This document shows, piece after piece, positions 1 through 64,000 of a DNA stretch of 64,000 nt. Every line of letters starts with the position of its first letter. Within the stretch, counting starts at the first letter, position 1. Under the pieces are notes generated by a model that was not told the DNA's origin, searched no databases, and saw only the letters and a program-made list of their open reading frames with translations. Source of the stretch: Natrinema marinum. Lineage in GTDB: Archaea > Halobacteriota > Halobacteria > Halobacteriales > Natrialbaceae. The stretch is taken from NCBI RefSeq assembly GCF_024296685.1, contig NZ_CP100763.1, positions 1,860,001-1,924,000 on the forward strand. Reading direction: 5' to 3'. Both the position numbers and the translations under genes were made by a program.

Positions 1-1359
1 GACGCCGGTCTCGTCCGAAAGCGGCGTGGCGTTTACCGACAGCCAGCGGGTTCCCTCGTCGGGCGCGTCGACCCGGACGCGCTGGTCGATGACCGTTTCG
101 CCGGTCGCGAGCGCTCGTGGGGCGGGTCGCTCCGGATACGGGACCACCTCGCCGTCCTCGTCGAGCAGCGGCCGGTCCCCCAGCACGTACGTCTCGGAGT
201 CGTCCCCGCCGAGTCCGAGGTACTCGGTGAAGTGTCGGTTCACGCGCCGCGACTGGCCGTCGGTGTCGAAGACGCCGATCCCCGTCGGGCTGATCTCGAG
301 GATCCGCTCCAGGAGGGCGTGTTCGCGGCGCAGCTCGCGCTCGCGTTCGCGCTGATCGGTCATGTCCCGGATGACCTTCGCGTACCCCTCGAGGTCGCCG
401 TCGTCGTCGCGAATCGCGGTAATGGTGACGCTGGCCCAGAACCGAGAGCCGTCGGCTCGGACGCGCCACCCTTCGCTTTCGGTTGATCCCGTCTCGGCGG
501 CTTCTCTCAAACTCGACTCGGGGACGCCCGCTCGCCGGTCCTCGTCCGTGTAGAACACGGAGACGTGTTCACCCAGCACGTCTTCCGGCGCGTAGCCTTT
601 GATCTGTTCGGCCCCCGCGTTCCAGCTGCGGACGTGACCGGCAGCGTCGAGCATGAAGATCGCGTCCTCCTCGACGGCGTCGACCAGCGATTCGAACTTC
701 GTTCGATTTTCCCGCCGCATGCGCTCCGTGTGCCTTTGCTCGGTGACATCATAGTAGAGTTCGATGCGACCGCCTGCGTACGCGCCCGACTCGATCGGCT
801 CGCTTCGGTGCTCGAGCCAGCGCTCCTCGCGGCCCTCGCCCTCGGTCACGCGACACTCGAACCGTTCAGCGTGCGCGTTCTCCTCGTAGGTCGCCAGTAC
901 GGCGTCGGCAAATCGGTCGCCATCGTCGATCAGCGACGCGATGCGTTCCCGGACGAGTGTCGGTTTGTCCCGGCCGAGGACCTGCTCGCGCTCGAGCCCG
1001 AAGTAGCGCTCGGTCGTCTCGTTGAGCCACGCCACCTTGAACGCCTCATCGAGGACGAACACCGCGACTTCGGCGTCGTCGAGCACGTCGTCGATCAGCG
1101 ACGCAGTGACGCCCTTCCCCGCTCCGGCGTCGCCATCCCGATCGGCCGCCGCTCGAGGCCGCCACCACACGCGTCCGCTCGCGCCGACCTTCTTCGTCTC
1201 GAGTTCGCCGTGATCGACGAGTCGCTCGAGCCGTTCGTACGTGCTCCGGCGACCGAGGTCGAGCCGGTCGGCCACCTCGGTCGTCGTCCGTGGGATTTCG
1301 CTCCCGTCGAAGATCGCGAGCGTCTCCCGAAGGCTCTCGGTCAGCGAGCGCGATGTCAT
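1..1359 (-). CDS. HTH and multi-PAS sensory protein, partial (C-terminus lies outside the window)
   Basis: The minus-strand frame is open from the ATG at 1359-1357 to the window edge (453 codons, no stop), so the C-terminal part is missing. Residues ~10-70 form a winged helix-turn-helix (TTTEVADRLDLGRRSTYERL, then GRVWWRP). Three PAS domains follow at about 85-210, 215-345 and 350-453; the second carries the typical GYAPEDVLGEHVSVFY and ends in a PAC-type EGYAKVIRDMTD. This is a cytosolic signal sensor; haloarchaeal relatives end in a histidine kinase or a Bat-type HTH, and which one applies here cannot be seen. The N-terminal DNA-binding domain suggests direct transcriptional control. It is divergent from the DUF7344 gene at 1582. 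Confidence 0.85.
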   Translation of the reverse strand, partial: MTSRSLTESLRETLAIFDGSEIPRTTTEVADRLDLGRRSTYERLERLVDHGELETKKVGASGRVWWRPRAAADRDGDAGAGKGVTASLIDDVLDDAEVAVFVLDEAFKVAWLNETTERYFGLEREQVLGRDKPTLVRERIASLIDDGDRFADAVLATYEENAHAERFECRVTEGEGREERWLEHRSEPIESGAYAGGRIELYYDVTEQRHTERMRRENRTKFESLVDAVEEDAIFMLDAAGHVRSWNAGAEQIKGYAPEDVLGEHVSVFYTDEDRRAGVPESSLREAAETGSTESEGWRVRADGSRFWASVTITAIRDDDGDLEGYAKVIRDMTDQRERERELRREHALLERILEISPTGIGVFDTDGQSRRVNRHFTEYLGLGGDDSETYVLGDRPLLDEDGEVVPYPERPAPRALATGETVIDQRVRVDAPDEGTRWLSVNATPLSDETGV

Positions 1360-1581
1360 TGGTACACACAGTGACTCAAACCGTATCAACCCTCCGCCGA
1401 TGGAACCCAATCGAGGAGGCGACGCGAACGGGTCCACTGCTCGTTTCGCGGTCGCGTTTCCGCAGGCGAAACGGGACTGGCGGAGAAGACCACCTAAACA
1501 CATCTAGTATACCCTTACCCGTGAACGGATACTGAATGGATACATGCGGGCCGACGATAGCCGGCCGGCACGACTCTCTCC

Positions 1582-1920
1582 ATGACCTACCCTGCACACG
1601 AGGCGACGGAGAATCGACCGATGCTTCCGGACGGACTCGAGAGCCACCGTCACCGACTGCTCACCTCGACGCGGCGGCGACTGACGCTCGACGTTCTCGC
1701 AGGCGTCACCGAACCGGTCTCCCTCTCGGAACTGGCGACGGGCATCGTCGCTCGAGAGGACGGCGTCGACGCGGTCGACGAGGCGTCCGTCGGGCCCGTC
1801 TCCGTCGACCTCCACCACGTGCATCTCCCGCTGATGGCCGACATCGGGATCATCGACTACGATCCGGAAACGCGGCGTATCGAATCCTGTCCTACTCGAG
1901 CCGACTCACAGAATATGTAG
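1582..1920 (+). CDS. DUF7344-type winged-helix regulator
   Basis: This 112-residue protein has the layout of the haloarchaeal DUF7344 HTH family: a conserved RRRLTLDVLAG first helix, a 'VSLSELATGIVARE' recognition region, an insertion, then 'HHVHLPLMADIGIIDYDPETRRI', which is typical of ArsR-like winged helices. It is presumably a small cytosolic transcription factor; no ligand or target can be inferred. An internal ATG at 1621 would remove 13 residues and is an alternative start. TATA-like sequence (taaacacatctagtatac) lies about 70-85 bp upstream. A second DUF7344 protein is at 57020. Confidence 0.75.
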   Translation: MTYPAHEATENRPMLPDGLESHRHRLLTSTRRRLTLDVLAGVTEPVSLSELATGIVAREDGVDAVDEASVGPVSVDLHHVHLPLMADIGIIDYDPETRRIESCPTRADSQNM

Positions 1921-1956
1921 ACGACCGGCTGGGCTCGTCGCGTTCGTCCCGGCCGG

Positions 1957-2184
1957 TCACGTGTCGTCCCCGAGCAGGCCGAGGTCGGTAGCGATGAGGT
2001 CCGCGATCCGGTCGGCGACGTCGGGGTCGACCTCGGCGATATCGTCCCCGTCGTGAAGTTGCTCGTTGTGTCGGTCGATCGCGTCGGCGACGTCCGACAG
2101 CGGGACGCGGGAGGTCGTCTCGCAGGCGGAACAGACGACCGGCACGCGCGGACCGTCCTCGTCCGAGTCGCTCGTGTTCGTCAT
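1957..2184 (-). CDS. small acidic haloarchaeal protein with one CxxC
   Basis: This 75-residue protein is highly acidic. It has a single VCSACETTSRVPLSDVADAI segment followed by a helical, Asp-rich tail. A TATA-like TTAGGTTTT lies about 27 nt upstream of the ATG, which fits a leaderless transcript and supports this start. No known family is recognised with certainty. The lone CxxC could bind metal only in a dimer or with partners. Confidence 0.6.
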   Translation of the reverse strand: MTNTSDSDEDGPRVPVVCSACETTSRVPLSDVADAIDRHNEQLHDGDDIAEVDPDVADRIADLIATDLGLLGDDT

Positions 2185-2606
2185 CTGTCGAGTGTCTGGC
2201 GGCGACCGTCAAAACCTAATTGGTTCCAGCGGCAGTCGGCCCAGCTTCGATGCCCGGTTTGATCCGGCGCTCGTCGGTGGGATGCCGAGACAACACAATT
2301 CCGGCCATAGATAGACCGCAGGGGTCGATGCCAGTGGTTGCCGTACCCGTTGGCCAGCGGTATTATGTTGGCTCGACCGGCGTATCCGGTAGACGGGGGT
2401 ACGCCAGTCTGTCGGCTGACCGCTGCAGCCGTCTCGGTCCGTCTCGGTTACCCCGTCGCACACGGTACTCCACGGTTCCCCGGCTACACGATATCTGTAG
2501 CGGGTCCCTGTGCTTCGTCTCTCCTCACCGCCAGCACGAGTCGCGACCGTGGCCGGCCGCTCGACCGCCTCGAGCACGACCGCCGTCAGTCCGTGAAGGG
2601 GCCCGG
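2185..2606. other. intergenic region without a convincing gene
   Basis: The stretch contains open frames on both strands, but their translations are Arg/Ser/Pro-rich and unlike haloarchaeal proteins. It holds the promoter of the minus-strand gene at 1957-2184 at its left end. No repeat or RNA was recognised. Confidence 0.5.
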
Positions 2607-3566
2607 TCAGCCTCGCACGCGAGCGAGGACCGCGACCGAGAGGGCGATACCGGCCGCGAGGACGCCGAAGCCGGGCATCTCGTCGCCACCGTCGGCTCCG
2701 GAGTCTGCCTCGCCCGTGAGCTCGTTGGAGCCGGTCGGCGGCTCCGTCGAGCCGTTGTCCGCGGTGTCGGACGTATTCGAGGGCTCGAGGCGTTCGTCGG
2801 CCGGCGCGTCGAGCTGGAGGACGACGACTGCCTGCGCGTGCGTCGCGTTCCGAGCCGCGTCGTAGGTCCAGCCGCCGCCGGCTTCCTCGTAGGGTTCCGC
2901 GGCCGCGACCGGATCGATGTCAGTGTCCCAGCCCTCGCCCTGGGGAACCTGCTGGATGTAGCCCGCGACCTCGATTCGGTCGGCGTACTGGCCGCTGATC
3001 TGCGCTTTGCCGTACGAGATGGTCGCGTCCTCGGGATTCCCGTGGAACTCGTAGCAGTGAGAGTCCATGTAGCCGTCGCCCTGCGCGACGTCCGGGCTAG
3101 TCCCGAACTGATCGCCGTCGAGCGGGAAGTCGTAGTGGTCGTTCATCGGGAAGTTGACGGTGATCGGATCCGCCTCGGAGTGCCACGTCGTCGCCCCACC
3201 GGTCGGGATCGTGACCGTCGTGTCCGGTACCGACTCGCCGATGACCGGCTCGCCGTTCTCGTTGACCAGCGTGACACAGATCTTCCCCGACCCGTCGCCG
3301 AGATAGGGGCTGCGATACTCGTCACGCGGGTTCTCGTAGCTCACCCAGCTCCCGTCCTCGGCCCGCGCCTCGAAGTAGGGGTCGCCCGGCTCCGGCGCGG
3401 GCTCGCGATACGCTTCCTCCGAGACGGACTCGTTCGCGTCCTGTGCGACGACTCCCCCGGCGCCCATCGCGACGAGGCTGCCGATTACGGCAAGTCCCAG
3501 CGCGAGCGCGAGGAGCGGGCGCGCTCCGCACACCATACGCTCGCGAACTCCTCGGTTCCCACGCAT
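2607..3566 (-). CDS. PGF-CTERM-anchored surface protein
   Basis: This 319-residue secreted protein starts MRGNRGVRERM, with a hydrophobic signal segment at ~13-40 (LLALALGLAVIGSLVAMGAG) and an Ala-Gln cleavage region. The mature part is acidic, with no enzyme motif recognised. The end has a Ser/Thr/Asn-rich linker, then MPGFGVLAAGIALSVAVLARVRG, a textbook PGF-CTERM: the PGF motif, a transmembrane helix and basic residues. That tail is processed by archaeosortase A with lipid attachment in the haloarchaea where it has been studied. The frame stays open 97 codons further upstream, but the ATG at 3566 places the signal peptide correctly. Function beyond surface localisation is unknown. Confidence 0.85.
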   Translation of the reverse strand: MRGNRGVRERMVCGARPLLALALGLAVIGSLVAMGAGGVVAQDANESVSEEAYREPAPEPGDPYFEARAEDGSWVSYENPRDEYRSPYLGDGSGKICVTLVNENGEPVIGESVPDTTVTIPTGGATTWHSEADPITVNFPMNDHYDFPLDGDQFGTSPDVAQGDGYMDSHCYEFHGNPEDATISYGKAQISGQYADRIEVAGYIQQVPQGEGWDTDIDPVAAAEPYEEAGGGWTYDAARNATHAQAVVVLQLDAPADERLEPSNTSDTADNGSTEPPTGSNELTGEADSGADGGDEMPGFGVLAAGIALSVAVLARVRG

Positions 3567-4384
3567 GGTTACGCCTCGTCCCCGAGTTCCTCGACATCGA
3601 TTTCGGTCAGCGATTTCGTGGCGCGCCGACCGGAGCGGATCGCGTCGCCGAGTGGTTCGATCGTAGTACCGTCCCGCGACGATGACTGTCCTGCAACAGT
3701 ACGGATCATCGCGCTGACGTACCGGATCACCTGTTCTATATATGAGCGTCGTACCTGGCGGTAGAGCGCCTCTACGCTGATTAGGAAGCCGTTTGGCCGT
3801 TTGGCCGTTTCCGAAGGTCGTGCGAAACGGACGGTAGTAATCGGCTGCTAGAGACACATCCCACCGGTCGACGGGACGCTACCGCCGACCGATTACAGCG
3901 TTCGCTGTCCGGCGGTCGCGTCTCGAGCCGAAAACGGTCGATACGCCGACCGCGCTATTCGCTGGTTCCGTCGGTCTCGTCCATCCTCGCGGCGACGGTC
4001 GTCGAACTGCCGACAAATAGTTGATGTGAGGTGCCGAGTGACGCTATGGATGTTGCCCCTGACGTAACACCATCGGCCGAACGTCGGCGACGGTCCGGGC
4101 TGTCGGACCCGACGGCAGCGGCGGGAAACTGGGGGTGGCCGCTGGCCTCCGCCAGCGGCGGCCGGACGAAACGAGTGGCTGGGCGTGCCCGGTAGAACAC
4201 GGAATCGGTAACTCGCGTGATGGCTGGCACGAGGCGGAACAGACACGCCGGCTGAGCGTCGGCAGCCGAGGGGGATAACGCTGTATAATTTCCGAATAGA
4301 GGTCTATAGAGGTCGGTTAACCGACATCGACGGGGCGCACACGCCGGCCGGCCGCTTTTCAGACGGGTGGCGATACCTCCACGT
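3567..4384. other. 818-bp intergenic region with promoter elements
   Basis: No convincing gene is visible. A strong TATA-like ctatatat sits at 3736-3743 far from either flanking start, and a short tandem gtttggcc repeat lies near 3790-3808. The only small frame considered (MDVAPDVTP..., from 4046, about 49 codons) is basic and lacks homology that I recognise. The right end carries the repeated and palindromic elements listed separately. Confidence 0.5.
4295..4325. promoter_or_regulatory. tandem decamer plus 14-bp palindrome upstream of the DUF5789 gene
   Basis: Two adjacent 10-bp units, aatagaggtc and tatagaggtc (4295-4314), differ only in the first base. They run into the perfect palindrome GTCGGTTAACCGAC (4312-4325). 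A TATA-like cttttcag lies about 28 nt before the ATG at 4385, so these elements sit just upstream of the core promoter, where archaeal activators bind. The regulator is unknown. Confidence 0.45.
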
Positions 4385-4771
4385 ATGAGCGACGACGAAC
4401 GGAGCCACGACCGCGTCCAAGACCGCGCCAACGAACGCAAATCCGAGCGGGCGGCCCACACCGAGTCGATCCTCGAGGACGTCGAGCGCCACCTCGGCGA
4501 ACTGGAGTACCCGGTCACCAGCGAGGAACTCGCCACCGAGTACGGCGACGAGCCGATCGACATGCCCAACGAGACGGAGTCGCTCGGAGCGGTCTTCGAC
4601 CGGCTGGTCGACGAGCAGTACGATACACCCGAAGACGCTCGCGAAGCCGTCTACGGAGAGATCACGGGCGAAGCTGGTAGCCCGAACGAGGCCAACGCGG
4701 AACGCGACCTCGACGAACTCGACGAGGAGTCGCAGGGCTCGCTCGGCGAAAGCGGCGACAGCACGTACTGA
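4385..4771 (+). CDS. DUF5789 family protein
   Basis: This 128-residue, very acidic cytosolic protein has a charged N-terminus. Its core is the conserved DUF5789 pattern: LEYPVTSEELATEYGDEPID, then ETESLGAVFDRL and TPEDAREAVYGEI. The family is common in haloarchaea and its function is unknown. The first in-frame ATG after the TATA-like cttttcag (about 28 nt away) is at 4385, giving a leaderless start; an upstream extension (MAIPPR) is less likely. Confidence 0.8.
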   Translation: MSDDERSHDRVQDRANERKSERAAHTESILEDVERHLGELEYPVTSEELATEYGDEPIDMPNETESLGAVFDRLVDEQYDTPEDAREAVYGEITGEAGSPNEANAERDLDELDEESQGSLGESGDSTY

Positions 4772-4883
4772 TCCACCGCGGGTCGCCCCCGGCCCGCATC
4801 GCCGTAATCGGTGGGCATCGCCCCGCTCTCGGGTGGATCATGAGAGCAGAACGGATTTACGTTCCCGACACCTGTTCCCGCGT

Positions 4884-5495
4884 ATGGATTACGAATCGAG
4901 TCTCGACCGAGCGATGGACGACGTGCCAGACATCGGGGGCGACGAACAGCGACTCCAGATTCCCGACCCCCAGCCCCAGAAAGACGGCGCGTTCACGCGC
5001 GTCACTAATCTCGACGAGATCGCCGACGTCCTCTCCCGGGAGACCGAGCATCTCCACCGATTCATCCAGCGCGAGCTGGGGACCAGCGGCAAACTCGAGA
5101 ACGGTCGCGGCCGATACAACGGGACCTTCTCCCAGCAGGACTTCGACGCGGCGATCGACGCCTACGTCGACGAGTACGTCCTCTGTTCGGAGTGTGGCCT
5201 GCCCGACACCCGACTCGTCCGCGAGGACCGCACGCCAATGCTTCGCTGTGATGCCTGCGGTGCGTTCCGGCCAGTCACCAAGCGCTCGACCAGCAGCCAG
5301 CAACAACAGCAACAAGACGCTGTCGAAGAGGGCCAGACCTACACGGTCGAGATTACCGGCACCGGCCGAAAGGGCGACGGCGTCGCCGAGAAGGGCAGCT
5401 ACACCATCTTCGTCCCCGGCGCGGACGAAGGCGACGTGGTCGACATCTACATCAAGAACATCTCGGGCAACCTGGCGTTCGCCCGGCTCGACTGA
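4884..5495 (+). CDS. eif2b: translation initiation factor aIF2 subunit beta with C-terminal TRAM domain
   Basis: This 203-residue protein is the beta subunit of archaeal initiation factor 2, which delivers initiator Met-tRNA to the small ribosomal subunit. It has the core fold at ~38-95 and a C4 zinc ribbon with C101, C104, C122 and C125 (CSECG...CDACG). A Gln-rich linker (139-144) leads to a TRAM/OB domain at ~147-203 (GQTYTVEITGTGRKGDGVA...). The TRAM fusion is the usual haloarchaeal form. The ATG at 4884 (MDYESSLDRAM) was chosen over the upstream in-frame ATG at 4833, because family members start close to this motif. Confidence 0.95.
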   Translation: MDYESSLDRAMDDVPDIGGDEQRLQIPDPQPQKDGAFTRVTNLDEIADVLSRETEHLHRFIQRELGTSGKLENGRGRYNGTFSQQDFDAAIDAYVDEYVLCSECGLPDTRLVREDRTPMLRCDACGAFRPVTKRSTSSQQQQQQDAVEEGQTYTVEITGTGRKGDGVAEKGSYTIFVPGADEGDVVDIYIKNISGNLAFARLD

Positions 5496-5574
5496 GGCCG
5501 CGGTTCGCTCTCGTTCTCGATTTTCGCCGCTGCTCGGAAGCGGGTCGCCGTCGCGACGACCGCTCGCGGACCGC

Positions 5575-5583
5575 GAAGTTAAA
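5575..5583 (+). promoter_or_regulatory. TATA box of the cobamide operon
   Basis: Sequence aagttaaag is centred about 29 nt before the GTG at 5609. This is the spacing of a leaderless haloarchaeal promoter, and it supports the GTG start. No cobalamin riboswitch was recognised in the 110-bp upstream gap. Confidence 0.6.
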
Positions 5584-5608
5584 GTCAGCTTGCGCTAGTC
5601 ACGCGAAC

Positions 5609-6247
5609 GTGGGAGTATCGTTCGACCTCTTTGGGACGCTGGTGACCGCCGACCGCCCGGACGACCCAGCCGCGGCCGTCGCGACCGAACTCGAGAAGCG
5701 GGACGTGGCGGTGCCCGACGACTGGGCAGACGCCTACGCGGAGCCCCACGTCGACGCGCCCGAGGGCGCGGAGGTACCGCTGCCGGCGCACGTCTCGCGG
5801 GCGCTCGCGAGCCGCGGCGTCGACTACGAACACAACGCGGCCAGACGCGCGGTCGTCGCGGCGTTCGATCCGGCAGTCGAGACCAGACCGGGCGCGCTCG
5901 AGGCGGTCGACGCCGCCCGCGAACGAGGGCCGGTCGCGATCTGTTCGAACTGCAGCGTCCCGGAGCTGGTCGGTCGGACGCTCCTCAGGTCCGACTTCGA
6001 GCGCGACGACTTCGACGCCATCGTCACGAGCGTCGGCTGTGGCTGGCGCAAGCCCGCCGCCGAAATCTTCGAACTGACTGCCGACCGGCTCGGCGTCGCC
6101 CCCGAGACACTGGTCCACGTCGGCGACGATCCGCAGGCGGACGGCGGGATCGAAGCCGTCGGCGGGACGGCGCTGTTGCTCGAGGAGACGCCGCTCGCGG
6201 ATGTCCCGGCGCGACTGGCGGCGGTCGAACGTGGCGGCCATGACTGA
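5609..6247 (+). CDS. HAD-superfamily hydrolase heading the cobamide operon
   Basis: This 212-residue HAD hydrolase has motif I FDLFGTL with nucleophile Asp6, a C1-type helical cap, motif II around 'AICSNCS', motif III in GCGWRKPAAEIF and motif IV HVGDDPQAD. It is the first gene of a cluster where neighbours overlap or nearly overlap, 36 nt before cbiB, so it probably acts in the same pathway. A phosphatase step (alpha-ribazole-5'-phosphate or adenosylcobalamin-5'-phosphate) is otherwise unassigned in this cluster. That role is inference. The DLFGT form of motif I also occurs in dehalogenase-type HADs. Confidence 0.85.
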   Translation: MGVSFDLFGTLVTADRPDDPAAAVATELEKRDVAVPDDWADAYAEPHVDAPEGAEVPLPAHVSRALASRGVDYEHNAARRAVVAAFDPAVETRPGALEAVDAARERGPVAICSNCSVPELVGRTLLRSDFERDDFDAIVTSVGCGWRKPAAEIFELTADRLGVAPETLVHVGDDPQADGGIEAVGGTALLLEETPLADVPARLAAVERGGHD

Positions 6248-6283
6248 GCTGCCGGACCCTGACACCGAGACGGAGGCGATGAC

Positions 6284-7258
6284 GTGGCGCTGACGACGCT
6301 CGCCGTGATCGGACTGGCGTTCAGCCTCGATCTCCTGATCGGCGAGCCGCCGACCCCCGCCCATCCGGTGGCGTGGTTCGGCCGGCTCGTCGACGCCCTC
6401 GATCGGGAGTGGAGCGAATCCGAACGCGGCCAGCGCTTGGTCGGCGTCGGGGTCGCGGCCGCCGCGCCGCTCGTTCCCGCCGCGGTTGCCGGCGGCGCCG
6501 TCATCGCGGCGACCGCGTTGCACCCGCTCGCCGGCGCCATCGTCGCCGCTTTCGTCCTCTTTCTGACGACCAGCCTGCGCTCGTTGCTCGAGTTGACCGA
6601 GACCGTCGTCGCGGCCACGGACGGAAGCCTCGAGCGCGCTCGCGAGGACGTGATCGGGCTCGTCGGCCGCGACGCGTCGACGCTCTCGGCGGGCGAACTC
6701 CGCAGCGCCGCCGTCGAGAGCGCGGCCGAGAACCTCGCGGACGGGCTGGTCGCGAGCCTGCTTTCCTTCGCGGTCCTCGCGCCGATCTCGCTGCCGGCCG
6801 CCGCCGCGGCCGCCGCCTGGGTCAAGGGCGTCAACACGCTGGATTCGATGCTCGGCTACCACTCGAAGCCGATCGGGACGGCCAGCGCGCGCTTGGACGA
6901 CGCGGTGATGTACCTGCCCGCCAGAGTCGCGGCGGTCGCCATCGCCGTCGCCGCGGCCGCGCCCCGCTCGCTCGGCCGCGCTCGAGCGTGGGCGCAGGTC
7001 CCCCCGTCGCCCAACTCCGGCTGGCCGATGGCGACGCTCGCGGTCGCGCTCGGTGTCCGCCTCGAGAAGCCGGGCGTCTACGTCCTCAATCCCGACGCCG
7101 ACCTGCCGGCGCTGGCCGAGGGCGAGCGGGCCGTCACCCTCGTGGGACGGGGGGCCGCTGTCTCGGTCGTCCTCGCCGTCGCGCTCGCGGCCGTCGCGCC
7201 CGTCATCGGCGGAGAACTCGCGTCGCTGGGCCGAACGACGTTGGAGGTGGCGGGGTGA
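6284..7258 (+). CDS. cbiB: adenosylcobinamide-phosphate synthase CbiB
   Basis: This 324-residue integral membrane protein of the CbiB/CobD family joins adenosylcobyric acid to (R)-1-amino-2-propanol phosphate. The N-terminus LDLLIGEPPTPAHPVAWFG is the family signature, as are VKGVNTLDSMLGYHSKP (~183-199) and PPSPNSGWPMA (~240-250). Several hydrophobic helices are visible (~1-15, 55-95, 150-185, 290-310). It starts with GTG. Its stop overlaps the GTG of cobS by 4 nt, indicating translational coupling. Confidence 0.95.
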   Translation: MALTTLAVIGLAFSLDLLIGEPPTPAHPVAWFGRLVDALDREWSESERGQRLVGVGVAAAAPLVPAAVAGGAVIAATALHPLAGAIVAAFVLFLTTSLRSLLELTETVVAATDGSLERAREDVIGLVGRDASTLSAGELRSAAVESAAENLADGLVASLLSFAVLAPISLPAAAAAAAWVKGVNTLDSMLGYHSKPIGTASARLDDAVMYLPARVAAVAIAVAAAAPRSLGRARAWAQVPPSPNSGWPMATLAVALGVRLEKPGVYVLNPDADLPALAEGERAVTLVGRGAAVSVVLAVALAAVAPVIGGELASLGRTTLEVAG

Positions 7259-8022
7259 CCGCGATCGGTCGCTGGGTCGGTGCCGTCCGCGGCGCGCTCG
7301 GCTTTCTGACGCGGCTGCCGATCGGTTCCCGCGACGGTGACTGGGACGCGTTCCGGACGACGCCCGGTGCGTTTCCGATCGTCGGCCTCGTCGCCGGCGC
7401 GCTGGCGTCGCTCCCGCTGCTCGCCGCGGACACGCTCCCGGCTTCGACCGTCGCACTCGGCTACCTCCTCGCGGTGTACGCCGTGACGGGGATCCACCAC
7501 CTCGACGGCGTCGCCGATCTGGGCGATGCGCTGGTCGTCCACGGCGGCGTCGAGCGGCGCCGCGAGGTGTTGAAGGACACGACGACCGGTGTGGGTGCGC
7601 TGCTGGCGGTGGCGATCACGATCGCCGCGCTGGCGCTTGCCGGCCTCGGAGTGGCGGGCCTCCCGGTCGGCGCGGCGGTCGGCGTCGCGGTCGCGGCCGA
7701 GGTCGGAACGAAACTCGGCATTGCCGCGATGGCCTGCTTCGGGGCCGCGAGCTACGAGGGGATGGGACGGCAGTTCACCGCGGCGTCCGACCCCGCCTCG
7801 TTCGTCGCGCCCGCGGCGGTCGCGCTCCCCGTCGTCGCGCTCACCTGGCCCTCCTTCGCCGCGGCGGTCGCCCTCTGCGGTGCCGTCGCCGGCATCGGCC
7901 TCCCGTGGCACTGGGCGAACCGCCACCTCGGCGGGATTAACGGCGATATCTTCGGCGCGGCAAACGAGATCGGTCGCGTCGCCGGCGTCCACCTGGGGGT
8001 GATCGCGTGGACGCTCTCGTGA
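7255..8022 (+). CDS. cobS: adenosylcobinamide-GDP ribazoletransferase CobS
   Basis: This 255-residue membrane enzyme (cobalamin-5'-phosphate synthase) joins adenosylcobinamide-GDP with alpha-ribazole(-phosphate). It has the N-terminal LGFLTRLPIG and the metal-binding HHLDGVADLGDAL at ~81-93. GMGRQF and the C-terminal GGINGDIFGAANEIGRV also match CobS. Multiple transmembrane helices are present. The GTG start at 7255 overlaps the cbiB stop, and the gene overlaps cobY by 16 nt. Confidence 0.95.
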   Translation: MTAIGRWVGAVRGALGFLTRLPIGSRDGDWDAFRTTPGAFPIVGLVAGALASLPLLAADTLPASTVALGYLLAVYAVTGIHHLDGVADLGDALVVHGGVERRREVLKDTTTGVGALLAVAITIAALALAGLGVAGLPVGAAVGVAVAAEVGTKLGIAAMACFGAASYEGMGRQFTAASDPASFVAPAAVALPVVALTWPSFAAAVALCGAVAGIGLPWHWANRHLGGINGDIFGAANEIGRVAGVHLGVIAWTLS

Positions 8023-8609
8023 TGTGCGGCGGCAAGGGCACCCGCCTCGAGAGCCCCCACGAGAAGCCCCTGTACCCGATCGCCGGCACGCCGATGGTCG
8101 ATCGCGTGCTGGCGGCCCTCCGCGAGAGCGCGGTCGAGACGATTTACGCCGCCGTCTCGGCGAACGCCCCGGAGACGCGAGCGCACCTCGAGTCGGTCGC
8201 CGGCGTTCGGACGATCGAGACGGCCGGCGAGGGGTACGTAACCGACCTGCTGGCGCTCCTCGAGCGGCCCGAGATCTCGCCGCCCGTGCTGACCGTCGCC
8301 GCGGATCTGCCGCTGCTCGAGCACCCGGTCGTCGACCGGGTGCTCGCGGCCCACGGCGACGGGACCGGCTCACGGACGGTCTGCGTCCCCGCGGCGCTCA
8401 AACGGCGACTCGGGGTCAGCGTCGACTCGCGACTCGAGCCGGACGACCACCTCGCGCCGACCGGGGTCAACGTAGTCGGCACGACCGACGATTCCACAGC
8501 CATGACAGACGTTTCCTACGACTTGCGACTCGCAGTGAACGTGAACCGACTCGAAGACGCCCGCGTTGCGGCCGAGCGGCTGGGGAGCCCCATAGCGGAG
8601 GGGAACTGA
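8007..8609 (+). CDS. cobY: GTP:adenosylcobinamide-phosphate guanylyltransferase CobY
   Basis: This 200-residue archaeal CobY is the non-orthologous replacement of bacterial CobU. It activates adenosylcobinamide phosphate with GTP. The nucleotidyltransferase signature is at the N-terminus: DALVMCGGKGTRL, then EKPLYPIAGTPMVDRVL. A later acidic metal site (VLTVAADLPLL, ~93-103) also matches. The GTG start at 8007 lies within cobS. No kinase activity is expected, which fits an archaeal route through CbiB and CbiZ. Confidence 0.92.
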   Translation: MDALVMCGGKGTRLESPHEKPLYPIAGTPMVDRVLAALRESAVETIYAAVSANAPETRAHLESVAGVRTIETAGEGYVTDLLALLERPEISPPVLTVAADLPLLEHPVVDRVLAAHGDGTGSRTVCVPAALKRRLGVSVDSRLEPDDHLAPTGVNVVGTTDDSTAMTDVSYDLRLAVNVNRLEDARVAAERLGSPIAEGN

Positions 8610-8610
8610 G

Positions 8611-9663
8611 ATGCGCGTGCTCCTCCCCGCCGGCACGACCGAGACGGCCCTGATCGACGGTATCAGCGCCGCCGGGGCCGCGCCCGAACTGATGGAACAC
8701 ACCCCTTCCGCGGACGTGGAGATCCTCGCGTACGGCGAGCCGACCGCGTCGCCGGTGACGCCGGTGAGCCCAAACGGCTGCCCGACGCCCGCTGCCGTGA
8801 CCCGTGCGGTGCGGGAGGTCGTCGGCTTCGACGTGGCGGTGATCGACGCGGGGCTCACCCAGTCGACGGCCGCGCCGACGGTCGACCTCGGCGTCCGACC
8901 CGGAAACGACATTCGCGACCCGATCGCCGTGCCGGACGCGGACGCCGCCTTCGACCGCGCGTACGACTACGGGGCGAGCCTACCCGACGAGACCCTCGTG
9001 ATCGGCGAGACGGTCCCCGGCGGGACGACCACCGCGCTCGGCGTCCTCACCGCGCTCGGCGAGCCCAGCGGCGTCTCCTCGTCGCTGCCCGAGAACCCCA
9101 TCGAGCGCAAGCGCCGCGTCGTCGACGAGGCCCTGGCCGCGAGCGACCTCGAGGCCGGCGATTGCGCCCAGTCGCCGCTCGAGGCGATCGAGGCCGTCGG
9201 CGACCCCGTCCAGCCGACGGTGGCCGGCATCGCGGCCGGCGCGCTCGAGGCCGGGACCGACGTGACGCTCGGCGGCGGCACGCAGATGGTCGCCGTCGCG
9301 GCCGCGCTACGCCACGCCGGCGTCGACGGGCAGCTGTCGATCGCGACCACCTCGTTCGTGGCCGACGAACAGGGCGACCGGCTCGCGGAGGCCTGCGACC
9401 GGTTCGACTGCGATCTCACCGTCACCGACCCCGGCTTCGACGGGCGCGATCACGTCGCGATGGCGCGCTACTGCGCCGGCGAGGCCAAGGAGGGCGTCGC
9501 GATGGGCGGCGCGCTCTCGCTCGTTCCGGACGGGTGGATGGGGTCGGTCAGAGACCGACTCGAAGAGGTCTGTGCCCGACTCGGGATCGAGAGCGACGCC
9601 GCCGACGGACCGAGCGCCGAAAGCGACCCCGGCGACGCGCCGGAGGGCGGTCGTGGACGCTGA
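8611..9663 (+). CDS. cobT: archaeal CobT-like (nicotinate-nucleotide-DMB phosphoribosyltransferase family) protein
   Basis: This 350-residue protein belongs to the archaeal branch of the CobT family, proposed to make alpha-ribazole phosphate from the lower-ligand base. Visible features are the N-terminal VLLPAGTTETALIDG, ETVPGGTTTALGVLTALG (~131-148) and VTLGGGTQMVAVAAALRHAG (~212-231). Its position between cobY and cobD supports a nucleotide-loop role. It begins 1 nt after the cobY stop region and overlaps cobD by 11 nt. The activity of this archaeal subfamily is less well established than that of bacterial CobT. Confidence 0.85.
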   Translation: MRVLLPAGTTETALIDGISAAGAAPELMEHTPSADVEILAYGEPTASPVTPVSPNGCPTPAAVTRAVREVVGFDVAVIDAGLTQSTAAPTVDLGVRPGNDIRDPIAVPDADAAFDRAYDYGASLPDETLVIGETVPGGTTTALGVLTALGEPSGVSSSLPENPIERKRRVVDEALAASDLEAGDCAQSPLEAIEAVGDPVQPTVAGIAAGALEAGTDVTLGGGTQMVAVAAALRHAGVDGQLSIATTSFVADEQGDRLAEACDRFDCDLTVTDPGFDGRDHVAMARYCAGEAKEGVAMGGALSLVPDGWMGSVRDRLEEVCARLGIESDAADGPSAESDPGDAPEGGRGR

Positions 9664-10705
9664 GTCGATAGACACCGCCGAGCGGGTCCCCCACGGCGGC
9701 GAACCCGACCGCGACCTGCTCGACTTCTCGGCCAACACGAACCCCCGGACGCCCGAGGGCGTCGACGACGTGTACGCGGCCGCGCTCGAGGAATCGCGAC
9801 GCTACCCGGACGACGGCTATCCCGACTACCGAGAGGCGGCGGCCGCGTTCGTCGGCTGCGATCCCGAGCGTGTGATCCCGACCCCCGGCGGGCTCGCCGC
9901 CATTCGGCTGGCGATGGAAACCGCACTCGAGCCCGGCGACGAGGCGCTCGTTCCCTACCCGAGCTTCGGGGAGTACGCCCGAGAGGTCCGGTTGCAGGGG
10001 GCCACCTCTCGGTTCGTCCGCTACGACGAACTGTTCGATGTCGGGCCGGCGGTGCTCGAGCCCTGCGCGCTGGCGGTGGTCTGTACGCCGAACAACCCGA
10101 CCGGCGACGCGGCCGATCCGGCGGGGCTCGAAGCCCTCGTGGATCGCTGTGCGGACGCCGGCACGACCCTACTCGTCGACGAGGCCTTCCTCGGTTACAC
10201 GGAACTGCCGTCGGCCGCCACCCTCGAGCGCGAGCACGTCGTCGTCGCCCGCTCGCTCACCAAACTGTTCGGGCTGCCGGGGCTGCGCGCCGGCTTCGCC
10301 GTCGCGAGCGGGCAGCGGCGTGATCGGCTCGAGACGGCTCGACGCGCGTGGTCGCTCGGGACGCCGGCCGCCCGAGTCGGCGCGCACTGTCTCCGCCAGC
10401 GGGCGTTCGTCCGTGATACGCGCGAGCGCGTCGACCGCGAGCGCGAGCGATTGCGTGAAGCGCTCGAGGGTGCGTTCGGTGTCCACCCGTCGGACGCGCC
10501 CTACCTCCTGTGTGACGTGGGCAACCGCGACGTGTCGCAGGTGATCGCCGATACACGAGCCGACGGCGTCGCGATCCGGGACGCGACGACGTTCCGCGGG
10601 CTCGACTCGCACGTCCGCGTCGCGGTCAAGGACCGCGCGTCGAACGACCGCCTGCTGGCGGCGCTGGGCGTTCGCGGCGATGACGATGGAGGGACGGATG
10701 AGTGA
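9653..10705 (+). CDS. cobD: L-threonine-O-3-phosphate decarboxylase CobD (PLP enzyme)
   Basis: This 350-residue class I/II aminotransferase-fold protein is expected to decarboxylate L-threonine phosphate to aminopropanol phosphate, the substrate of CbiB. Signatures are LLDFSANTNPRTP (~22-34), TPNNPTG (145-151), LLVDEAFLGY (173-182) and the Schiff-base lysine K204 in SLTKLFGLPGLRAGF. The GTG at 9653 was chosen because it overlaps cobT by 11 nt and starts near the expected N-terminus; the longer frame from 9572 adds an Arg/Pro-rich tail. No L-threonine kinase is visible in the cluster. Confidence 0.9.
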   Translation: MDAESIDTAERVPHGGEPDRDLLDFSANTNPRTPEGVDDVYAAALEESRRYPDDGYPDYREAAAAFVGCDPERVIPTPGGLAAIRLAMETALEPGDEALVPYPSFGEYAREVRLQGATSRFVRYDELFDVGPAVLEPCALAVVCTPNNPTGDAADPAGLEALVDRCADAGTTLLVDEAFLGYTELPSAATLEREHVVVARSLTKLFGLPGLRAGFAVASGQRRDRLETARRAWSLGTPAARVGAHCLRQRAFVRDTRERVDRERERLREALEGAFGVHPSDAPYLLCDVGNRDVSQVIADTRADGVAIRDATTFRGLDSHVRVAVKDRASNDRLLAALGVRGDDDGGTDE

Positions 10706-11495
10706 CACCGATCCCGCGTACGACGCGATCCGGCGGGACGGCGTCCTCCGGGTCAGCCGGCCGGACGCCGAGTGGCTCTCGACCGGCTGGGACGGCGGCC
10801 GCTGCGTCGCCGCCCACGCGTACAACGTCTCGGTCCCGGAGGGATGGGGACAGACCGATCTCGGCGAGTACGTCGACGACCGCCTCGAGCGAGCGGGCTT
10901 CGATCGGGCCAGCGCCGACGCGGCCGGGCCGGCCCTGCTGACCGGCGTCGACATCGCGGACGCCCGCGGCGCTCGCCGCGGTCCCGTGACGGCCTACGCG
11001 ACCGCCGGGGTTTCGAACCCCGCCGCGCTCCCGATGGAACCGAGCGACGCCGCGTCCGAACCCGATGGAGTTCAGGGCGACGACTCGAGCGCCGAGCGCG
11101 GTCAGGGCCGGGGAACGGTCAACGTCATCGTTGGAACGACGCGCGCGCTCGCGCCCGGTGCGCTGGCGAATCTCATCGCGGTCGCCGCGGAGGCGAAAGC
11201 CGCGACGCTGCTCGCCGAGACCGGCTTTCCGGGAACCACGACGGACGCGGTCGTCGTCGGCCACGATCCCTCGGGGACGCCGGCGGACTTCTCCGGCAGC
11301 GGCACCGAGGTCGGCGCGGCGGCCCGCGCCTGCGTCCGGGACGCCGTTCGGGCGTCGCTGCGCGCCCACTACGCGGACGGCGACGTGGAACGGCCCGACT
11401 CCGTCGCGGACGCCCCGTACGGCGTGTCGACGGCCGAGCGCGCCGCGGTGTTTCGGCCGCGACCGGCGGACGAAGCCGTCGAACCCGAGGGTTAA
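10698..11495 (+). CDS. cbiZ: adenosylcobinamide amidohydrolase CbiZ
   Basis: This 265-residue CbiZ cleaves the aminopropanol arm of scavenged adenosylcobinamide to give adenosylcobyric acid, which CbiB can re-use. Family features are RPDAEWLSTGWDGGR, PALLTGVDIADAR, AYATAGVSNPAA, VNVIVGTTRALAPGALANLI and the GYPGTTTDA-like segment FPGTTTDAVVVGHDP. The ATG at 10698 follows a GGAGGG at 10688-10693; an earlier in-frame ATG at 10680 is possible. The gene overlaps cobD by 8 nt. The pairing of CbiZ with CobY shows a corrinoid salvage route. Confidence 0.92.
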   Translation: MSDTDPAYDAIRRDGVLRVSRPDAEWLSTGWDGGRCVAAHAYNVSVPEGWGQTDLGEYVDDRLERAGFDRASADAAGPALLTGVDIADARGARRGPVTAYATAGVSNPAALPMEPSDAASEPDGVQGDDSSAERGQGRGTVNVIVGTTRALAPGALANLIAVAAEAKAATLLAETGFPGTTTDAVVVGHDPSGTPADFSGSGTEVGAAARACVRDAVRASLRAHYADGDVERPDSVADAPYGVSTAERAAVFRPRPADEAVEPEG

Positions 11496-11521
11496 ACGGC
11501 CGCGCGTCCAATCCGAACCCG

Positions 11522-11974
11522 ATGGTCGAGGACGACTCCGCAGCCGAAACCGACGACCCGTCGGCGATCCGTTCGGTCGCGCTCTCGCCGGACGACGCGG
11601 TCGACGCCTACGCCTACAGTCAGGAGAACCCAGGTGAGGCCGTCCTCCGGCTGACCCCGCCGTTCCACGGCCGGATGCGGGCCCGCATCCACGTCTACCG
11701 CGTCGACGACACCGAACTGACCGGCGCGGTCCACCTCGCGCCCGCCGACGTCATCGCGGACGACATCGTCGCAGCGTATCCCGACCTCGAGTCCGAACTC
11801 GCGGACGCGGACGCCAGCGCGGATGCCAACTCGAGCGAGGCCGAGCGACTCCGCGAGCGCCACGCCGACGCCGTCGCGGACTGGCAGGACCGCGCCCGCG
11901 GGGCGATCGTCGACGCGGTACCGCTCGAGACGGACGACGGCCCCCACCGCGTCGAGGTCAAGACGCTCGGCTGA
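11522..11974 (+). CDS. conserved haloarchaeal protein of unknown function
   Basis: This 150-residue acidic soluble protein lies 26 nt after cbiZ on the same strand. A predicted alpha/beta segment (VLRLTPPFHGRMRARIHVYRV, then HLAPADVIADDIV) is followed by a Glu/Asp/Ala-rich helix and a C-terminal strand. I recognise it only as a haloarchaeal conserved hypothetical type; its proximity to the cobamide operon may be incidental. Confidence 0.7.
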   Translation: MVEDDSAAETDDPSAIRSVALSPDDAVDAYAYSQENPGEAVLRLTPPFHGRMRARIHVYRVDDTELTGAVHLAPADVIADDIVAAYPDLESELADADASADANSSEAERLRERHADAVADWQDRARGAIVDAVPLETDDGPHRVEVKTLG

Positions 11975-12098
11975 ATCGCCGTGACTCGGGCCCGACGCTC
12001 GCGCTCCTCGAGTCAGCGGATCGGAGCCGCTCCGTCCCGTACTTTCACTTTCACTCCGGACGGGTCGGTTTGACGTACTGTCGGTCTAACTGAAACGT

Positions 12099-12332
12099 AT
12101 GTCACTGATCGTCGAAGCGACCGAGGACCGCGCCGACCGCAGCGAGGAGGAGCGATTCGAATCCGCCGCGACCGTCGACCGCCGTTCTGGAGAGCAGGAG
12201 GGACGCGACCGAATCGACGTTACCGACCTGCACGCCGCGGGCATCGAGGAGTTCGTTCGGTCGAACGTCGAGACAGACGCCGTTTCGCTCGAGCACCGCG
12301 GCGGTCGCACGTACCTATTGCTCGAGGAGTGA
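12099..12332 (+). CDS. small acidic hypothetical protein
   Basis: This 77-residue, strongly acidic protein has the soluble haloarchaeal composition. The end (VETDAVSLEHRGGRTYLLLEE) looks like a beta hairpin. No family is recognised. Third-position G+C and acidic content look like a real gene rather than a shadow frame. Confidence 0.55.
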   Translation: MSLIVEATEDRADRSEEERFESAATVDRRSGEQEGRDRIDVTDLHAAGIEEFVRSNVETDAVSLEHRGGRTYLLLEE

Positions 12333-12427
12333 GGCGCTCGGTCGCGCGGGAGGTTCGCCGTCCGAACCCGCGATCCGTCCGAAATTAAACCGGTACGACT
12401 AATCCGTCACGACAGAGAGCGCCGATA

Positions 12428-13189
12428 ATGAAACTCGCGCGGATCGCGACGGACGACGGCACAGTTGCTGGACGATACGAGGACGGCGTCGTACACGCCG
12501 ACGACGGCGTCTACGAGGTCGGCACCGACGCCGACTTCCGTCCGCCGTGTACGCCCTCGGCGCTGTACTGCGTCGGGCGCAACTTCGCGGCGACCATCGA
12601 GCAGATGGCGTACGAACGCCCCGACGAACCCGACTTCTTCATCAAGCCGCCCGCGTCGCTCGTCGGCCACGGCGCCCCGATTCCCTATCCCTCGTTCAGC
12701 GACGAGGTGACCTACGCCGGCGAACTCGCGGCCGTCATCGACGAACCCTGCCGCAACCTCTCGGAAGACGAGGTCCCCGAAGTCGTTCGCGGGTACACGA
12801 TCCTGAACGACATGGACGCACTCGATCAGGGCGAACGCTCGCCCCGGAAAGCCTTCGACGCCTCCGGCCCGCTCGGCCCCTGGATCGAGACCGCGGTCGA
12901 TCCGACCGGAATCGACATGTACACCGACGTGGCCGGCGAGCGCCGCCAGGAGGCAAACACCGAACTCATGCTGTTCGACCCCTACGAGGTTATCGCCCAC
13001 CTCTCTCGGCGAGTCACCTTCCGCCCCGGCGACGTAGTCTCCTTTGGCAGCCCCGCCAACCCCGGTCTCGTCGAACCCGGCGACACCGTCGAGATTACCT
13101 ACGAAGGTATCGGTACCCTTCGAAATACGGTCGTCGACTCGAGCGAACGCGAGAAACTACCGCTCGAAGCGGACTCGGTTCGCGCGTAG
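12428..13189 (+). CDS. fumarylacetoacetate hydrolase family protein
   Basis: This 253-residue FAH-fold enzyme has the short N-terminal domain and the catalytic domain signatures: LYCVGRNFAATIEQM, PDFFIKPPASLVGHGAPIP, DEVTYAGELAAVI (metal-binding acidic pair), GYTILNDMDALD and GDVVSFGSPANPG. Members hydrolyse or decarboxylate 2-oxo acids (acylpyruvase, oxaloacetate decarboxylase, hydroxymuconate types), with Mg or Mn bound by three acidic residues. The substrate cannot be fixed from sequence. A TATA-like attaaacc lies about 40 nt upstream. Confidence 0.85.
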   Translation: MKLARIATDDGTVAGRYEDGVVHADDGVYEVGTDADFRPPCTPSALYCVGRNFAATIEQMAYERPDEPDFFIKPPASLVGHGAPIPYPSFSDEVTYAGELAAVIDEPCRNLSEDEVPEVVRGYTILNDMDALDQGERSPRKAFDASGPLGPWIETAVDPTGIDMYTDVAGERRQEANTELMLFDPYEVIAHLSRRVTFRPGDVVSFGSPANPGLVEPGDTVEITYEGIGTLRNTVVDSSEREKLPLEADSVRA

Positions 13190-13281
13190 CCCGTCTGAGT
13201 GAGAACGTACCTGCAAGGTGCTGTCGGTTCCGGACGGTGGGTTTCACGCCGAATACGCGACGATGGCCCGGCGAGTACCCG

Positions 13282-13287
13282 AAAAAA
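13282..13287 (-). terminator. T-run terminator after the glutamine-rich gene
   Basis: On the minus strand, a run of six T residues following a GC-rich stretch lies 24 nt beyond the stop of the 13312-13923 gene. This is the typical signal for archaeal intrinsic termination. Confidence 0.5.
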
Positions 13288-13311
13288 GCGAGGTCGCTTC
13301 CTGAGCCGTCG

Positions 13312-13923
13312 TTAGAAGGACTGCCCGCCGACCTGGGACGACGACGTTTGGCGTCCCATCTGCTGTGTGACCTGCTGGCTCGCCTGTGGGAGCGTCTGGG
13401 AGAGCTGCTGGGCCTTCTGGATTACCTGCTGAACGCCGGGAACCTGCGACTGCTGGAGTTGCTGAGTGCTCTGCTGGAGCGCCTGCTGGGAGCACTGACT
13501 GAACGTCTGGGCCACGTCGGATTGGCGCAGGAGGAGGGACTTCTGGAGATGGGTGATCTGAGAGATGTCAGCCAGTTTCTTGGCTGTGAACCGATCGCCG
13601 GCCTCCATCGCCTGTCCGTGTGCCCACTCGGCATCCGATTCGAGCTGCTCGAGCTGGTAGATGGCCTGCGAGACCTGCTGGGGAACGGCCTGGTCGAACG
13701 ATTGAGACTGCTGTTGTTGATACTGCTGTCCAGCCTGTTGCTGGGGCTGCTGTCCGATCTGTTGCTGGGGCTGCTGTCCGATCTGTTGCTGGGGCTGCTG
13801 TCCGACCTGTTGCTGGGGCTGCTGTTGATGCTGCTGTCCAGCCTGTTGCTGGGGCTGCTGGCGTCCGACCTGCTGTTGTGCTGCCTGTCCCGTTCGTTGT
13901 TGCGGTGGCTGTTGGTATGACAT
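13312..13923 (-). CDS. glutamine-rich octapeptide-repeat protein with a helical core
   Basis: This 203-residue protein is about 38% glutamine (78 Q), rising to about half of the first 90 residues. Residues ~36-67 are four perfectly phased PQQQ(V/I/A)GQQ octapeptides, preceded by degenerate copies. Residues ~84-140 form a predicted helical pair (LEQLESDAEWAHGQAMEAG, THLQKSLLLRQSDVAQ) that recalls ferritin-like or spore-coat helical proteins. A Q/S-rich tail follows. It has only about nine acidic residues, very unlike haloarchaeal proteins, and a single Cys (144). No signal peptide is seen. The frame is open 93 codons upstream of the chosen ATG (13923), but that part is not similar in composition. 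Function unknown. Confidence 0.8.
   Translation of the reverse strand: MSYQQPPQQRTGQAAQQQVGRQQPQQQAGQQHQQQPQQQVGQQPQQQIGQQPQQQIGQQPQQQAGQQYQQQQSQSFDQAVPQQVSQAIYQLEQLESDAEWAHGQAMEAGDRFTAKKLADISQITHLQKSLLLRQSDVAQTFSQCSQQALQQSTQQLQQSQVPGVQQVIQKAQQLSQTLPQASQQVTQQMGRQTSSSQVGGQSF
13723..13818 (-). repeat. four tandem 24-bp repeats encoding PQQQxGQQ
   Basis: Four consecutive 24-bp units (read on the plus strand as ctgttgctggggctgctgtc with a short variable joint) lie inside the Gln-rich gene. They differ mainly in the codon for residue 5 (Val, Ile, Ile, Ala). The near-identity at DNA level points to recent slippage or recombination. Confidence 0.85.
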
Positions 13924-14331
13924 GGTTCTCTGGGTGGTATCCCACGAGGACTGGGATTCGGCAGTAAGTCGCCTCGCAGGACATGGGATCAGACCGGTCG
14001 CGCCAGTAAAGACCTGAGCCACTGTTTCTCTCACCCGCCCGACTGTTTCACCACCTCCCCGACCGTTTCTCCCAATCGAGCTACCGTTTTCTTCCACTCG
14101 AACTCCCGAGTGATTGTTCGGGTCCATTCGTCCTTCTGCCAGAGACTGCCGATCGTTCAAGAGATCGTTACCGGGTGTGTTCACGCGGAATCTCGTTGTC
14201 ATACTACATACGCCGCCGCTGGTGGCCCGATTCGGGAGGGACCGTCAGGAAGTCAACGTCCGTTCGAGCCCCGAAAGGAACTGAAACGGTGGGTAGAAAG
14301 GCACTTCACGACGACTCACCACGCGCAATAC
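13924..14331. other. intergenic region between the Q-rich gene and the YkgJ gene
   Basis: Around 14020-14095 the motif gtttct/gtttc recurs about every 20 bp (actgtttctc, actgtttcac, accgtttctc, accgttttct), read on the plus strand. Both strands have open frames here, but neither gives a convincing protein with a start codon. It probably holds the promoter of the Q-rich gene. Confidence 0.45.
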
Positions 14332-14844
14332 GTGAGCGCTGACGCCCCGCAACGCGTCGAGGTCTACCCCGGCCGCGACGTCATCGTCGAGTTCGATCCC
14401 GACCTCACCTTCGAGTGCGTCGACGACTGCACGTGGTGCTGTCATCACGGCGTCCTCCTGTACGATCGGGATCTCCTCGAGTTAGCCCAGCGGGCGAACC
14501 TCGCCGAGACCACCACGGAGTTCCGCGGCGAGAAGTTCGTCACGCGCGAGCCGAAAGCCCGCGAGGATCACGTCGCCGAGGACGGCGCCGCCTGTGCCTT
14601 CCTCCGGGAGGACGGCCTCTGTTCGCTCCACCTCGAGGAAGACTGGAAGCCCACCCGGTGTTCGGTCTTTCCGCTGGGGGTCCGACTCGAGGACGGCGAC
14701 CTCCACGTCGATATCCGCGAGTCAGCCCACGATCACTGCGATGGGCTGAATGTCAGCGACCGACGCGTCATCGACAATCTCGAGGCGTTCCTCCCGGAGC
14801 TCCTGTGGGAGCTCGAAGATCCGGATTCGGATCGTGAGCTCTAG
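14332..14844 (+). CDS. YkgJ-family cysteine cluster protein
   Basis: This ~170-residue protein matches the YkgJ (CxxxCxxCC) metal-binding family: FECVDDCTWCCHHG near the start, then ACAFLREDGLCSLHLEEDWKPTRCSVFPLG. The conserved cysteines are thought to bind zinc or an Fe-S cluster; the biochemical role is unknown. The frame extends to an ATG at 14110, but that region is Arg/Ser-rich. The GTG at 14332 (VSADAPQRVEVYPGR) matches where relatives begin, so it is preferred with moderate confidence. Confidence 0.8.
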   Translation: MSADAPQRVEVYPGRDVIVEFDPDLTFECVDDCTWCCHHGVLLYDRDLLELAQRANLAETTTEFRGEKFVTREPKAREDHVAEDGAACAFLREDGLCSLHLEEDWKPTRCSVFPLGVRLEDGDLHVDIRESAHDHCDGLNVSDRRVIDNLEAFLPELLWELEDPDSDREL

Positions 14845-14905
14845 GTGCTGTCCGGAGACCGATCGTTCACGAAATCGAGTGATACGTTACCGTGGATCTC
14901 CAATC

Positions 14906-14913
14906 CTTTAAAC
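14906..14913 (+). promoter_or_regulatory. TATA box of the aIF1A gene
   Basis: Sequence ctttaaac is centred 27 nt before the GTG at 14936. It selects that GTG over the TTG at 14930 as a leaderless start. Confidence 0.65.
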
Positions 14914-14935
14914 GTCTGGCGCACGTAGTTTGGCT

Positions 14936-15220
14936 GTGACAGAAGACTCCGGGCGACGGAACCTCCGTATGCCCAACAGCGATGAAGTATTCGCCGTCGT
15001 AACCGAACATCTCGGTGGCAACCACGTCCGCCTCCGCTGTGAGGACGGCGAGGAGCGACTCGGCCGCATCCCGGGACGCATGAAATACCGCACCTGGATC
15101 GAGCAAGACGACATCGTCGTCGCCGAACCCTGGGACTGGCAAGACGAGAAGGCCACCATCGAGTGGCGCTACACCGGCCAGGACGCCGACCAGCTCCGCC
15201 GCGAAGGCCACATCGATTGA
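14936..15220 (+). CDS. eif1A: translation initiation factor aIF1A
   Basis: This 94-residue S1/OB-fold protein is orthologous to bacterial IF1. It binds the A site of the small subunit during initiation. Diagnostic features are [45 protein letters not shown], the near-invariant [10 protein letters not shown] and the C-terminal [12 protein letters not shown]. Haloarchaea often carry more than one aIF1A. It is monocistronic, with its own TATA box. Confidence 0.95.
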
Positions 15221-15338
15221 TTCCTTCGGAGACGGCCTGAGACGTAGATTTCTCTCGAAACGACGAATCGGTCAGTGAGAACGCCGTATCGCCCCCGCTC
15301 GAGGGCCGAACGCGGCAACAGCGGCCGAAAAATGCGCG

Positions 15339-15512
15339 CTAACAGAAGTACACCCAGTAGGTGTGACCTTCCGAGCACGTGACCGTCGTGTAGTCGCCGA
15401 ACGCCGCGACCGATTGCCGCACTTTCACGTCCGTCCCCGCGGCAGGGAGCGAGACAGTCGCTTTCTCCCCGCAGTGGGGACAGGTAACCGCAGTCGCCGC
15501 TACGTCTTGCAT
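15339..15512 (-). CDS. 57-residue zinc-finger protein
   Basis: This small minus-strand gene starts with ATG at 15512 and ends with TAG at 15339. The product is MQDVAATAVTCPHCGEKATV... ending CSEGHTYWVYFC. CPHCG plus a C-terminal CSEGH...C could complete one zinc site. This is a typical haloarchaeal CPxCG micro-protein; its function is unknown but may be regulatory or ribosome-related. Confidence 0.7.
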   Translation of the reverse strand: MQDVAATAVTCPHCGEKATVSLPAAGTDVKVRQSVAAFGDYTTVTCSEGHTYWVYFC

Positions 15513-15591
15513 CCTCGATCACCGTGACACAGTACACCACGGGGAACGATAACGGTTAGTAGCGTTTCGACCGGAACGTTTCCTCACGACG

Positions 15592-15596
15592 AAAAA
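15592..15596 (-). terminator. T-run downstream of the 15623-15811 gene
   Basis: On the minus strand, five T residues in ACCGTTTTTCGTC follow the stop codon by about 27 nt, fitting an archaeal terminator. Confidence 0.4.
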
Positions 15597-15622
15597 CGGT
15601 CGGTCGGAACCGCGAGCGGTCG

Positions 15623-15811
15623 TTACTCCCGACGGGCGGTCCGCGCGTCGACGCGCATTTCGACGTAGCGCCGCGCCCACGTCAGAGCGTGGGTTCGGAA
15701 CGACTCGCGTGCGGCCGCGATGAGTCCGTCCGTCGGGGCGTGATCGATTGCGTCGCTGTCATCTACTGCGGACTGCTCACCCGGTTTCCGGGGCCCCTCT
15801 GGAAAACTCAT
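15623..15811 (-). CDS. 62-residue hypothetical protein
   Basis: Product from the ATG at 15811: MSFPEGPRKPGEQSAVDDSD, followed by a predicted helix (GLIAAARESFRTHALTWARRYVEM) and a basic end. No family is recognised. The longer upstream frame is not haloarchaeal in composition, so the short start is used. Confidence 0.55.
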   Translation of the reverse strand: MSFPEGPRKPGEQSAVDDSDAIDHAPTDGLIAAARESFRTHALTWARRYVEMRVDARTARRE

Positions 15812-15993
15812 GGTAGTATGTAGCACGAGTGGCGTAATAAACGTTGATGATGATTCGACCGCGCGGGACGACGAGGGGTGACCCGGCAGTTGCCGGTCGT
15901 TGCCCACCTCAGACACCGTACCAACGGTTACCAAGGCGACAGCAGACGGAAATACTCTTATTTCCCGATTCATAACCCTGGCCTCACGGCTCA

Positions 15994-17097
15994 ATGACCC
16001 CCTCGTCATCGTCCACCAGTGTTCAGAAGACCTTTCTCAAGTACCAGCACGTCTTCGTGTTTCTCGCACCACTGGCGTTCGTGGTCGGCGTCTTCTTCCT
16101 CGCACCGACGGGGCCCGCCGACCCAGGCACCGGCTACTGGCTCGAGTACTGGTGGCTGTTCATCGCCTTTCTCATCGGCGCGACGATCGTCAACACGGTC
16201 GGAATCAGCGGCTCCGCGCTGTTCGTCCCCTTCCTGATCTTCGTCTTTCCGCTTATCGCGTACCCGCTGGAGCCGGAGACACTCGTGAAGATCGGGCTCA
16301 TCAGCGAGTCCTTCGGCCTCTCGAGTTCCGCGCTGGCCTTCATCCAATACGGACTGGTCGACCGGCGGCTCGCGACGACGCTGGTGCTGGGCGGCGTTCC
16401 CTTCGTCGTCGCTGGCGCGTTGCTCTCCTTTGTCATCCCGGAACCGCTGTTCCACGCGCTGTTGGGGATCGCACTGCTGGCGGCGTCGTTCCTGCTCTTC
16501 CGGGCGAATCTCGGCCACGAGGAGCCCGGCGGCGGCTCGGGCGGGGACGGCGGTGAGACGGTGTCGGCCGACGGCGGTGCGGGCGGCGAACTCCCCAACG
16601 ACTCGGACAAGCTCGGCCCCGCGGGGGTCGAACGGGACGACAGCGGCACCATCACCCGAGTCGATCGCGAGGGCAACGACTACCAGTACTCGCTGGGCGG
16701 CTACCTCGAGCGGTTCGCCAACTACAGCGTGGGCGGCGTCTTCCAGGGGCTGGCCGGTTTCGGTATCGGCGAACTCGGCATCATCTCGATGCTGCGGACG
16801 GAGGTCCCGGTCCGCGTCGCCATCGGCACCAACCACATCGTCGTCGCGACGACGGCCGTGTTGGCCTCGCTGGTTCACGTCTTCGGCGGCGGGCTGGTCC
16901 CCGGCGGCCACACGATGGATCTCGCATCGACGCCGTGGAACATGGTCGTCTGGACGGTCCCCGCGACGACGCTCGGCGGGCAGATCGCTCCCTACGTCTC
17001 GGCGGCGCTCGATACCGGGACGATCAAGAAAGGCGTCGGCGGCCTGTTCGCGATTATCGCCGTCGCACTGTTCCTGATGGCCGTCAGCGGCTTCTGA
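15994..17097 (+). CDS. TauE/SafE-family membrane permease
   Basis: This 367-residue integral membrane protein has two halves of hydrophobic helices (about 18-40, 48-72, 78-100, 120-165, then 235-365), separated by a Gly/Asp-rich soluble loop (~172-220). The helix IGATIVNTVGISGSALFVPFLIF and the second-half GLAGFGIGELGIISML match the duplicated motif of the TauE/SafE (DUF81) family. These transport sulfite, sulfonates or other organic anions. The substrate cannot be told from sequence. TATA-like ctcttattt lies about 35 nt upstream. Confidence 0.85.
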   Translation: MTPSSSSTSVQKTFLKYQHVFVFLAPLAFVVGVFFLAPTGPADPGTGYWLEYWWLFIAFLIGATIVNTVGISGSALFVPFLIFVFPLIAYPLEPETLVKIGLISESFGLSSSALAFIQYGLVDRRLATTLVLGGVPFVVAGALLSFVIPEPLFHALLGIALLAASFLLFRANLGHEEPGGGSGGDGGETVSADGGAGGELPNDSDKLGPAGVERDDSGTITRVDREGNDYQYSLGGYLERFANYSVGGVFQGLAGFGIGELGIISMLRTEVPVRVAIGTNHIVVATTAVLASLVHVFGGGLVPGGHTMDLASTPWNMVVWTVPATTLGGQIAPYVSAALDTGTIKKGVGGLFAIIAVALFLMAVSGF

Positions 17098-17184
17098 GCG
17101 TCGACGAAGGCCGCGGCTCGCTGTTCGCTCGAGGATATCGAACTCGAGCGAACGGTCCGGATTCCCTACCTATGTATGAATCAC

Positions 17185-17192
17185 GTTTAACA
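17185..17192 (+). promoter_or_regulatory. TATA box of the bacterioruberin operon
   Basis: gtttaaca is centred 28 nt before the ATG at 17216, so the operon transcript is probably leaderless. Confidence 0.6.
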
Positions 17193-17215
17193 TCGGTCGG
17201 ACACGTCCATTAGGC

Positions 17216-18697
17216 ATGGAATCGCTGGCCGGTGAGTCTGTCGTCGTGATCGGTGGCGGGATCGGGGGGCTCTCGACGGCCTGTTATCTGGCCGACGCAG
17301 GCGCTGACGTACGCGTTATCGAGAAGAACGAACAGGTCGGCGGGCGCGCAAGCCGCCTCGAGCGAGACGGCTTTCGGTTCGACATGGGGCCGTCGTGGTA
17401 TCTGATGCCCGATGTCTTCGAGCGCTTCTTCGGCGACTTCGGCCGGACGCCGAGTGACTACTACGAACTCGAGCACCTCGATCCGCATTACCGAATTTTC
17501 TTCAAAGACGGAGATGAGGTCGACGTGACGCCCGATCTCGAGCGGACGAAGGCCGTCTTCGAGGAGTACGAGTCGGGCGCGGGCGAGGCCCTCGAGCGCT
17601 ACCTCGAGAAATCGAAAGAGAACTACGAGGTGGGGATGGAACACTTCGTCTACGAAGACCGCGAGCGCCTGCGCGACTACGTCGATCTCGACGTGGCCCG
17701 ACAGGCCCGCGGCCTCTCGCTTTTGGGCTCGATGCAGGGTCACGTCGAGGGCTACTTCGACCACCCGAAGCTCCAGCAGATCATGCAGTACACGTTGGTG
17801 TTCCTGGGCGGGTCGCCGACGAACACGCCGGCACTCTACAACCTCATGAGTCACGTCGATTTCAACCTCGGCGTCTGGTACCCCGAAGGCGGCATCGGCG
17901 CGGTCATCGACGCCCTCTCCGAACTGGGACGGGAACTCGGCGTCGAGTACGACACCGAGCGGCCGGCGACGGAGATCAAAGGACGCGCAGGCGGGTTCGA
18001 AGTCGAGACCGCCAGTGGCCCGCTGCAAGCGGATCTGGTCGTGAGCAACGCCGACTACGCCCACACCGAACAGGACCTGCTCACGCCCGAGCGACGGGGC
18101 TACGACGCCGACTACTGGGACGAGCGGACTTACGCGCCCTCCGCGTTCTTGCTCTACCTCGGCATCGAGGGCGACGTGGACGAACTCGCCCACCATACCC
18201 TCGTCCTGCCGACCGACTGGAACGAACACTTCGACCAGATTTTCGACGACCCGCAGTGGCCCGACGACCCCGCCTACTACGTCTGCGTTCCCTCCGAGAC
18301 CGACGACACCGTCGCACCCGAGGGCCACAGCGCGCTGTTCGTCCTCGTCCCCATCGCGCCCGGCCTCGAGGACTCTCCCGAAATCCGCGACCGGTACCGC
18401 GATCTGGTCCTCGCGGACATCGCCGCCAACGCGGGAACCGACGTTCGCGACCGGATCGTCCTCGAGGAGCGCTTCTGCGTCGAAGACTTCGCGAACCGGT
18501 ACAACAGCTACGGCGGGACGGCGCTGGGGCTGGCCCACACCCTCCGGCAGACCTCGCTGTTCCGCCCTCCGCACCGCTCGAAAGCGGTCGATGGACTCTA
18601 CTTCGTGGGCGGCGATACCACACCCGGGATCGGCATGCCGATGTGCCTCATCAGCGGCCAGTTGACGGCCGAGAAAGTGCTCGAGGACCACGGATGA
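17216..18697 (+). CDS. crtD: carotenoid 3,4-desaturase (CrtD/CrtI family)
   Basis: This 493-residue FAD enzyme of the phytoene-desaturase family has an N-terminal Rossmann motif VVVIGGGIGGLSTACYLADAG (9-29) with VGGRASRLERDGFRFDMGPSW. The C-terminal carotenoid-desaturase signature is LYFVGGDTTPGIGMPMCLISG. It is followed by lyeJ (38 nt) and cruF (8-nt overlap), the order described for bacterioruberin synthesis in Haloarcula japonica, where this position is CrtD. A phytoene desaturase (CrtI) role cannot be fully excluded by sequence alone. Confidence 0.88.
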   Translation: MESLAGESVVVIGGGIGGLSTACYLADAGADVRVIEKNEQVGGRASRLERDGFRFDMGPSWYLMPDVFERFFGDFGRTPSDYYELEHLDPHYRIFFKDGDEVDVTPDLERTKAVFEEYESGAGEALERYLEKSKENYEVGMEHFVYEDRERLRDYVDLDVARQARGLSLLGSMQGHVEGYFDHPKLQQIMQYTLVFLGGSPTNTPALYNLMSHVDFNLGVWYPEGGIGAVIDALSELGRELGVEYDTERPATEIKGRAGGFEVETASGPLQADLVVSNADYAHTEQDLLTPERRGYDADYWDERTYAPSAFLLYLGIEGDVDELAHHTLVLPTDWNEHFDQIFDDPQWPDDPAYYVCVPSETDDTVAPEGHSALFVLVPIAPGLEDSPEIRDRYRDLVLADIAANAGTDVRDRIVLEERFCVEDFANRYNSYGGTALGLAHTLRQTSLFRPPHRSKAVDGLYFVGGDTTPGIGMPMCLISGQLTAEKVLEDHG

Positions 18698-18734
18698 GCG
18701 GGCCGAACGACCGCACGCCGGGCTCGAGACGGCG

Positions 18735-19613
18735 ATGACGGGGCGCTCGAGTTCGGCGACCGAGGCCGAGTCCGCGCTCGGCGAGGAGTTGTCGTATCTG
18801 CTGACGCTCTCGCGGCCGCGGTTCTGGTTGTATCTGGCTGGCCCCGTCCTCGTCGGCGTCGCCTACGCCGCGGCGTCGGTCGGGGAACTGGTCACGCCGG
18901 CGACGGTCGCGCTGTTCGCGTACTTCCTCGTGCCGGCGAACGTCTTCCTCTACGGGATCAACGACATCTACGACCGGGAGATCGACGCCGAGAACCCGAA
19001 GAAAGCGGACCGTGAGGCCCGCTACCGCGGCCAGCGGTACGTTCCCGCCGCCGTGGGGCTCTGTGCGGCGCTCCCCCTGCTGTTCGCGCCGCTGCTTTCG
19101 ACCGCGGCCTGGCCCTGGCTCGTCGCCTTCCTCATCCTCGGGGCGGCCTACAGCGCCCCGCCGGTCAGGTTCAAGACGACGCCCATCCTCGATTCTGTCT
19201 CGAACGGGCTCTACGTGACGCCGGGGATCGCCGCCTACGCCGCCGTCGCGGCCATCCAGCCGCCGTTGCTGGCGATCGCCGGCGGCTGGCTGTGGGCGAT
19301 GGGGATGCACACCTTCTCGGCAGTCCCCGACATCGAGCCCGACCGCGAGGCGGGGATCCGGACCACCGCGACGGTGCTCGGCGAGGGGCGCACCTACGCC
19401 TACTGCGGCGCGTGCTGGCTCGCGAGCGCGGCCGCTTTCGGCGCGCTCGATTACCGATTGGGCGCGCTCATGCTCGTCTATCCCGCGCTCGTCGCCGCGA
19501 TCGCGGTCGCCAACGTCGCCGTCGACCGCGCGTACTGGTGGTTCCCCGCGATCAACACCGTCGTCGGCGCGCTCCTGACGATGGGCGGACTCTGGAGGGT
19601 GGCTCATGGGTAG
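18735..19613 (+). CDS. lyeJ: lycopene elongase/hydratase LyeJ (UbiA prenyltransferase)
   Basis: This 292-residue UbiA-superfamily membrane protein has the first Asp-rich motif NDIYDREID at 76-84 and a second around DIEPDREAGIRTTAT (~200-214), plus about eight transmembrane helices. In haloarchaea this enzyme adds C5 isoprene units to lycopene and hydrates the 1,2-double bond toward C50 bacterioruberin. Its placement between crtD and cruF supports that function over menaquinone synthesis. Its stop overlaps the cruF start by 8 nt. Confidence 0.9.
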   Translation: MTGRSSSATEAESALGEELSYLLTLSRPRFWLYLAGPVLVGVAYAAASVGELVTPATVALFAYFLVPANVFLYGINDIYDREIDAENPKKADREARYRGQRYVPAAVGLCAALPLLFAPLLSTAAWPWLVAFLILGAAYSAPPVRFKTTPILDSVSNGLYVTPGIAAYAAVAAIQPPLLAIAGGWLWAMGMHTFSAVPDIEPDREAGIRTTATVLGEGRTYAYCGACWLASAAAFGALDYRLGALMLVYPALVAAIAVANVAVDRAYWWFPAINTVVGALLTMGGLWRVAHG

Positions 19614-20529
19614 CGACGAGGCGACGAGGTCGTCCGCGAGCCCGCGCTCGAGCGCTGAAACCGCCGCCGACGAGACCGACCCGGTGCGAACGCGGGCCGC
19701 TGTCCAGCGCCGGCTCGAGGACCTCGTCCGCGAGAATCGCTTCACGATCGCAGTGGTCTTCCCGGTCGTCGGCGCGATATCGCTACTCGCGAGCGCGGCG
19801 GAGTTGCTCCCGCCGCCGCTTGCGTACAACCCGCTGTTGCTCCTGTTCGGGACACTGGTGATGCGCTCGCCGCTGGTCGTCGCGTTGCTGCCCGAAATCG
19901 ACCGACGGGCGCTCGTCCCGCTGGTCGTCTTGACGGCATACACCTACGCGATCGAGTTCGTCGGCGTCCGGACCGGCTGGCCCTACGGCCCCTTCGAATA
20001 CGGCATCGAGCTGGGGCCGATGCTGGCCGGCGAGGTCCCGCTTGCGCTGCCGCTGTTTTTCGTGCCGCTGGTGCTGAACGCCTACCTGCTCTCGTTACTA
20101 CTACTCGGAGAGCGGATCGAACACGCCCTGCCTCGCCTTTTCGCCGCGGTCGCCGCCGTCCTCGCGATCGATCTGGTCCTCGATCCGGGTGCCGTCGCGA
20201 TCGGCTTCTGGTCGTACGACCCGTCGGGCGGCTACTACGGCGTCCCGCTCTCGAACTACCGGGGGTGGCTCCTCTCGGGGACCGTCGCCGTCGTCCTCGT
20301 CGATCTCGCGTTCGATCGCGCGGCCGTCGTAGAGCGCGTTCGAGCTTGCGAGTTCGCGCTGGACGACCTGGTAAGCTTCGTCCTGCTCTGGGGGACAATC
20401 AACGTCCTCTACGGGCAGTGGCTGGCGGCCGGGGTGGCCGGCCTGTTCTGTCTCGCCCTCGCCCGGACCGATCGGTACGACCTCGCGATAGTTCGGCGGA
20501 CGCTGCCGGGGAGCCACCCCCAAAAATAG
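19606..20529 (+). CDS. cruF: bisanhydrobacterioruberin hydratase CruF
   Basis: This 307-residue membrane protein of the CruF/DUF422 carotenoid-hydratase family has the conserved YAIEFVGVRTGWPYGPFEYG (~112-131) and LVLDPGAVAIGFWSYDPSGGYYGVPLSNYRGW (~184-215; acidic and aromatic residues). Seven hydrophobic helices are visible. It hydrates the end groups to give bacterioruberin, the last step of the pathway. A soluble, Ser/Thr/Glu-rich N-terminal ~40 residues precedes the first helix. Translation is probably coupled to lyeJ. Confidence 0.92.
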   Translation: MGSDEATRSSASPRSSAETAADETDPVRTRAAVQRRLEDLVRENRFTIAVVFPVVGAISLLASAAELLPPPLAYNPLLLLFGTLVMRSPLVVALLPEIDRRALVPLVVLTAYTYAIEFVGVRTGWPYGPFEYGIELGPMLAGEVPLALPLFFVPLVLNAYLLSLLLLGERIEHALPRLFAAVAAVLAIDLVLDPGAVAIGFWSYDPSGGYYGVPLSNYRGWLLSGTVAVVLVDLAFDRAAVVERVRACEFALDDLVSFVLLWGTINVLYGQWLAAGVAGLFCLALARTDRYDLAIVRRTLPGSHPQK

Positions 20530-20557
20530 CCACTGTCGGACGGTCCCGATCGACCAG

Positions 20558-20710
20558 TCAGACGAACAGACTCGAGATGCTGTCGCCGAACAAGAGCAAT
20601 AACACGACGGCAGCGACCGTCACCGCGAGCCAGACGCCGAGCCCGATCGCGGTCGTTCGCGCCATCTCTCGTTCCTCGTCGATGACTGTCGAATTCGCGT
20701 TCGTAGACAT
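20558..20710 (-). CDS. 50-residue single-span membrane protein
   Basis: ATG at 20710, TGA at 20558. Product: an acidic N-terminus (MSTNANSTVIDEEREMA), then one helix AIGLGVWLAVTVAAVVLLLLF and GDSISSLFV. A TATA-like gttattc about 27 nt upstream suggests its own leaderless promoter. It sits tail-to-tail with cruF and just downstream of crtB. Function unknown. Confidence 0.65.
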   Translation of the reverse strand: MSTNANSTVIDEEREMARTTAIGLGVWLAVTVAAVVLLLLFGDSISSLFV

Positions 20711-20751
20711 AGCTGTTCGTTCGACTGCGGGAATAACAAACGGAAATCCAC

Positions 20752-20772
20752 CATATCGAGGGGTTTGATATG
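20752..20772. repeat. inverted repeat CATATC-N9-GATATG after crtB
   Basis: Six-bp perfect arms with a 9-nt spacer lie 10 nt beyond the crtB stop and upstream of the small membrane gene. It could be an operator for the latter or a processing or termination signal. Confidence 0.35.
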
Positions 20773-20782
20773 CGCCGGATAG

Positions 20783-21733
20783 CTACCGGGTCGGAATCCT
20801 GTCTCCGTGCTCGGGACCGCGCCGGTCCGGTTCGGTCGTCGGCACCGCCGACACCCGCTGGAACACGGCTTCCGGATCGCGGTTCCAGTGCCAGTGCCAG
20901 CGCGTCTTCGCGAGACACCACAGCTTTCGAGCCGTCGACAGCGACGGCTCGCTCGAGAGCACGTCGTACCCCTGTGCGCGAATGACGGCGTGGTGTTCCG
21001 CGTAGAGGACCGCCGCCAGTAACACCGGGAGCTGGCAGTCCTCGGGGAGGTATCGGATGCCGGCGACGCCCTCGCGGTAGAGTTCCTCGGTCCGCTGGAG
21101 TTCGCTCGCCATCGCCGTGGCGAACGACTCGGAGTGCTCGAGGCGCTCGATCTGTTCGGGGTCGACACCGTGTTCCCGCAGCGTCTCTTGGGGAACGTAG
21201 ATCCGGTCGCGCTCGACGATGTCCTCGCGGACGTCGCGCAGGAAGTTCGTCATCTGGAACGCCTCGCCGAGTTTGACGGCGTGGGGGAGCGCGGCCTCCT
21301 CGGCGTCGGACTCCATGATCGCCGTCATCATCACGCCGACCGACGCGGCCGAGCCGCGCATGTAGGACTCGAGGTCGCCATAGGTCTCGTACCGGTCGGT
21401 TTCGATGTCGGCCGCCATCGCATCGATGAAGGTGTCGACCTCCTCGGCGGAGATCCCGTAGCGCTCCCGCAGTTCCCCGAACGCCTCGAGGACGGGGTCG
21501 TCGGGCGGTTGCTCGCCTGTCGCCTGCGCACGAAGGTCCTCGAGCCGGGCTCGCTGCTCTGCGGGAGGAGTGCCGTCTGCGTCGTCGACGACCTCGTCCG
21601 CGATCCGGAAGAACGCGTAGAGGACGTGCGTGGCGTGTCGCACCCGCTCGGGGAGAAACCGCGTCGCGAGATAGAACGTCTTTCCGGTCCGCTTCTGTAT
21701 CGCCTTGCCTGCGTCGATATGTTCCTGTTTCAT
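20783..21733 (-). CDS. crtB: phytoene synthase CrtB
   Basis: This 316-residue squalene/phytoene synthase condenses two geranylgeranyl diphosphates to phytoene. Asp-rich motif 1 is DEVVDD (46-51); motif 2 is NFLRDVREDIVERDRIYVP (~163-181). Both bind Mg-diphosphate. YAFFRIADEVVDD and GEAFQMTNFLRDV are classic. It supplies substrate to the divergent crtD-lyeJ-cruF operon. It lies 120 nt downstream of bat on the same strand but has its own TATA box. Halobacterium crtB1 is also next to bat. Confidence 0.95.
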   Translation of the reverse strand: MKQEHIDAGKAIQKRTGKTFYLATRFLPERVRHATHVLYAFFRIADEVVDDADGTPPAEQRARLEDLRAQATGEQPPDDPVLEAFGELRERYGISAEEVDTFIDAMAADIETDRYETYGDLESYMRGSAASVGVMMTAIMESDAEEAALPHAVKLGEAFQMTNFLRDVREDIVERDRIYVPQETLREHGVDPEQIERLEHSESFATAMASELQRTEELYREGVAGIRYLPEDCQLPVLLAAVLYAEHHAVIRAQGYDVLSSEPSLSTARKLWCLAKTRWHWHWNRDPEAVFQRVSAVPTTEPDRRGPEHGDRIPTR

Positions 21734-21801
21734 TGCTGTATCGTAGACCCCGCCTCCGTTCGACCGACGACCGGCTCTGGGATGTATCTCCTACGACAGG
21801 A

Positions 21802-21833
21802 CTATATAAAGTATCACCCCCTCACTATGTTTA
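21802..21833 (-). promoter_or_regulatory. crtB promoter with possible degenerate Bat-type upstream element
   Basis: Minus-strand TTTATATAG (21802-21810) is about 73 nt before the crtB ATG, giving a leader of about 45 nt. Directly upstream (21816-21833) the plus strand reads acccc-ctcactatgttta. This resembles the Halobacterium bop-type UAS (ACCcnactagTTnG), with one inserted base and in the opposite orientation. The match is weak. Confidence 0.4.
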
Positions 21834-21853
21834 CCGAGCCGGTTTCAGGGGCT

Positions 21854-23455
21854 TTAGTCGAACAGTTCGTCGAGGAGCTTCCGCTGGGCGGTCCGCAGGT
21901 GCTGGTGGAACGTCGACCGAGAGATGTCCATCGATTCGGCCAGTTCCTCGCCCGAGACGTCGCGGGGCCACTCGAAGTAGTTGGCGTAGTAGGCCGTCCG
22001 TAGCGCCGTGAGCTGGCGATCGGTCAGCGATGACTCGAGTTGCGTCGTCACGTCCCGTCTCGTTCGTGCCGGCTCCTCCTGTTCGTGGTAGCTGATGAGT
22101 TCCACGCGGTCGTACCGACGCTCCAGCAGGTCGTAGGCCGAGCGCGCCGCGCGGCCGTCAGGCAGTTCGACGGCGAGTTCCGCGGGCCCATCGGCCGCCG
22201 CCGTCAACCGCCGGATCACCGCGCCGTGCTCGCTCAGCGCCGTCACGAGACCGTCCTCGGCGGTGACCTCGAAGATCGAACCGTCTTCGTCCCCCGAGAG
22301 GACCGTCACCTCGCGGCCGTCGCCGATTCCTTCCGCGACGCCGTCGGCGGTGACCTCGCAATCGGCGTACAGAAACACCAGCGGCGTGCCGTCGCGGTCG
22401 TAGGTCAGCCCGCGATACGTGATCTCGGCCTCGAGGGCCCGCGACAGCGCCGTAACGAGCAGGGACGGGTCCGCGATCGTGAACTCGGTGGCGACGACGC
22501 GCTCGGTCGTGAGCATCCGCTTGGTCTCGAGGGCGTTCATCGCGGTCGCGACGGTCCCGGAGAGCGACTCGAGGACGAGCAGTTCGCGCTGGTCGAACGC
22601 GTCGGGCTCGTCGGCGAACACGACGAGCACGCCGTAGGTCACGTCACCGTACGCGATGGGGAGCGCGGCGACCGACCGGAAGCGGTCCCCGGCCCCCGAC
22701 GGCCACCACCGGTCGGCGTCGTCGAACGACGCCACATCCTGAATCAGTTGCGCCTCGCCGTCTTCGACCGCTCTGACGGCGGGATGGGTCTCGTCGGACC
22801 GCAAAACGAGTTCGTCGTCCTCGAGGGGGACCTCGTCCCGGCTGGCCCACTCGCGGGGCGAGAGCCGCTGATTCGTCACGTCGACGCGACCGACCCAGGC
22901 GAGGACGTACGGATCGGTCTCCGCGAGTCGGCGGCAGACCTCGCGTTCGATCTCCCCTCGGGTCCCCGCGCCGACGGCGGCGTCCGTGACATCGCGGACC
23001 AACCCGTCGACGCGGTCGAGAACGTGCTCGAGCGCCCGTCGCTCCTCGCGGACCTGCTCGGCGTTTTCCGCCGCCTCGATCTCGGCTACCTTTCGCTCGG
23101 TGATCTCGAGGTGGATGACGGAGACGAACAGTTCGCCGTGATCGGTAAACCGGTTGGCCCGCATCATGAACCACTGCCGCTCATCGGGCGTGTGACAGGG
23201 GTACTCCATCGCGAACGAATCCCGGTCGCCCGCGAGGACGGCCTCGATCCCGTCGACCGCCCGCTGGGCGTGCTCGTCGTCGTCCGTCGCGGCGGTCGCG
23301 AGGTAGTTGACACCGACGTGTTCGGCGGTGTCGCTCGAGTCGAACTCGCGCCAGGAGCGGTTCGTCAGCAGGATGTCCCCGTCGCCGTCGATGATAGCCA
23401 CGGTGATCGGAAGCGTCTCGAAGGCCGCTGCGGCGAGATCGTGGCTGGCGTCCAT
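21854..23455 (-). CDS. bat: Bat-type regulator (PAS-GAF-HTH, bacterio-opsin activator family)
   Basis: This 533-residue cytosolic sensor-regulator has a PAS domain at ~10-120 (AAFETLPITVAIIDGDGDIL) and a linker helix. A GAF domain follows at ~150-310 (ALPIAYGDVTYGVLVVFADEPDAF), then the bacterio-opsin activator middle domain. The C-terminal HTH_10 domain reads LTDRQLTALRTAYYANYFEWPRDVSGEELAESMDISRSTFHQHL. In Halobacterium, Bat senses oxygen and light and activates bop, brp and crtB1; the crtB neighbour supports a carotenoid-control role here. No bop or brp is in the window. It is divergent from the PGF-CTERM gene at 23612. Confidence 0.88.
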   Translation of the reverse strand: MDASHDLAAAAFETLPITVAIIDGDGDILLTNRSWREFDSSDTAEHVGVNYLATAATDDDEHAQRAVDGIEAVLAGDRDSFAMEYPCHTPDERQWFMMRANRFTDHGELFVSVIHLEITERKVAEIEAAENAEQVREERRALEHVLDRVDGLVRDVTDAAVGAGTRGEIEREVCRRLAETDPYVLAWVGRVDVTNQRLSPREWASRDEVPLEDDELVLRSDETHPAVRAVEDGEAQLIQDVASFDDADRWWPSGAGDRFRSVAALPIAYGDVTYGVLVVFADEPDAFDQRELLVLESLSGTVATAMNALETKRMLTTERVVATEFTIADPSLLVTALSRALEAEITYRGLTYDRDGTPLVFLYADCEVTADGVAEGIGDGREVTVLSGDEDGSIFEVTAEDGLVTALSEHGAVIRRLTAAADGPAELAVELPDGRAARSAYDLLERRYDRVELISYHEQEEPARTRRDVTTQLESSLTDRQLTALRTAYYANYFEWPRDVSGEELAESMDISRSTFHQHLRTAQRKLLDELFD

Positions 23456-23577
23456 CGAGTGTAAGTTGTGGTTTCAGCCCCATAACGAACCCGGCTGGCT
23501 GCAGCTATCGCGGCGTCGTCCCCTCCGGTGGATCGTTCCGGGTGAAATAGTCTCGGAACGAGAGACACTCACAGGGA

Positions 23578-23587
23578 GAAATTTAAG
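23578..23587 (+). promoter_or_regulatory. promoter of the PGF-CTERM gene, in the bat divergent region
   Basis: gaaatttaag is centred 29 nt before the ATG at 23612, so a leaderless transcript is likely. Just upstream, gttccg (about 23535) and cggaac (about 23553) form 6-bp inverted arms, and tctcg-gaa-cgaga is a second small dyad. These are candidate operators shared with the divergent bat promoter. Confidence 0.5.
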
Positions 23588-23611
23588 TGAATGCGCTCTC
23601 CACCCGCAGCT

Positions 23612-24838
23612 ATGAATCGCATCGTACTTCTCGTCGTCGTGGCGGTCTGCCTGGTGCCGCTGGTCGGTGCCGGGGCGGCCCAATCGACCGAGAGGGTGAC
23701 GGTAACCGTTCACGTCGTCGACGACGCCGGCAACGACGTCGGCGACGCAGCGGTGACCGCATCGTGGGATGGGGGAGAAGCGACCGGGACGACGGCCTCG
23801 AACGGGCAGACGCTCATCGACGTTCCGAAGAGCGCGGACGTCTCGGTGACCGTCGAGCACGCCGACTACGTCCTGAACAATCCGGCGAGGCTCGGAGCCG
23901 TGACCGATCACACGACTCGAACCGTCGAGGTCCACGCGCCGACCGGCGGCGAGATCGCGGTGACGGAAGACGGCGACTCGGTCGCCGACGCGACCGTGAC
24001 GCTCACCAAGGTCGGCGACGACCGCGCGGCCGCGACGGGGACGACCGACGCCGACGGCGCCTTCGCGGTCGAGAACATCGAGGCCGGCGTCTACGACGTG
24101 ACCGTCCGCAAACCCGGCTACTACGAGCGGTCGACGACCGTCGATCTGGCGTCGACCGACAGCACGACCGTCGACATCGAGTCCGGGAGCGCGGAGGTCA
24201 CGTTCGCAGTCACTGACAGCACGCTCGAGCAACCACTCGAGGTCGACGTGACCATCTTACACGATGGCAAGCGCGACTCGACGCTCTCGACGAACGAGAA
24301 AGGCGAGCGCAGTATCGACTTGCAAGTCAACACCAAGTACACCGTTCGCATCGAGGGCGACGGCTACGGCACACACGAGCGGCAACTGACGGTCGGCGAG
24401 ACCGACACGAGCCGCAGCTATCGGATCGAACGAACGCCGATGCTGACCGTCGAGTCCGCGAACGAACGCGTCCTCCTCGGCGAAACCGTCAGCGTGACCG
24501 TCACCGACGAGTACGGCGAGCCCGTGGAGGGCGCGACGGTCCGCCTCGACGGCTCGAGCGCCGCCACGACGAACGCAGAGGGAGCCGCGACGGTTCCGAT
24601 CGAGACGGCGGGCGAGCTCGAACTGACGGCAGAGGCCGACGGGACGACCTCGAGTCCGGTCGTCGTCGAGGGCGTCGATCCGAACGGTGCCGATTCGAAC
24701 GGCGGCGAGGGGAGCGAAAGCGAGAACTCGAGCGCTGATACGCCGGCCGACGACGGAATGCCGGGCTTCGGATCGCCGGCCGCGATCGCTGCGATCGCCG
24801 CGGTCGTCGGCGGATTCGTCGCTCGGCAACGCCGATAA
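23612..24838 (+). CDS. PGF-CTERM surface protein with carboxypeptidase-regulatory-like repeats
   Basis: This 408-residue secreted protein has a signal peptide at ~1-24 (MNRIVLLVVVAVCLVPLVGAG). Four beta-sandwich repeats follow, each with the pattern G..V.dA.V....G...gtT...G...i.v..G.Y.V.V, seen at ~30-95, 100-170, 180-265 and 270-350. Such CarboxypepD_reg-like domains are structural or adhesive. A Ser/Glu-rich linker leads to DGMPGFGSPAAIAAIAAVVGGF, a PGF-CTERM archaeosortase signal. The start at 23612 fits the promoter; the 7-codon longer form is unlikely. Confidence 0.88.
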   Translation: MNRIVLLVVVAVCLVPLVGAGAAQSTERVTVTVHVVDDAGNDVGDAAVTASWDGGEATGTTASNGQTLIDVPKSADVSVTVEHADYVLNNPARLGAVTDHTTRTVEVHAPTGGEIAVTEDGDSVADATVTLTKVGDDRAAATGTTDADGAFAVENIEAGVYDVTVRKPGYYERSTTVDLASTDSTTVDIESGSAEVTFAVTDSTLEQPLEVDVTILHDGKRDSTLSTNEKGERSIDLQVNTKYTVRIEGDGYGTHERQLTVGETDTSRSYRIERTPMLTVESANERVLLGETVSVTVTDEYGEPVEGATVRLDGSSAATTNAEGAATVPIETAGELELTAEADGTTSSPVVVEGVDPNGADSNGGEGSESENSSADTPADDGMPGFGSPAAIAAIAAVVGGFVARQRR

Positions 24839-25264
24839 GCACGGCAGTCGCCGTCGACGGCGTGGTGCTCTCCGGCTGAGACGTTCACAAACGCTTATAT
24901 ATTCGTTTGTGGACTGGTTCCACGGAGGTCAGGCGTGCTGGGTCGCTGATCCACCCGACGACGAGCCGAGTACCGGATTCGGGCGGTTCGCCGGACTACC
25001 GGTCGCCCCGGGACAGGTACTCGAGGCGGGAGCCGAACCGACGAGGCGATCTCCGATCGAGATCCGCGCGAGCGGACGGGCGATCCGACGACGGCTCGCG
25101 TCGCGTCGGACCGGCTCGACCGAATCGCGTTGTCCACGCTCATCCCCTGTCAACCGCGGTCGCGGCCGATCGTCACACCGATCGGCCGCACGACCCGTTG
25201 GTCGCCGTGACAGTTCCGCGCGATCGAACAAACTCCTATGGGGGTCTATGGCATACTCAGAGGC
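24839..25264. other. 426-bp region with a palindromic promoter and no clear gene
   Basis: Frames here give Arg/Ser/Pro-rich or short products that I do not accept as genes. One GTG frame from 24909 (MDWFHGGQACWVADPPDDEP...) starts inside the palindrome and has a somewhat plausible first ~40 residues, then degrades in composition. A non-coding transcript from the TATA at 24895-24901 is possible. Confidence 0.45.
24886..24911. promoter_or_regulatory. TATA box enclosed in a perfect 8+8 bp inverted repeat
   Basis: CACAAACG (24886-24893), cttatatatt (24894-24903), CGTTTGTG (24904-24911): perfect arms around an AT-rich TATA sequence. A dimeric repressor on the arms would block TBP. The element is nearly symmetric and could fire in both directions. 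Confidence 0.6.
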
Positions 25265-25426
25265 ATGGCGAGTGACACAGCTCTACACGAACGGTCGCGA
25301 TGTCGCAACTGCGGCTTCGAAGCCCCGGGCGGAGACGACGAATGGCGGCGGATCGTCGTCCCGAAACTCGGTCGAATGACCCAGTGTCCAAACTGCGAGA
25401 GCACGGACGTCATCACGAGCCGCTGA
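25265..25426 (+). CDS. 53-residue two-CxxC zinc-finger protein
   Basis: Product [19 protein letters not shown]...[16 protein letters not shown]13/C16 (RCRNCG) and C41/C44 (QCPNCE) form a probable zinc ribbon. It belongs to the abundant haloarchaeal small zinc-finger proteins of unknown role. The ATG at 25265 is preferred over the GTG/ATG upstream, because homolog-like sequence begins here. Confidence 0.75.
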
Positions 25427-25526
25427 CCGGCCGTCGAGTGCGACGCTCCGAGCGGCTGTCGTCGCCGGCGACGACAGCTGCGAGTGCGCAGACAGACTCT
25501 TGAGTGTCTCGCCCCTACCGAAACCC

Positions 25527-25928
25527 ATGAGCAACGAGGCAGATCGCGCGTCGACGAGCGACGACGAGTGGCGGGAGACGCTGAGCGACGAAGAGTACCG
25601 AATCCTCCGCGAGGCCGGCACCGAAGCGCCGTTCAGCGGCGAGTACGTCGATCACAAAGACGACGGCACCTACGCCTGTGCCGGCTGCGGAGCCGAACTG
25701 TTCGACTCCGAGACGAAATTCGAGTCGGGCTGTGGCTGGCCGAGTTTCTACGATGTCGACGACGAACGAGTCGAAACCCGACTCGACACCAGCCACGGCA
25801 TGCGTCGGACCGAAGTCCTGTGTGCCGACTGCGGCGGTCACCTCGGCCACGTCTTCGAAGACGGACCCGACCCGACCGGCAAGCGCTACTGCATCAACTC
25901 CGTCGCCCTCGAGTTCGACGAGGAGTGA
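25527..25928 (+). CDS. msrB: peptide-methionine (R)-S-oxide reductase MsrB
   Basis: This 133-residue MsrB repairs methionine-R-sulfoxide in proteins. The structural zinc is held by C51/C54 (CAGCG) and C99/C102 ([12 protein letters not shown]). The catalytic Cys122 is in [12 protein letters not shown]69 in SGCGWPSF is a possible resolving cysteine. Length and start (MSNEADRAS) fit the family. It is followed by a decayed DUF2196 gene on the same strand. Confidence 0.95.
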
Positions 25929-26045
25929 GCGAGCAACCGGCTGTCCTGACGCTCGAGGACGGAGCGCGGCGAGTTCGACGGCCCGAGCGATCGGCTAGCG
26001 AGTGCAGGCATCACCCCTTTGCAGGTACCAGTCCTGTCTCGAGCC

Positions 26046-26244
26046 ATGTCCAACGACCGACCGACAGCCGAGGGACTACGACAGGGAATGACCGTCGAAC
26101 TCGTATAGGACGACGCGGACCGCAGTCCGAGGATTCGGAGCCGCTCGTCGGCGAAGACGGGACGGTCTACGGTGACGAGCCCGAGAGACCGCACGTCGAA
26201 CTGAAAGGCGGCGTCGGCCGCGTTCGGTCGTCGGTCACGAGTGA
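26046..26244 (+). pseudogene. decayed DUF2196 (YwbE-like) gene
   Basis: The start reads MSNDRPTAEGLRQGMTVELV, then TAG at 26106-26108 where the family has a Gln. One base later than needed, a different frame continues as PQSEDSEPLVGEDGTVYGDE and RPHVELKGGVGRVRSSVT, so one C has been lost near 26120-26122 (gcggac|cgcag). A second shift near the end (gtcacgagtga in place of a VTE-stop ending) places the original stop at 26242-26244. At least three lesions show the gene is dead. Family assignment rests on my recall of haloarchaeal DUF2196 proteins. Confidence 0.75.
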
Positions 26245-26266
26245 AAGGGGCGCATACTGCTAATTC

Positions 26267-26337
26267 CGTTCTTCAACCATAATCCGATATTGCACCGCAT
26301 CCTGGGCGTAAATACACATTTTTATTCGTTCTTCAAC
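26267..26337 (+). repeat. 11-bp direct repeat cgttcttcaac, copies exactly 60 bp apart
   Basis: Copies lie at 26267-26277 and 26327-26337. The first is followed by cat, and its extension cttcaaccat (26271-26280) is inverted as atggttgaag at 26367-26376, overlapping the alternative start of the next gene. A TATA-like ttttatt lies between. These are possible paired operator sites. Confidence 0.4.
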
Positions 26338-26392
26338 ACACTATCGGACCCATTCCGACACATTCATGGTTGAAGTGCAGAAATACGTGAGT

Positions 26393-26566
26393 ATGGCACC
26401 CGAAGCGACGTCGGTCGAACGGCAGGTGGGGGCAGCGAGCGAAGTAGTAGCAGCAGTCGACGAGATCGACGGACGGTCGCACCTCGTCATCGCCGACATC
26501 GCTCGAGACGACGCCTGGCTCGCCGTCCCCGAGTCGGCGGCCGTGACGCGTGAGGAGTGCCGGTAA
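26393..26566 (+). CDS. 57-residue haloarchaeal protein (DUF7556-like)
   Basis: Product from the ATG at 26393: MAPEATSVERQVGAASEVVA, then HLVIADIARDDAWLAVPESAA. The 'LVIADI..DDAWL.VPES' segment is a pattern I associate with a haloarchaeal conserved family (DUF7556-like, uncertain). An in-frame ATG at 26366 (MVEVQKYVS) would add 9 residues. Function unknown. Confidence 0.65.
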   Translation: MAPEATSVERQVGAASEVVAAVDEIDGRSHLVIADIARDDAWLAVPESAAVTREECR

Positions 26567-26580
26567 CCCGCTCCGAGCGC

Positions 26581-26585
26581 TTTTT
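26581..26585 (+). terminator. T-run terminator after the 26393-26566 gene
   Basis: A GC-rich stretch followed by five T residues lies 15 nt after the stop codon. Confidence 0.45.
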
Positions 26586-26633
26586 CCCGACGGACACCGA
26601 CCGACAGCGTCGGGTGACGCGGCGATCGGCGCG

Positions 26634-27260
26634 CTATCCCCGATCGAGGTACTCGATCGCCTCCGCGTCGGTTACCTGTCCGAAGTCCCGGTAATACTGA
26701 CCCACGGCTCGGAAGTTCGCGGGCGTCTGTAGGGCGATCACCGCGTCGGCCTCTCGCTCTAGGTCGCCGAGGGCGAGCGGAGAGCCGACAGGAACGGCCA
26801 GCGCGATCCAGTCCGCGCCGGCCTCTTGGACCTGCCGAAGGCAGGCAGTCGCGGTTGCGCCGGTCGCGACGCCGTCGTCGACGACCACGACGCGGTTCCC
26901 ACGCAGGTCCGGGAACCCTCCCGTCGCGCGGTACCGATCGGCTTTCTCGCGGGCGTTGTCGGCCTCTTCGGCGCGGATCTCCTCAAGGTACTCCGCCGAC
27001 GGATTCAGCCGATCGATCAGGTCGTCGTTGTACCAGACGCTGCCGTCGCTGGCGACGGCCCCCAGTGCCACTTCCGGGTTCTGCGGTGCCCCCATCTTGC
27101 GCGCGACGACGACATCGAGGTCGGCGTCGAGCGCGTCCGCGACCGGTCGAGCGACCGGCAGCGCGCCGCGCGGGATGCCGAGGACGATGTCGGCCCGGAC
27201 ATCGCGGCGCTCGAGTTCCGTTGCGAGCCGCTCGCCGGCGTCGGTTCGATCGTCGTACAT
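26634..27260 (-). CDS. phosphoribosyltransferase-family protein
   Basis: This 208-residue type I PRTase fold has the PRPP-binding loop VVVVDDGVATGAT at 124-136 and N-terminal VLGIPRGALPVARPVADAL, followed by VVVARKMGAPQNPEVALGAVA. This form (COG1926) is found in bacteria and archaea with unknown substrate; it differs from the Hpt and Apt purine enzymes. It has an inverted repeat over its promoter (27292-27310). It is adjacent to a UspA gene but transcribed separately. Confidence 0.88.
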   Translation of the reverse strand: MYDDRTDAGERLATELERRDVRADIVLGIPRGALPVARPVADALDADLDVVVARKMGAPQNPEVALGAVASDGSVWYNDDLIDRLNPSAEYLEEIRAEEADNAREKADRYRATGGFPDLRGNRVVVVDDGVATGATATACLRQVQEAGADWIALAVPVGSPLALGDLEREADAVIALQTPANFRAVGQYYRDFGQVTDAEAIEYLDRG

Positions 27261-27291
27261 GGTCTCGCAGGGAAGTACGACGGCAGCCTAC

Positions 27292-27310
27292 TATGCGTTT
27301 ACGTCGCATA
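27292..27310 (-). promoter_or_regulatory. inverted repeat at the PRTase promoter
   Basis: TATGCG-N7-CGCATA, about 32-50 nt upstream of the ATG at 27260. On the minus strand the inner arm overlaps the TATA-like gcatagt, so binding would compete with TBP. Confidence 0.45.
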
Positions 27311-27474
27311 CGCCGGGGTCGCCCGACTCCGGCAGCGTCGCGTATCCGAACCAGACCGTGCGCTCGGTGGGTGGCGCTGTGGACCGGCTCCGAGGACGTC
27401 CTCGAGCGGATTCCGGAGACGATCCGCTGCTCGGATCGCCGCGAGCGGACGGGACGCTCGGCCGAACGGTCGGG

Positions 27475-27915
27475 CTACCCATCGGGTTGCTCGTGGACGA
27501 CGACGACCGGCATCGGCGCGCGACGGACCACGATTTCGGAGACGCTTCCGAGCAGAACGCGGTCGATGCCGTGTCGGCCGTGGCTCCCGATGACGATCTG
27601 GTCGAAATCGTTCTCCACGGCGTAGTCGACGATCTCTCGAGCCGGCTTCCCCGAGACGACGGCGGTCTGGATCTCGCGGTCTCCCTCGGCGGCCGCCTCG
27701 ACGGCCTCCGCGAGCAGCGTTCGGCCGCGCTCCTGTGCCTGCTCGTACCCGGGCAACTCCGCTTCCGAACTGGCGAACGACGCCCAGTACCCCTCCGGTA
27801 ACTGAACGACGTGCAGGGCTGTGATCGCCGATTCAGGGACTTCCTCGAGCGCGTACGCGAGCGCCGCCTCGGACTGGGGTGAGCCGTCGACGGCGACTAA
27901 CGTCTTCCGTGCCAT
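27475..27915 (-). CDS. universal stress protein, UspA family
   Basis: This 146-residue Usp domain starts MARKTLVAVDGSPQSEAALAYAL. The ATP-binding loop is GSHGRHGIDRVLLGSVSE (G-2x-G-9x-G-S pattern), followed by VVRRAPMPVVVVHE. It is a cytosolic dimer in relatives, often multi-copy in haloarchaea. The ATG at 27915 is chosen because the Usp strand begins immediately after; the 5-residue longer frame is not needed. Confidence 0.92.
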   Translation of the reverse strand: MARKTLVAVDGSPQSEAALAYALEEVPESAITALHVVQLPEGYWASFASSEAELPGYEQAQERGRTLLAEAVEAAAEGDREIQTAVVSGKPAREIVDYAVENDFDQIVIGSHGRHGIDRVLLGSVSEIVVRRAPMPVVVVHEQPDG

Positions 27916-27995
27916 GCGCCACGGTACCACGGAACCGGGCTTAACGACTGTCTCACGATCCCGTGTCAGTCAGCTACGAGCGAACGTTTGGTCGA

Positions 27996-28658
27996 TCAGT
28001 CGTGTCGCCGCCGGAGTCGCCCTCGGACGATCGGCGTCGCCGGGAAGAGACCGAGTCGCAGCCGCTCGATCTCGAGGACGTCGAGCGCGTCATGGCCGAC
28101 GAACCGTTCGACCGTCTCACGGTTCAGTTGACAGCCGGCGGCCGCCCGCTCCCAGACGGGGTTCAGCCGATCCTGTACCCGCGCGCGCCAGCCATCGTTG
28201 CGGACGTGCTCTACGAAGCGCAGTTCGCCGCCCGGCCGCAGGACGCGGGCGACCTCGTCTATGGCGGCGTCGGGGTCGCCGATCGTACAGAAGACGAGAC
28301 TCGAGAGCACGGTATCGAAGGCGTCGTTGACGTAGGGCAGCGACTCCGCCCGATCGCCACGGAGGTGGACTTGCATGGGCGATCGCTCGGCCGTCGCCGC
28401 CGCTCGACGGCGCATGTTCGGATCAGGTTCGACCGCGTGGTACTCGAGGTCGTCGCCGCCGGCGTCGGCCACGTACGGTATCATCGCGCCCGTTCCCGCA
28501 CCGAGGTCGAGGACCCGACCCGAGAGGTCGGCCGCGAGGTACTCGCGGTGTGGGCCGAACAGGAGTCGATCGGGCACGAACCGGTCGTAAAGTGCCGCGA
28601 ACACCGGGTGGTCGATCCGTCGTTCCCCCATCGTACGCCGCAGCGTACAGTCTGCCAT
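27996..28658 (-). CDS. class I SAM-dependent methyltransferase
   Basis: This 220-residue Rossmann methyltransferase has motif I VLDLGAGTGAMIPY at ~49-62, motif II EYHAVEPDPNM, motif IV FDTVLSSLVFCTIGDP and motif V LRPGGELRFVEHVR. The C-terminal CQLNRET/VERF segment resembles UbiE/phosphatidylethanolamine-type enzymes. The substrate is unknown. A start at the internal ATG 28631 (MGERRID) is possible. It is divergent from the aminotransferase at 28805. Confidence 0.88.
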   Translation of the reverse strand: MADCTLRRTMGERRIDHPVFAALYDRFVPDRLLFGPHREYLAADLSGRVLDLGAGTGAMIPYVADAGGDDLEYHAVEPDPNMRRRAAATAERSPMQVHLRGDRAESLPYVNDAFDTVLSSLVFCTIGDPDAAIDEVARVLRPGGELRFVEHVRNDGWRARVQDRLNPVWERAAAGCQLNRETVERFVGHDALDVLEIERLRLGLFPATPIVRGRLRRRHD

Positions 28659-28804
28659 GGCGTTCTCGGTCCGACCGACGACGGCGGGACTGATACTCGT
28701 TTCTGTCGAACGGGGCCGTTCGGCGTTCGCAAACGCGATCGGCGCGTTCGATGCCGCCGAGCGTCTCGAGTGGTTTTATGCCGGGACCCCTCGGTGACAC
28801 GCGT

Positions 28805-29872
28805 ATGACCGATGATCGACTGCGCATGACCCCCGGCCCGACCGAGGTTCCGACGGCCGTCCGCGAGCGCATGGCAGAACCGACGCCCAACCCCGATGTC
28901 GAACCCGAGTTCTTCGCGTTTTACCGCGACCTGACCGAGAAACTCGAGGCGATCTACGGCGACGACGACATCGTGATCCTCGGCGGCGAGGGTATCCTCG
29001 GGCTCGAGGCCGCCGTCGCGTCGCTGGTCGAGCCCGGCGATCGGGTGCTCTGTATCGCGAACGGCCTCTACGGCGAGGGGTTCGCCGACTTCGTCGAGAT
29101 GGCCGACGGCGAGGCGGTGGTCTGTGACGCAGCGTGGCGCGAACCGATCGACCTCGAGCAAGTCGAGTCCCACCTCGCGGACGGCGAGTTCGACGTGGCC
29201 ACGATGGTCCACTGCGAGACGCCGACCGGCGTGCTCAACGACCTCGAGCCGGCTCTCGAACTGTGCGACGACTACGACGTGGTAAGCGTCGTCGACGCGG
29301 TCTCCTCGCTCGGCGGGACGCCGGTGCCGACCGACCTGATCGATATCTGTCTCGGCGCCTCCCAGAAGTGTTTCAGCGCGACGCCGGGGCTGACCGTCGC
29401 CTCGGTCAGCGACCGGGCTTGGGAGAAGATCGAATCCTTCGAGACGCCGTCGCTGTACACCGACCTCGAGCCGTGGCGCGACGCCGCCGACGAGGAGTGG
29501 TTCCCCTACACGCACCTCTCGGCGAACCTCTACGGGCTCGACGCGGCGATCGACCTGCTGCTCGAGGAGGGCCTCGAGACCGTCTTCGAGCGCCACGAGA
29601 ACGCTGCGACGCGGTGCCGCGAGCGGGCAGACGACCTCGGGCTGGCGCTGTACCCCGACGACGCGACCGCCTCGCCGACGGTGACCGCGCTCGAGGTCGA
29701 GGGACGCGCCGAGGATCTCCAGCGCGAACTGGCCGACGAGCACGATGTCGTCCTCGCGACGGGGCTCGGCGATCTCGAGGACGACGTGCTCCGCGTCGGA
29801 CACATGGGCCACAACGCGCGTGTCGACCGCGTCGAGCGGACGATGGACGCGCTCGCGGCCGTTCTCGACTGA
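28805..29872 (+). CDS. class V aminotransferase (alanine-glyoxylate/serine-pyruvate type)
   Basis: This 355-residue PLP enzyme starts MTDDRLRMTPGPTEVP, the fingerprint of this family. VSVVDAVSSLGG (160-171) is the cofactor region, and the Schiff-base lysine K188 is in GASQKCFSATPG. Relatives transfer amino groups between alanine or serine and glyoxylate or pyruvate; the precise donor and acceptor are uncertain. The ATG at 28805 is about 30 nt after a TATA-like ttttatg, supporting a leaderless start. Confidence 0.88.
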   Translation: MTDDRLRMTPGPTEVPTAVRERMAEPTPNPDVEPEFFAFYRDLTEKLEAIYGDDDIVILGGEGILGLEAAVASLVEPGDRVLCIANGLYGEGFADFVEMADGEAVVCDAAWREPIDLEQVESHLADGEFDVATMVHCETPTGVLNDLEPALELCDDYDVVSVVDAVSSLGGTPVPTDLIDICLGASQKCFSATPGLTVASVSDRAWEKIESFETPSLYTDLEPWRDAADEEWFPYTHLSANLYGLDAAIDLLLEEGLETVFERHENAATRCRERADDLGLALYPDDATASPTVTALEVEGRAEDLQRELADEHDVVLATGLGDLEDDVLRVGHMGHNARVDRVERTMDALAAVLD

Positions 29873-30109
29873 TCCGAGATCGTCGATCGGTATGTCGCGG
29901 TGGCTGAGAGAACTCACTTCGCTGCGAAGCGACGACGCTGTTCGCTGAACGGTTTCGGCGGTCGGAACCGAGCCGAGAACAATCACAAGGTTGTCACAGC
30001 TAGTCTGTCGGAATCGTGATTAGATATTGCCAATTGGAACGGTCATTCAGCTTCAATCAGTATTCCACAGACACGTTACGTTAAAAAATGCCGGCGGTCA
30101 ACACAAAAA

Positions 30110-30117
30110 TTATAAAT
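30110..30117 (+). promoter_or_regulatory. TATA box of cstA in an AT-rich 289-bp upstream region
   Basis: ttataaat lies in the most AT-rich stretch of the area (30080-30130). A start near 30138-30142 excludes the ATG at 30132 and leaves about 20 nt before the ATG at 30162. Upstream (29873-30080) I see short dyads such as acaa-gg-ttgt but no gene. Confidence 0.6.
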
Positions 30118-30161
30118 AACAATTAAGGTTTATGCACACCCTTAGTTCGCGTGGGGTTACC

Positions 30162-32012
30162 ATGACACAGGTTATATGGATCATCGCGGCAGTACTGGTC
30201 ACGTTTACCGCCGGCTACGTGGGGTACTCGAGATACCTCACGCAGTTCGTCGAACTCGACGAGGAGGCGGAGACGCCGGCACACAAATACGAGGACGGAC
30301 AGGAGTACGTACCATCGAAAAAACCGGTGTTATTGGGCCACCACTACTCGAGCATCGCGGGTGGTGCGCCCATCGTCGGCCCGATCACGGCCGGCGCGAT
30401 CTGGGGCTGGGTTCCTGCGTTGCTGTGGATCGCCATCGGGAACCCGCTGATGGGGGCGGTTCATGACTTCGTCTCACTGTCAGGCAGTCTCCGCCACGAG
30501 GGGAAGTCGGTCGGCTACATCATCGGCGAGTACGTCGGCGAGAGCGGGAAGAACATGCTGCTGTGGTTCGCGTTCCTGACGATCATCCTCGTCGTCGCGG
30601 TGTTCGCGCTGGTCGTTGGGATCGTCTTCAACGCGTATCCGGAGGTGGTAACGGCATCGTTCATCTACATCCTGCTGGCGCTGGCGTTTGGGGTGTACCT
30701 GTACCAGTTCAACGGCCCGTTCATCCCCGGGACGGTCGTCTTCGTCGCGGGCGTGTTCGCGGCCGTCTGGGTTGGGATCCAGTTTCCGATTGCGCTCTTC
30801 CAGCCGACTGCCGAGCGCACCGCGGATCTCTCTGTGATCGTCCTCTTGGGCGGCGAGGGATCGTGGGTGCCCGGCGCGGGTGCACTCGGAGCGAACACCG
30901 CAGCCTGGATTCCACTCGTGATGGTCTATGCCGCGATCGCGAGTGCACTTCCGGTCTGGGTGTTGCTACAGCCGCGAGACTACCTGTCGTCGTTCCTGCT
31001 GTATGCAGGCGTCGGCGGGGCAATCGTGGCGATCGTCGTCGGAACGTTCCTCGGCACGTCGGCCGAACCGCTCGTCATCGACAGCTCCATCGGCGCGTTC
31101 GAAGGCTTCTGGGGCGTCGATGCGGCCGGCTACGCGCCGCTGTTCCCGCTGCTGTTCATCACGATTGCCTGCGGGACGATCAGCGGATTCCACTCGCTGG
31201 TCTCCTCGGGGACGACCGCCAAACAACTCGACAACGAGACTGACGCCCGCCTGATCGGCTACGGCGGGATGCTCGGCGAAGGGCTGCTCGCCGCGGTCGC
31301 CCTTTCGACGCTCGCAGTGTGGGGCTTCGCCGATCCGGCCGGCGGGATTGGCGCCGCGCTGCCGAACTTCGCGTCCGGCGGCGGCCTCATCCTCACGAGC
31401 CTCGGCGTCCCCGAGACGGTCGGGGCCGTCTTCATGGCGCTCGTGCTCTGTAGCTTCCTACTGACCTCGACCGACACGGCCGTTCGTCTCGGTCGGTACA
31501 TGATGGAGGAGATCGTCGGCACGCCTGCGGGACGGACCGATACGGGACTGAACGCCGACCCAGCCTCGATCGCGCGCGGTCGGTACACGAACCCGCTCGT
31601 GCAGATCATCCCGGCGTACCTGCTCGTCGTCTCCGGCCAGTGGGTCGTCCTCTGGCAGCTGTTCGGCGGCGCGAATCAGCTGCTCGCGGCGCTGGCGTTG
31701 CTGACCGCGACCGTCTGGCTCGCCAACTGGGACGACAACAAACAGCTCGTCTCGACCGGCGTCCCGATGGCGATCATGGTCACGATCACCGTCCTCGGGC
31801 TGCTAATCTTGGTGTTCTACGAGAACCTCTACCTGAACCTGCTGCAGGGCGGGGCGGGATCGATCGAGGGGCAACTCTCGGCCGGCGTACAGATGATCCT
31901 CGGACTCGTCCTCATCGGCCTGGCGCTCGCGCTCGTCAGGCTCGGCTATCGGAACATCAGCCGCGTCCGCCGTGAACCCGGAGCACCCGCTGCCGAACCG
32001 AGCGACGACTAA
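30162..32012 (+). CDS. cstA: carbon starvation protein CstA (peptide/pyruvate transporter family)
   Basis: This 616-residue polytopic membrane protein has the CstA signatures near the N-terminus: VPSKKPVLLGHHYSSIAGGAPIVGPITAG, GWVPALLWIAIGNPLMGAVHDF and later GFHSLVSSGTTAKQL. About 14-16 helices are visible. Family members import peptides or pyruvate under nutrient limitation. The ATG at 30162 (MTQVIWIIAAV) is chosen on promoter spacing and because the first helix starts there. It is followed by a T-run terminator. Confidence 0.93.
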   Translation: MTQVIWIIAAVLVTFTAGYVGYSRYLTQFVELDEEAETPAHKYEDGQEYVPSKKPVLLGHHYSSIAGGAPIVGPITAGAIWGWVPALLWIAIGNPLMGAVHDFVSLSGSLRHEGKSVGYIIGEYVGESGKNMLLWFAFLTIILVVAVFALVVGIVFNAYPEVVTASFIYILLALAFGVYLYQFNGPFIPGTVVFVAGVFAAVWVGIQFPIALFQPTAERTADLSVIVLLGGEGSWVPGAGALGANTAAWIPLVMVYAAIASALPVWVLLQPRDYLSSFLLYAGVGGAIVAIVVGTFLGTSAEPLVIDSSIGAFEGFWGVDAAGYAPLFPLLFITIACGTISGFHSLVSSGTTAKQLDNETDARLIGYGGMLGEGLLAAVALSTLAVWGFADPAGGIGAALPNFASGGGLILTSLGVPETVGAVFMALVLCSFLLTSTDTAVRLGRYMMEEIVGTPAGRTDTGLNADPASIARGRYTNPLVQIIPAYLLVVSGQWVVLWQLFGGANQLLAALALLTATVWLANWDDNKQLVSTGVPMAIMVTITVLGLLILVFYENLYLNLLQGGAGSIEGQLSAGVQMILGLVLIGLALALVRLGYRNISRVRREPGAPAAEPSDD

Positions 32013-32028
32013 CGCGCTGCGTCTCCGG

Positions 32029-32033
32029 TTTTT
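32029..32033 (+). terminator. T-run terminator after cstA
   Basis: ctccggtttttatcg: a GC-rich stretch then five T residues, 17 nt after the stop. Confidence 0.5.
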
Positions 32034-32068
32034 ATCGACCGAAGCGAAGTCTCGAGAGAGAGAATCGA

Positions 32069-32677
32069 CTACTGCCAGAATCGCTTCGCGATCCGCGAAA
32101 AGAAGCCCTCATCGGGCGTCGTCACGTCGTCCCAGAGGGTAAACGCCTCCGCGGCGTCAGCGGCCTCGCTGGCGACGTGGTCTTCGGCGTCGGGAACGAC
32201 GACGACCAGATTCACCTCGTAGTGGCCGTGGTAGCCGAACTTCAGGAGCGTCCGATCGCGGAAGCCGGAGACGAACTCGCGGACCTCGTCCGATAGCTCG
32301 TCCGCCACGAGGACGAACGTGAAGTCCGTCCCGAAATGTTCCTCGTCGGGAACGACGCGTTCGTCCGCGAGGTCGTGACCCAGGTCGACGAGACGCTCGA
32401 GTTCCGCCACGGTGGGCCGCGTCTCGCGCCGGGCGAACAGGTACTCCTCGGCCTCGTGGTCGGCGTAGGAAAGCGCCGGATGGAAGAACTGCTTCTGGCT
32501 CCGCACGCGCATCTCACCGTAGAGGTCCCAGCGCTCGCCGCCGGTTCGGTGGTCCTTCTCGAGGTCGTAGTTGTACATCAGCCGGTCGGAGACCCGATCG
32601 AGATACTCGTCGTCCCAGTCGGGGACGGCCTCGCGGATCTCTGCCGGTAAGTCCGCCGGTGCTGCGCGCTCGCTCAT
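32069..32677 (-). CDS. conserved haloarchaeal protein of unknown function
   Basis: This 202-residue acidic soluble protein begins at the ATG 32677 (MSERAAPADLPAEIREAVPD). It has a predicted helical N-terminus with DRLMYNYDLEKD and a central KQFFHPALSYADHEAEEYLFA. A C-terminal alpha/beta segment reads FTFVLVADELSDEVREFVSGF and HYEVNLVVVVPD. No enzyme motif is seen. It is presumably an intracellular protein conserved in the group. Confidence 0.7.
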   Translation of the reverse strand: MSERAAPADLPAEIREAVPDWDDEYLDRVSDRLMYNYDLEKDHRTGGERWDLYGEMRVRSQKQFFHPALSYADHEAEEYLFARRETRPTVAELERLVDLGHDLADERVVPDEEHFGTDFTFVLVADELSDEVREFVSGFRDRTLLKFGYHGHYEVNLVVVVPDAEDHVASEAADAAEAFTLWDDVTTPDEGFFSRIAKRFWQ

Positions 32678-32871
32678 GACGTGGTGACGGCCGGTACCGG
32701 TCGTTCGCGCCCCCACGCCGGTTCGGGTTCGTTCGGTTCCATGGCTCGTTTTCGCATACCACCGGTTACCGTCGGGCTATCAAATAAGCGTCGGTGGCAT
32801 CGGTATCGCGCGAAACAAGGCGGGCGACAGTTTTTACTCGTCGGGACCGAACTAGCGTGCAAGAAGCTACC

Positions 32872-33096
32872 ATGGGTGGCAAACAGACCGAATCCTGCGG
32901 CCGATGCTCGATGTCGACGGTCGTCGATGTCGCCTCGTCCGGCGACGAGGACGACGAGAAGCGGCGAGATCCGTTCGCCGAGAGCGCGATCGAGATCGAC
33001 GACGAGACGCTCCGACGCGTTTCGCCGGCCGCCTGGGCCGGCCGCGTGACCGACCGGATCGACGACATCGGTCGCCGCCTTATCTACGGCCGATAG
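32872..33096 (+). CDS. 74-residue protein with an N-terminal CxxC
   Basis: Product MGGKQTESCGRCSMSTVVDVASSG, then an acidic segment and a C-terminal helix (VSPAAWAGRVTDRIDDIGRRLIYGR). One CGRC pair near the start could bind metal as a dimer. A TATA-like gtttttac lies about 40 nt upstream. Function unknown. Confidence 0.6.
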   Translation: MGGKQTESCGRCSMSTVVDVASSGDEDDEKRRDPFAESAIEIDDETLRRVSPAAWAGRVTDRIDDIGRRLIYGR

Positions 33097-33122
33097 CCCA
33101 GCGGGAACGTTCTTACGAGCGG

Positions 33123-33347
33123 TCACGACATCGTCACGAGATACGTCATCGCGAACAGCACGATCGCCGCCGTGGCGACGTTGACGAGACCGAACTCGAG
33201 GAAATCCAGAAACGCCAGCCCCCAGACGATCGTCCACGCGAACAGCGTCGACAGGACGGCGTTCATCGCGAGCAGCACGCGCGGGTCGCCCCGCGAGGAC
33301 GAGACGCCCGCCTCGAACCCCTCCCGTTCCGAGTCACCGTTGCTCAT
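33123..33347 (-). CDS. 74-residue two-helix membrane protein
   Basis: The ATG at 33347 gives MSNGDSEREGFEAGVSSSRGD, then two hydrophobic helices (VLLAMNAVLSTLFAWTIVWG; FGLVNVATAAIVLFAMTYLV). No family is named. It is convergent with the gene at 32872-33096, with a gap of 26 bp. Confidence 0.65.
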   Translation of the reverse strand: MSNGDSEREGFEAGVSSSRGDPRVLLAMNAVLSTLFAWTIVWGLAFLDFLEFGLVNVATAAIVLFAMTYLVTMS

Positions 33348-33483
33348 ACAGGGAGACGACGACAGCACCACTTAACTGTTCGCTGGCGGATCGCACGCCC
33401 GTTCGGTGAACCGGTCGAAAGCGTCGGGCCGACGGCTCCGGGCGGCGGTATAGCTCTTTGTCTCTCGAGGGAGTACGTCTCCT

Positions 33484-33798
33484 ATGCCCCTTCGAAATCG
33501 CGCTGGCGTCCCCGTCGATCCGGTCCCGTTCGTCGTGGTCGTCGGGCTCGCCTTTATGATCCTGCTGTCGTTCGGCCCGCTGTACGGCCAGGCGCTCGGG
33601 GTATCGCTCGAGACGGGAATCACGGCCTCCGCCGCGTTGTTCGTTCTCGCGGCTGCGGCAGCCTTCTACCGACAGGTGTGGAACGCGGATCCGGACGCGC
33701 TCGTCCCGTCGGCGCTGCGCGCGCAGCGGCTGTTCTACCTCATCCCAATTCTGACGGCGCTCATCGTCGCGCTCGCCGTCCCCCTGCTCGTCGGTTGA
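33484..33798 (+). CDS. 104-residue three-helix membrane protein
   Basis: Helices are predicted at ~14-38 (PFVVVVGLAFMILLSFGPLYG), ~45-65 (GITASAALFVLAAAAAFY) and ~82-103. A short Asp-rich loop (WNADPDALVP) lies between. The N-terminus is basic. It is a small integral membrane protein of unknown function, divergent from the two-helix gene at 33123-33347. Confidence 0.65.
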   Translation: MPLRNRAGVPVDPVPFVVVVGLAFMILLSFGPLYGQALGVSLETGITASAALFVLAAAAAFYRQVWNADPDALVPSALRAQRLFYLIPILTALIVALAVPLLVG

Positions 33799-33898
33799 GT
33801 TCGTCGGACTCGGCTTCGCGCGGCGAGGTCGGACGCGGGCCGGAGGGGGCGTGTCACAGTGGCCCATGAATTATGGGCGCGGCCGACGTACGGCCCCT

Positions 33899-34102
33899 AT
33901 GGGACTCATCGACTCGATGAAAGCGGCGCTCACCTCGCCCGCACCACAGAGTCGTCCCGACGACGGCTCGAAGGGTGCCTATTGGTGTGACGACTGCGAC
34001 GTTCGAATCAGGGACGTCGACCTCGAGGGGGAGCCGGTCTGTCCGGACTGCGGCGCGGAGATGCGCTTCGAGCGCGCGACCGGTCGCGACTGCGCGTGTT
34101 GA
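33899..34102 (+). CDS. 67-residue zinc-finger protein
   Basis: Product MGLIDSMKAALTSPAPQS...: a short amphipathic N-terminal helix, then WCDDCDVRI...PVCPDCGAEMRFERATGRDCAC. CDDC and CPDC form a zinc ribbon; the terminal CAC may add ligands. The ATG at 33899 is chosen over 33851, where the frame is Gly/Arg-rich. Confidence 0.72.
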   Translation: MGLIDSMKAALTSPAPQSRPDDGSKGAYWCDDCDVRIRDVDLEGEPVCPDCGAEMRFERATGRDCAC

Positions 34103-34117
34103 GACTGCGAACGCGGT

Positions 34118-35383
34118 TCAGGGCTCGCGGACGACCGCTTCCTCGCCTTGCTCGTCGGGAAAGCGGGTTTCGAGAGCGGCGTCTTTCCACTCCTCGTCGG
34201 TGACCAGCGCGTCCTCAAGCCCCGCCCGGAGGGCCGCCTCGTCGTACGCCGTGCCGATGAAGACGAGTTCGGTCCGGCGGTCGCCGTGTTCGTCGTCCCA
34301 CTCGAGGTTCGGCCGGTTCGACCGGTACATGTCGCGCTCGACTTCGGGGAGGCTCGCGATCCACGGCCCCTGCGCGGTGGCCCTGATCGACGGGCCGGCC
34401 TGTGCGATCGTCATCCGCATCTCGTTGCCGGCGAGCCAGGCGGTGCCCTTCGAGCGGACGATCTCGCTTGGAAGTTCCTCGAGAAACGCGGCGAATCGCT
34501 TGGGGTGGAACGGTCGGCGGCAGCGGAAGACGAACGACGAGACGCCGTAGACCTCGTCGGGATGGTGGTGGCCGTGGTGGCCCTCGCCTTCGACGTGGTC
34601 GTGCGCGTCGTCGCCACGTCCGTGCGCGTGCCCATCGTCGGCGTGTCCGCTGTCGTCTTCGGCCGACTCGAGCGCTCGCTTCCAGCCCGGCAGATCGTTC
34701 ACCCGCTTCGGATCGAACAGCCCCGCGCCGAGCAGTCGGTCGGAATCGACCGCCGAGAACTCCGTGCGAATCGTCTCGGCATCGGGCTGGAGCGCGCTGA
34801 CGAGCTCCTCGGCCTCCTCGAGTTCCGCATCGGAACAGAGATCGGCCTTGTTGAGCAAGACGAGGTTCGAGACCTCGACCTGTTCGACGAGCAGGTCCGA
34901 GAGCGGCCGATCGCCCTCGTCGCCGCGGCGCTCAGGGACTCCCTCGCCGCCGAAGGCCTCGAGGAACGCGGGCGTATCGAGCACGGTCACAAGCGTATCC
35001 ACGTCGTACAGCGCCGCGACGCGGGATTCGGTGGTGAACAGCCGTGCGACGGGCGCGGGCTCGGAGATACCCGACGACTCGACGATCAGGTGGTCGAACG
35101 ACCGGTCGCGGGCCAGCCTGACCACGGCGGTCTCGAGGTCGTCCTGAAGCTCACAGCAGATACAGCCGTTCGAGAGCTCCGCGACGCCGTCGTCGAGTTC
35201 GAGCTCCGAGCCTTCGGCGACGAGTTCGGCGTCGACGTTGACCTCGCCCATGTCGTTGACCAGCACCGCAAGCGTCCGGTCGCCGGCGGTCGACAGCAGG
35301 TGGTTGAGCAGCGTCGTCTTCCCGGCGCCCAGACTCCCGGAGAGGATCGTCACCGGAATCGCCTCGTCCGTTCCCGTGTCCAT
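34118..35383 (-). CDS. CobW/COG0523-family GTPase with His-rich loop
   Basis: This 421-residue metallochaperone-type GTPase has Walker A GSLGAGKTT (16-24), the metal-binding NGCICC (72-77) and NKAD (178-181). Residues ~247-274 hold about ten histidines (GHADDGHAHGRGDDAHDH...HHGHHHPDE), a metal-storing loop. The C-terminal CobW_C domain follows. Homologs load zinc (ZNG1/ZigA type) or cobalt onto target enzymes. The ATG at 35383 is ~30 nt after a TATA-like tttcaag; longer starts (35422, 35458) are less likely. It is divergent from the 35457 gene and 23 kb from the cobamide operon, so a B12 link is not implied. Confidence 0.9.
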   Translation of the reverse strand: MDTGTDEAIPVTILSGSLGAGKTTLLNHLLSTAGDRTLAVLVNDMGEVNVDAELVAEGSELELDDGVAELSNGCICCELQDDLETAVVRLARDRSFDHLIVESSGISEPAPVARLFTTESRVAALYDVDTLVTVLDTPAFLEAFGGEGVPERRGDEGDRPLSDLLVEQVEVSNLVLLNKADLCSDAELEEAEELVSALQPDAETIRTEFSAVDSDRLLGAGLFDPKRVNDLPGWKRALESAEDDSGHADDGHAHGRGDDAHDHVEGEGHHGHHHPDEVYGVSSFVFRCRRPFHPKRFAAFLEELPSEIVRSKGTAWLAGNEMRMTIAQAGPSIRATAQGPWIASLPEVERDMYRSNRPNLEWDDEHGDRRTELVFIGTAYDEAALRAGLEDALVTDEEWKDAALETRFPDEQGEEAVVREP

Positions 35384-35456
35384 GCTCGCACGGTGGGGCC
35401 GAAGCGACTTGAAATCGATCATGAGAGTTTTTAGCATTCGGCCCCGAGAGACGGGC

Positions 35457-35753
35457 ATGGAGCTGGCAGACCGGATCGAAACGTTTCGCGAGACGCTCGA
35501 GGAGTGGCTGCGAGGGCTCTACCACGGGATGATCTCGCACCCGGCCTACGAGAAGATCGAGAAGGAAGCCGAAGACACCGAGGACGCGTTTATCCTCGCG
35601 TGTTTCCCGGACGCCTTCGGCATTCCGTCGCCGGTCTCGTACTACACCTCGGAGCTACTGCCCTACCTCGAGGACGAGTTCGAGTCGTGGGAGCGACGGC
35701 TGTGGGACCGGGACTCGTACATCGAACGCAAGGGACAGCAGTACCACTTCTGA
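35457..35753 (+). CDS. 98-residue conserved protein upstream of arsA
   Basis: Acidic helical protein MELADRIETFRETLEEWLRG...AYEKIEKEAEDTEDAFILACFPDAFGIPSPVSYYTSELLPYLE, ending KGQQYHF. It is strongly conserved-looking and begins ~30 nt after gtttttag, so it is leaderless. Its TGA overlaps the ATG of the ArsA/Get3 gene by one base, so the two are translated together and probably work together. Function unknown. Confidence 0.8.
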   Translation: MELADRIETFRETLEEWLRGLYHGMISHPAYEKIEKEAEDTEDAFILACFPDAFGIPSPVSYYTSELLPYLEDEFESWERRLWDRDSYIERKGQQYHF

Positions 35754-36727
35754 TGGAACCGTTCGTCTTCTTCGGCGGCAAAGGCGGCGTCGGCAAGACG
35801 ACCGTCTCGTGTGCCTACGCGCTGCGCTGTGCGCGCGACGGCAATCGAACGCTCGTCGTCTCGACTGACCCGGCCCACTCCGTCACCGACGTGTTCGATC
35901 AGCCGTTCGACGACTCGCCGCAGTCCGTCGAGGGCATCGACGGACTCGACGCCATGCAGATCGACCCCGAAGACGAGGTGACGCGTCACTTAGACGAGAT
36001 CCGCCAAGACCTCTCGGAGCAGGTGTCCGCGTCGATGGTCAACGAGATCAACCGCCAACTCGAGATGGCCCACGGGACGCCGGGGGCCTACGAGTCGGCG
36101 CTGTTCGACCGGTTCGTCGACGTGATGCGCAACGCGGAGGCCTACGACCGGGTCGTCTTCGACACCTCGCCGACGGGCAGCACGCTCCGCTTGCTCGGCC
36201 TGCCGGACCTGCTCGAGGGGTGGATCGACCGGCTGATGCACAAGCGCCGGACGAGCATCGACCTCTTCGAGAAGGCCGCGGTCGGCAACAACGAGCCCCG
36301 GCGCGTGATGGAGGGCGACCCCGTGCTCGCGCGACTGCAGGAGCGAAGGGGGTTCTTCGAGTTCGCGGGCTCGGCGCTGCACGACGACGCCGCCTTCTTC
36401 CTCGTCATGAACCCCGACGAACTCTCGCTCAACGAGACCCGGCGCGCGATCGACGGTCTGCAAGAGCAGGACCTGTCGGTCCGCGGGCTCGTCGCAAACA
36501 AGCTCACGCCGTCGCCCGATTCCGACGAGAACGGCCGCGGCGCGCGCTACCTCCGCGAGCGCGTCGAGACCGAAACGGAGCGCCTCGAGACGATCCGCGC
36601 CGAGTTCCGACCGCCGTTGGTCGCCGAGATCGGCTGGCGAAGCTCGGAGGTCAAAGGCGACCTGCTCGACGACGTGGCGGCCGAACTCGACATCGAGACG
36701 GCCACCGAACCGCCGACGCACGTGTAG
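35753..36727 (+). CDS. ArsA/Get3-family ATPase
   Basis: This 324-residue P-loop ATPase of the ArsA/GET3 class has the deviant Walker A GGKGGVGKTT (8-17), STDPAHSVTDVF (switch I, 37-48) and FDTSPTGSTLRLLGLPDLLEGW (switch II). LVMNPDELSLNETRRAI and VRGLVANKLTP follow. Get3 targets tail-anchored membrane proteins; ArsA pumps arsenite with ArsB. No arsenic genes are nearby, and the CxxC of eukaryotic Get3 is not seen. It is translationally coupled to the preceding small gene. Confidence 0.9.
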   Translation: MEPFVFFGGKGGVGKTTVSCAYALRCARDGNRTLVVSTDPAHSVTDVFDQPFDDSPQSVEGIDGLDAMQIDPEDEVTRHLDEIRQDLSEQVSASMVNEINRQLEMAHGTPGAYESALFDRFVDVMRNAEAYDRVVFDTSPTGSTLRLLGLPDLLEGWIDRLMHKRRTSIDLFEKAAVGNNEPRRVMEGDPVLARLQERRGFFEFAGSALHDDAAFFLVMNPDELSLNETRRAIDGLQEQDLSVRGLVANKLTPSPDSDENGRGARYLRERVETETERLETIRAEFRPPLVAEIGWRSSEVKGDLLDDVAAELDIETATEPPTHV

Positions 36728-36852
36728 CTCGAGTCGGCCGCTTGTTCCTCGAGCCCCGTCTTTGCGCCGACCCGACGGTCCTGCCACGTCTCCGCATACC
36801 ACCCTGAGAGCGGAACAAAACCCGTTTAGCTCGGCCGTCCGAGGGATGGACA

Positions 36853-38052
36853 ATGAGTACGAGTTACCGGATCGGACTCGTCGGCAAACCGTCCGTCGGC
36901 AAGTCCTCCTTTTTCAACGCGGCGACGATGAACGACGTGCCCGAAGGGGCCTATCCGTTCACGACCATCGACCCCAGCGTGGGCGAGGCCTACGTCCGCG
37001 TCGACTGCGCCGCCCCGGAGTTCGACGAAGAGTGTACGCCCAACGTCGGCTTCTGCGAGCACGGCACGCGATTCGTCCCGACGAAGCTCGTCGACGTGGC
37101 CGGCCTGATCCCCGGCGCACACGAGGGCAACGGGCTCGGCAATCAGTTCCTCTCGGACTTAAACGAGACCGACGTGCTCGTCCACGTCGTCGACTTCTCC
37201 GGGACGACCGACGCCGAGGGCGAGCCCACCGAGGGCCACGACCCGCGCGAGGACATCGCCTTCCTCGAGGAGGAACTCGACCAGTGGTATCTGGGCATCT
37301 TACAGAAGGGGATCGAACGCTACGAGACGGGCTACACGACCGATGACGACGCCATCGAGGAGGAACTCGCCGAGCAGATGAGCGCGTTCAAGACCAACGA
37401 AGACGAGATCAAGCGCCTGATCCGGCGCGTCGATATCGGCTTCGACCCCGACGAGTGGGACGACGAGGACGAACTCGAACTCGCCCGCGAGATCCGCAAG
37501 GAGACCAAGCCGATGGTGATCGCGGCAAACAAGATGGACACGCCCGAGGCGCAGGAACACTACGAGGAGATCACGAGCGATCCCGACTACGATCACCTGA
37601 CGATCGTCCCCTGTAGCGCCCACGCCGAGAAGGCCCTGAAATCGGCCGAGAAGGCCGGCGTCGTCGACTACCGCCCCGGTGATACGGACTTCGATATCAC
37701 GGGCGATATCTCCGGCGAGCAAGAGCAGGGGCTCGAGCAGATCCGCGACTTTCTGACGGTGTACGGCGCGACGGGCGTGCAGGCAGCCCTCGAGACGGCG
37801 CTGTTCGACGTGCTCGGCGTGACGCCGGTGTTTCCCGGCGGCGCGAACGGCCTGGGGAACGAACGCGGCGAGGTGCTGCCGGACTGTTACCTGATCCCGC
37901 CGAACTCGACCGCGGAGGACTTCGCATACAGCCTCCACTCCGACATCGGCGACGGCTTCTTACACGCCATCGACTGTCGGACGAACCGCCAACTCGGCAA
38001 GGACTACGAGGTCGAATCGCGGGACGTGATCGAGGTCATCACGACGAACTGA
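36853..38052 (+). CDS. YchF/OBG-type GTPase (redox-regulated ATPase family)
   Basis: This 399-residue TRAFAC NTPase has G1 GKPSVGKSSF (11-20), G3 LVDVAGLIPGAHEG and IAANKMD (G4 region). A helical insertion precedes it, and a C-terminal TGS-type segment reads FAYSLHSDIGDGFLHAIDCRTNRQLGKDYEVESRDVIEV. The archaeal relatives bind ribosomes. The family switches between GTP and ATP specificity; NKMD here suggests GTP. It is monocistronic. Confidence 0.92.
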   Translation: MSTSYRIGLVGKPSVGKSSFFNAATMNDVPEGAYPFTTIDPSVGEAYVRVDCAAPEFDEECTPNVGFCEHGTRFVPTKLVDVAGLIPGAHEGNGLGNQFLSDLNETDVLVHVVDFSGTTDAEGEPTEGHDPREDIAFLEEELDQWYLGILQKGIERYETGYTTDDDAIEEELAEQMSAFKTNEDEIKRLIRRVDIGFDPDEWDDEDELELAREIRKETKPMVIAANKMDTPEAQEHYEEITSDPDYDHLTIVPCSAHAEKALKSAEKAGVVDYRPGDTDFDITGDISGEQEQGLEQIRDFLTVYGATGVQAALETALFDVLGVTPVFPGGANGLGNERGEVLPDCYLIPPNSTAEDFAYSLHSDIGDGFLHAIDCRTNRQLGKDYEVESRDVIEVITTN

Positions 38053-38089
38053 GCCGTCGACCCGGAACGGCCGCCGGCCGGCCCGTCTC

Positions 38090-40039
38090 TCACTCCTGAT
38101 ACGCGTAGCCGATGTAGTGGTTCCCTTCGTAGATCAGATTGACCCCCTCTGGCTCCGAGACGTCGATGGGAACGGTGTCGCCGTTCTCGAAGTCGCCGTC
38201 GATCTCGTCCGCAAGGTCGATCTCGACGTTGTCTCCTTCGGTCCAGACGCGCACTCGGAGCTTCGAGGCGGGCACCGAATCGCCGCCGGCGTGTTCGATC
38301 CCGCCGTCGTCGGTGAACTCGAGGTCGACCGTCGGTTGCGGATGCACTCTGCCCACGCGGACGTCGTCCTCGCCCCAGACGACCTCGACGTCGGCACCGA
38401 CCGGAACGGAGTCGACTTCGATCGTCGCGCCCGAAGCGACGGTGTCGGCCTCGTCCGCCCACTGCGTGTCAGCGGGCTCGCCGCCGATCAGGAGTTCGTA
38501 CGCTGACGCGGGCCGTTCGGTGTCACCCTCGAGTTCGAGTGTCGCCGAGAGCGATTTACTCTCGTACTCGTACTCGTACTCGACGGTGCCTGGCGGCCGA
38601 GCTCGGTGGCTCGAGAGGCTCTCTCGGTAGCCCGGCTCCTCCCAGCAGACGTAGACCACCTGCCCCGGTTCGATGCCCTCGAGCGTCGCGTCGTCGCCGG
38701 ACTCCATCGTGGTTCCCGTCCAGGGCTGGGCCGTTCTCGTCGGCTCGGGCTCGTCCTCGCGGAAGCCGTAGCTGGGCCGCTCCTCGTAGACCGCGAGCGA
38801 CACCTCGTCGCCGTCGAGGGGGAAGGTATCGGCGTACTCGATGTCGAGTCGCTTCGCGTCGGGATCGTACGCGAAGTCGAATCGGAAGTAGTTGAGGAGC
38901 GTCGTCGTACTCGAACTCGAGCCGTATTCGTGATCGTGGGTGAGCGTCACCGAGAGGTTCGGTTCGACATCGTCGGTCTCGATCAGGATCGTATCGCCCT
39001 CCGCGAGGGTTCCGTGGCCGTTGGTCCAGATATCGCGGTCGTACTCCTCGTCGTCGACTTCCAACGTGAGGTCCTCGATCGGGGTCGGATCGCCGTAGCC
39101 GACCTCGAGTTCGAGGTACTCGTCCTCGAGGTCGATATCGCGCTCGGCTCGGAGCGAACTGGGGCTGTCGTGTTCCTGTGCGGCCCGTTCTGCCGCGAGG
39201 TCGCGTTTCACAGAGACGGTGACGAGGCTGCCGTCGATCTCGGCCGTCGGCTCGTCAGTCGTCGCCGTATACGCGAACTCCCCTTCGAGACGCTCGGCGA
39301 GTTCGCGGGTCACGTCGTCTTCGTCGGTAAAGGAGATCGCGAAGTCCATCGCCATCGTATCCGGACCGAGGACCGTCAGTGCCCGGACGGTGTATTCGAC
39401 GGTCGCATCGATTTCCAGTGATTGGGCCACGGACCCGACGTTGATGGCATACCCGTCGGCGTCCTCGTAGACACCGAACGCTTCCTCAAGCAGGGGCTTT
39501 GTGTCGAGGAGCCGGTCAACGTCGCCCGCGCCCGCGGCGACAGCGTCCGCAAGCGTGGCCGCGTCCTGTGCAATGATGACGGTGTCGGCCGTGACCGCGG
39601 CGACCTGATCGCCGGCCTCGTAGCGGTCGTACGTGATGCCGCCATCGGTTTCGCGGGACTCGCCGTCGCCCTCGAGGTCGATATCGCCGGCCAGAACCGT
39701 GATGGGCCGGGTGAAATCGCCGTTCATCGAGTAGACGACAGCCTGTTTGGCGACATCATCGTCGTCGATTCGAAATCGGCCGGTAGTCGCGGTCGGCTCG
39801 TAGGGCTCGTTCGCCTCGCGCCGTCGCTCAAGGTCCACCACCGACAGCGTCATCGGCTCCGTCGCGACCGAGGCCGGGAGGTGATCGAGGAGGGCGTCGA
39901 AACTTGGCGCGTCAGCGGAATCACGTTCGGTGACTGCGTCTGCGTCCGCGTTCGCCCAACTGGCAGTGATGCCTGCCAGTCCGAGCGCCATCGTCGTGCC
40001 AATACCACCGAGGAGGGTTCGGCGGGGATACTGCGGCAT
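38090..40039 (-). CDS. large acidic exported protein with repeated beta-domains
   Basis: This 649-residue protein begins MPQYPRRTLLGGIGTTMALGLAGITASWA: twin arginine followed by a hydrophobic stretch, a probable Tat signal. The body is Asp/Glu-rich. A possible alpha/beta N-terminal half covers ~40-280. From ~300, at least three related beta-sandwich-like blocks can be picked out by the pattern ...W...L..G.TI.I......V.V (examples near 'IWTNGHGTLAEGDTILIETDD', 'QWADEADTVASGATIEVDS', 'IDGDFENGDTVPIDVSE'). No C-terminal anchor is visible. No function is recognised. The promoter faces an AT-rich stretch at 40050-40085. Confidence 0.75.
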   Translation of the reverse strand: MPQYPRRTLLGGIGTTMALGLAGITASWANADADAVTERDSADAPSFDALLDHLPASVATEPMTLSVVDLERRREANEPYEPTATTGRFRIDDDDVAKQAVVYSMNGDFTRPITVLAGDIDLEGDGESRETDGGITYDRYEAGDQVAAVTADTVIIAQDAATLADAVAAGAGDVDRLLDTKPLLEEAFGVYEDADGYAINVGSVAQSLEIDATVEYTVRALTVLGPDTMAMDFAISFTDEDDVTRELAERLEGEFAYTATTDEPTAEIDGSLVTVSVKRDLAAERAAQEHDSPSSLRAERDIDLEDEYLELEVGYGDPTPIEDLTLEVDDEEYDRDIWTNGHGTLAEGDTILIETDDVEPNLSVTLTHDHEYGSSSSTTTLLNYFRFDFAYDPDAKRLDIEYADTFPLDGDEVSLAVYEERPSYGFREDEPEPTRTAQPWTGTTMESGDDATLEGIEPGQVVYVCWEEPGYRESLSSHRARPPGTVEYEYEYESKSLSATLELEGDTERPASAYELLIGGEPADTQWADEADTVASGATIEVDSVPVGADVEVVWGEDDVRVGRVHPQPTVDLEFTDDGGIEHAGGDSVPASKLRVRVWTEGDNVEIDLADEIDGDFENGDTVPIDVSEPEGVNLIYEGNHYIGYAYQE

Positions 40040-40200
40040 ACGAGGCGGAGTTGTTGTCGAAAAAACAAGTATGTTTTCATTACTTTATGGGTAGTGAACA
40101 GGAGTCATAGTGCACCGGTGTAGTACGGCTCGTCTGGCACGCGACCGAACACGCGGCGACGATTTCGTCGAGACGAATCGCCCGGGGTAGTGCACCCGCG

Positions 40201-40218
40201 CCGCTTGCGTGCAAGCGG
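40201..40218. promoter_or_regulatory. 18-bp dyad CCGCTTGC-GT-GCAAGCGG upstream of the spermidine-synthase-like gene
   Basis: Perfect 8-bp arms with a 2-bp centre lie 52-69 nt before the ATG at 40270 and adjoin a weak TATA-like cgataagg. The motif agtgcacc appears twice in the same 230-bp gap (near 40108 and 40190). It is a candidate operator. Confidence 0.45.
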
Positions 40219-40269
40219 TTGCCGCGATAAGGCGACAGGTACACGTCCCGGGCCCCCTTTGTCCCGGTA

Positions 40270-41931
40270 ATGAGTATGGGGCAGGCTGCTGCGTATCGGC
40301 CGACGAAACCCGAGGTCGCGGTGTTCGTCTCCGGCGTCACCAGCATGGGACTGGAGATCCTCGCAGGGCGGATCATCGCACCCCAGTTCGGGAGCAGTAT
40401 CTACACCTGGGGGAGCATCATCACCGTCTTCCTCGCCGCGCTGAGTCTGGGCTACTGGCAGGGCGGCAAGCACGCCGAGACGGCGTCGAACCGACGCATG
40501 AGCTGGCTCATGCTGGGGACCGCGGGGTACGTCGCCATCGTCGTCTACGGCAGCGACCAACTGCTACTCTCGGCGTCGATGCTGCCGTTGCCAACGCGCT
40601 ACGCCTCGCTGCCGGCCGTGCTCGTCCTCTTCGGACCGCCGACGTACCTGCTCGGTTTCATCAGCCCCTACGCGGCCGAGCTCTCCCAGAAGGAGGGGAT
40701 CGGCGAGGCGTCGGGCCACGTCTACGCGCTCGGTACCATCGGCAGCATCGTCGGCGCGGGCGCGACGACGTACGTCCTCATTCCCGCGCTCGGCATCGAC
40801 ATGATCGGCTTCCTGTTCGGGCTCATCCTCGTGGGAACCGCGTTCGGGCTCACGCTCCCCACTCTCTCGCCGGAGCCGGCGTCGGCCAGCGTCGCCGTCG
40901 CCGTATTGCTCGTCGTCGCGGCCGGCATCGGTCCGGTCGCGTTCGACCACCGCGGCGACGTGGTCTACCAGACCCAGACGGCCTATCAGGAACTCGAGGT
41001 CGTCGACAACGACGGCGTGCGGACGCTGTATCTCGACGGGGCCCGCCACAGCGCGATGGACCTCGACGATCCCGATCGGCACGTCTTCGAGTACACGCGG
41101 TACTTCCACATCCCGATGCTGATGGTCGACGATCCGGGGGAAGTCGAGGACGTGCTGTTCATCGGCGGGGGCGGGTATACCGGCCCCAAAGACTTCGAGC
41201 GCTCCTACGGCGTCGACGTCGATGTCGTCGAACTCGACCCCAAGGTGACCCGGACCGCCAAGGAGTACTTCCGCCTCGAGGAGAGCGAGAACCTGACCGC
41301 ACACACCGAAGACGGGCGGGTGTTCCTCCAGAACACCGAGAAGAAATACGATCTGATCGTCCTCGACGCCTACCAGAAGGACCAGGTTCCGATCCACCTG
41401 ACCCAGCTCGGCTTCATGGAACTCGCCGAGGACCACTTAGACGAGGACGGCGTCTTCATGGCGAACGTCATCGCCGCGCCCAGCGGCAGCGGCTCGGCGT
41501 TCTACCGAGCGCAGTACAAGACGATCGACGAGGCGTTCGCATCGACGTACAGCTTCCGTACCTCGAGTTGGAGCTCGGTCCAGAACATCGAAGTCGTCGC
41601 GACGAAGGCGGATACCGACTTCACCGAAGCCGAACTCGCGACGCGAAACGAAAACCGGGACCTCGCGATCGACCTACGCGGCGAGATCGACGGCTACATG
41701 CACGCGCCCGCCACCGAAGACGTGCCGATGCTAACCGAAGACCACGCGCCCGTCGGCGAACTCCAGTCGTCGACGATCGGCCAGGAGTACGTCATCGAGC
41801 AGACCGACGGCGAGCGCCGGACCGAACCCGCGTCGTCGCTCGCGGCCGGGCCGCAGCCGGCGACGCTCGCGCGGCCCGCGCCGACGCTCGAGCCGGCGGT
41901 GTCGATGGGATCCCAGCCAGCGCCGGCGTAG
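40270..41931 (+). CDS. membrane-fused spermidine-synthase-like protein
   Basis: This 553-residue protein has about six N-terminal membrane helices (~15-215; SGVTSMGLEILAGRIIAPQFG is the family opening). A soluble Rossmann domain of the polyamine aminopropyltransferase class follows (~225-470): VLFIGGGGYTGPKDFERSYG, VDVVELDPKVTRTAKEYF, YDLIVLDAYQ. The C-terminal ~60 residues are Pro/Ala/Thr-rich and poorly conserved. The substrate is uncertain; many such fusions lack proven aminopropyl-transfer activity. Confidence 0.85.
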   Translation: MSMGQAAAYRPTKPEVAVFVSGVTSMGLEILAGRIIAPQFGSSIYTWGSIITVFLAALSLGYWQGGKHAETASNRRMSWLMLGTAGYVAIVVYGSDQLLLSASMLPLPTRYASLPAVLVLFGPPTYLLGFISPYAAELSQKEGIGEASGHVYALGTIGSIVGAGATTYVLIPALGIDMIGFLFGLILVGTAFGLTLPTLSPEPASASVAVAVLLVVAAGIGPVAFDHRGDVVYQTQTAYQELEVVDNDGVRTLYLDGARHSAMDLDDPDRHVFEYTRYFHIPMLMVDDPGEVEDVLFIGGGGYTGPKDFERSYGVDVDVVELDPKVTRTAKEYFRLEESENLTAHTEDGRVFLQNTEKKYDLIVLDAYQKDQVPIHLTQLGFMELAEDHLDEDGVFMANVIAAPSGSGSAFYRAQYKTIDEAFASTYSFRTSSWSSVQNIEVVATKADTDFTEAELATRNENRDLAIDLRGEIDGYMHAPATEDVPMLTEDHAPVGELQSSTIGQEYVIEQTDGERRTEPASSLAAGPQPATLARPAPTLEPAVSMGSQPAPA

Positions 41932-41952
41932 CCCCTCACTCGATCTCGATCG

Positions 41953-42747
41953 TCACTCCGACAGCGCGTCGGACTCGAGCGGCGTCGCCGTCCGCCAGTA
42001 GTGGTCGAGCGCGTCCGCGGCCCACGCGCGCACGGCGTCGTCGTCGGTGTCGACGGAGGCCCGCAGGATGCCTGTCTCGTCACGCAAGAGCAGATAGACG
42101 AGGTCGTCGACGAGCATCACCGCGATCGGCACGCCCTCCTCGCGGACCCTGATCTCGGCACCCTCGGCCGCGAGCAGCGCCTCGAGTTGCCCTCGGAGCG
42201 CCGCATCGTCGGCCAGCGCGTCGATCGCGCTGCGGCCGAACACGCCCCGAAACCGCTGCTCGCCGTCGGTCACGCGCTCGCGGACGACGCTTAGGGTCTG
42301 TTCGTTGAACGTGTGAGAGAACGTCCGGACATCCGCGCCGTCCTCGAGCACGTCGAGCAGCCGTCCCAGCGGCGCGTTCGGCCGGGTCGCGCTCGGGACG
42401 GTGATCGTCGCATCCGCGAGCCGCCGGAGGTCGACGTCCATCGCGTGGGTCGGCAGGTAGTCCACGATATCGCGTAGCTTACCCTCGGTCTCGAGGATCT
42501 CCTGTAGATCGGTAAAGCCCTCCGCGACGAGCCGCCCGGTCGCCGTCGCGACGTAGCCGCCGCCGTCGCGTCTGATCCACGATCGGTCCTCGAAGTCCCC
42601 GAGGATGCGCCCCAGCGTCGCCTGTGAGGCCCCGGTCTCGGCCGCGAGTTCGGTTCGCGTCCGCCGTCCCGCCGAGAGCAACCTGAGCACGTCGACGCGG
42701 TTCGCCGAGAGCGCGAGGAACTCGATCTCCTCGAGTGCCGACTCCAT
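41953..42747 (-). CDS. HTH transcriptional regulator, FilR1/COG4742 type
   Basis: This 264-residue regulator has an N-terminal winged helix at ~8-75 (LALSANRVDVLRLLSAGRRT, ELAAETGASQATLGRILGDFE). The C-terminal ligand/effector-type domain (~120-250; TVPSATRPNAPLGRLLDVLEDGADVRTFSHTF, VREEGVPIAVMLVDDLVYLLLRDETGI) is of the methanogenesis-regulator FilR1 kind found widely in archaea. The ATG at 42747 (MESALEEIEFLALS) is used; the frame upstream is not protein-like. It is divergent from the leader ORF and EamA exporter, whose promoter carries the 8+8 palindrome, so control of the exporter is a natural hypothesis. Confidence 0.85.
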   Translation of the reverse strand: MESALEEIEFLALSANRVDVLRLLSAGRRTRTELAAETGASQATLGRILGDFEDRSWIRRDGGGYVATATGRLVAEGFTDLQEILETEGKLRDIVDYLPTHAMDVDLRRLADATITVPSATRPNAPLGRLLDVLEDGADVRTFSHTFNEQTLSVVRERVTDGEQRFRGVFGRSAIDALADDAALRGQLEALLAAEGAEIRVREEGVPIAVMLVDDLVYLLLRDETGILRASVDTDDDAVRAWAADALDHYWRTATPLESDALSE

Positions 42748-42864
42748 ACCGTCTCCTCGTCCCCCCGCGGTAAACCGCTTTCGCGGCGTGAAATGATTGC
42801 ACGACGTGTGAGGGTGTCGGGGCGGCCCATTGTTTCTCGATCCGCGGCATTTTCTTACCATGAA

Positions 42865-42885
42865 ATAGTTTCTGAACGAAACTAT
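42865..42885. promoter_or_regulatory. 8+8 bp palindrome over the exporter/leader promoter
   Basis: ATAGTTTC-tgaac-GAAACTAT (42865-42872, 42878-42885). The right arm overlaps the TATA-like actataa (42881-42887), centred about 26 nt before the leader ATG at 42911. Occupancy by a dimer would block TBP. Confidence 0.6.
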
Positions 42886-42910
42886 AACCCCGGTGCTCGT
42901 ACGGAGTAGT

Positions 42911-42982
42911 ATGATGATTCCCGTTCTCAGTGTGCCCTCCGTTCCGAGGGCGCAGACGGTACGGACGGAGGTGACGGCGTAA
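42911..42982 (+). CDS. 23-residue leader peptide ORF upstream of the EamA exporter
   Basis: ATG at 42911 to TAA at 42980-42982 encodes MMIPVLSVPSVPRAQTVRTE then VTA. The spacing from the TATA box (about 26 nt) predicts a leaderless transcript starting at this ATG. The exporter ATG follows the TAA with no gap. Its 3' half contains GGAGGTGA (42967-42974), a perfect match to the 16S anti-Shine-Dalgarno, 8 nt before the exporter ATG. It contains an unusual AGG arginine codon and three threonines near its end. No known peptide family is recognised; the coding claim rests on position and start/stop geometry. Confidence 0.55.
   Translation: MMIPVLSVPSVPRAQTVRTEVTA
42932..42971 (+). promoter_or_regulatory. 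alternative RNA hairpins controlling the exporter ribosome-binding site
   Basis: Hairpin A pairs 42932-42939 (GTGCCCTC) with 42946-42953 (GAGGGCGC): 8 bp including one G-U, six-base loop. Hairpin B pairs 42936-42944 (CCTCCGTTC) with 42963-42971 (GGACGGAGG): 9 bp including one G-U, covering most of the Shine-Dalgarno. A and B share 42936-42939 and cannot coexist. When A forms, the ribosome-binding site is free; when B forms it is hidden. Confidence 0.5.
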
Positions 42983-43963
42983 ATGGTCTCCCGCCGCACC
43001 CTCGCGTTCTTCGCGCTCTCGAGTCTGTTCTTCGGCGGGACGTTCGTCGCCGCGAAGGCCGGCCTCGCCTACTTCCCGCCGCTGCTGTTCGTCGCGCTCC
43101 GGTTCGACGTCGCCGCCGTCGTCATGCTGGCCTACGTCGGCTGGACCTCCTCGCGGGCGGAACTGCTCCCGCGGACGCGCGACGACGCCGTCGGCATCCT
43201 CGCGACCGGCGTCCTCTCCATCGGCCTGGCGAACGCACTGCTGTTCGTCGGTCAAGGGTACGTCTCGAGCGCCGTCTCCTCGATCGTCTTCAGCCTCAGT
43301 CCCGTTCTGACCCCCGTCTTCGCCGCGGTGTTGCTCGCCGACGAGCGCCTCTCCGCCCGCGGGGCGGCCGGCATGGGGCTGGGCCTGCTCGGCGTCAGCC
43401 TCGTGGTCAGTCCCGATCCCGCGAACCTGCTGGGCGGGGCCGGCGGCAAGGGGATCCTGTTCGCCGGCGCGGTCAGCGCCGCGCTCGGGGCCGTCCTCAT
43501 CCGGCGGGCCGACAGCGACCTCTCGAGTACGGTCCGCGTCGCCTGGGGGCTGCCCTTCGCCGCGGCGCTGTGTCACTTCCTGGCCTGGTCCGGCGGCGAG
43601 TCGGCGGCGGCGATCGAGTGGACCCCGGAAGCGCTCCTCGCGCTTGGCTACGTCAGCCTCTTCGCGGGCGTGCTCGCCTACATCGCCTACTTCGGTCTCA
43701 TCGACGAGACCGGCGCGATCCGCGCGAACCTGATCTTCTACGTCGTCCCCGTCGTCTCGACGCTCGGCGGCTGGGCGCTGCTCGGCGAGACCGTCGACGC
43801 CCTTGCGGTCGCCGGTTTCCTGACGATCTTCGCCGGCTTCGTCGTGCTGGGCAGCGCGTCGATCGATTTCGGTTCGCTGCTCCCGAGCGTTCTCACCGAC
43901 GCGCCGCGAACCGACGACGAGTCGACGGTCAGAGAGGAACCGCGTGGCTACCGCTCCGATTAG
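42983..43963 (+). CDS. EamA/DMT-family transporter
   Basis: This 326-residue drug/metabolite transporter has ten predicted helices in two EamA repeats: first half ~5-135 ([52 protein letters not shown]) and second ~150-290 ([38 protein letters not shown]). Family members export amino acids, nucleosides or metabolites. The ATG follows the leader ORF stop directly and is preceded by a perfect Shine-Dalgarno, unusual in a genome where first genes are mostly leaderless. The 3' end overlaps pth2 tail-to-tail by 4 nt. Confidence 0.9.
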
Positions 43964-44298
43964 AAAAGCGAGAGTTCGCCGGTCACGCTATCCACACGGT
44001 CGTCCGCGGCCGGCCCGACCGCCAGCGCGGTGACGGTACCGGGCTCGAGTTGCGTGTGACCGGCGTCGCGGACGATGGCGGTGGGAATCCCCGCTTGTTC
44101 GGCGATCTCAGAGAGTTCGTGTAGCTGGCGCTCGCTTTTTCCTTTCAGGACGACCTTCTTCTGGCCGCCCTGCTTCCACTGCGATTGCAACTGGCTATCG
44201 GCCTTCTCGTAGGCCGACAGCGACGCGTGGGCGACCTGCGCGGCGAGCTTTCCCTGTCCCATGCCGATGTCCGTGCGGGCGACGATGGCCTGTTTCAT
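43960..44298 (-). CDS. pth2: peptidyl-tRNA hydrolase, archaeal Pth2 type
   Basis: This 112-residue Pth2 recycles peptidyl-tRNA released by stalled ribosomes. Signatures: N-terminal [33 protein letters not shown], the [16 protein letters not shown] stretch, [27 protein letters not shown]. Length and start match the family. It is convergent with the EamA gene. Confidence 0.96.
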
Positions 44299-44382
44299 GG
44301 CCGACTCGAGGAGGGGTAGCCCTTTAGCGGTGACTATACCGTCGGCGACGCCCGGTCGCCGATCGAACGCGGTGGTGGCCGC

Positions 44383-45198
44383 TCAGTAGACGAGTTCGTT
44401 CTCGAGGCCGAGTTCCCGTTCCGTCCGTCTCGCCTCCGGGCCCGTCTCGACGAGCGTTGGTTCGTCGACCGCGTCCGAGAACCGATCGGGGTCGGGCTCG
44501 ACGCGCTCGAGGAACACCGAGAACGTCGATCCCCGACGGCCGCCGGCCGAGACGACCCCGCCGTACTTGCGCTCTTCGAACGGCGTCTCGTCGGGGTCGG
44601 GGAACTCCTCGCGGATGATCTGGGCCGTCTCCCGGAGATACGTCGCGGCCTGCTGTTGGGAGTAGAGGCTCTCCTCGTAGTACTGCTCGACGTGCTCGTC
44701 GCTCAACTCCGCCGAGGAGTGTGCCGGGGACTCGTAGCGGATCGATTTCGGCGTTGCGTAGCTGCTCGCGAACCGGATGTTCATCGTAAAGCAGTCGGGA
44801 TAGCGGAGGATGAGCGGGGAGAACAGCATATCCGTTATCGTGGTCCGCTGTTGGATCCGCCACGCGCCCTCGAAGTAGTACGCCGCGAGCGCGCCGATCC
44901 GGTCGTCTCGCTCGCCGCGGTTGTACGCCATCGCGACCTCCCGGTAATCGTCGCCGGCGATCCGTCGGAGTCGTCGCTTGAAGCTCTCGGCGATCCGATC
45001 GCGTTCCGCTTCGTAGGCGTTCAGCACCGGTACGTCGGGATCCGCGAGCAGGTCTGCCTTCCGCTCTCGAGCGTCCGCTACGGTCAGCATGTTCTCGTGG
45101 AAGACTCGCTCGGCTTCCCGATCGGGGAGCGGCACTCGGACCGCTCGCTGGTGCAGAACACTGGTCGCTCCGGTAAATCGGTCCTGCATCCCGTCCAT
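44383..45198 (-). CDS. conserved haloarchaeal protein of unknown function
   Basis: This 271-residue soluble protein is acidic overall, with Arg-rich helices (RERKADLLADPDVPV, RIAESFKRRLRRIAGDDY). It has a Tyr/Arg-rich middle (SPLILRYPDCFTMNIRFASSYATPKSIRY) and a C-terminal predicted helical part. No motif is recognised. A TATA-like ttattac ~28 nt upstream supports the ATG at 45198, though an internal ATG four codons later is possible. Confidence 0.65.
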   Translation of the reverse strand: MDGMQDRFTGATSVLHQRAVRVPLPDREAERVFHENMLTVADARERKADLLADPDVPVLNAYEAERDRIAESFKRRLRRIAGDDYREVAMAYNRGERDDRIGALAAYYFEGAWRIQQRTTITDMLFSPLILRYPDCFTMNIRFASSYATPKSIRYESPAHSSAELSDEHVEQYYEESLYSQQQAATYLRETAQIIREEFPDPDETPFEERKYGGVVSAGGRRGSTFSVFLERVEPDPDRFSDAVDEPTLVETGPEARRTERELGLENELVY

Positions 45199-45398
45199 GC
45201 GGCGCTCTTTGCGATAGAGCGTAATAACCGATTAGGCCGTCTGAGAGAGAATATCAAGCCGTCCACGTGTTCGGACGGGCACAACCGGACCGATCGCCGG
45301 CGCGGCGCTGCCACGACGTCCAGCGGCCGGCGGCCGAACGATTGCCCGACCGAGCGCGGACCGACGGAATTAGGACCCCATGTTCGCTCCTACTGGAT

Positions 45399-46001
45399 AT
45401 GATCCTCTCCGACGCGGACATCCTGAAGCGCCTCGAGGAGGGCGACCTCGTCGTCGAACCGCTCGACGATCCGGACCTGCAGATCCAGCCCGCCAGTATC
45501 GACCTCCGGCTCGGACGGGAGTTCCTCGAGTTCCAGCGGACGAACATCCCCTGCATCCACCCCGACTCGGAACGGGAGGTCGGCGAGTACGTCACCGAGA
45601 CGATCGTCGACGAGGGCGACGACTTTATCCTCCATCCCGGCGACTTCGTGCTGGGAACGACCCACGAACGCGTCGAGATTCCCGCGGACCTGATCGCCCA
45701 CGTCGAGGGCCGGTCCTCCCTGGGTCGGCTCGCCATCGTCGTCCACGCGACGGCCGGCCTCTGTGACCCCGGCTACCGCGGCCAGATCACCCTCGAACTC
45801 TCCAACCTCGGCAGCGCACCCGTCGCGCTCACGCCCGGCATGCGAATCTCCCAGCTCACCTTCACGGAGCTCAAAACGGAAGCCGAACGCCCCTACGGCA
45901 GCGAACGCGGCTCGAAGTACCAAGACCAGGACGGCCCGCAGGCTTCGCGCATCCAGAGCGACGACGAGTTCGGCGGCGACCAACTCGAGCGCGACGACTG
46001 A
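45399..46001 (+). CDS. dcd: dCTP deaminase
   Basis: This 200-residue dUTPase-fold enzyme converts dCTP to dUTP (some archaeal forms go to dUMP). It starts [24 protein letters not shown]. The fold signature includes [12 protein letters not shown] (28-39), [20 protein letters not shown] (101-120) and [14 protein letters not shown] with the catalytic Glu near 133. An Asp/Glu/Gln-rich tail follows. The 45267 frame start is not used, because the family N-terminus is at 45399. Confidence 0.94.
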
Positions 46002-46113
46002 CCCGCGATTCGCGTTTCGAGCGGGCCGGCGTGGCCCGATCACCGTCGGCTGCCGGCAGGGGATTCACCCTCGAGTCGGTTCTAGACCGGTATAGACGCC
46101 ACACCTGACACGC

Positions 46114-47193
46114 ATGTCCCGCGCGAACTACGAACTCCACGAGCGACTCGACCGGCTCTCGGCCGCATCGGCGGACCGCGACGTACTCGTCACGCTGGCC
46201 GTCCCGCCCGACCAGTCGATCGGCGAGGCGCGCCGGCCCGTCGAGACCGACTACGCCGAAGCGACGCAGCGCGACGACCGACCGGTTCCCAAACCGCTCG
46301 AGGAAGCCCTCGACGACGTTCGGAGCCGACTGAACGAGTACGAAGAGGTCCCCGAGGACGGGCTCGTCCTCTACGCCGGCGTCGTCGACGGCGACCTCGT
46401 CACCGCCACCTTCGACGACCTGCCCGTCACCATCGACGAGGGGACCTACGACCACGGCAACGAGTTCGACCTCGAGCCCCTCGAGAACGTGACCGGCCCC
46501 GACGCGACCTACGGGCTGCTGGTCGTCGAGCGCGGTGGGGCCGCGCTGGGCCGGCTGCGCGGCGACGGCGTCGAGCCCATCGAGACGTTCGACAGCGACG
46601 TGCCCGGCAAGTCGAGCGCGGGCGGGCAATCGGCCGAGCGCTTCGAGCGCGACCGCGAACGCCAGAAGCGCGACTTTTTCGACGCGGTCGCCGAGCGCGC
46701 CCGCCTCGAGTTCGTCGAGGGCGAGCCTGTCGACGGCGTGTTGCTCGGGGGTACCACCGGCACCATCGAGGAGTTCCGCGACGAAGCCGACCTCGATCAC
46801 CGCCTCGCCGAGGACCTGCTCGGCGAGTTCGCCGTCGAGTACGCCACCGAACAGGGCCTTCGTCAACTGGCCGAGCGCGGCCAAGACGCCATCGACGAGC
46901 GCGACCGAAGCGACGCGCGCGAGACGCTCGAGACGTTCTTCGAGGGGCTGCGAGACGACGAGGTACCCGTCGCCTACGGCCGCGAGGAAGTCGACGACGC
47001 CCTCGCGTACGACGCGGTCGAGACGCTGTTGCTCTCGACGGCGCTCGAGGGAGCGCAGCTACAGGAGTTCGGCGACCGGACGCTCGAACAGGGCGGTGAG
47101 ACGGTCGTCGTTCCGGCGGACTTCCCCGACGGCGAGCGGTTCCGCGAGGCGTTCGACGGGCTCGGTGCCCTGCTGCGGTTTCCGGTCGACTGA
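46114..47193 (+). CDS. Vms1/Ankzf1-like peptidyl-tRNA hydrolase with GGQ motif
   Basis: This 359-residue haloarchaeal relative of release factor aRF1 and Vms1 carries GKSSAGGQSAERFERDRE, with GGQ at 170-172 in the same context as class-1 release factors (GK..AGGQS..RF.R). No NIKS codon-recognition motif is visible. The C-terminal half is acidic and helical and ends with an L7Ae/eL8-type fold (VETLLLSTALEGAQLQEFG). It probably hydrolyses peptidyl-tRNA on split or stalled ribosomes, as Vms1 does in eukaryotes. Located 112 nt after dcd. Confidence 0.85.
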   Translation: MSRANYELHERLDRLSAASADRDVLVTLAVPPDQSIGEARRPVETDYAEATQRDDRPVPKPLEEALDDVRSRLNEYEEVPEDGLVLYAGVVDGDLVTATFDDLPVTIDEGTYDHGNEFDLEPLENVTGPDATYGLLVVERGGAALGRLRGDGVEPIETFDSDVPGKSSAGGQSAERFERDRERQKRDFFDAVAERARLEFVEGEPVDGVLLGGTTGTIEEFRDEADLDHRLAEDLLGEFAVEYATEQGLRQLAERGQDAIDERDRSDARETLETFFEGLRDDEVPVAYGREEVDDALAYDAVETLLLSTALEGAQLQEFGDRTLEQGGETVVVPADFPDGERFREAFDGLGALLRFPVD

Positions 47194-47280
47194 CGGCCAC
47201 ACCGGGCGCTCGATCCCCGTGACGATCGACCGGCCTTTGCAGGCACTACCGGCTTGCCTCGAGCCGGGATAGCCGAACGC

Positions 47281-47886
47281 ATGTGTGCCACATTTTCGGA
47301 CGACGACGTCGACAAACCCGTCGAAAACGGTACCGGCGAGAAGGTCGGCGTCATCGCCGCGGTCGAGGGCGACATCGCGCACGTCAGACCCGATCCGTCG
47401 ACCGTGGGCTCGATCAAGTCGTCGCTCGGCTGGGACGGCGTCGCCGAGCAACGCGTCACGCTCGACCGTGCGTCGATTCGGGAGATCAGCGCCGACGCGG
47501 TTCGGCTCGAGGGCGAACTCCCCGTCCACGACGTGCCCGGACCCGAGCGCAACGCGTCGTCGGACCGGAATCCAGAGACGGAGCCGGCCGGTGGCATGAG
47601 CGGCCTCGACGAGGCCGAGATGGCCGAGGAGATGGCAGCCGAGGATCGGGACCCGACCAACGATCTGGACGCCGTCGACGACCGGGGCCGCGGCGCGGCG
47701 ATCGATCCGACGGAACTCGTGGATCGGGACACCGGGCTCTCGGCCCGGCCGGACGAGGGCGGCCAGCGGACGGACGCGGCCGTCGATCCCGACGAGGACG
47801 CCGAACGAACCGACGCGGCGGTCGACCCGGACGCGGTTCGCGGGACGGACGGCGACACCGACGCCGGGAGCGGCGACCGCGAATAG
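47281..47886 (+). CDS. acidic protein with PRC-barrel-like N-terminal domain
   Basis: This 201-residue protein has residues 1-80 (MCATFSDDDVDKPVENGTGE, VGVIAAVEGDIAHVRPDPSTVG, ITLDRASIREISADAVRLEG-like) with the short beta-barrel look of PRC-type domains. The rest is a low-complexity Asp/Glu/Arg/Gly-rich tail with a near-repeat (RTDAAVDPDEDAERTDAAVDPD). The start at ATG 47281 skips 9 unlikely upstream residues. Function unknown. Confidence 0.75.
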   Translation: MCATFSDDDVDKPVENGTGEKVGVIAAVEGDIAHVRPDPSTVGSIKSSLGWDGVAEQRVTLDRASIREISADAVRLEGELPVHDVPGPERNASSDRNPETEPAGGMSGLDEAEMAEEMAAEDRDPTNDLDAVDDRGRGAAIDPTELVDRDTGLSARPDEGGQRTDAAVDPDEDAERTDAAVDPDAVRGTDGDTDAGSGDRE

Positions 47887-47971
47887 CCGGCGCCACGTCC
47901 CCGCCGACGTTCTCTTCTGGTGCGTTTCCGGGCTGCCTACTAAGACCCCGCTCGTGATACGTCCGACGGCT

Positions 47972-48784
47972 ATGACCCCCAGAAACGAGCAGAGAGGCGG
48001 CGAGGGAATCGACGTCGCCGGCCCGTCGGACGCGCAGCCGATCGTCTTCGTCCACGGCGCGATCTTCACGCGGAAGCAGTGGGCCCCCCAGCGACGCGGC
48101 CTCTCCGACCGGTTCCGCGTCGTCGCGCCGGACCTCCCCGGCCACGGTGCTCGTGCCGACGAGCCGTTCCGAATGGCCCCGGCGATCGACGTGCTCGAGG
48201 AGGCGCTCGAGAGGCACACCGACGGCTCGGCGGTTCTCGTCGGCCTCTCGCTGGGCGGCTACGTGGCGACCGAGTACGCCTACCGCAACCCCGACGCGAT
48301 CGACGGACTGGTGCTGTCGGGGTGTAGCGCGAATCCGGTGCGGGGACTGGACCGCGGGACGCGTCTGGCCGGCGGGCTCGGACGGCTGCTGACGAAACCC
48401 GACCTCGGTTCTCGCGCCGTCGAGAAGTTGGCGACGCGCTGGGTACGAACGCGGGATCTCGCGCCGGCTATCGAGCGCGAGATCGTCGACGCCGGCTTCT
48501 ACCCGCGGGGGTTCGGCGACGCGGGGCCGGAACTCGCCGGGGAGGATTTCCGGGCGAAACTCTCGACGGTCCCCGCGTCGACGCTCGTCCTCAACGGCGA
48601 GGGCGACAGGCTCATGCGCCGAGGCCAGCGGGACCACGCCGCCGCGGCGCGGGACGGCCGCGTCGAGGTGCTCGCGAACACCGGCCACATCTGTAACCTC
48701 GACCGATCGGATACGTACACGGATCGGATCCGGCGGTTCGTTCGGCGCTCCGTCCCGACGGAACAACAGGGTCGTCAGGGGTGA
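47972..48784 (+). CDS. alpha/beta-fold hydrolase
   Basis: This 270-residue hydrolase has the oxyanion region FVHGAIFTRKQW, PDLPGHGARAD, the nucleophile elbow GLSLGGYVA with Ser93, and a distal NTGHICNLD with the likely catalytic His (~244). The acid is probably the Asp in LNGEGDRLM. Substrate unknown; relatives include esterases and lactonases. The start at 47972 (MTPRNEQRGGEG) is favoured over 47954. Confidence 0.85.
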   Translation: MTPRNEQRGGEGIDVAGPSDAQPIVFVHGAIFTRKQWAPQRRGLSDRFRVVAPDLPGHGARADEPFRMAPAIDVLEEALERHTDGSAVLVGLSLGGYVATEYAYRNPDAIDGLVLSGCSANPVRGLDRGTRLAGGLGRLLTKPDLGSRAVEKLATRWVRTRDLAPAIEREIVDAGFYPRGFGDAGPELAGEDFRAKLSTVPASTLVLNGEGDRLMRRGQRDHAAAARDGRVEVLANTGHICNLDRSDTYTDRIRRFVRRSVPTEQQGRQG

Positions 48785-48817
48785 CAAGAGGGCCGTCAGG
48801 AACAACAGGAGCGGTCC

Positions 48818-50116
48818 TCAGGAGCGTCGTTCGCCGATCGCATCGCGCAGGCGACCGGGGACGTCGAGCAAGGAGATGCCAAAGCCAAACAGGACCATCA
48901 GGACGTAGAGTCCGAGCGTCGACGTCCAGACGACGAACATCGCGAGAATCGCCCAGCCGCCCTCGAGGAAGTAGAAGGCCCCGATGGACATCGCGGTGCC
49001 GTACAGCAAGACGAGGTACGGGCCCCAGTCGCGGGCGTGGCCGCTGCGGATCCGGCGTCGGACGTAGCGCTTGAGGTCGCCCTCGAGGGACTCCTTCCTG
49101 ACGGTGCGGTCCTCGACATCGTCCTCGAAGGCGTCGACGCGGTCGCGCAGGCGCTCGATCTCCTCGCGCAGGACTTCCGGATCGTCGGCCCGGTCGTGCG
49201 TCCGGGCGCTCGCACGGCTCGTCGCGGCGCGCTCGCTCTCGCGGTCCTCGGCGGCCCCCTCGTCGGCACCCGTGGCGTCGTCGGTCATCGCTTCTGTCGA
49301 GACCTGTCGTCCGCCGGGACTTTGTAGCTGCCGATCCACTTCACGGTCGGCGAGCACTGCGTTGAGGACGGCCGCGAAAATGAGGACGATCGCGCCGAGA
49401 TACAGCCAGACGAGCACGAGGAAGACGGCCCCGAGCGCGCCGTAGACCGTGTAGCCGGTTGCGAGGGTCGTGTAGACGGCGAACGTCCGGCTGAGGACGA
49501 ACCAGCCGACAGCGGCGACGACCGTTCCGGGGACGGCCTCGCGGACCCCCACGTTCGCGTTCGGAAAGATGACGTACAGCGGCAGGAACGTCACTACCAG
49601 TCCGACCACGACGAACAGCTGGCCGACGATCGCCAGTCCTGACCCCGGAACGAACTGGATCACGTACTCGAGGATCCCGACGAAGACGAGGCCGCCGGCG
49701 ATGACGAGGGAGACGATCGTCGCGTCCCAGATCGTATCGAGCAGCGATTTCGACCCCGCAGTGCCGTATACCTCGGAGAACGCTCGATCGAGACCGCGAA
49801 GGACGCGGCTCGAGGCCCAGAGCAGCCCGAGGATGCCGACGACGGTCGCGCTCTGGCGGTTGGTCTGGTCGACGATCGTCTCGGCGAGCAACTCCTGGGC
49901 CTGCGTCGTAAGGATGTCCTCGGCCGCGACCGACAGTCGGGTCGCGAGCGCCTCCCCGCCGATCGACGCGGCGATCCCCAGCGCGAGCAAGGCGAGCGGG
50001 ACGATCGAGATGAAGCCGTAGAACGCGACGCCGGCCGCCAGCAGCGTCAGCTGTTCGTCCTTCGCGAGCCTGACGGCCCGCGTCGTCAGCTCGCGTCCCC
50101 GACGATGATCGATCAC
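48818..50116 (-). CDS. YihY/BrkB-family membrane protein
   Basis: About 432 residues from the GTG at 50116. Six helices of the YihY/UPF0761 family are visible: TLLAAGVAFYGFISIVPLALLALG, LLWASSRVLRGLDRAFSEVYG, a membrane pair, and VYGALGAVFLVLVWLYLGAIVLIFAAVLNAVL. These proteins were once called RNase BN, but activity is not established. A soluble Glu/Arg-rich coiled segment (~280-350) and two more helices follow at the C-terminus, longer than bacterial YihY. The GTG at 50116 lies about 29 nt after minus-strand tacatatt; GTG 50138-50140 is an alternative. Confidence 0.85.
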   Translation of the reverse strand: MIDHRRGRELTTRAVRLAKDEQLTLLAAGVAFYGFISIVPLALLALGIAASIGGEALATRLSVAAEDILTTQAQELLAETIVDQTNRQSATVVGILGLLWASSRVLRGLDRAFSEVYGTAGSKSLLDTIWDATIVSLVIAGGLVFVGILEYVIQFVPGSGLAIVGQLFVVVGLVVTFLPLYVIFPNANVGVREAVPGTVVAAVGWFVLSRTFAVYTTLATGYTVYGALGAVFLVLVWLYLGAIVLIFAAVLNAVLADREVDRQLQSPGGRQVSTEAMTDDATGADEGAAEDRESERAATSRASARTHDRADDPEVLREEIERLRDRVDAFEDDVEDRTVRKESLEGDLKRYVRRRIRSGHARDWGPYLVLLYGTAMSIGAFYFLEGGWAILAMFVVWTSTLGLYVLMVLFGFGISLLDVPGRLRDAIGERRS

Positions 50117-50360
50117 GGTATCGGCTACGAGACGCGGCACAATATGTAATCGCACGGCACGCCGCCCCAACGGCTCGTTACGGCCGGGCGGCCGCGCGCG
50201 GCCGTTCGAGTCGGCACCGATTTCGATTCCGGATCGACCGATAGACGCCGCGTACGGGAACGCTACGTCCGGTACGTCGACCGTTCGTATCGCGTCGGAC
50301 CGGTCTCGGGGTGGCGACACGATCCTTTCCTCTTTTCTATCAGCGCACGGGAGTGATCCC

Positions 50361-50561
50361 ATGGAGCAGCGACGCTGTCCCGATTGCGGCGTGACGATGG
50401 AACCGGTGACCGTCCGCGATGGCGAAGGGATGCGACCGTCGATCGCGACCGGCAAGCGCGAGGGACTACTGGGGAAGATCGGCTTCGAGAGTACGACGAA
50501 ACTTCGGGGCGTCTGCTGTCCCGAATGCGGGCTCGTCCGGCTCTACGCCGACGTGGAGTAG
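50361..50561 (+). CDS. 66-residue zinc-ribbon protein
   Basis: Product MEQRRCPDCGVTMEPVTVRDGE...VCCPECGLVRLYADVE. C6/C9 and C52/C55 make a zinc ribbon; the spacing and GLLGKIGFESTTKLRG middle are conserved-looking. It belongs with the haloarchaeal small zinc-finger proteins. Function unknown. Confidence 0.75.
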   Translation: MEQRRCPDCGVTMEPVTVRDGEGMRPSIATGKREGLLGKIGFESTTKLRGVCCPECGLVRLYADVE

Positions 50562-50586
50562 CGACCACCGGGGCGCGAGCGGTGGC

Positions 50587-51708
50587 TCAGTCGAGGTTGT
50601 CCTCGGTCGCCGCGCGAATCTCGCCCACGCTCGCGTCCGTCTTGAACGTCGTTCCGCCGTAGTGGGCTCTCGAGGCCGCGTAGCCGGCCTCGCGCAGATC
50701 GGTCAGGAACTCGTCCATCGCGTTCGCGGGCAGCCCCCAGTTCCGACAGAGCTTGTGCTGGTCGTAGTGGGTCGGCTCGTCGAGTTCGGCCGCGAGCGTC
50801 TCGCACAGCTCTCGCGCTTCCGGCGCGGTCCCGAAGGTGTACGGGATTTCGTCCCGGACCGCGCCGACGAACTCGGAATCTCGCACGGGGCCGAGCCAGA
50901 CCGGCCCGGCGGTGAGCATGCGATTCCCGCCGCAGTGGGGACACGTCTCGAGCGGGTCGGCGATCAGTCCCGGATCCGACTCGCGGTAGAGACAGTCTTC
51001 ACAGTGGTACAGGTGGCCTAACGCGTCGATCGCGGCATCGGCCGACGTGGCCTTGTGCTCGAGCTCGAGGTAGGTCCGGACGTAGTGGCTGGTCGCGTGG
51101 GTCAGGATCGGTTCGACGCCGACGTCGAAGCGGGCAGCGCTGCGGGCGAGGGCCGAAACGAGGATCCGCACGCCCATCTCGGCGTGGTAATCCGTGTTCT
51201 GTGGCACGGCGGAGTACGACCGGACGCCGCTGTTGAAGTGTGCACCACACAACGGCGCGGTATCGGTCGCGGTGACGCAGACGAGATCGCGGCAGTTCGC
51301 GAACGCGGCGTCGGCGAAGGGCATCGGTGTCCCGTAGGGATCGAGGTCGATCACGTCGAACGGCCGCTCGTGCATGAGCGCCGAGACGTTCCGGTGCTCG
51401 ACCTGCGCTCGATCGCCACAGTCGTTTCGCTCGAGGTTCTCGCGAGCGAGGGAGACCGCCTCCTCGTCGATATCGCAGCAGGTCACGTCCCAACCGTCGG
51501 CGGCGGCCCGCACCCCGCGGACGCCGCTTGCCGTCATCGCGTCCAGATACGATTCCGCGCGGTCCTCGCGCTCGCGGTAGGCCCGCAGCGTCGCGATCGT
51601 CAGATCCCGGTTCAGTTCCTGTCGCGGGTTGTAGAAGACCGCCTCCTCGATCCCCTCGGTCTGCTCGCCGGGGACCTCGAGTTCGACCCCGCCCTCGGTG
51701 ACGCGCAT
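50587..51708 (-). CDS. trm1: tRNA (guanine26-N2)-dimethyltransferase Trm1
   Basis: This 373-residue Trm1 dimethylates G26 of tRNA. The N-terminus is [15 protein letters not shown]...[17 protein letters not shown] motifs: [34 protein letters not shown]. The catalytic [14 protein letters not shown] and [14 protein letters not shown] follow. The C-terminal domain has a zinc knuckle (HCEDC...CPHCGG). The ATG at 51708 (MRVTEG) is chosen over the long frame from 51951. Confidence 0.95.
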
Positions 51709-51832
51709 ACGTCCGCTGGACGCTCCCCGTCGAAAAGCGTCGTGATCTCGAGGCGGCTCGAGACTCGCTTCGACGCCGACCACTCGGCGCGACAACCAAA
51801 CCGATTTTACAGTTGGGTGCACAGTTCCGGTC

Positions 51833-52189
51833 GTGTCGGAGGCTAATCCCGTCGAGCGATGGCAGGCCGCCCTCGAGGAGGCCGGCGAGCTCACGCCCGA
51901 GATCGTCGGCGATATCTCGGGGATCCACGGCGACCGCGGGGTCCGCGCCATCGAGGCGGTCGGTGAAAACCGGGTGAAGGCCTACCGCGATTTCACGATC
52001 GTCGTCGGCTACGACGACGAGTACATCGTCGAGGACGGCGGCTGTACCTGCAAGGACAGCGAGTACAATCTCGACGCCGACGATCCGACCGAGCGGTGCT
52101 GGCACTCGCTGGCCGTCGCCATCGCCCGTCGGGTCGGCCACGTCGACTACCACGACATGTGGTACTCGGACGTGCGTGAACTGCTCTGA
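51833..52189 (+). CDS. SWIM zinc-finger protein
   Basis: This 118-residue protein has a GTG start 27 nt after gattttac, so it is leaderless. A short helical part is followed by [26 protein letters not shown]...[13 protein letters not shown]71-x-C73...C89-x-H91 is the SWIM pattern CxCx(n)CxH. SWIM domains bind DNA or proteins (for example with RadA paralogs or SNF2). Here it is stand-alone; the role is unknown. Confidence 0.8.
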
Positions 52190-52615
52190 GAGCGGTGTGC
52201 TGAGTACTTCCTACCGGCCCCTCGACAGCGGTACTCGATACGGGACAGCAACGGCTCACTGCGGACCGATCAACGGCATGCGGTGGCGCGGCGCGCGCTG
52301 TCGGTCGACCGAACGAACGTGAGGTCGGCCGACAACCCTGTGCGAGGGATGAGCGAGTGACTGAAAGGAACGAGTGAATCGGCTGGGGAGGGCGTGGCCA
52401 TACCCTGCCGCCACGATAGCAGGACACGAGGGAGACATAGAAGTTTTCTCCCAGTATCACTTCCACCCACACCCATGATGACTGCAGACACGTCTTTCTA
52501 TGCAACCCCAGTAGAACAGACCGTTCACCGAGTGAACGCCCGATAGCGGACAACGGAATAACTACCTGACTCGAGACGGCAGAATCGACACTCGAGCGCT
52601 CGTGTCGCGACGGCT
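52190..52615. other. 426-bp non-coding region with a candidate dispersed haloarchaeal element
   Basis: No plausible gene. The segment around 52345-52430 (gagcgagtgactgaaaggaa, cggctggggagggcgtggcc) is of a kind I recall recurring between genes in haloarchaeal genomes; that is memory, not a search. The right end holds convergent 3' ends. An AT-richer tract is at 52435-52480. Confidence 0.4.
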
Positions 52616-53278
52616 CTACTCGTCCGCGCAGATCTCGACGAAGTTCCGCAGGATCTGCAGCCCCGTCTCGCCGCTCTTTTCGGGGTGGAACTGCGTGCCG
52701 AAGACGTTGCCCGCCTCGTTGGCGACGATCGAGGGGAACTCGCGTTCGTAGTCGGTCGTCGCGACCGTCGCCTCCTCGTCGTCGGGGACCGCGTAGTAGG
52801 AGTGGACGAAGTAGGCGTAGTTGCCGTCCACACCGTCGACCAGCGGGTGCTCGCGCTGTACCTCGAGTTCGTTCCAGCCCATGTGGGGCACTTTCTGGCC
52901 CTCGGCGAACCGGACGTTGGTTCCCGGAACCAGATCCAGCCCTTCGACGGCGGCGTCGCCGTCGGTCTCGCCCTCCTCGCTCGAGGTCAGCAGCATCTGC
53001 ATCCCGAGACAGATGCCAAACAGCGGCTGACCGCGGTCGGCGACCGCGAGGAGGTCCTCGCGGAGCGGATCGGCGTTCTCGACGCCCTCGCGAAACGCGC
53101 CGACACCGGGCAGGACGACGCCGTCGGCCGTCTCGAACGCCGCGGGGTCGTCGGTGATCTCGACTTCGGCACCTGCCCGCTCCAAGCCGCGGGTGACGCT
53201 GCGGAGGTTCCCCAGTCCGTAGTCGACGACGACGACGGAGGCGAGGGACTGCTCCTGTGTTGCGGAGACGCTGCTCAT
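52616..53278 (-). CDS. hisH: imidazole glycerol phosphate synthase subunit HisH
   Basis: This 220-residue class I glutamine amidotransferase provides ammonia to HisF in histidine synthesis. It has VVVVDYGLGNLRSVTRGLE (15-33), VLPGVGAFREGV, the nucleophile Cys90 in PLFGICLGMQML, HSYYAVPDDE, and the His/Glu of FGTQFHPEKSGETG (~199-212). No other his gene is in the window, consistent with scattered his genes in haloarchaea. The start at 53278 has an 11-residue tail before the core; a later start is possible. Confidence 0.95.
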   Translation of the reverse strand: MSSVSATQEQSLASVVVVDYGLGNLRSVTRGLERAGAEVEITDDPAAFETADGVVLPGVGAFREGVENADPLREDLLAVADRGQPLFGICLGMQMLLTSSEEGETDGDAAVEGLDLVPGTNVRFAEGQKVPHMGWNELEVQREHPLVDGVDGNYAYFVHSYYAVPDDEEATVATTDYEREFPSIVANEAGNVFGTQFHPEKSGETGLQILRNFVEICADE

Positions 53279-53331
53279 ATCGGTACTCGGTGCAGCGCGT
53301 TGAAGTGCGTTGCCCTTCGCGCAATCGCGGG

Positions 53332-53799
53332 CTACTCGAGCGTCGAGCGTTCGCCCGTCGCCTCCGCAGGCCTACGCCCGCCGTCGCCGCTATCGTCGCC
53401 GACGTGCCGTCGCCGCCGGTACACGTAGTACGCGATCGCCGGGGTCGAGAGCAGATACGGATATGCTAGCACCGCACCGGCGAGGTGGACGACGCCGAGG
53501 ACGCCGACGAGCCACGGGTTCGGGTTCCACGCGGGGTGGTCGCGGAGCGCGCGTGCGTCCATGACCAGCGCGACCGCGACGATCGCGGCGAACAGGTACG
53601 ACAGCCAGCCGGCGAGGACGGTCACGACGAAGGCGGCGATTCCGACGCCGATCGAGCCGCCCTCGCTCGCCGAGACGAAGAGTCGAAGCCCGGCGTACGA
53701 ACTGAGCATCGAAACCGGTCCGACCGGGAACAGGTACACGCCGTATCGCCACGACGGGTCGGCGGCCGCCGGCGGTTCGGAATCGGGGGCGGACGACAT
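53332..53799 (-). CDS. 155-residue membrane protein
   Basis: The ATG at 53799 (MSSAPDSEPPAAADPSWRYG) is followed by about four helices (~18-40, 52-76, 94-112, 115-128) and a basic/Asp-rich tail (YRRRRHVGDDSGDGG). No family is recognised. A TATA-like atatacac is ~33 nt upstream. It lies 53 nt after hisH on the same strand. Confidence 0.65.
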   Translation of the reverse strand: MSSAPDSEPPAAADPSWRYGVYLFPVGPVSMLSSYAGLRLFVSASEGGSIGVGIAAFVVTVLAGWLSYLFAAIVAVALVMDARALRDHPAWNPNPWLVGVLGVVHLAGAVLAYPYLLSTPAIAYYVYRRRRHVGDDSGDGGRRPAEATGERSTLE

Positions 53800-53928
53800 A
53801 CGTAACCCTGTATCGACAGGCAAGACGTGTATATTCACTGAATTTTGTAGACAGATAAAACGCCGACTCACGCGGTGTTCGTCGATTCCGGCCGCCATCG
53901 AACGCGACTGACGACCGCTATCCGGCCG

Positions 53929-54525
53929 TCAGAAGTCGTCAAAGCGCGTCTGCCCGCCGTCGCTGTCGGCAACGCCCGCGAGATCGGCCGCCCGCTGTAA
54001 CGCGGCCTCGAACGTCTCCCGCTGGCTGCGGTCGTACAGCGTCGCCGCCGGGTGGACACAGAGCAGCACACGCCGCGGCGCGTCCTCGATGCGGACCTCC
54101 TCGAGATCGCCGGCCTCCTTCGTGACTGCGACGGAACGCCCCAGGAGGTGCTCGCTGGGTACCTTGCCCAGCGTGACGATCACCTCGGGGTCGAGCGCGT
54201 CGATCTCTCGCTCGAGGTAGCCCCGGCAGTTCCCGAGCTCCTCTTCGGTGGGATCGCGGTTCTCGGGCGGCCGACAGCGGACGCAGTTGGTGATTCGGAC
54301 GTCCTTGCGCGCGAGTCCGACGTCTCGAAGGCCGTCGTCCAGGACGGAGCCGCTGCGCCCGACGAACGGTTCGCCCTGCTCGTCCTCGTTGGCGCCGGGG
54401 CCCTCGCCGACGAACAGCAGGTCGGCGTCCTCGGGGCCGGTGCCGTTGACGATCCGACTGCGGGAGTCGACCAGCGCCGGACAGCGTGTACACTCGGTGA
54501 CGCAGAGATCCGTCATTTCACCCAT
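53929..54525 (-). CDS. uracil-DNA glycosylase, Fe-S type (family 4)
   Basis: This 198-residue UDG removes uracil from DNA. Fe-S ligands: ECTRCPAL (C12, C15), CVRCRPPENR (C81/C84) and C100 (GNCRGYL). The motif GEGPGANEDEQGEPFVGRSG (40-59) is the family 4 active site; HPAATLYD near the end is the second. It starts at ATG 54525 (MGEMTDLCV), with 54531 equally possible. It matters in a high-G+C genome exposed to cytosine deamination. Confidence 0.93.
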   Translation of the reverse strand: MGEMTDLCVTECTRCPALVDSRSRIVNGTGPEDADLLFVGEGPGANEDEQGEPFVGRSGSVLDDGLRDVGLARKDVRITNCVRCRPPENRDPTEEELGNCRGYLEREIDALDPEVIVTLGKVPSEHLLGRSVAVTKEAGDLEEVRIEDAPRRVLLCVHPAATLYDRSQRETFEAALQRAADLAGVADSDGGQTRFDDF

Positions 54526-54699
54526 AGCCACGGCTCGAACGGCTGGCTACTATGGTTTTCCCTTTGGCTGTCGTCCGCCGTCCGAACGTCGCTTCGATAT
54601 CCGTCTCGAGGAGTCTGTCGAAACCCTCAGCAGTTGCTGCAAATGCCGTGCTGAAGACAGAGGGTGAGTGCAGTAGGTCGAACCCGACACGCGAGAGCG

Positions 54700-55056
54700 T
54701 TACTTCCGACGACCAAGCAGATACCCTGTGAGAAAACAGACGAGAAGTACAGTGATGCGACGGCGAGTAGAAGTCGGTCGAACGAATCTCGTCTCATTTT
54801 CAGTTACTTCGACCACGCCGACGGGTTTTGCCGAAACACCGCCTCCGATGCCGCCACCCTCGTTGTCTTGCGTGGACTGGTCGTCAGGTGAGTTCACGGG
54901 ACTCGACCCGTATCCGGCGCCAAACCCGTATGCGACCTTCGCCACGGGAATGATGGTTCGGCCATCGGTTTCGATTGGATCGCCGTACACTGACTTGACG
55001 GATGCCGAGCCGTGGAGCGGTTCGAGGACGGTCGTGAGCCGGTCGATTACGTTCAT
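54700..55056 (-). CDS. GerW/YtfJ-family protein
   Basis: This 118-residue protein has the GerW sporulation-protein fold: VIDRLTTVLEPLHGSASVKSVYGDPIETDGRTIIPVAKVAYGFGAG, a Gly-rich linker and a C-terminal basic segment with a helix (VLLVCFLTGYLLGRRK) that may anchor it. GerW-like genes occur in many non-sporulating archaea; no spore function is implied. The ATG at 55056 has a GGAGG 9 nt upstream. Longer frames upstream are not used. Confidence 0.82.
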   Translation of the reverse strand: MNVIDRLTTVLEPLHGSASVKSVYGDPIETDGRTIIPVAKVAYGFGAGYGSSPVNSPDDQSTQDNEGGGIGGGVSAKPVGVVEVTENETRFVRPTSTRRRITVLLVCFLTGYLLGRRK

Positions 55057-55200
55057 GAGGTGCCCTCCACTGACACTTCGACGGCCAGCCACATAGGACC
55101 CCCAATCGTCAGGGTGTTCTCGACTGGAAGACACTGCCGTGACCGATACGCGCGCTGTATTCAGCACTATCCAATAGCTATCGCGCTGGGTATAGAAGTT

Positions 55201-55776
55201 CTAGACGGACCGAGCGTACGAATCGGCCGCTCGAGCCGCCAGCTTCGCCACCCGAATCGGCTCCGGGCGGCCGCCTTCGGGCGTGAACGCGCGGACGATC
55301 TCGTCAGCGTCGGCGGGCTCGAGACCGAGACACCTGACGTAGACCGTCTCGTCGTCGACCGTCAGTTCGCGGCGGTCCGGGAGCGACCGATAGGTCTCGA
55401 GTCGGTCTTCGAGTTCGGCGCCCGAAAACGCGTCCCGGAGGCCGGCCGCGAGCCCGTCGCTCGCCTCGAACGTGACGGCGAGGACCGGTCGGTCGGCGAC
55501 CTCGTGAACGCGCGAAAGATCCAGAAGGTTGTACCACGCGGGGGCGACAGCGCCGAGCATGACATACCGGACGTCCGGCCGGCCGAGGTCCTCGAGCAGG
55601 GCGACGACGGCGTCGGTGGCATCGGTGCCGCCGACGGTGCAGCCCTCGCAGGTGAGCCCGTCACAGACGCGGTCGGCGCGGACGACGGCACCTGCCAGCG
55701 TGCTTCGGTTCCGACCGTCGTCGCGGTCTTCGCGGTACGATTCCGCGATGCCCAGCGCCCGCACCCCGGCTTTCAT
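55201..55776 (-). CDS. DUF99 family protein
   Basis: This 191-residue protein matches DUF99 (RNase H-fold, related to endonuclease V): MKAGVRALGIAESYRED, AGAVVRADRVCDGL, RYVMLGAVAPAWYNLLDL, PVLAVTFEASDG and a C-terminal FTPEGGRPEPIRVAKLAAR. Activity is unproven. The ATG overlaps the DUF5786 TGA by one base (tgatg), so the two are cotranslated. Confidence 0.9.
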   Translation of the reverse strand: MKAGVRALGIAESYREDRDDGRNRSTLAGAVVRADRVCDGLTCEGCTVGGTDATDAVVALLEDLGRPDVRYVMLGAVAPAWYNLLDLSRVHEVADRPVLAVTFEASDGLAAGLRDAFSGAELEDRLETYRSLPDRRELTVDDETVYVRCLGLEPADADEIVRAFTPEGGRPEPIRVAKLAARAADSYARSV

Positions 55777-55955
55777 CAGGCGTCGTCTTCGTCTTTGATC
55801 TCCTTGAGCCGATCGAGGAGTTCGTCGCTAGACGCGCCGTTTTCGAACTCGATACTCCCGTCGTGGCTGTTCTCTCCCGATTTTACTGCGTCATCGTCGT
55901 CAAAATCAGCGTCCACTTCCTGCTGTTCGGATTCGTCGTAGCTCCCGAATCCCAT
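55776..55955 (-). CDS. DUF5786 family small protein
   Basis: This 59-residue acidic protein from the ATG at 55955 starts MGFGSYDESEQQEVDADFDD and has a C-terminal helix SSDELLDRLKEIKDEDDA. The opening 'MGFGSYDESEQ' is the signature of haloarchaeal DUF5786. It ends inside the DUF99 start (1-nt overlap). Function unknown; its place ahead of DUF99 suggests a paired job. Confidence 0.85.
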   Translation of the reverse strand: MGFGSYDESEQQEVDADFDDDDAVKSGENSHDGSIEFENGASSDELLDRLKEIKDEDDA

Positions 55956-56178
55956 ACACTGTTACCTACGGGATACCGATTGAAAAGTTCCATGGTTACC
56001 CGTTTATTAGGGTTTATAGTTGAGTCACACTCCCGAGAAAATCCGCGTCGTCGACGATATAGCCACGTTCTGTAACATATCCGCCATATAGCGCGCGCTC
56101 GTTGCGCCAGCGCGGCCGGAACTGCGTTCGGCCGGCTCGGTGCCATCGTTTTTGTCATCGGCCCGCAACTGTCCGGGT

Positions 56179-56847
56179 ATGGAAGTCCACCACGTCACCG
56201 AGGACGCGGAGACGTTCACCTGCAACGCCTACCTCGCCGTCGGCGACCGAACGACGCTGGTCGACGCCGGCGCGATGGACGGCGTCGTCGACGAGATTCG
56301 CGCACACACCGACGATCTCGAGGCGGTCGTCCTGACTCACCAGCACGGCGACCACGTCGCCCAGCTCGAGGCCGTCGTCGAGGCGTTCGATCCGGACGTG
56401 TACGCCTACGCCGATCATCCGGCGCGCACCCACGAGATCGACGACGGCGACAGCGTCGAGATCGGCGACGAGACGTTCGACGTGGTCTTCACGCCGGGCC
56501 ACGCAGACGACCACGTCTCGCTGGTTTCCGAGTCGTCGCTGTTCTCCGGCGACGTGGTCGTCCACGACGACGGGGCCTTCGACTACGGTAGCTTCGGCCG
56601 CACCGACATGGCCGGCCAGTCCCGGGAGCGACTCATCGAGAGCATCCGGGACCTGCTCGAGCGTATGCCCGACGGCGGTCGCGCGAGCGACGCGAGCGCG
56701 GCCTCGGGAGACGAGCAGAGCGAGTCTGCCGGCGTCGAGCATATGTACGCCGGCCACGGCGGCGTCTTCCACGGCGATGTCCGCGATGTGGTCGAGACGG
56801 CGCTCGAGCGGGCCGAGAAGCGGGAGCCGAAGTACCCCGACGAGTAG
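56179..56847 (+). CDS. metallo-beta-lactamase-fold hydrolase
   Basis: This 222-residue hydrolase has the metal site THQHGDH (53-59), FTPGHADDHVSLV, SGDVVVHDDGAF and GHGG near the end (~196-199). Starts MEVHHVTEDAETFTCNAYLAV. Glyoxalase-II-like thioester hydrolases share this layout, but a specific substrate is not indicated. A Ser/Glu-rich insert (~175-190) is unusual. Confidence 0.88.
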   Translation: MEVHHVTEDAETFTCNAYLAVGDRTTLVDAGAMDGVVDEIRAHTDDLEAVVLTHQHGDHVAQLEAVVEAFDPDVYAYADHPARTHEIDDGDSVEIGDETFDVVFTPGHADDHVSLVSESSLFSGDVVVHDDGAFDYGSFGRTDMAGQSRERLIESIRDLLERMPDGGRASDASAASGDEQSESAGVEHMYAGHGGVFHGDVRDVVETALERAEKREPKYPDE

Positions 56848-57019
56848 GGATCCGTTCGACCCCGGTCGTCCTCTTCTCGCTACGAATCCGTGTGGTGGCT
56901 TTCTCTCCGGGAGCTGGCTAAATATAGTATTTTGGCACTCGGGATTTGCGAGACGCACTCCGAATAATACGTGTCAATTGGGGATAAAGAATAACTCGCT
57001 GGAACGACTGCCAGAGAGT

Positions 57020-57427
57020 ATGAACGTGGAGGGGGAGAATATCGCTGTAGAGGGACTGCCCGGCGGTGACGCCGTACGGACCGATGGTGGAGGTAAGGGA
57101 CTGGATACGCTGTTAGCTCTCGTCTCGAGTCGCCGACGACGGCACGCGCTCTACTATCTCCGGGAGTCCGAGACCGCGAGCGTCGACGAACTGGCGAAGC
57201 GGCTCACAGAAAGCACCGATACGATCTCGGAGTCGCCGAGTACCGATCAGCTCTCCCGAACGAAGGTTGAGCTGGTCCACGCCGTACTCCCGAAGTTGCA
57301 GGAAGCGGGCTGTATCGACTACGATCCTCGAAGCGAGACCATCCGATACAGACGGCCGTCGACATCCCTGACGACTGTTCTCGACGTCTGCTCGGACCTC
57401 GAGTCGACCCCGATGGAGTTCGAATGA
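57020..57427 (+). CDS. DUF7344-type HTH regulator
   Basis: This 135-residue winged-helix protein has DTLLALVSSRRRRHALYYLRE, ASVDELAKRLTES, a Ser-rich loop, then KVELVHAVLPKLQEAGCIDYDPRSETIRYR, the DUF7344 pattern. It is a small transcription factor. The upstream region is AT-rich (ctaaatatagtatttt at 56918-56933; gataaagaataac near 56981), so the promoter position is uncertain. It is the second DUF7344 gene in the window, besides 1582. Confidence 0.78.
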   Translation: MNVEGENIAVEGLPGGDAVRTDGGGKGLDTLLALVSSRRRRHALYYLRESETASVDELAKRLTESTDTISESPSTDQLSRTKVELVHAVLPKLQEAGCIDYDPRSETIRYRRPSTSLTTVLDVCSDLESTPMEFE

Positions 57428-57609
57428 CCGCCGCCGAACCGACGAGGGGCGACGGATAAGACAGAGCGATACAGTGGCGACCGGCGCCGTCGAACTCACC
57501 GAGACGCAGACCGGTCTCGTGGCGAGAACGGACGGCGACTCGAGAGAACGGGAGACCGAACGGGCGATGCGACTCCGAGCGCGAGAAAGCGGCCGAGAAC
57601 GGAGCGTCG

Positions 57610-57759
57610 TTATGCGGCGCGGGGCTCTTTCGCCTTGGGACGAAGCTTCTCGTAGCCGCACTTGCGACAGCGGTTCGATCGCTTGGAGTTGCGCGCGTTA
57701 CAGCGCATGCAGATCATCTTCTCGAGCGTCCGTTTCTCTGCGGCGTCGAAACTGGCCAT
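57610..57759 (-). CDS. rpl40e: large-subunit ribosomal protein eL40
   Basis: This 49-residue L40e reads [46 protein letters not shown]. The C4 zinc finger is CMRC...CRKC, as in the universal archaeal and eukaryal eL40. It has the basic composition of a ribosomal protein in an otherwise acidic proteome. Confidence 0.95.
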
Positions 57760-57857
57760 ACCCGTCCTTTAGCCGTGGTGCATTTAACCGCTGTGATTGC
57801 CGTACCGGCCGGCGTAGGCGCTTCCGCCGATTCGGCCACCTAAGACGACCCGAGCCG

Positions 57858-58361
57858 TCACTCCTCGTCGGCCAGGTAGTCGTCCTGCACCGCGACGACC
57901 TCGCTCGAGTCCGCACACTCGTTGTACCGACGTAGTGGCTCCTCGTTGAGCGTCAGGAAGGTCTCGCCCCAGCGGAACGGCTCGAGGATGTCTTCGGCCA
58001 GTTCCCGCTCACCGAAGATACAGGCCGCGCCGGCCAGCGCCTCGACGGTGGTCAGCCGGAACGGCCGGCCGTAGTTGACCGGGTTCGCGGCGACGAGAAA
58101 GGGGAGCGCCCGATGGACGCCGTTCATTCGGAACGACGCGGCCTCGGCCGACTCCCACGAGCAATCGAGGGCGACCAGCGTCCCCAACCCCTCCTCGCAA
58201 TCGGCCGGCGAGAGCGCCTGCTCGGCGTGGGGGTTGAGCACGACCCCGTAGGGCACCTGCCCCATCAATCGATAGAGGGTCGCCTTGTCGAAGCGCTCGA
58301 GGCGACGCGCGGTGCACTTCTCGGGGTCGTCGTCGCCCTCGTAGTAGACGTGACACTCCAC
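57858..58361 (-). CDS. tsr3: 16S rRNA aminocarboxypropyltransferase Tsr3 (DUF367)
   Basis: This 167-residue enzyme transfers the acp group from SAM to the hypermodified pseudouridine of small-subunit rRNA. It has [40 protein letters not shown] and [28 protein letters not shown], all typical of DUF367/Tsr3. Start [18 protein letters not shown]. It follows the eL40 gene on the same strand, a translation-related pair. Confidence 0.92.
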
Positions 58362-58506
58362 GCGAGCCGGTACGAGGAGCCGAGAGAAAAGGAATGTGAA
58401 ACGGCGCCGGCGAGTAGCGCTCGAGGATCTGGCGGCAGGACAGGACCGTTCGGCGCGACAGTCAGGAGAGTAGCACGCTTTTGACGCTCGCCGCGAAACG
58501 CCACGT

Positions 58507-58830
58507 ATGGATTCGGCCGCGCTCGTCCGGCGATACTACGATGCGCTCGACGACCACGACTACGACGCGCTCGAGGACGTCCTCGCGCCCGCGTTCTCCC
58601 AGCGTCGCCCCGATCGCACGTTCGAGGACCGCGACGCCTTCGTCGCGTTCATGCGCGACGAGCGGCCGAACCCGGACACCAGCCACCATCTCGAGTCGGT
58701 CGTCACTGCGGACGAGCGGGTCGCGGTCCGGGGCCGCGTGACCGAGGGCGGTACGACGCTCTTCGAGTTCGCGGACTTCTTCGAACTCGGGGACGGACGG
58801 ATCGGCCGGCTCGAGACCTATTCGCGCTAA
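58507..58830 (+). CDS. SnoaL/NTF2-like protein
   Basis: This 107-residue alpha+beta cone protein starts [48 protein letters not shown], with [18 protein letters not shown] and [19 protein letters not shown]. It is typical of the nuclear transport factor 2-like/SnoaL fold; the role is unknown (polyketide cyclase or a ketosteroid-isomerase-like pocket). TATA-like gcttttgac is ~28 nt upstream, so it is leaderless. Confidence 0.85.
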
Positions 58831-58831
58831 C

Positions 58832-59974
58832 TTAGGCCGAGCAGTTGTTCGGTCCTAACTCGAGTTCGACGCGCTCTTCCGGTGGAACCTCCGCAACGCC
58901 GCGGTTGTACTCGATGATCTCCTCGTAGTTCGACGGCTTCTCGCCGGCGTCGGCCATCCGCTCGACGAACGCGTCTCTCTCAAGGCTGAGCAGGTCGATC
59001 CCCGTCCGCGCGTGGCGGATCGTCGTCCGGATCGGTTCGCCGGGCGCGCCGTGTTCGAACTCGCCGTCCGCGGTGACCGTTACGTGCCCCGGGAGGACGA
59101 CGATGCCTTCGGGCTCGGCCAGGATCGTCCGGTGGAGCGTCTCGTAGAGCAGTTTCGCCCCCCGTTCTCCCTCGTCCTCGCTGAACTCCAGTTCCGTCCG
59201 GCCCGTCGAGTCGACGTGCAGCGTGTCGGCGGTCAGCAGCGCCCGGTCGTCCACCAGCAGAGAGATCATCTCGCTCGTGTGCCCCGGCGCGAACACCGCT
59301 TTCACCTCGCGCTCGCCGACCGCGAGGACCTCGTTTCGCTCGAGCGGCGTGTACTCACGCTCCACGTCGCGCTCGCTCGCCCGCTCGCCGAGATAGTAGG
59401 GGACGCCGAGGTCGTCGGCCAACTGGCGGCCGCCGGAGATGTGATCGGCGTGCACGTGCGTGTCGATCACGCCGGTGATCGAGAGCCCGCGCTCTTCGGC
59501 GGCGACCTCGTACTCGTCGGTGTCCGCGGTCGGGTCGACGACGACGGCCTTGCCCGTCTCGGCGCAGCCGACGACGTAGCCGAGACAGCCCTTCGCGCGC
59601 CGCTGGATCTGGACGACCGTCAGGCCCTCGCCAGCGTCGATCTCCGCGCGGTCGTAGACGCCGCTCCACCCTTTCATCCCGCCGTCGACCGCCGCCACGT
59701 CGAACTCGTCGGTCGCCGACTCGAGGCGCGTCGCCAGGTTGCTCGAAGAGATTCCCTTCGCGCAGACGGTGATCACGCGGTCGGCGTCGCCGACGGTCTC
59801 CGCTAACTCCTCAAGGCGACCGTCGAGTTCCTCCTCGGGACCGAACGGGAAGTGGACCGCGCCGGCGATGTGCCAGGCTTCGTAGCTGTCTTCGGAGCGA
59901 GTGTCGACGAGAACGTAGTCCGCGTCCTCGTCCTGTAGTTCGGCGAGTCGACTGGGCGAAATTGTGGTAACCAT
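58832..59974 (-). CDS. rhodanese-MBL fusion, persulfide-dioxygenase-like
   Basis: This 380-residue fusion has an N-terminal rhodanese domain (~1-110) with active-site Cys71 in VCAKGISSS and DTRSEDSYEAWHIAGAVHFP. The C-terminal metallo-beta-lactamase domain has THVHADHISGG (172-182), APGHTSEMISLL and a TADTLHVDSTGRTE segment. ETHE1-type enzymes oxidise glutathione persulfide; the rhodanese fusion fits sulfur-transfer plus oxidation. Haloarchaea use gamma-glutamylcysteine rather than glutathione, so the real thiol may differ. Confidence 0.88.
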   Translation of the reverse strand: MVTTISPSRLAELQDEDADYVLVDTRSEDSYEAWHIAGAVHFPFGPEEELDGRLEELAETVGDADRVITVCAKGISSSNLATRLESATDEFDVAAVDGGMKGWSGVYDRAEIDAGEGLTVVQIQRRAKGCLGYVVGCAETGKAVVVDPTADTDEYEVAAEERGLSITGVIDTHVHADHISGGRQLADDLGVPYYLGERASERDVEREYTPLERNEVLAVGEREVKAVFAPGHTSEMISLLVDDRALLTADTLHVDSTGRTELEFSEDEGERGAKLLYETLHRTILAEPEGIVVLPGHVTVTADGEFEHGAPGEPIRTTIRHARTGIDLLSLERDAFVERMADAGEKPSNYEEIIEYNRGVAEVPPEERVELELGPNNCSA

Positions 59975-60121
59975 ATACGTCTATAGCGGGGCGAGCGAGG
60001 TAACCATCGACGTGTCAGTAGCAGGGTCAGCGAGCGAGGCGGTCGACGGATGTCATCAGTCCGTGCTATCTCACGCTTACCGAGAGGGTTCATTTAACTG
60101 ATACCAGTTCGAAGGGGCGGT

Positions 60122-61648
60122 ATGGCTCTGTCCGATTACGTCGCCGCCGCCGCCACCGTCCTCCGCCGCCGCCCAGGCGATATCCTCCCGATGTACCTGC
60201 TGGGCTCCGCGATCCCCGCGATCGTCCGCGTCGTTCCGTTCTTCGCGATCGCCATCGCCTACGCCTTTCTGGCGACAACCGGTCGACTCGCGTCGATTCG
60301 CGGTGACCTCGCCGCGCTGGAATCGCCACCGGACCCGAGCGCCGATCCAGAGGCGTTCGAGGCGTGGGCCAACGGACTCGAGCCGATCGTCGACCAACTC
60401 CTCGCGCCGCCGCTCGTCGCGCTGGCGGCGGTGGCCGCCGTCCTCAGTTTCCTGCTGTTCGTCGGGCTGACGGCGGTCGTCGCCGCGGGACAGCTTTCGA
60501 CCTGTTACAGCCGGCTGCAGGACAACCGCGGACTCCTCGCCGGGCTCGACGGGGCGCGCCGCTACTGGCTCCGGTTTCTCGGCCTGTTCGTCCTCGAGTT
60601 CGTCTGCTGGGCCGTGGTGCTCACCGGCGTCGGTATCGTCACGGCGCTGGCCGCTGGGGCCGCCTCGGTCGCCAGCGGCTCCGTCGCGGCGACGCTCCCC
60701 GTCGTCCTGCTGGCGGGGCTCGTCACGGTCGTGGTCCTCCTCGCGATCCGAGCCGTGTTCGCGTTCGCGCCGGTCGCGGTCGTCGTCGACGATGCCGGCG
60801 TCTTCGGCTCCCTGCGGAACACGCTCGGGTTCATCCGCGCACAGCCGGGCGGCGCAGTGTTTTACTACCTCGTCGCGCTCGTGGCAGTCGTCGCCCTCTC
60901 GACGGTCACCGGACTGCTCTCGCTCGTCGACGTCGTCACCGTCGGCTCGCTGCTCTCCGCGCTGGTCGTGTTCCCGGCGCTCGATCTGCTGAAGACGGCC
61001 GTCTACTGCGGCTACCGCGAGCGACTCGCGCCGCCGACCCCGCCGGAGCGATCGCTCCGCGAGCAGCTGCGCGACGGCCTCCGACGCGGCTGGAACGACA
61101 TGCTGTCGTTCGTCCGGTCGACGCCGGGACTCCACGCGCTCGTCGTCGTCCTCGCGCTCGTCGGCTTCGGCGCGGGCTGGGTGGCCGCCGACCCCTTCGC
61201 CGGCACGTTTCAGGCGTCGATCACGGCCCGTCTCGACGGGTGGCTACCGCCGGCGATGGCGGCGGAACTGTTCGGCAACAACTGGCTCGTCGCGCTCACG
61301 ACGGCCTACGCCGGGCTGGCGTTCGCGATCCCGGCGATCGTCTCCTTGCTGTTCAACGGCGTTTTCCTCGGGATTTACGCCCGCCTCGAGGTCGATCCGC
61401 TCGAACTGGCCGCCTTCGTCGTCCCCCACGGCATCTTCGAGATTCCGGCCATCCTCGTCGCCAGCGCGCTCGGCGTCTCCGTGGGTGCCACCGCCTGGCG
61501 GACGTGGCGCGGCCGCGCGACCCGGGCAGACCTCGCCGACGCGCTCGAGCGCGCCTTCTGGGTGCTCGTCGGCATCGGCATCGTGCTTGCGGTCGCGGCG
61601 TTCATCGAGGGATTCGTCAGCCCGTACTACTACCGGCTGTTCCTGTAG
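60122..61648 (+). CDS. SpoIIM-like membrane protein with extra N-terminal domain
   Basis: This 508-residue protein has more than ten helices. The N-terminal ~310 residues are a multi-helix domain seen with this family in haloarchaea (DUF7847-like). The C-terminal ~190 (LHALVVVLALVGFGAGWVAAD, FGNNWLVALTTAYAGLAFAIPAIVSLLFNGVFLGIYA, ELAAFVVPHGIFEIPAILVASALG) match stage II sporulation protein M. SpoIIM-like proteins in non-sporulators are of unknown function. Starts MALSDYVAAAATVLRRRPGD. Confidence 0.85.
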   Translation: MALSDYVAAAATVLRRRPGDILPMYLLGSAIPAIVRVVPFFAIAIAYAFLATTGRLASIRGDLAALESPPDPSADPEAFEAWANGLEPIVDQLLAPPLVALAAVAAVLSFLLFVGLTAVVAAGQLSTCYSRLQDNRGLLAGLDGARRYWLRFLGLFVLEFVCWAVVLTGVGIVTALAAGAASVASGSVAATLPVVLLAGLVTVVVLLAIRAVFAFAPVAVVVDDAGVFGSLRNTLGFIRAQPGGAVFYYLVALVAVVALSTVTGLLSLVDVVTVGSLLSALVVFPALDLLKTAVYCGYRERLAPPTPPERSLREQLRDGLRRGWNDMLSFVRSTPGLHALVVVLALVGFGAGWVAADPFAGTFQASITARLDGWLPPAMAAELFGNNWLVALTTAYAGLAFAIPAIVSLLFNGVFLGIYARLEVDPLELAAFVVPHGIFEIPAILVASALGVSVGATAWRTWRGRATRADLADALERAFWVLVGIGIVLAVAAFIEGFVSPYYYRLFL

Positions 61649-61673
61649 CGCAAGCGCCGTTTCTACCGTCTCG

Positions 61674-63050
61674 CTACCGATAGGCCTCGAACTCCTCGCC
61701 GAACAGCAGGAAGTAGGCCGTGCCGCACAGCCCGATCGCCGTCGCGATGCCGAACGCGAGCGTCGGATCGCCCGCGAACTCCCGCGTGTCGATCACCGGA
61801 ACCGAGAAGCCGCCCCAGAGCAGTCCGCCGATCGCGGCGCTCGGGATGACGATCACGTTCCGCAGGAGGTAGTACGCGCCGGTGACGCGGCCGCCGGCGC
61901 CGCGCTCGGCCGGGCCGACGATCAGCGCTTTGTGAGCGGGCAACCCCGCGAACCGCAGGCCGGAGAAGGCAAAGAGGACCGCGAGGGCGGCCGGATCGGC
62001 GGGCGCGTTGATCAACAGGATCGGGAAGATCGCGTACACCGCGAACCCGAGGGCCACGACCGGTTTGAGCCCGATGCGCTCGGCGGCCTTGGCGACCGGC
62101 ACCATCGTCAGCAGCGCGACCAGCATCTCGATCCCCAGCAGGATCCCGAAGTACGACTGCGGCGAGAGGACGACGGTGCCGATCGCCGGCAGCGACAGCG
62201 AGAGCCCGACCTCGAGAAACCGCGTGACGACGATCACGAAGAAGACGTAGACCATGCCGTTCGCGAACCGAACGAGGGTATCGCCCACCAGCAGGGGCCG
62301 GAGTTCGTCCGGCATCGCCCGAAGATCGGCGATCAACTGGGAGACGCCCTCGAACGCCTTCCCGATGTCGTCCTCGTCGGCCCGGTAGAGGACGTGCTGG
62401 GCAACCGTCCCGAGAACCCCGAAGATGGCGGCGACGAGCAAGATCAGCTGGAAGGCGGTGACGATCTCGCCGCCACTCGAGCCGAAGGGATAGAACAACG
62501 CGGCGGCGAACAGCGGCCCGACCAGGAAGGCGGTGCGGCGGAACGTCTCGGTGCTCGCGAAGCCGGCGGCCAGATGCGAGGGGGAGACCGACTGTTTGAC
62601 GATGGCGAACGTCGCCCCGAGCCCGAACGATTTCCAAGCCTGGGCGAGCAACAGGCCAACGAAGATCGCGACGATCGATAGCGACACCGAGCCGACCGAA
62701 ACGCCCGCAAGAAGGGGAGCGGCGAGCCAGACGCCGAACCCGAGCGTCGAACAGAGCCCGAAGGCCGTCAGCGCGTACCGCGAGCCGAGCCAGTCGGAGA
62801 TCGCACCGCCGGGATAGGGGTAGACGGCGCTGACGACGTTACTGACCGTCCCGAACAGGCCGATGACGAACACCGACGCGCCCAGCGCCGACATGTACTC
62901 CGCCATGTACCGACTGGTCATCTGGAAGCCCAGACTGAACGCGAACATCGCCGCCGAGAGGACGAGCACGTCACGCTCGAGCGCGAAGAACTGCCGAAAG
63001 GCGTCCAGCGGATCGGCCTTCCCGTCCGTCGGCTCCTGCTCGAGGCTCAT
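61674..63050 (-). CDS. major facilitator superfamily transporter
   Basis: This 458-residue MFS protein has about 12 helices. It begins MSLEQEPTDGKADPLDAFRQF, then LSAAMFAFSLGFQMTSRYMAEYMSALGASVF and the loop PYPGGAISDWLGSRYALTAFGLCSTLG (MFS motif A-like). A cytoplasmic central loop (VLYRADEDDIGKAFEGVSQLI) and the second half follow. Substrate unknown. The ATG at 63050 is chosen; the longer frame from 63104 is not protein-like. It is convergent with the SpoIIM-like gene. Confidence 0.88.
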   Translation of the reverse strand: MSLEQEPTDGKADPLDAFRQFFALERDVLVLSAAMFAFSLGFQMTSRYMAEYMSALGASVFVIGLFGTVSNVVSAVYPYPGGAISDWLGSRYALTAFGLCSTLGFGVWLAAPLLAGVSVGSVSLSIVAIFVGLLLAQAWKSFGLGATFAIVKQSVSPSHLAAGFASTETFRRTAFLVGPLFAAALFYPFGSSGGEIVTAFQLILLVAAIFGVLGTVAQHVLYRADEDDIGKAFEGVSQLIADLRAMPDELRPLLVGDTLVRFANGMVYVFFVIVVTRFLEVGLSLSLPAIGTVVLSPQSYFGILLGIEMLVALLTMVPVAKAAERIGLKPVVALGFAVYAIFPILLINAPADPAALAVLFAFSGLRFAGLPAHKALIVGPAERGAGGRVTGAYYLLRNVIVIPSAAIGGLLWGGFSVPVIDTREFAGDPTLAFGIATAIGLCGTAYFLLFGEEFEAYR

Positions 63051-63253
63051 ACCTGTTGGTGCTCGCCGAATCGGCTTGAAATTTGGTCCGCGGGTCGGCG
63101 CCACCCCGCGTCCGGCAGGCGATCGAGCACCGGCCCGCGTCCGCGTTCGCTGCCGTGGGTATCGGGACCGAGAACCACAGCTATCGCCAGCCGGCCCGCC
63201 GACGGATGCGCTAAAGGGAAGCGCTCATTAGCCAGTAGTGTGAGGTGACGGAC

Positions 63254-63970
63254 ATGGCTTCGTGGAAGCGGGATTTCGCGAGCGGGCTCATCGTTCTCGG
63301 CCCCATCCTCATCACGCTCTACGCGATCTACTGGCTCTACGGACTCGTCTCCGGGCTGACACCCGGTCTCATTCTCGAATCGACGGCGCTCAAGCCGCTC
63401 ATCCCGGGCACGAGCGCGCAGGCCGTCCAGACCCGAGAGCAACTCGCGCAGTTCCTCCGCGTGATCGTCGCGCTGACCGTCTTCATCATTCTCACCTTCT
63501 CCGTCGGCTACCTCATGCGAACCACCGTCGGCAGCCTCGCCGAACGGCTCGTCGACAACATCGCCAACCGCGTCCCGGTGATCCGCGTCGTCTACAACGC
63601 CTCGAAGATGGCCGCAGAGACCGCCTTCGGCGAGCAGGAATCGTTACAGAAGCCCGTCAAGATCGAAACCTGGGAGGGACTTCGAATGACCGCCTTCAAG
63701 ACCGGCAAAGTGACCAGCGACGGCCGCGAGGTGCTCTTCTTGCCGACCTCGCCGAACATCACGACCGGCTACGTCGTCGAAGTCGAACCCGACGAGATCA
63801 CCGAACTCGAGGAGGACGTCGAGGACGCGCTGACTCGCGTCCTGAGCGCCGGCTTCGGCGACGCCAACAAACGCGGCATGGACGCCGGGATCTCGATCGA
63901 CGTCGTCGACGAGGCGCGAACCGACCGCGACGACCGCCCCGATCAAGTCGAGCGGGTCAACGACGACTAA
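63254..63970 (+). CDS. DUF502 family membrane protein
   Basis: This 238-residue protein has two N-terminal helices (FASGLIVLGPILITLYAIYWLYGLV; RVIVALTVFIILTFSVGYLM) and a soluble C-terminal domain. It includes NRVPVIRVVYNASKMAAETA, FLPTSPNITTGYVVEVEPDEI and GFGDANKRGMDAGISI, the DUF502 signature. Function unknown. The ATG at 63254 follows GAGGTGA at 63243-63249; the GTG at 63245 is inside that ribosome-binding site and is rejected. Confidence 0.88.
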   Translation: MASWKRDFASGLIVLGPILITLYAIYWLYGLVSGLTPGLILESTALKPLIPGTSAQAVQTREQLAQFLRVIVALTVFIILTFSVGYLMRTTVGSLAERLVDNIANRVPVIRVVYNASKMAAETAFGEQESLQKPVKIETWEGLRMTAFKTGKVTSDGREVLFLPTSPNITTGYVVEVEPDEITELEEDVEDALTRVLSAGFGDANKRGMDAGISIDVVDEARTDRDDRPDQVERVNDD

Positions 63971-64000
63971 CGACCTTTTACGCTGTCGTTCGAGAGAGCT

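Follow-up and report, generated by a model that had tools for sequence, protein, structure and literature searches.

Upstream of a small zinc-finger gene in Natrinema lies what appears, on comparison with related genera, to be an HTH_63 gene, for a regulator-like protein, that was stripped of its coding body in the ancestor of these halophilic archaea. We lean towards the view that this descendant of a messenger RNA, now devoid of an open reading frame (ORF), is still under selection in its promoter and core helix, probably as a non-coding RNA whose transcription, start site and function are predicted from sequence. The coding part was lost but the promoter and two pairing RNA pieces have been kept throughout the genus and, therefore, the element may act as a non-coding RNA.

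The window, meaning the whole 64-kb stretch of DNA that was analysed, holds no credible gene in the gap between an upstream ORF ending at 24838 and the zinc-finger ORF starting at 25265, in agreement with the initial annotation. Among the origins which that annotation had offered for the gap, a relic of a lost gene is borne out, the lost gene being HTH_63 (PF20575). The features, in window coordinates, are the following.

24886-24911, no strand: perfect 8+8 bp dyad, CACAAACG-CTTATATATT-CGTTTGTG, enclosing the TATA box
24890-24901, plus strand: BRE/TATA region (AACGCTTATATA), aligned as AACRCTTTTATA in congeners and also found before intact HTH_63 genes in other genera
24904-24914, plus strand: promoter-proximal element CGTTTGTGGAC, separated from ACGGAG by a constant 7 nt in 25 of 29 Natrinema genomes
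24922, plus strand: expected transcription start, within 3 nt either way, predicted from the TATA position and the rigid spacing
24921-25055, plus strand: core of the element (HTH_63 remnant), modelled as R1 by alignment and covariance model
24923-24930, plus strand: 5' arm of helix P2 (CGGAGGTC), pairing with 25048-25055, with one G-U pair here
24967-24974, plus strand: 5' arm of helix P3 (CGAGTACC), derived from codons for the N-terminus of the lost HTH_63 protein
25016-25023, plus strand: 3' arm of P3 (GGTACTCG)
25048-25055, plus strand: 3' arm of P2 (GATCTCCG), derived from the DEAISDR codons close to the 3' end of the lost gene
25132-25152, plus strand: conserved GTCCACGCTCATCCCCTGTCA block, which in other genera reads TGTCACACGCTC after the HTH_63 stop codon
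25162-25189, plus strand: covarying hairpin, 11 bp in the window, a separate module beside the zinc-finger gene
25265-25426, plus strand: downstream gene, encoding a CPxCG zinc-finger protein of 53 aa; 117 of 125 family genomes carry it

Promoter layout and the palindrome

The promoter consists of a TATA box, CGTTYGTGGAC, exactly seven variable nucleotides and ACGGAGATC, an order that is rigid in 25 of the 29 Natrinema genomes; in most other genera the promoter-proximal element is CGTGGAC-like. This rigid layout, together with the same promoter standing before intact genes in other genera, upholds the earlier reading of the TATA element as a promoter. The spacing from TATA box to start in haloarchaea is about 25 nt, and transcription from this TATA box would be expected to start near 24922. 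Haloarchaeal TATA, BRE and -10 motifs are described in PMC4983044. On the 3' side of ACGGAGATC, the aligned copies continue with GACGAGG-GATCTCCGA, then GTCCACGCTC...CCCTGTCA and then the hairpin. A closing helix, P1, suggested by RNAalifold between GTGGAC (24909-24914) and GTCCAC (25132-25137), was discarded: GTGGAC is located 5' of the predicted start and is just as well conserved where the 3' block of other genera reads GTCACACGC.

The inverted repeat with the TATA element inside it is present exactly as first described. It is matched once in the window (chance expectation 0.00), and the search for this 26-bp element elsewhere, which the initial annotation had proposed, found no second copy in the 3.77 Mb one-contig genome. 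Its symmetry is not conserved in relatives: among the 25 promoter-bearing Natrinema copies, seven or more of the eight arm positions are complementary only in the window's own copy and in that of G014, and arm complementarity averages 4.32/8 within a copy versus 4.25/8 with a right arm borrowed from a different species. The left arm is not kept among congeners; the right arm, CGTTTGTG, owes its conservation to being part of the promoter element CGTTYGTGGAC. The TATA box is conserved for its own sake and not as part of the dyad, which is a species-specific accident. With the dyad kept in just 2 of 25 copies, a palindromic operator over the TATA box was rejected, and control of the promoter by the palindrome is not supported.

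Descent from an HTH_63 gene

DNA 5' of the CPxCG gene was taken from other genera of the family, and 72 loci were examined. At 37 of them (36 intact genes and a remnant in G057) an HTH_63 gene precedes the CPxCG gene behind the same kind of promoter, and two intact orthologs match PF20575 (HTH_63) with E-values of 1.2e-51 and 2.1e-53. Matched by eye, the Natrinema element resembles both the start of this gene (leader, GTG, ...ELWIRS) and its end (...DEAISDR). Intact loci and element share their place before the CPxCG gene, their promoter, the leader and, where present, the 3' arm; the intact loci, however, have a coding body, whereas in Natrinema the body is absent and the frame broken, so that promoter, leader and 3' piece are left. 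Viewed as a PF20575 protein gene, the element offers only short N- and C-terminal codon remnants, with no frame running across the 25 copies, and the HTH_63 genes found in the 29 Natrinema genomes are only paralogs of 27-38% identity. A literature search on HTH_63/PF20575 found nothing.

Leader and 3' arm also occur without the body, at different breakpoints, in two g20 genomes, one g22 genome and G057 (g24). In a tree of one neighbouring aminotransferase (29 rows, rooted with a distant paralog as outgroup and containing several weak forks), G057 falls in a group with two g24 genomes that have the intact gene (97/99), g20 in one with g21, likewise intact (85/59), and the g20, g22 and G057 deletions are parted from Natrinema by intact lineages. 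From the placement of G057 and g20 we infer at least three independent losses of the HTH_63 body, on the strength of a one-protein tree with weak forks. At the G057 locus (L134), an internal deletion in HTH_63 leaves a single open frame in which ...ERALER is fused to DVATDP..., a possible intermediate in gene loss.

The window contains a second decayed gene at 26047-26256, where a frame starting MSNDRPTAEGLRQGMTVELV stops at once and the remainder lies in another frame. We take it to resemble a short haloarchaeal gene of the YwbE/DUF2196 type; a Pfam search with both pieces gave no match. Nearby, the direct repeat GTTCTTCAAC occurs at 26268-26277 and 26328-26337, 60 bp apart, on either side of a TATA-like TTTTTATT that precedes the ORF at 26366, and may be a pair of operators. 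Further away, a regulator resembling the bacterio-opsin activator (PAS, GAF, BAT, HTH_10) is encoded on the minus strand at 21854-23455, adjoined at 19606-21733 by genes that look carotenoid-like by eye, and the G+C content of 6001-12000 is 73-74%, compared with about 66% in the surroundings.

Pairing within the element and its alternatives

The leader CGGAGATC is complementary to the 3' piece GATCTCCG, and the resulting helix, P2, has eight pairs, with CGGAGRTC as its 5' arm. In the 20 aligned Natrinema copies, 160 of 160 cells are paired, five of the pairs being invariant and three varying through G-U only; the 3' arm is identical in all 20 rows, and in G091, outside the alignment, a single change keeps the pair. 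P3 is the weaker helix, with 89.4% of its cells paired in the Natrinema alignment and two of eight pairs changed on both sides. Taken together, the two helices covary modestly within Natrinema: both sides have changed in 2 of 16 pairs, a number reached in 233 of 500 shuffles.

Covariation of P2 across genera is supported. Counted by eye, 12 of the 36 intact HTH_63 loci combine a GGAGRTC leader with a 3' arm, 21 are without the leader, three (G080, G089, G090) have the leader without the 3' arm and none has the 3' arm alone. In intact genes P2 extends to as many as 11 bp (G051), and one of its pairs is changed on both sides in G077. Paired with its own leader the arm scores 17.9, versus 16.1 when leaders are permuted, a value as high being reached in none of 5000 permutations; with one locus for each of 14 genera the permutation fraction is 0.007. 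Two points count against the RNA reading: the GATCTCC of the 3' arm also encodes an IS motif in the intact genes, and three of these loci, as just noted, have a leader with no 3' arm to match. At one further HTH_63 locus (L122, in G134) the leader is unrelated, and an 8-bp complement to it lies close to the 3' end (ACCAGCGA/TCGCTGGT); the helix may have been replaced there. Relative to dinucleotide shuffles, the fold z-score averages -2.32 over the 25 copies, with a range of 0.03 to -5.1, and two MsrB control stretches give -0.32 and -0.54; the window's own copy, at z = 0.03, folds no better than its shuffles.

The hairpin at 25162-25189 stands 3' of CCCTGTCA, and in 21 of the 25 copies the best hairpin in the next 75 nt beats shuffles at p of 0.05 or less; the other four (G002, G011, G016, G019) have a different, longer arrangement there. 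Our alignment of 18 of the 25 copies (those four, G024, G092 and G093 being excluded) has compensatory changes, on both sides of the pair, in 6 of 13 pairs, and a covariation score of 0.344 versus 0.227 for shuffled alignments, none of 500 of which reaches it; slid alignments score at most 0.175. The hairpin is also seen by eye in the congeners without the 5' part and, therefore, may belong to the zinc-finger gene.

The arms of P2 form an inverted repeat, which would co-evolve with a DNA-binding protein as well. GGAGATC and GATCTCC might accordingly be bound by a protein as two inverted sites, one of them an operator at the transcription start and the other lying downstream, through which the promoter/operator region controls the zinc-finger gene with no role for RNA; the binder would perhaps be an HTH_63 paralog, such paralogs persisting in 29 of 29 Natrinema genomes, or another regulator, and the conserved CGTTYGTGGAC upstream of the expected start would suit such a site. 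We nevertheless regard a DNA-level site as rather unlikely, since all one-sided changes in the arms leave a G-U pair (about seven events by eye: G000, G078, G009/G093, G022, G091, G052 and G081), which favours RNA. In addition, the zinc-finger gene has a conserved TATA-like site of its own, and the upstream element is dispensed with in 4 of 29 congeners.

Constraint, distribution and a possible route to non-coding RNA

A DNA search with 24700-25430 found matches across the seemingly gene-free stretch in 30 of 41 genomes, including all 24 congeners searched. Of the 29 Natrinema genomes, 25 have the leader together with the 3' arm (in G003 the arm reads GATCTCCGT and escaped a strict pattern), and G001, G008, G013 and G015 are without the 5' part. 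Over 276 congener pairs, the mean identity of the element is 0.643, versus 0.635 at the fourfold sites of the MsrB and CPxCG genes; the element exceeds those sites in 145 pairs, and clearly so only at high divergence (0.63 versus 0.52 in the 0.50-0.55 bin). The 26-nt leader stretch has an identity of 0.81 and the 26-nt TATA stretch one of 0.58. With the leader above the fourfold sites but the element as a whole level with them, selection would therefore act on blocks and not on the whole.

That the whole element is no more conserved than fourfold sites would also be expected of a slowly dying relic, in which the ancestor of Natrinema lost the gene and what remains is drifting; the conserved blocks would then be residues and the helices a side effect of GC-rich sequence. 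Half of the element is lost in 4 of 29 congeners, and large insertions or deletions lie inside it in G020, G091, G093 and G014. Such a course is, in our judgement, distinctly unlikely in view of the leader identity of 0.81, the invariance of the 3' arm in the aligned rows, the mean fold z-score and the survival of both arms through other deletions in other lineages. Very improbable, finally, is a short peptide translated from a GTG behind the leader, the very short protein once suggested for this place: the GTG, 13 nt into the element, opens a four-codon frame before TGA in G000, G012, G014, G023 and G094, but it is absent from most of the 25 copies, which share neither start codon nor reading frame.

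With a threshold of E 0.001, a covariance model of the core has matches in 38 of 125 family genomes; 23 of these are Natrinema, with E-values no higher than 1.9e-8. Across the order it matches 22 of 293 genomes, all 10 strong matches being Natrinema. Weak matches of about 30-37 bits (g26, g32, g35, other families) were taken as chance, because, of the loci retrieved for them, only those in G056 and G057 adjoin the CPxCG gene and the others look coding-like by eye; a match in G020, away from the element, was likewise taken as chance. The exact promoter-plus-leader pattern occurs on 13 contigs of named genomes, seven from Natrinema (six species), one from Haloterrigena sp. H1 and five, taken as chance, from unrelated bacteria. 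The element has no Rfam 15 match at gathering score (the best below it is ALIL, E 0.017) and is neither RNase P RNA nor SRP RNA, both of which lie elsewhere in the genome (the RNase P match being below the cut-off); there is no tRNA in the window. A MITE-like element with inverted ends was rejected by reasoning alone, from the single model match in G000, the constant place and the position of the promoter outside the repeats.

On the reading we prefer, that of a non-coding RNA descended from the HTH_63 mRNA, the Natrinema ancestor would have lost the body of the gene and retained the promoter, a short leader and a 3' piece of the reading frame. The transcript would begin near 24922, and its 5' end, CGGAGRTC, would fold onto GATCTCCG about 125 nt downstream, P2 thus closing a structured domain that holds the inner hairpin P3. 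This helix between 5' and 3' regions would predate the loss, as it is predicted in the mRNA of intact genes in other genera, and would have outlasted the protein. In those genes P2 would cover the leader just 5' of the GTG. According to PMC3986360, the SD motif is without importance in 5'-UTRs of H. volcanii, for which reason P2 more likely acts on 5'-end access or stability than by SD masking alone. The RNA would most likely be a stable regulatory RNA with its 5' end masked by P2, although a role in cis on the neighbouring zinc-finger gene is also possible. The small RNA of the initial annotation is, in sum, plausible from the conservation and covariation of the helix, with the transcript itself a prediction. 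More tentatively, and with a good deal of doubt, a two-function archaeal mRNA, its 5' end paired with the 3' end of the coding region, may have lost its protein more than once, namely in Natrinema, in g20/g22 and in a single g24 species, and lived on each time as a non-coding RNA round the same helix, which would make the passage from mRNA to non-coding RNA traceable in archaea.

Mammalian long non-coding RNAs described as fossils of protein-coding genes (PMC5577775) offer a parallel, in that a non-coding unit retains regulatory elements of the lost gene; the Natrinema element differs in being archaeal, about 130-300 nt long and defined by an ancestral mRNA helix, with a predicted transcript. 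The likeness to sRNA132 of H. volcanii, as presented in PMC6560208, lies in its being haloarchaeal and intergenic with a promoter of its own. A literature search found no archaeal case of an mRNA turned non-coding RNA. If the RNA is made and selected, the locus would exemplify a route to archaeal non-coding RNA in which the protein is lost while the promoter and an old mRNA helix stay; since the intact gene, the G057 deletion and the old ORF-less Natrinema forms share one syntenic place, each step is testable. In the haloarchaeal HTH_63 mRNAs themselves, the long-range 5'-3' helix could control the translation or stability of the regulator's message.

Follow-up and report, generated by a model that had tools for sequence, protein, structure and literature searches.

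What a short open reading frame (ORF) is kept for when it stands between a predicted promoter and an exporter gene, and ends exactly where that gene begins, is the question raised by this locus. The locus lies in a window of 64,000 nucleotides (the whole stretch of DNA that was analysed) on a 3.77 Mb haloarchaeal chromosome whose genus mates are Natrinema species. The exporter gene (42983-43963, + strand) encodes an EamA/DMT-family protein of 326 aa, with EamA domain in two stretches above the Pfam gathering score (123.8 bits against a cut-off of 28.2, E=7.5e-36). No NCBIfam subfamily was assigned to it, as the best models (YedA, 2A78 and YddG) each scored under their cut-off. An intergenic stretch (42748-42982) separates the exporter from a divergent winged-helix regulator of 264 aa (41953-42747, - strand), in which the Pfam domains HVO_A0261_N (95.2 bits) and FilR1_middle (89.8 bits) both pass their gathering scores of 35 and 27, respectively. 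The regulator is located upstream of the exporter in 29/29 Natrinema genomes and at nearly all other loci examined. A search of the open-access literature for HVO_A0261 returned nothing specific.

The leader mini-cistron is located at 42911-42982 (+ strand) and encodes the peptide MMIPVLSVPSVPRAQTVRTEVTA. A preliminary description had presented it as a 23-codon ORF. That ORF is present, but the start kept by relatives is its second ATG (42914), which gives 22 codons up to the TAA stop at 42980-42982, while the ATG at 42911 is found in few of them. Two other elements of the description hold as given, namely the exporter ATG directly after the leader stop, in the junction TAAATG (42980-42985, + strand), and a perfect ribosome-binding site, the Shine-Dalgarno (SD) motif GGAGGTGA at 42967-42974 (+ strand), which lies inside the leader ORF and is presumed to act in reinitiation. 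Most exporter starts are preceded by an SD motif of 4 nt or more, and the script found none in 11/149 loci. No Rfam match was obtained within 42700-43100 up to E = 1.

To describe the conservation of this layout, loci from 29 Natrinema genomes were compared with 60 from the rest of the family and 60 from elsewhere in the order. A mini-ORF of 11-40 codons ends -3 to +10 nt from the exporter start across these 149 loci, which represent 45 genera of haloarchaea; the counts are not independent because the loci have common ancestry. By script, the coupled mini-ORF was detected in 140/149 loci, against 4/284 for the other two frames of the same sequences; the start codons and anchors are the script's choice, with a few errors possible. 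Seven script misses do have the ORF when read by eye (L111, L112, L114, L137, L138, L175 and L177), three of them behind another promoter, two starting with GTG and two mis-anchored. With these added, the small ORF is kept in 147/149 loci of the 45 genera, which answers positively whether it is retained in related haloarchaea. The leader ATG lies about 27 nt past the TATA box and, in nearly all loci, 24-30 nt after the TATA end, which fits a position at the predicted 5' end of the transcript. All 29 Natrinema genomes have an ATG 24-27 nt past the TATA box that opens an ORF of 22-25 codons, the stop of which touches or overlaps the exporter start. A set of named genomes that partly overlaps the first, including Natronorubrum, Natronococcus, Haloarcula, Halosimplex, Halapricum and Haloferax larsenii, gave a coupled mini-ORF by script in 73/77 cases.

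The junction itself takes many forms. The script counted 41 GTGA, 18 ATGA and 13 TAGATG junctions, among others, and TGATG, TAGTG, TGAATG and GTGGTAG occur at further loci. Junction types differ in many ways within Natrinema alone, and such variety inside one genus agrees with selection for coupling as such. GTG is the start codon of 80/149 exporters, about half, and is described as a poor leaderless start in haloarchaeal reporter studies cited in PMC4983044; frequent GTG starts thus fit reinitiation. The shortest leaders count 11 codons (e.g. MISVSVSEVSR; L160, L161, L163 and L166, Halapricum-type), so that little is left in them except start, SD motif and stop. Two exceptions, L107 and L176, have no leader; there, the exporter's own ATG lies 23-24 nt past the TATA box and the exporter is predicted to be leaderless. 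L107 is apparently Natrarchaeobius chitinivorans (cf. L223), and both loci can be regarded as natural deletion experiments.

The openness of the frame was discarded as evidence by itself, since 78% of shuffled leader interiors remain open when frame and end are fixed. The case rests on the stop positions and on repeated conservation. Coupled mini-ORF junctions are rare in this genome, with 3 matches to a stop-start mini-ORF junction for 406 predicted genes in 464 kb, and 0-2 for each of the control codons. Judged by its conservation, the combination of leader ORF and coupling is far above chance, and the comparison strongly supports a leader ORF that is coupled to the exporter and is predicted to be leaderless and translated.

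The encoded peptide behaves differently from the junction. In Natrinema, dN/dS was 0.91 for the leader versus 0.18 for the exporter, the two being about equally diverged at synonymous sites; the bootstrap interval of the leader pN/pS was 0.66-1.41, and the highest 22-codon window of the exporter reached at most 0.51. Six further clades gave 0.67-1.08 for leaders and 0.07-0.28 for exporters, which are also the ranges over all seven genera, the set consisting of Natrinema plus these six, with four listed clades left out. Leader residues are recognisable within one genus, but between genera the peptides have little in common beyond the residues imposed by the SD motif, and their lengths differ too. 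Over 40 genera, no amino acid is enriched in the leaders beyond z = 2.2 (Thr, z = 1.7). The junction is kept more strictly than the peptide sequence, and selection probably acts on the open frame and the junction, not on the peptide. Near-universal retention combined with free drift of the peptide suggests that the mini-cistron probably hands ribosomes over rather than senses a signal.

Upstream of the leader, an 8+8 bp palindrome over the TATA box, ATAGTTTC-TGAAC-GAAACTAT, had been described and is present at 42865-42885. Its full form is kept in few loci (8/149, and 3/29 in Natrinema), and an 8+8 palindrome as such is nothing unusual. Of the Natrinema genomes, 24/29 retain the N5 core TTTCnnnnnGAAA. 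What is conserved in the genus is the promoter/operator block TTTCTGAACGAAACTATA (42869-42886, + strand), a TATA box with an overlapping inverted repeat, which at 0-1 mismatch occurs at about one site per genome in 28/29 genomes. An operator-like box TTTCTTACCATGAAA (42851-42865, + strand) lies upstream of the exporter TATA box. A matching box TTTCGCGGCGTGAAA (42779-42793, + strand), at a distance of 72 bp from the first, is found close to the promoter of the regulator. In several Natrinema genomes, two TTTCnnnnnnnGAAA boxes in the same orientation flank the divergent promoters at this distance of 72 bp (about seven helical turns), and a third TTTC box lies over the TATA box, 18 bp beyond the 42851 box. 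This arrangement suggests that the divergent HVO_A0261/FilR1-type regulator probably controls transcription, presumably from both promoters.

Taken together, we consider it likely that the leaderless mini-cistron is a ribosome-delivery ORF, which would pass ribosomes to the exporter by termination-reinitiation. The transcript is predicted to begin at, or within a few nt of, the ATG at 42911/42914, and a ribosome would load leaderlessly on the 22-codon mini-cistron. It would terminate at 42982, atop the exporter start, and reinitiate at the ATG at 42983, aided by GGAGGTGA inside the mini-cistron. The divergent regulator would set transcription by acting on the TTTC...GAAA boxes at and beside the TATA box. 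Haloferax volcanii makes no use of the SD motif when initiating de novo in 5'-UTRs; its overlapping genes show strict coupling, and SD motifs aid their reinitiation to varying extents (PMC6728339). A gap of some 20 nt leaves almost no coupling (PMC10666635), whereas E. coli needs no more than the final 15 nt of the upstream gene for it. As the Haloferax SD motif is idle in fresh 5'-UTR initiation, GGAGGTGA should work only in reinitiation; with strict coupling in addition, a transcript from 42911-42914 would give exporter translation by reinitiation.

Bacterial leader-peptide attenuators of the trp or erm type likewise have a short ORF ahead of a regulated gene, with alternative hairpins possible, and the preliminary description had proposed such a switch here. 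Stalling at leader codons (Thr, AGG) or by a ligand would select one of two hairpins, which exposes or hides the ribosome site of the exporter. The window sequence can indeed adopt either hairpin: hairpin 1 (42931-42954, + strand, 9 bp) folds at -27.8 kcal/mol with a pair probability of about 0.74, and the SD-hiding alternative (42936-42971, + strand, 42936-42943 with 42964-42971) at -24.1 kcal/mol with a pair probability of about 0.26. Most Natrinema sequences pair in the lower part of hairpin 1, and the RNAalifold consensus pairing in Natrinema would cover the SD motif, but it includes zero double changes. Comparison with shuffled sequences lends no support to a switch. Excess folding was found neither in the window region (z = -0.45) nor over 140 loci (mean z -0.13; Natrinema -0.52), and the SD motif is not buried beyond shuffled leaders (mean z +0.20). 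For the SD-hiding helix, 54.8% of cells are paired, lower than in its shuffles, and the helix is not conserved. Hairpin 1 stays within shuffles on most measures, with covariation counts that are inconclusive to negative and lend no support to selection on it. Compensatory changes in relatives, which the description had suggested looking for, gave no significant covariation. The two mutually exclusive hairpins can be drawn in this one sequence, and the idea that ribosome progress switches between them finds no support in covariation, folding z-scores or SD burial. Sensing of an aminoacyl-tRNA or ligand via Thr or AGG codons fares no better, with leader codons that are unconstrained (dN/dS near 1) and no amino acid signal over the 40 genera. 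Codon-sensing attenuation was rejected on these grounds: the locus lacks the sensing codons, conserved peptide and supported alternative structures of trp and erm attenuators, and we regard this reading as highly improbable. An RNA switch may operate in one species, yet it is not the object of conservation. In the open-access literature, nothing specific was found on archaeal leader-peptide attenuation.

A functional small protein, for instance a partner of the exporter, would be co-transcribed and coupled, as is often the case for heteromeric partners (PMC10666635), and the recognisable residues inside one genus would agree with it. Sequences and lengths (11 to 40 codons) that are wholly different between genera and a dN/dS near 1 in each clade computed make this extremely unlikely. 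The ribosome-delivery reading itself has two sub-cases. In one, delivery is regulated and exporter synthesis would be tied to a step that varies, for example the capacity for leaderless initiation, termination or the recycling of ribosomes. Order-wide retention despite drift suggests a benefit over a plain leaderless start, to which the many GTG exporter starts may be added, given their poor leaderless performance in the reporter studies noted above. Two lineages (L107 and L176) nevertheless manage without the mini-cistron, and we consider regulated delivery rather unlikely. In the other, the layout is historically entrenched: with the promoter start fixed and an old spacer in place, the mini-ORF would have been forced open because unread 5'-UTRs translate poorly, with no further benefit. 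The neutral peptide, the variable length and the two simple losses that yielded leaderless exporters agree with entrenchment, whereas near-universal retention over 45 genera argues against it; we hold it as a real, if tentative, possibility.

The closest known kind to a ribosome-delivery ORF is formed by the coupled leaderless small ORFs of mycobacteria (Shell et al. 2015, PMC4633059), which keep their linkage while the sequence drifts. Both share leaderless initiation on a small ORF (predicted in the present case), RTGA coupling, a junction that is more conserved than the peptide and a proposed role in ribosome delivery, an idea repeated in a 2025 review (PMC12548453). The mycobacterial system is bacterial and was established with transcription start site and ribosome data by experiment, whereas the present one is archaeal and built on comparative sequence evidence. 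It also differs in being attached to one exporter family across an order, in an SD motif that is thought to be idle in fresh initiation and in the palindromic operator-like block over the TATA box. Coupled genes of haloarchaea (2019, 2023; PMC6728339, PMC10666635) have the same junction types and SD placement in the same class of organism, but the 2019 study (PMC6728339) concerned annotated overlapping gene pairs, whereas the upstream cistron here is an ORF of 11-40 codons without a conserved product. Babski et al. (2016, PMC4983044) listed uORFs in H. volcanii that are likewise short (15-31 aa) and precede normal genes, several of them transporters; these uORFs sit in long 5'-UTRs of 150-250 nt, unlike the ORF described here, which is coupled and predicted to begin at the 5' end. 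The open-access literature searched yielded no description of a conserved leaderless delivery ORF in archaea. A BCCT betaine/choline-type transporter gene elsewhere in the genome (L279:5603-7213, - strand, genome about 2249603-2251213) has a comparable mini-ORF of 27 codons, MPSRSMANGRWRLGQATTCGSIREVRR, along with a strong SD motif and a junction of the ATGA type; it is a possible second case, again at a transporter.

This locus offers a clean evolutionary case of an ORF that is kept open and coupled with its product ignored, in a domain where leader ORFs are little described, and suggests that mini-cistrons are easily overlooked. It also suggests what purpose SD motifs may serve when they play no part in fresh initiation, and the more than 140 natural variants and two loss lineages are material for termination-reinitiation tests. 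A caution follows as well, as a hairpin drawn in a single GC-rich leader is no evidence of an RNA switch. It is conceivable, albeit rather doubtful, that haloarchaea keep, order-wide and for one exporter family, a peptide-independent translational control point that delivers ribosomes only. If true, exporter synthesis would track the leaderless-initiation or ribosome-recycling state of the cell, besides the transcriptional regulator.
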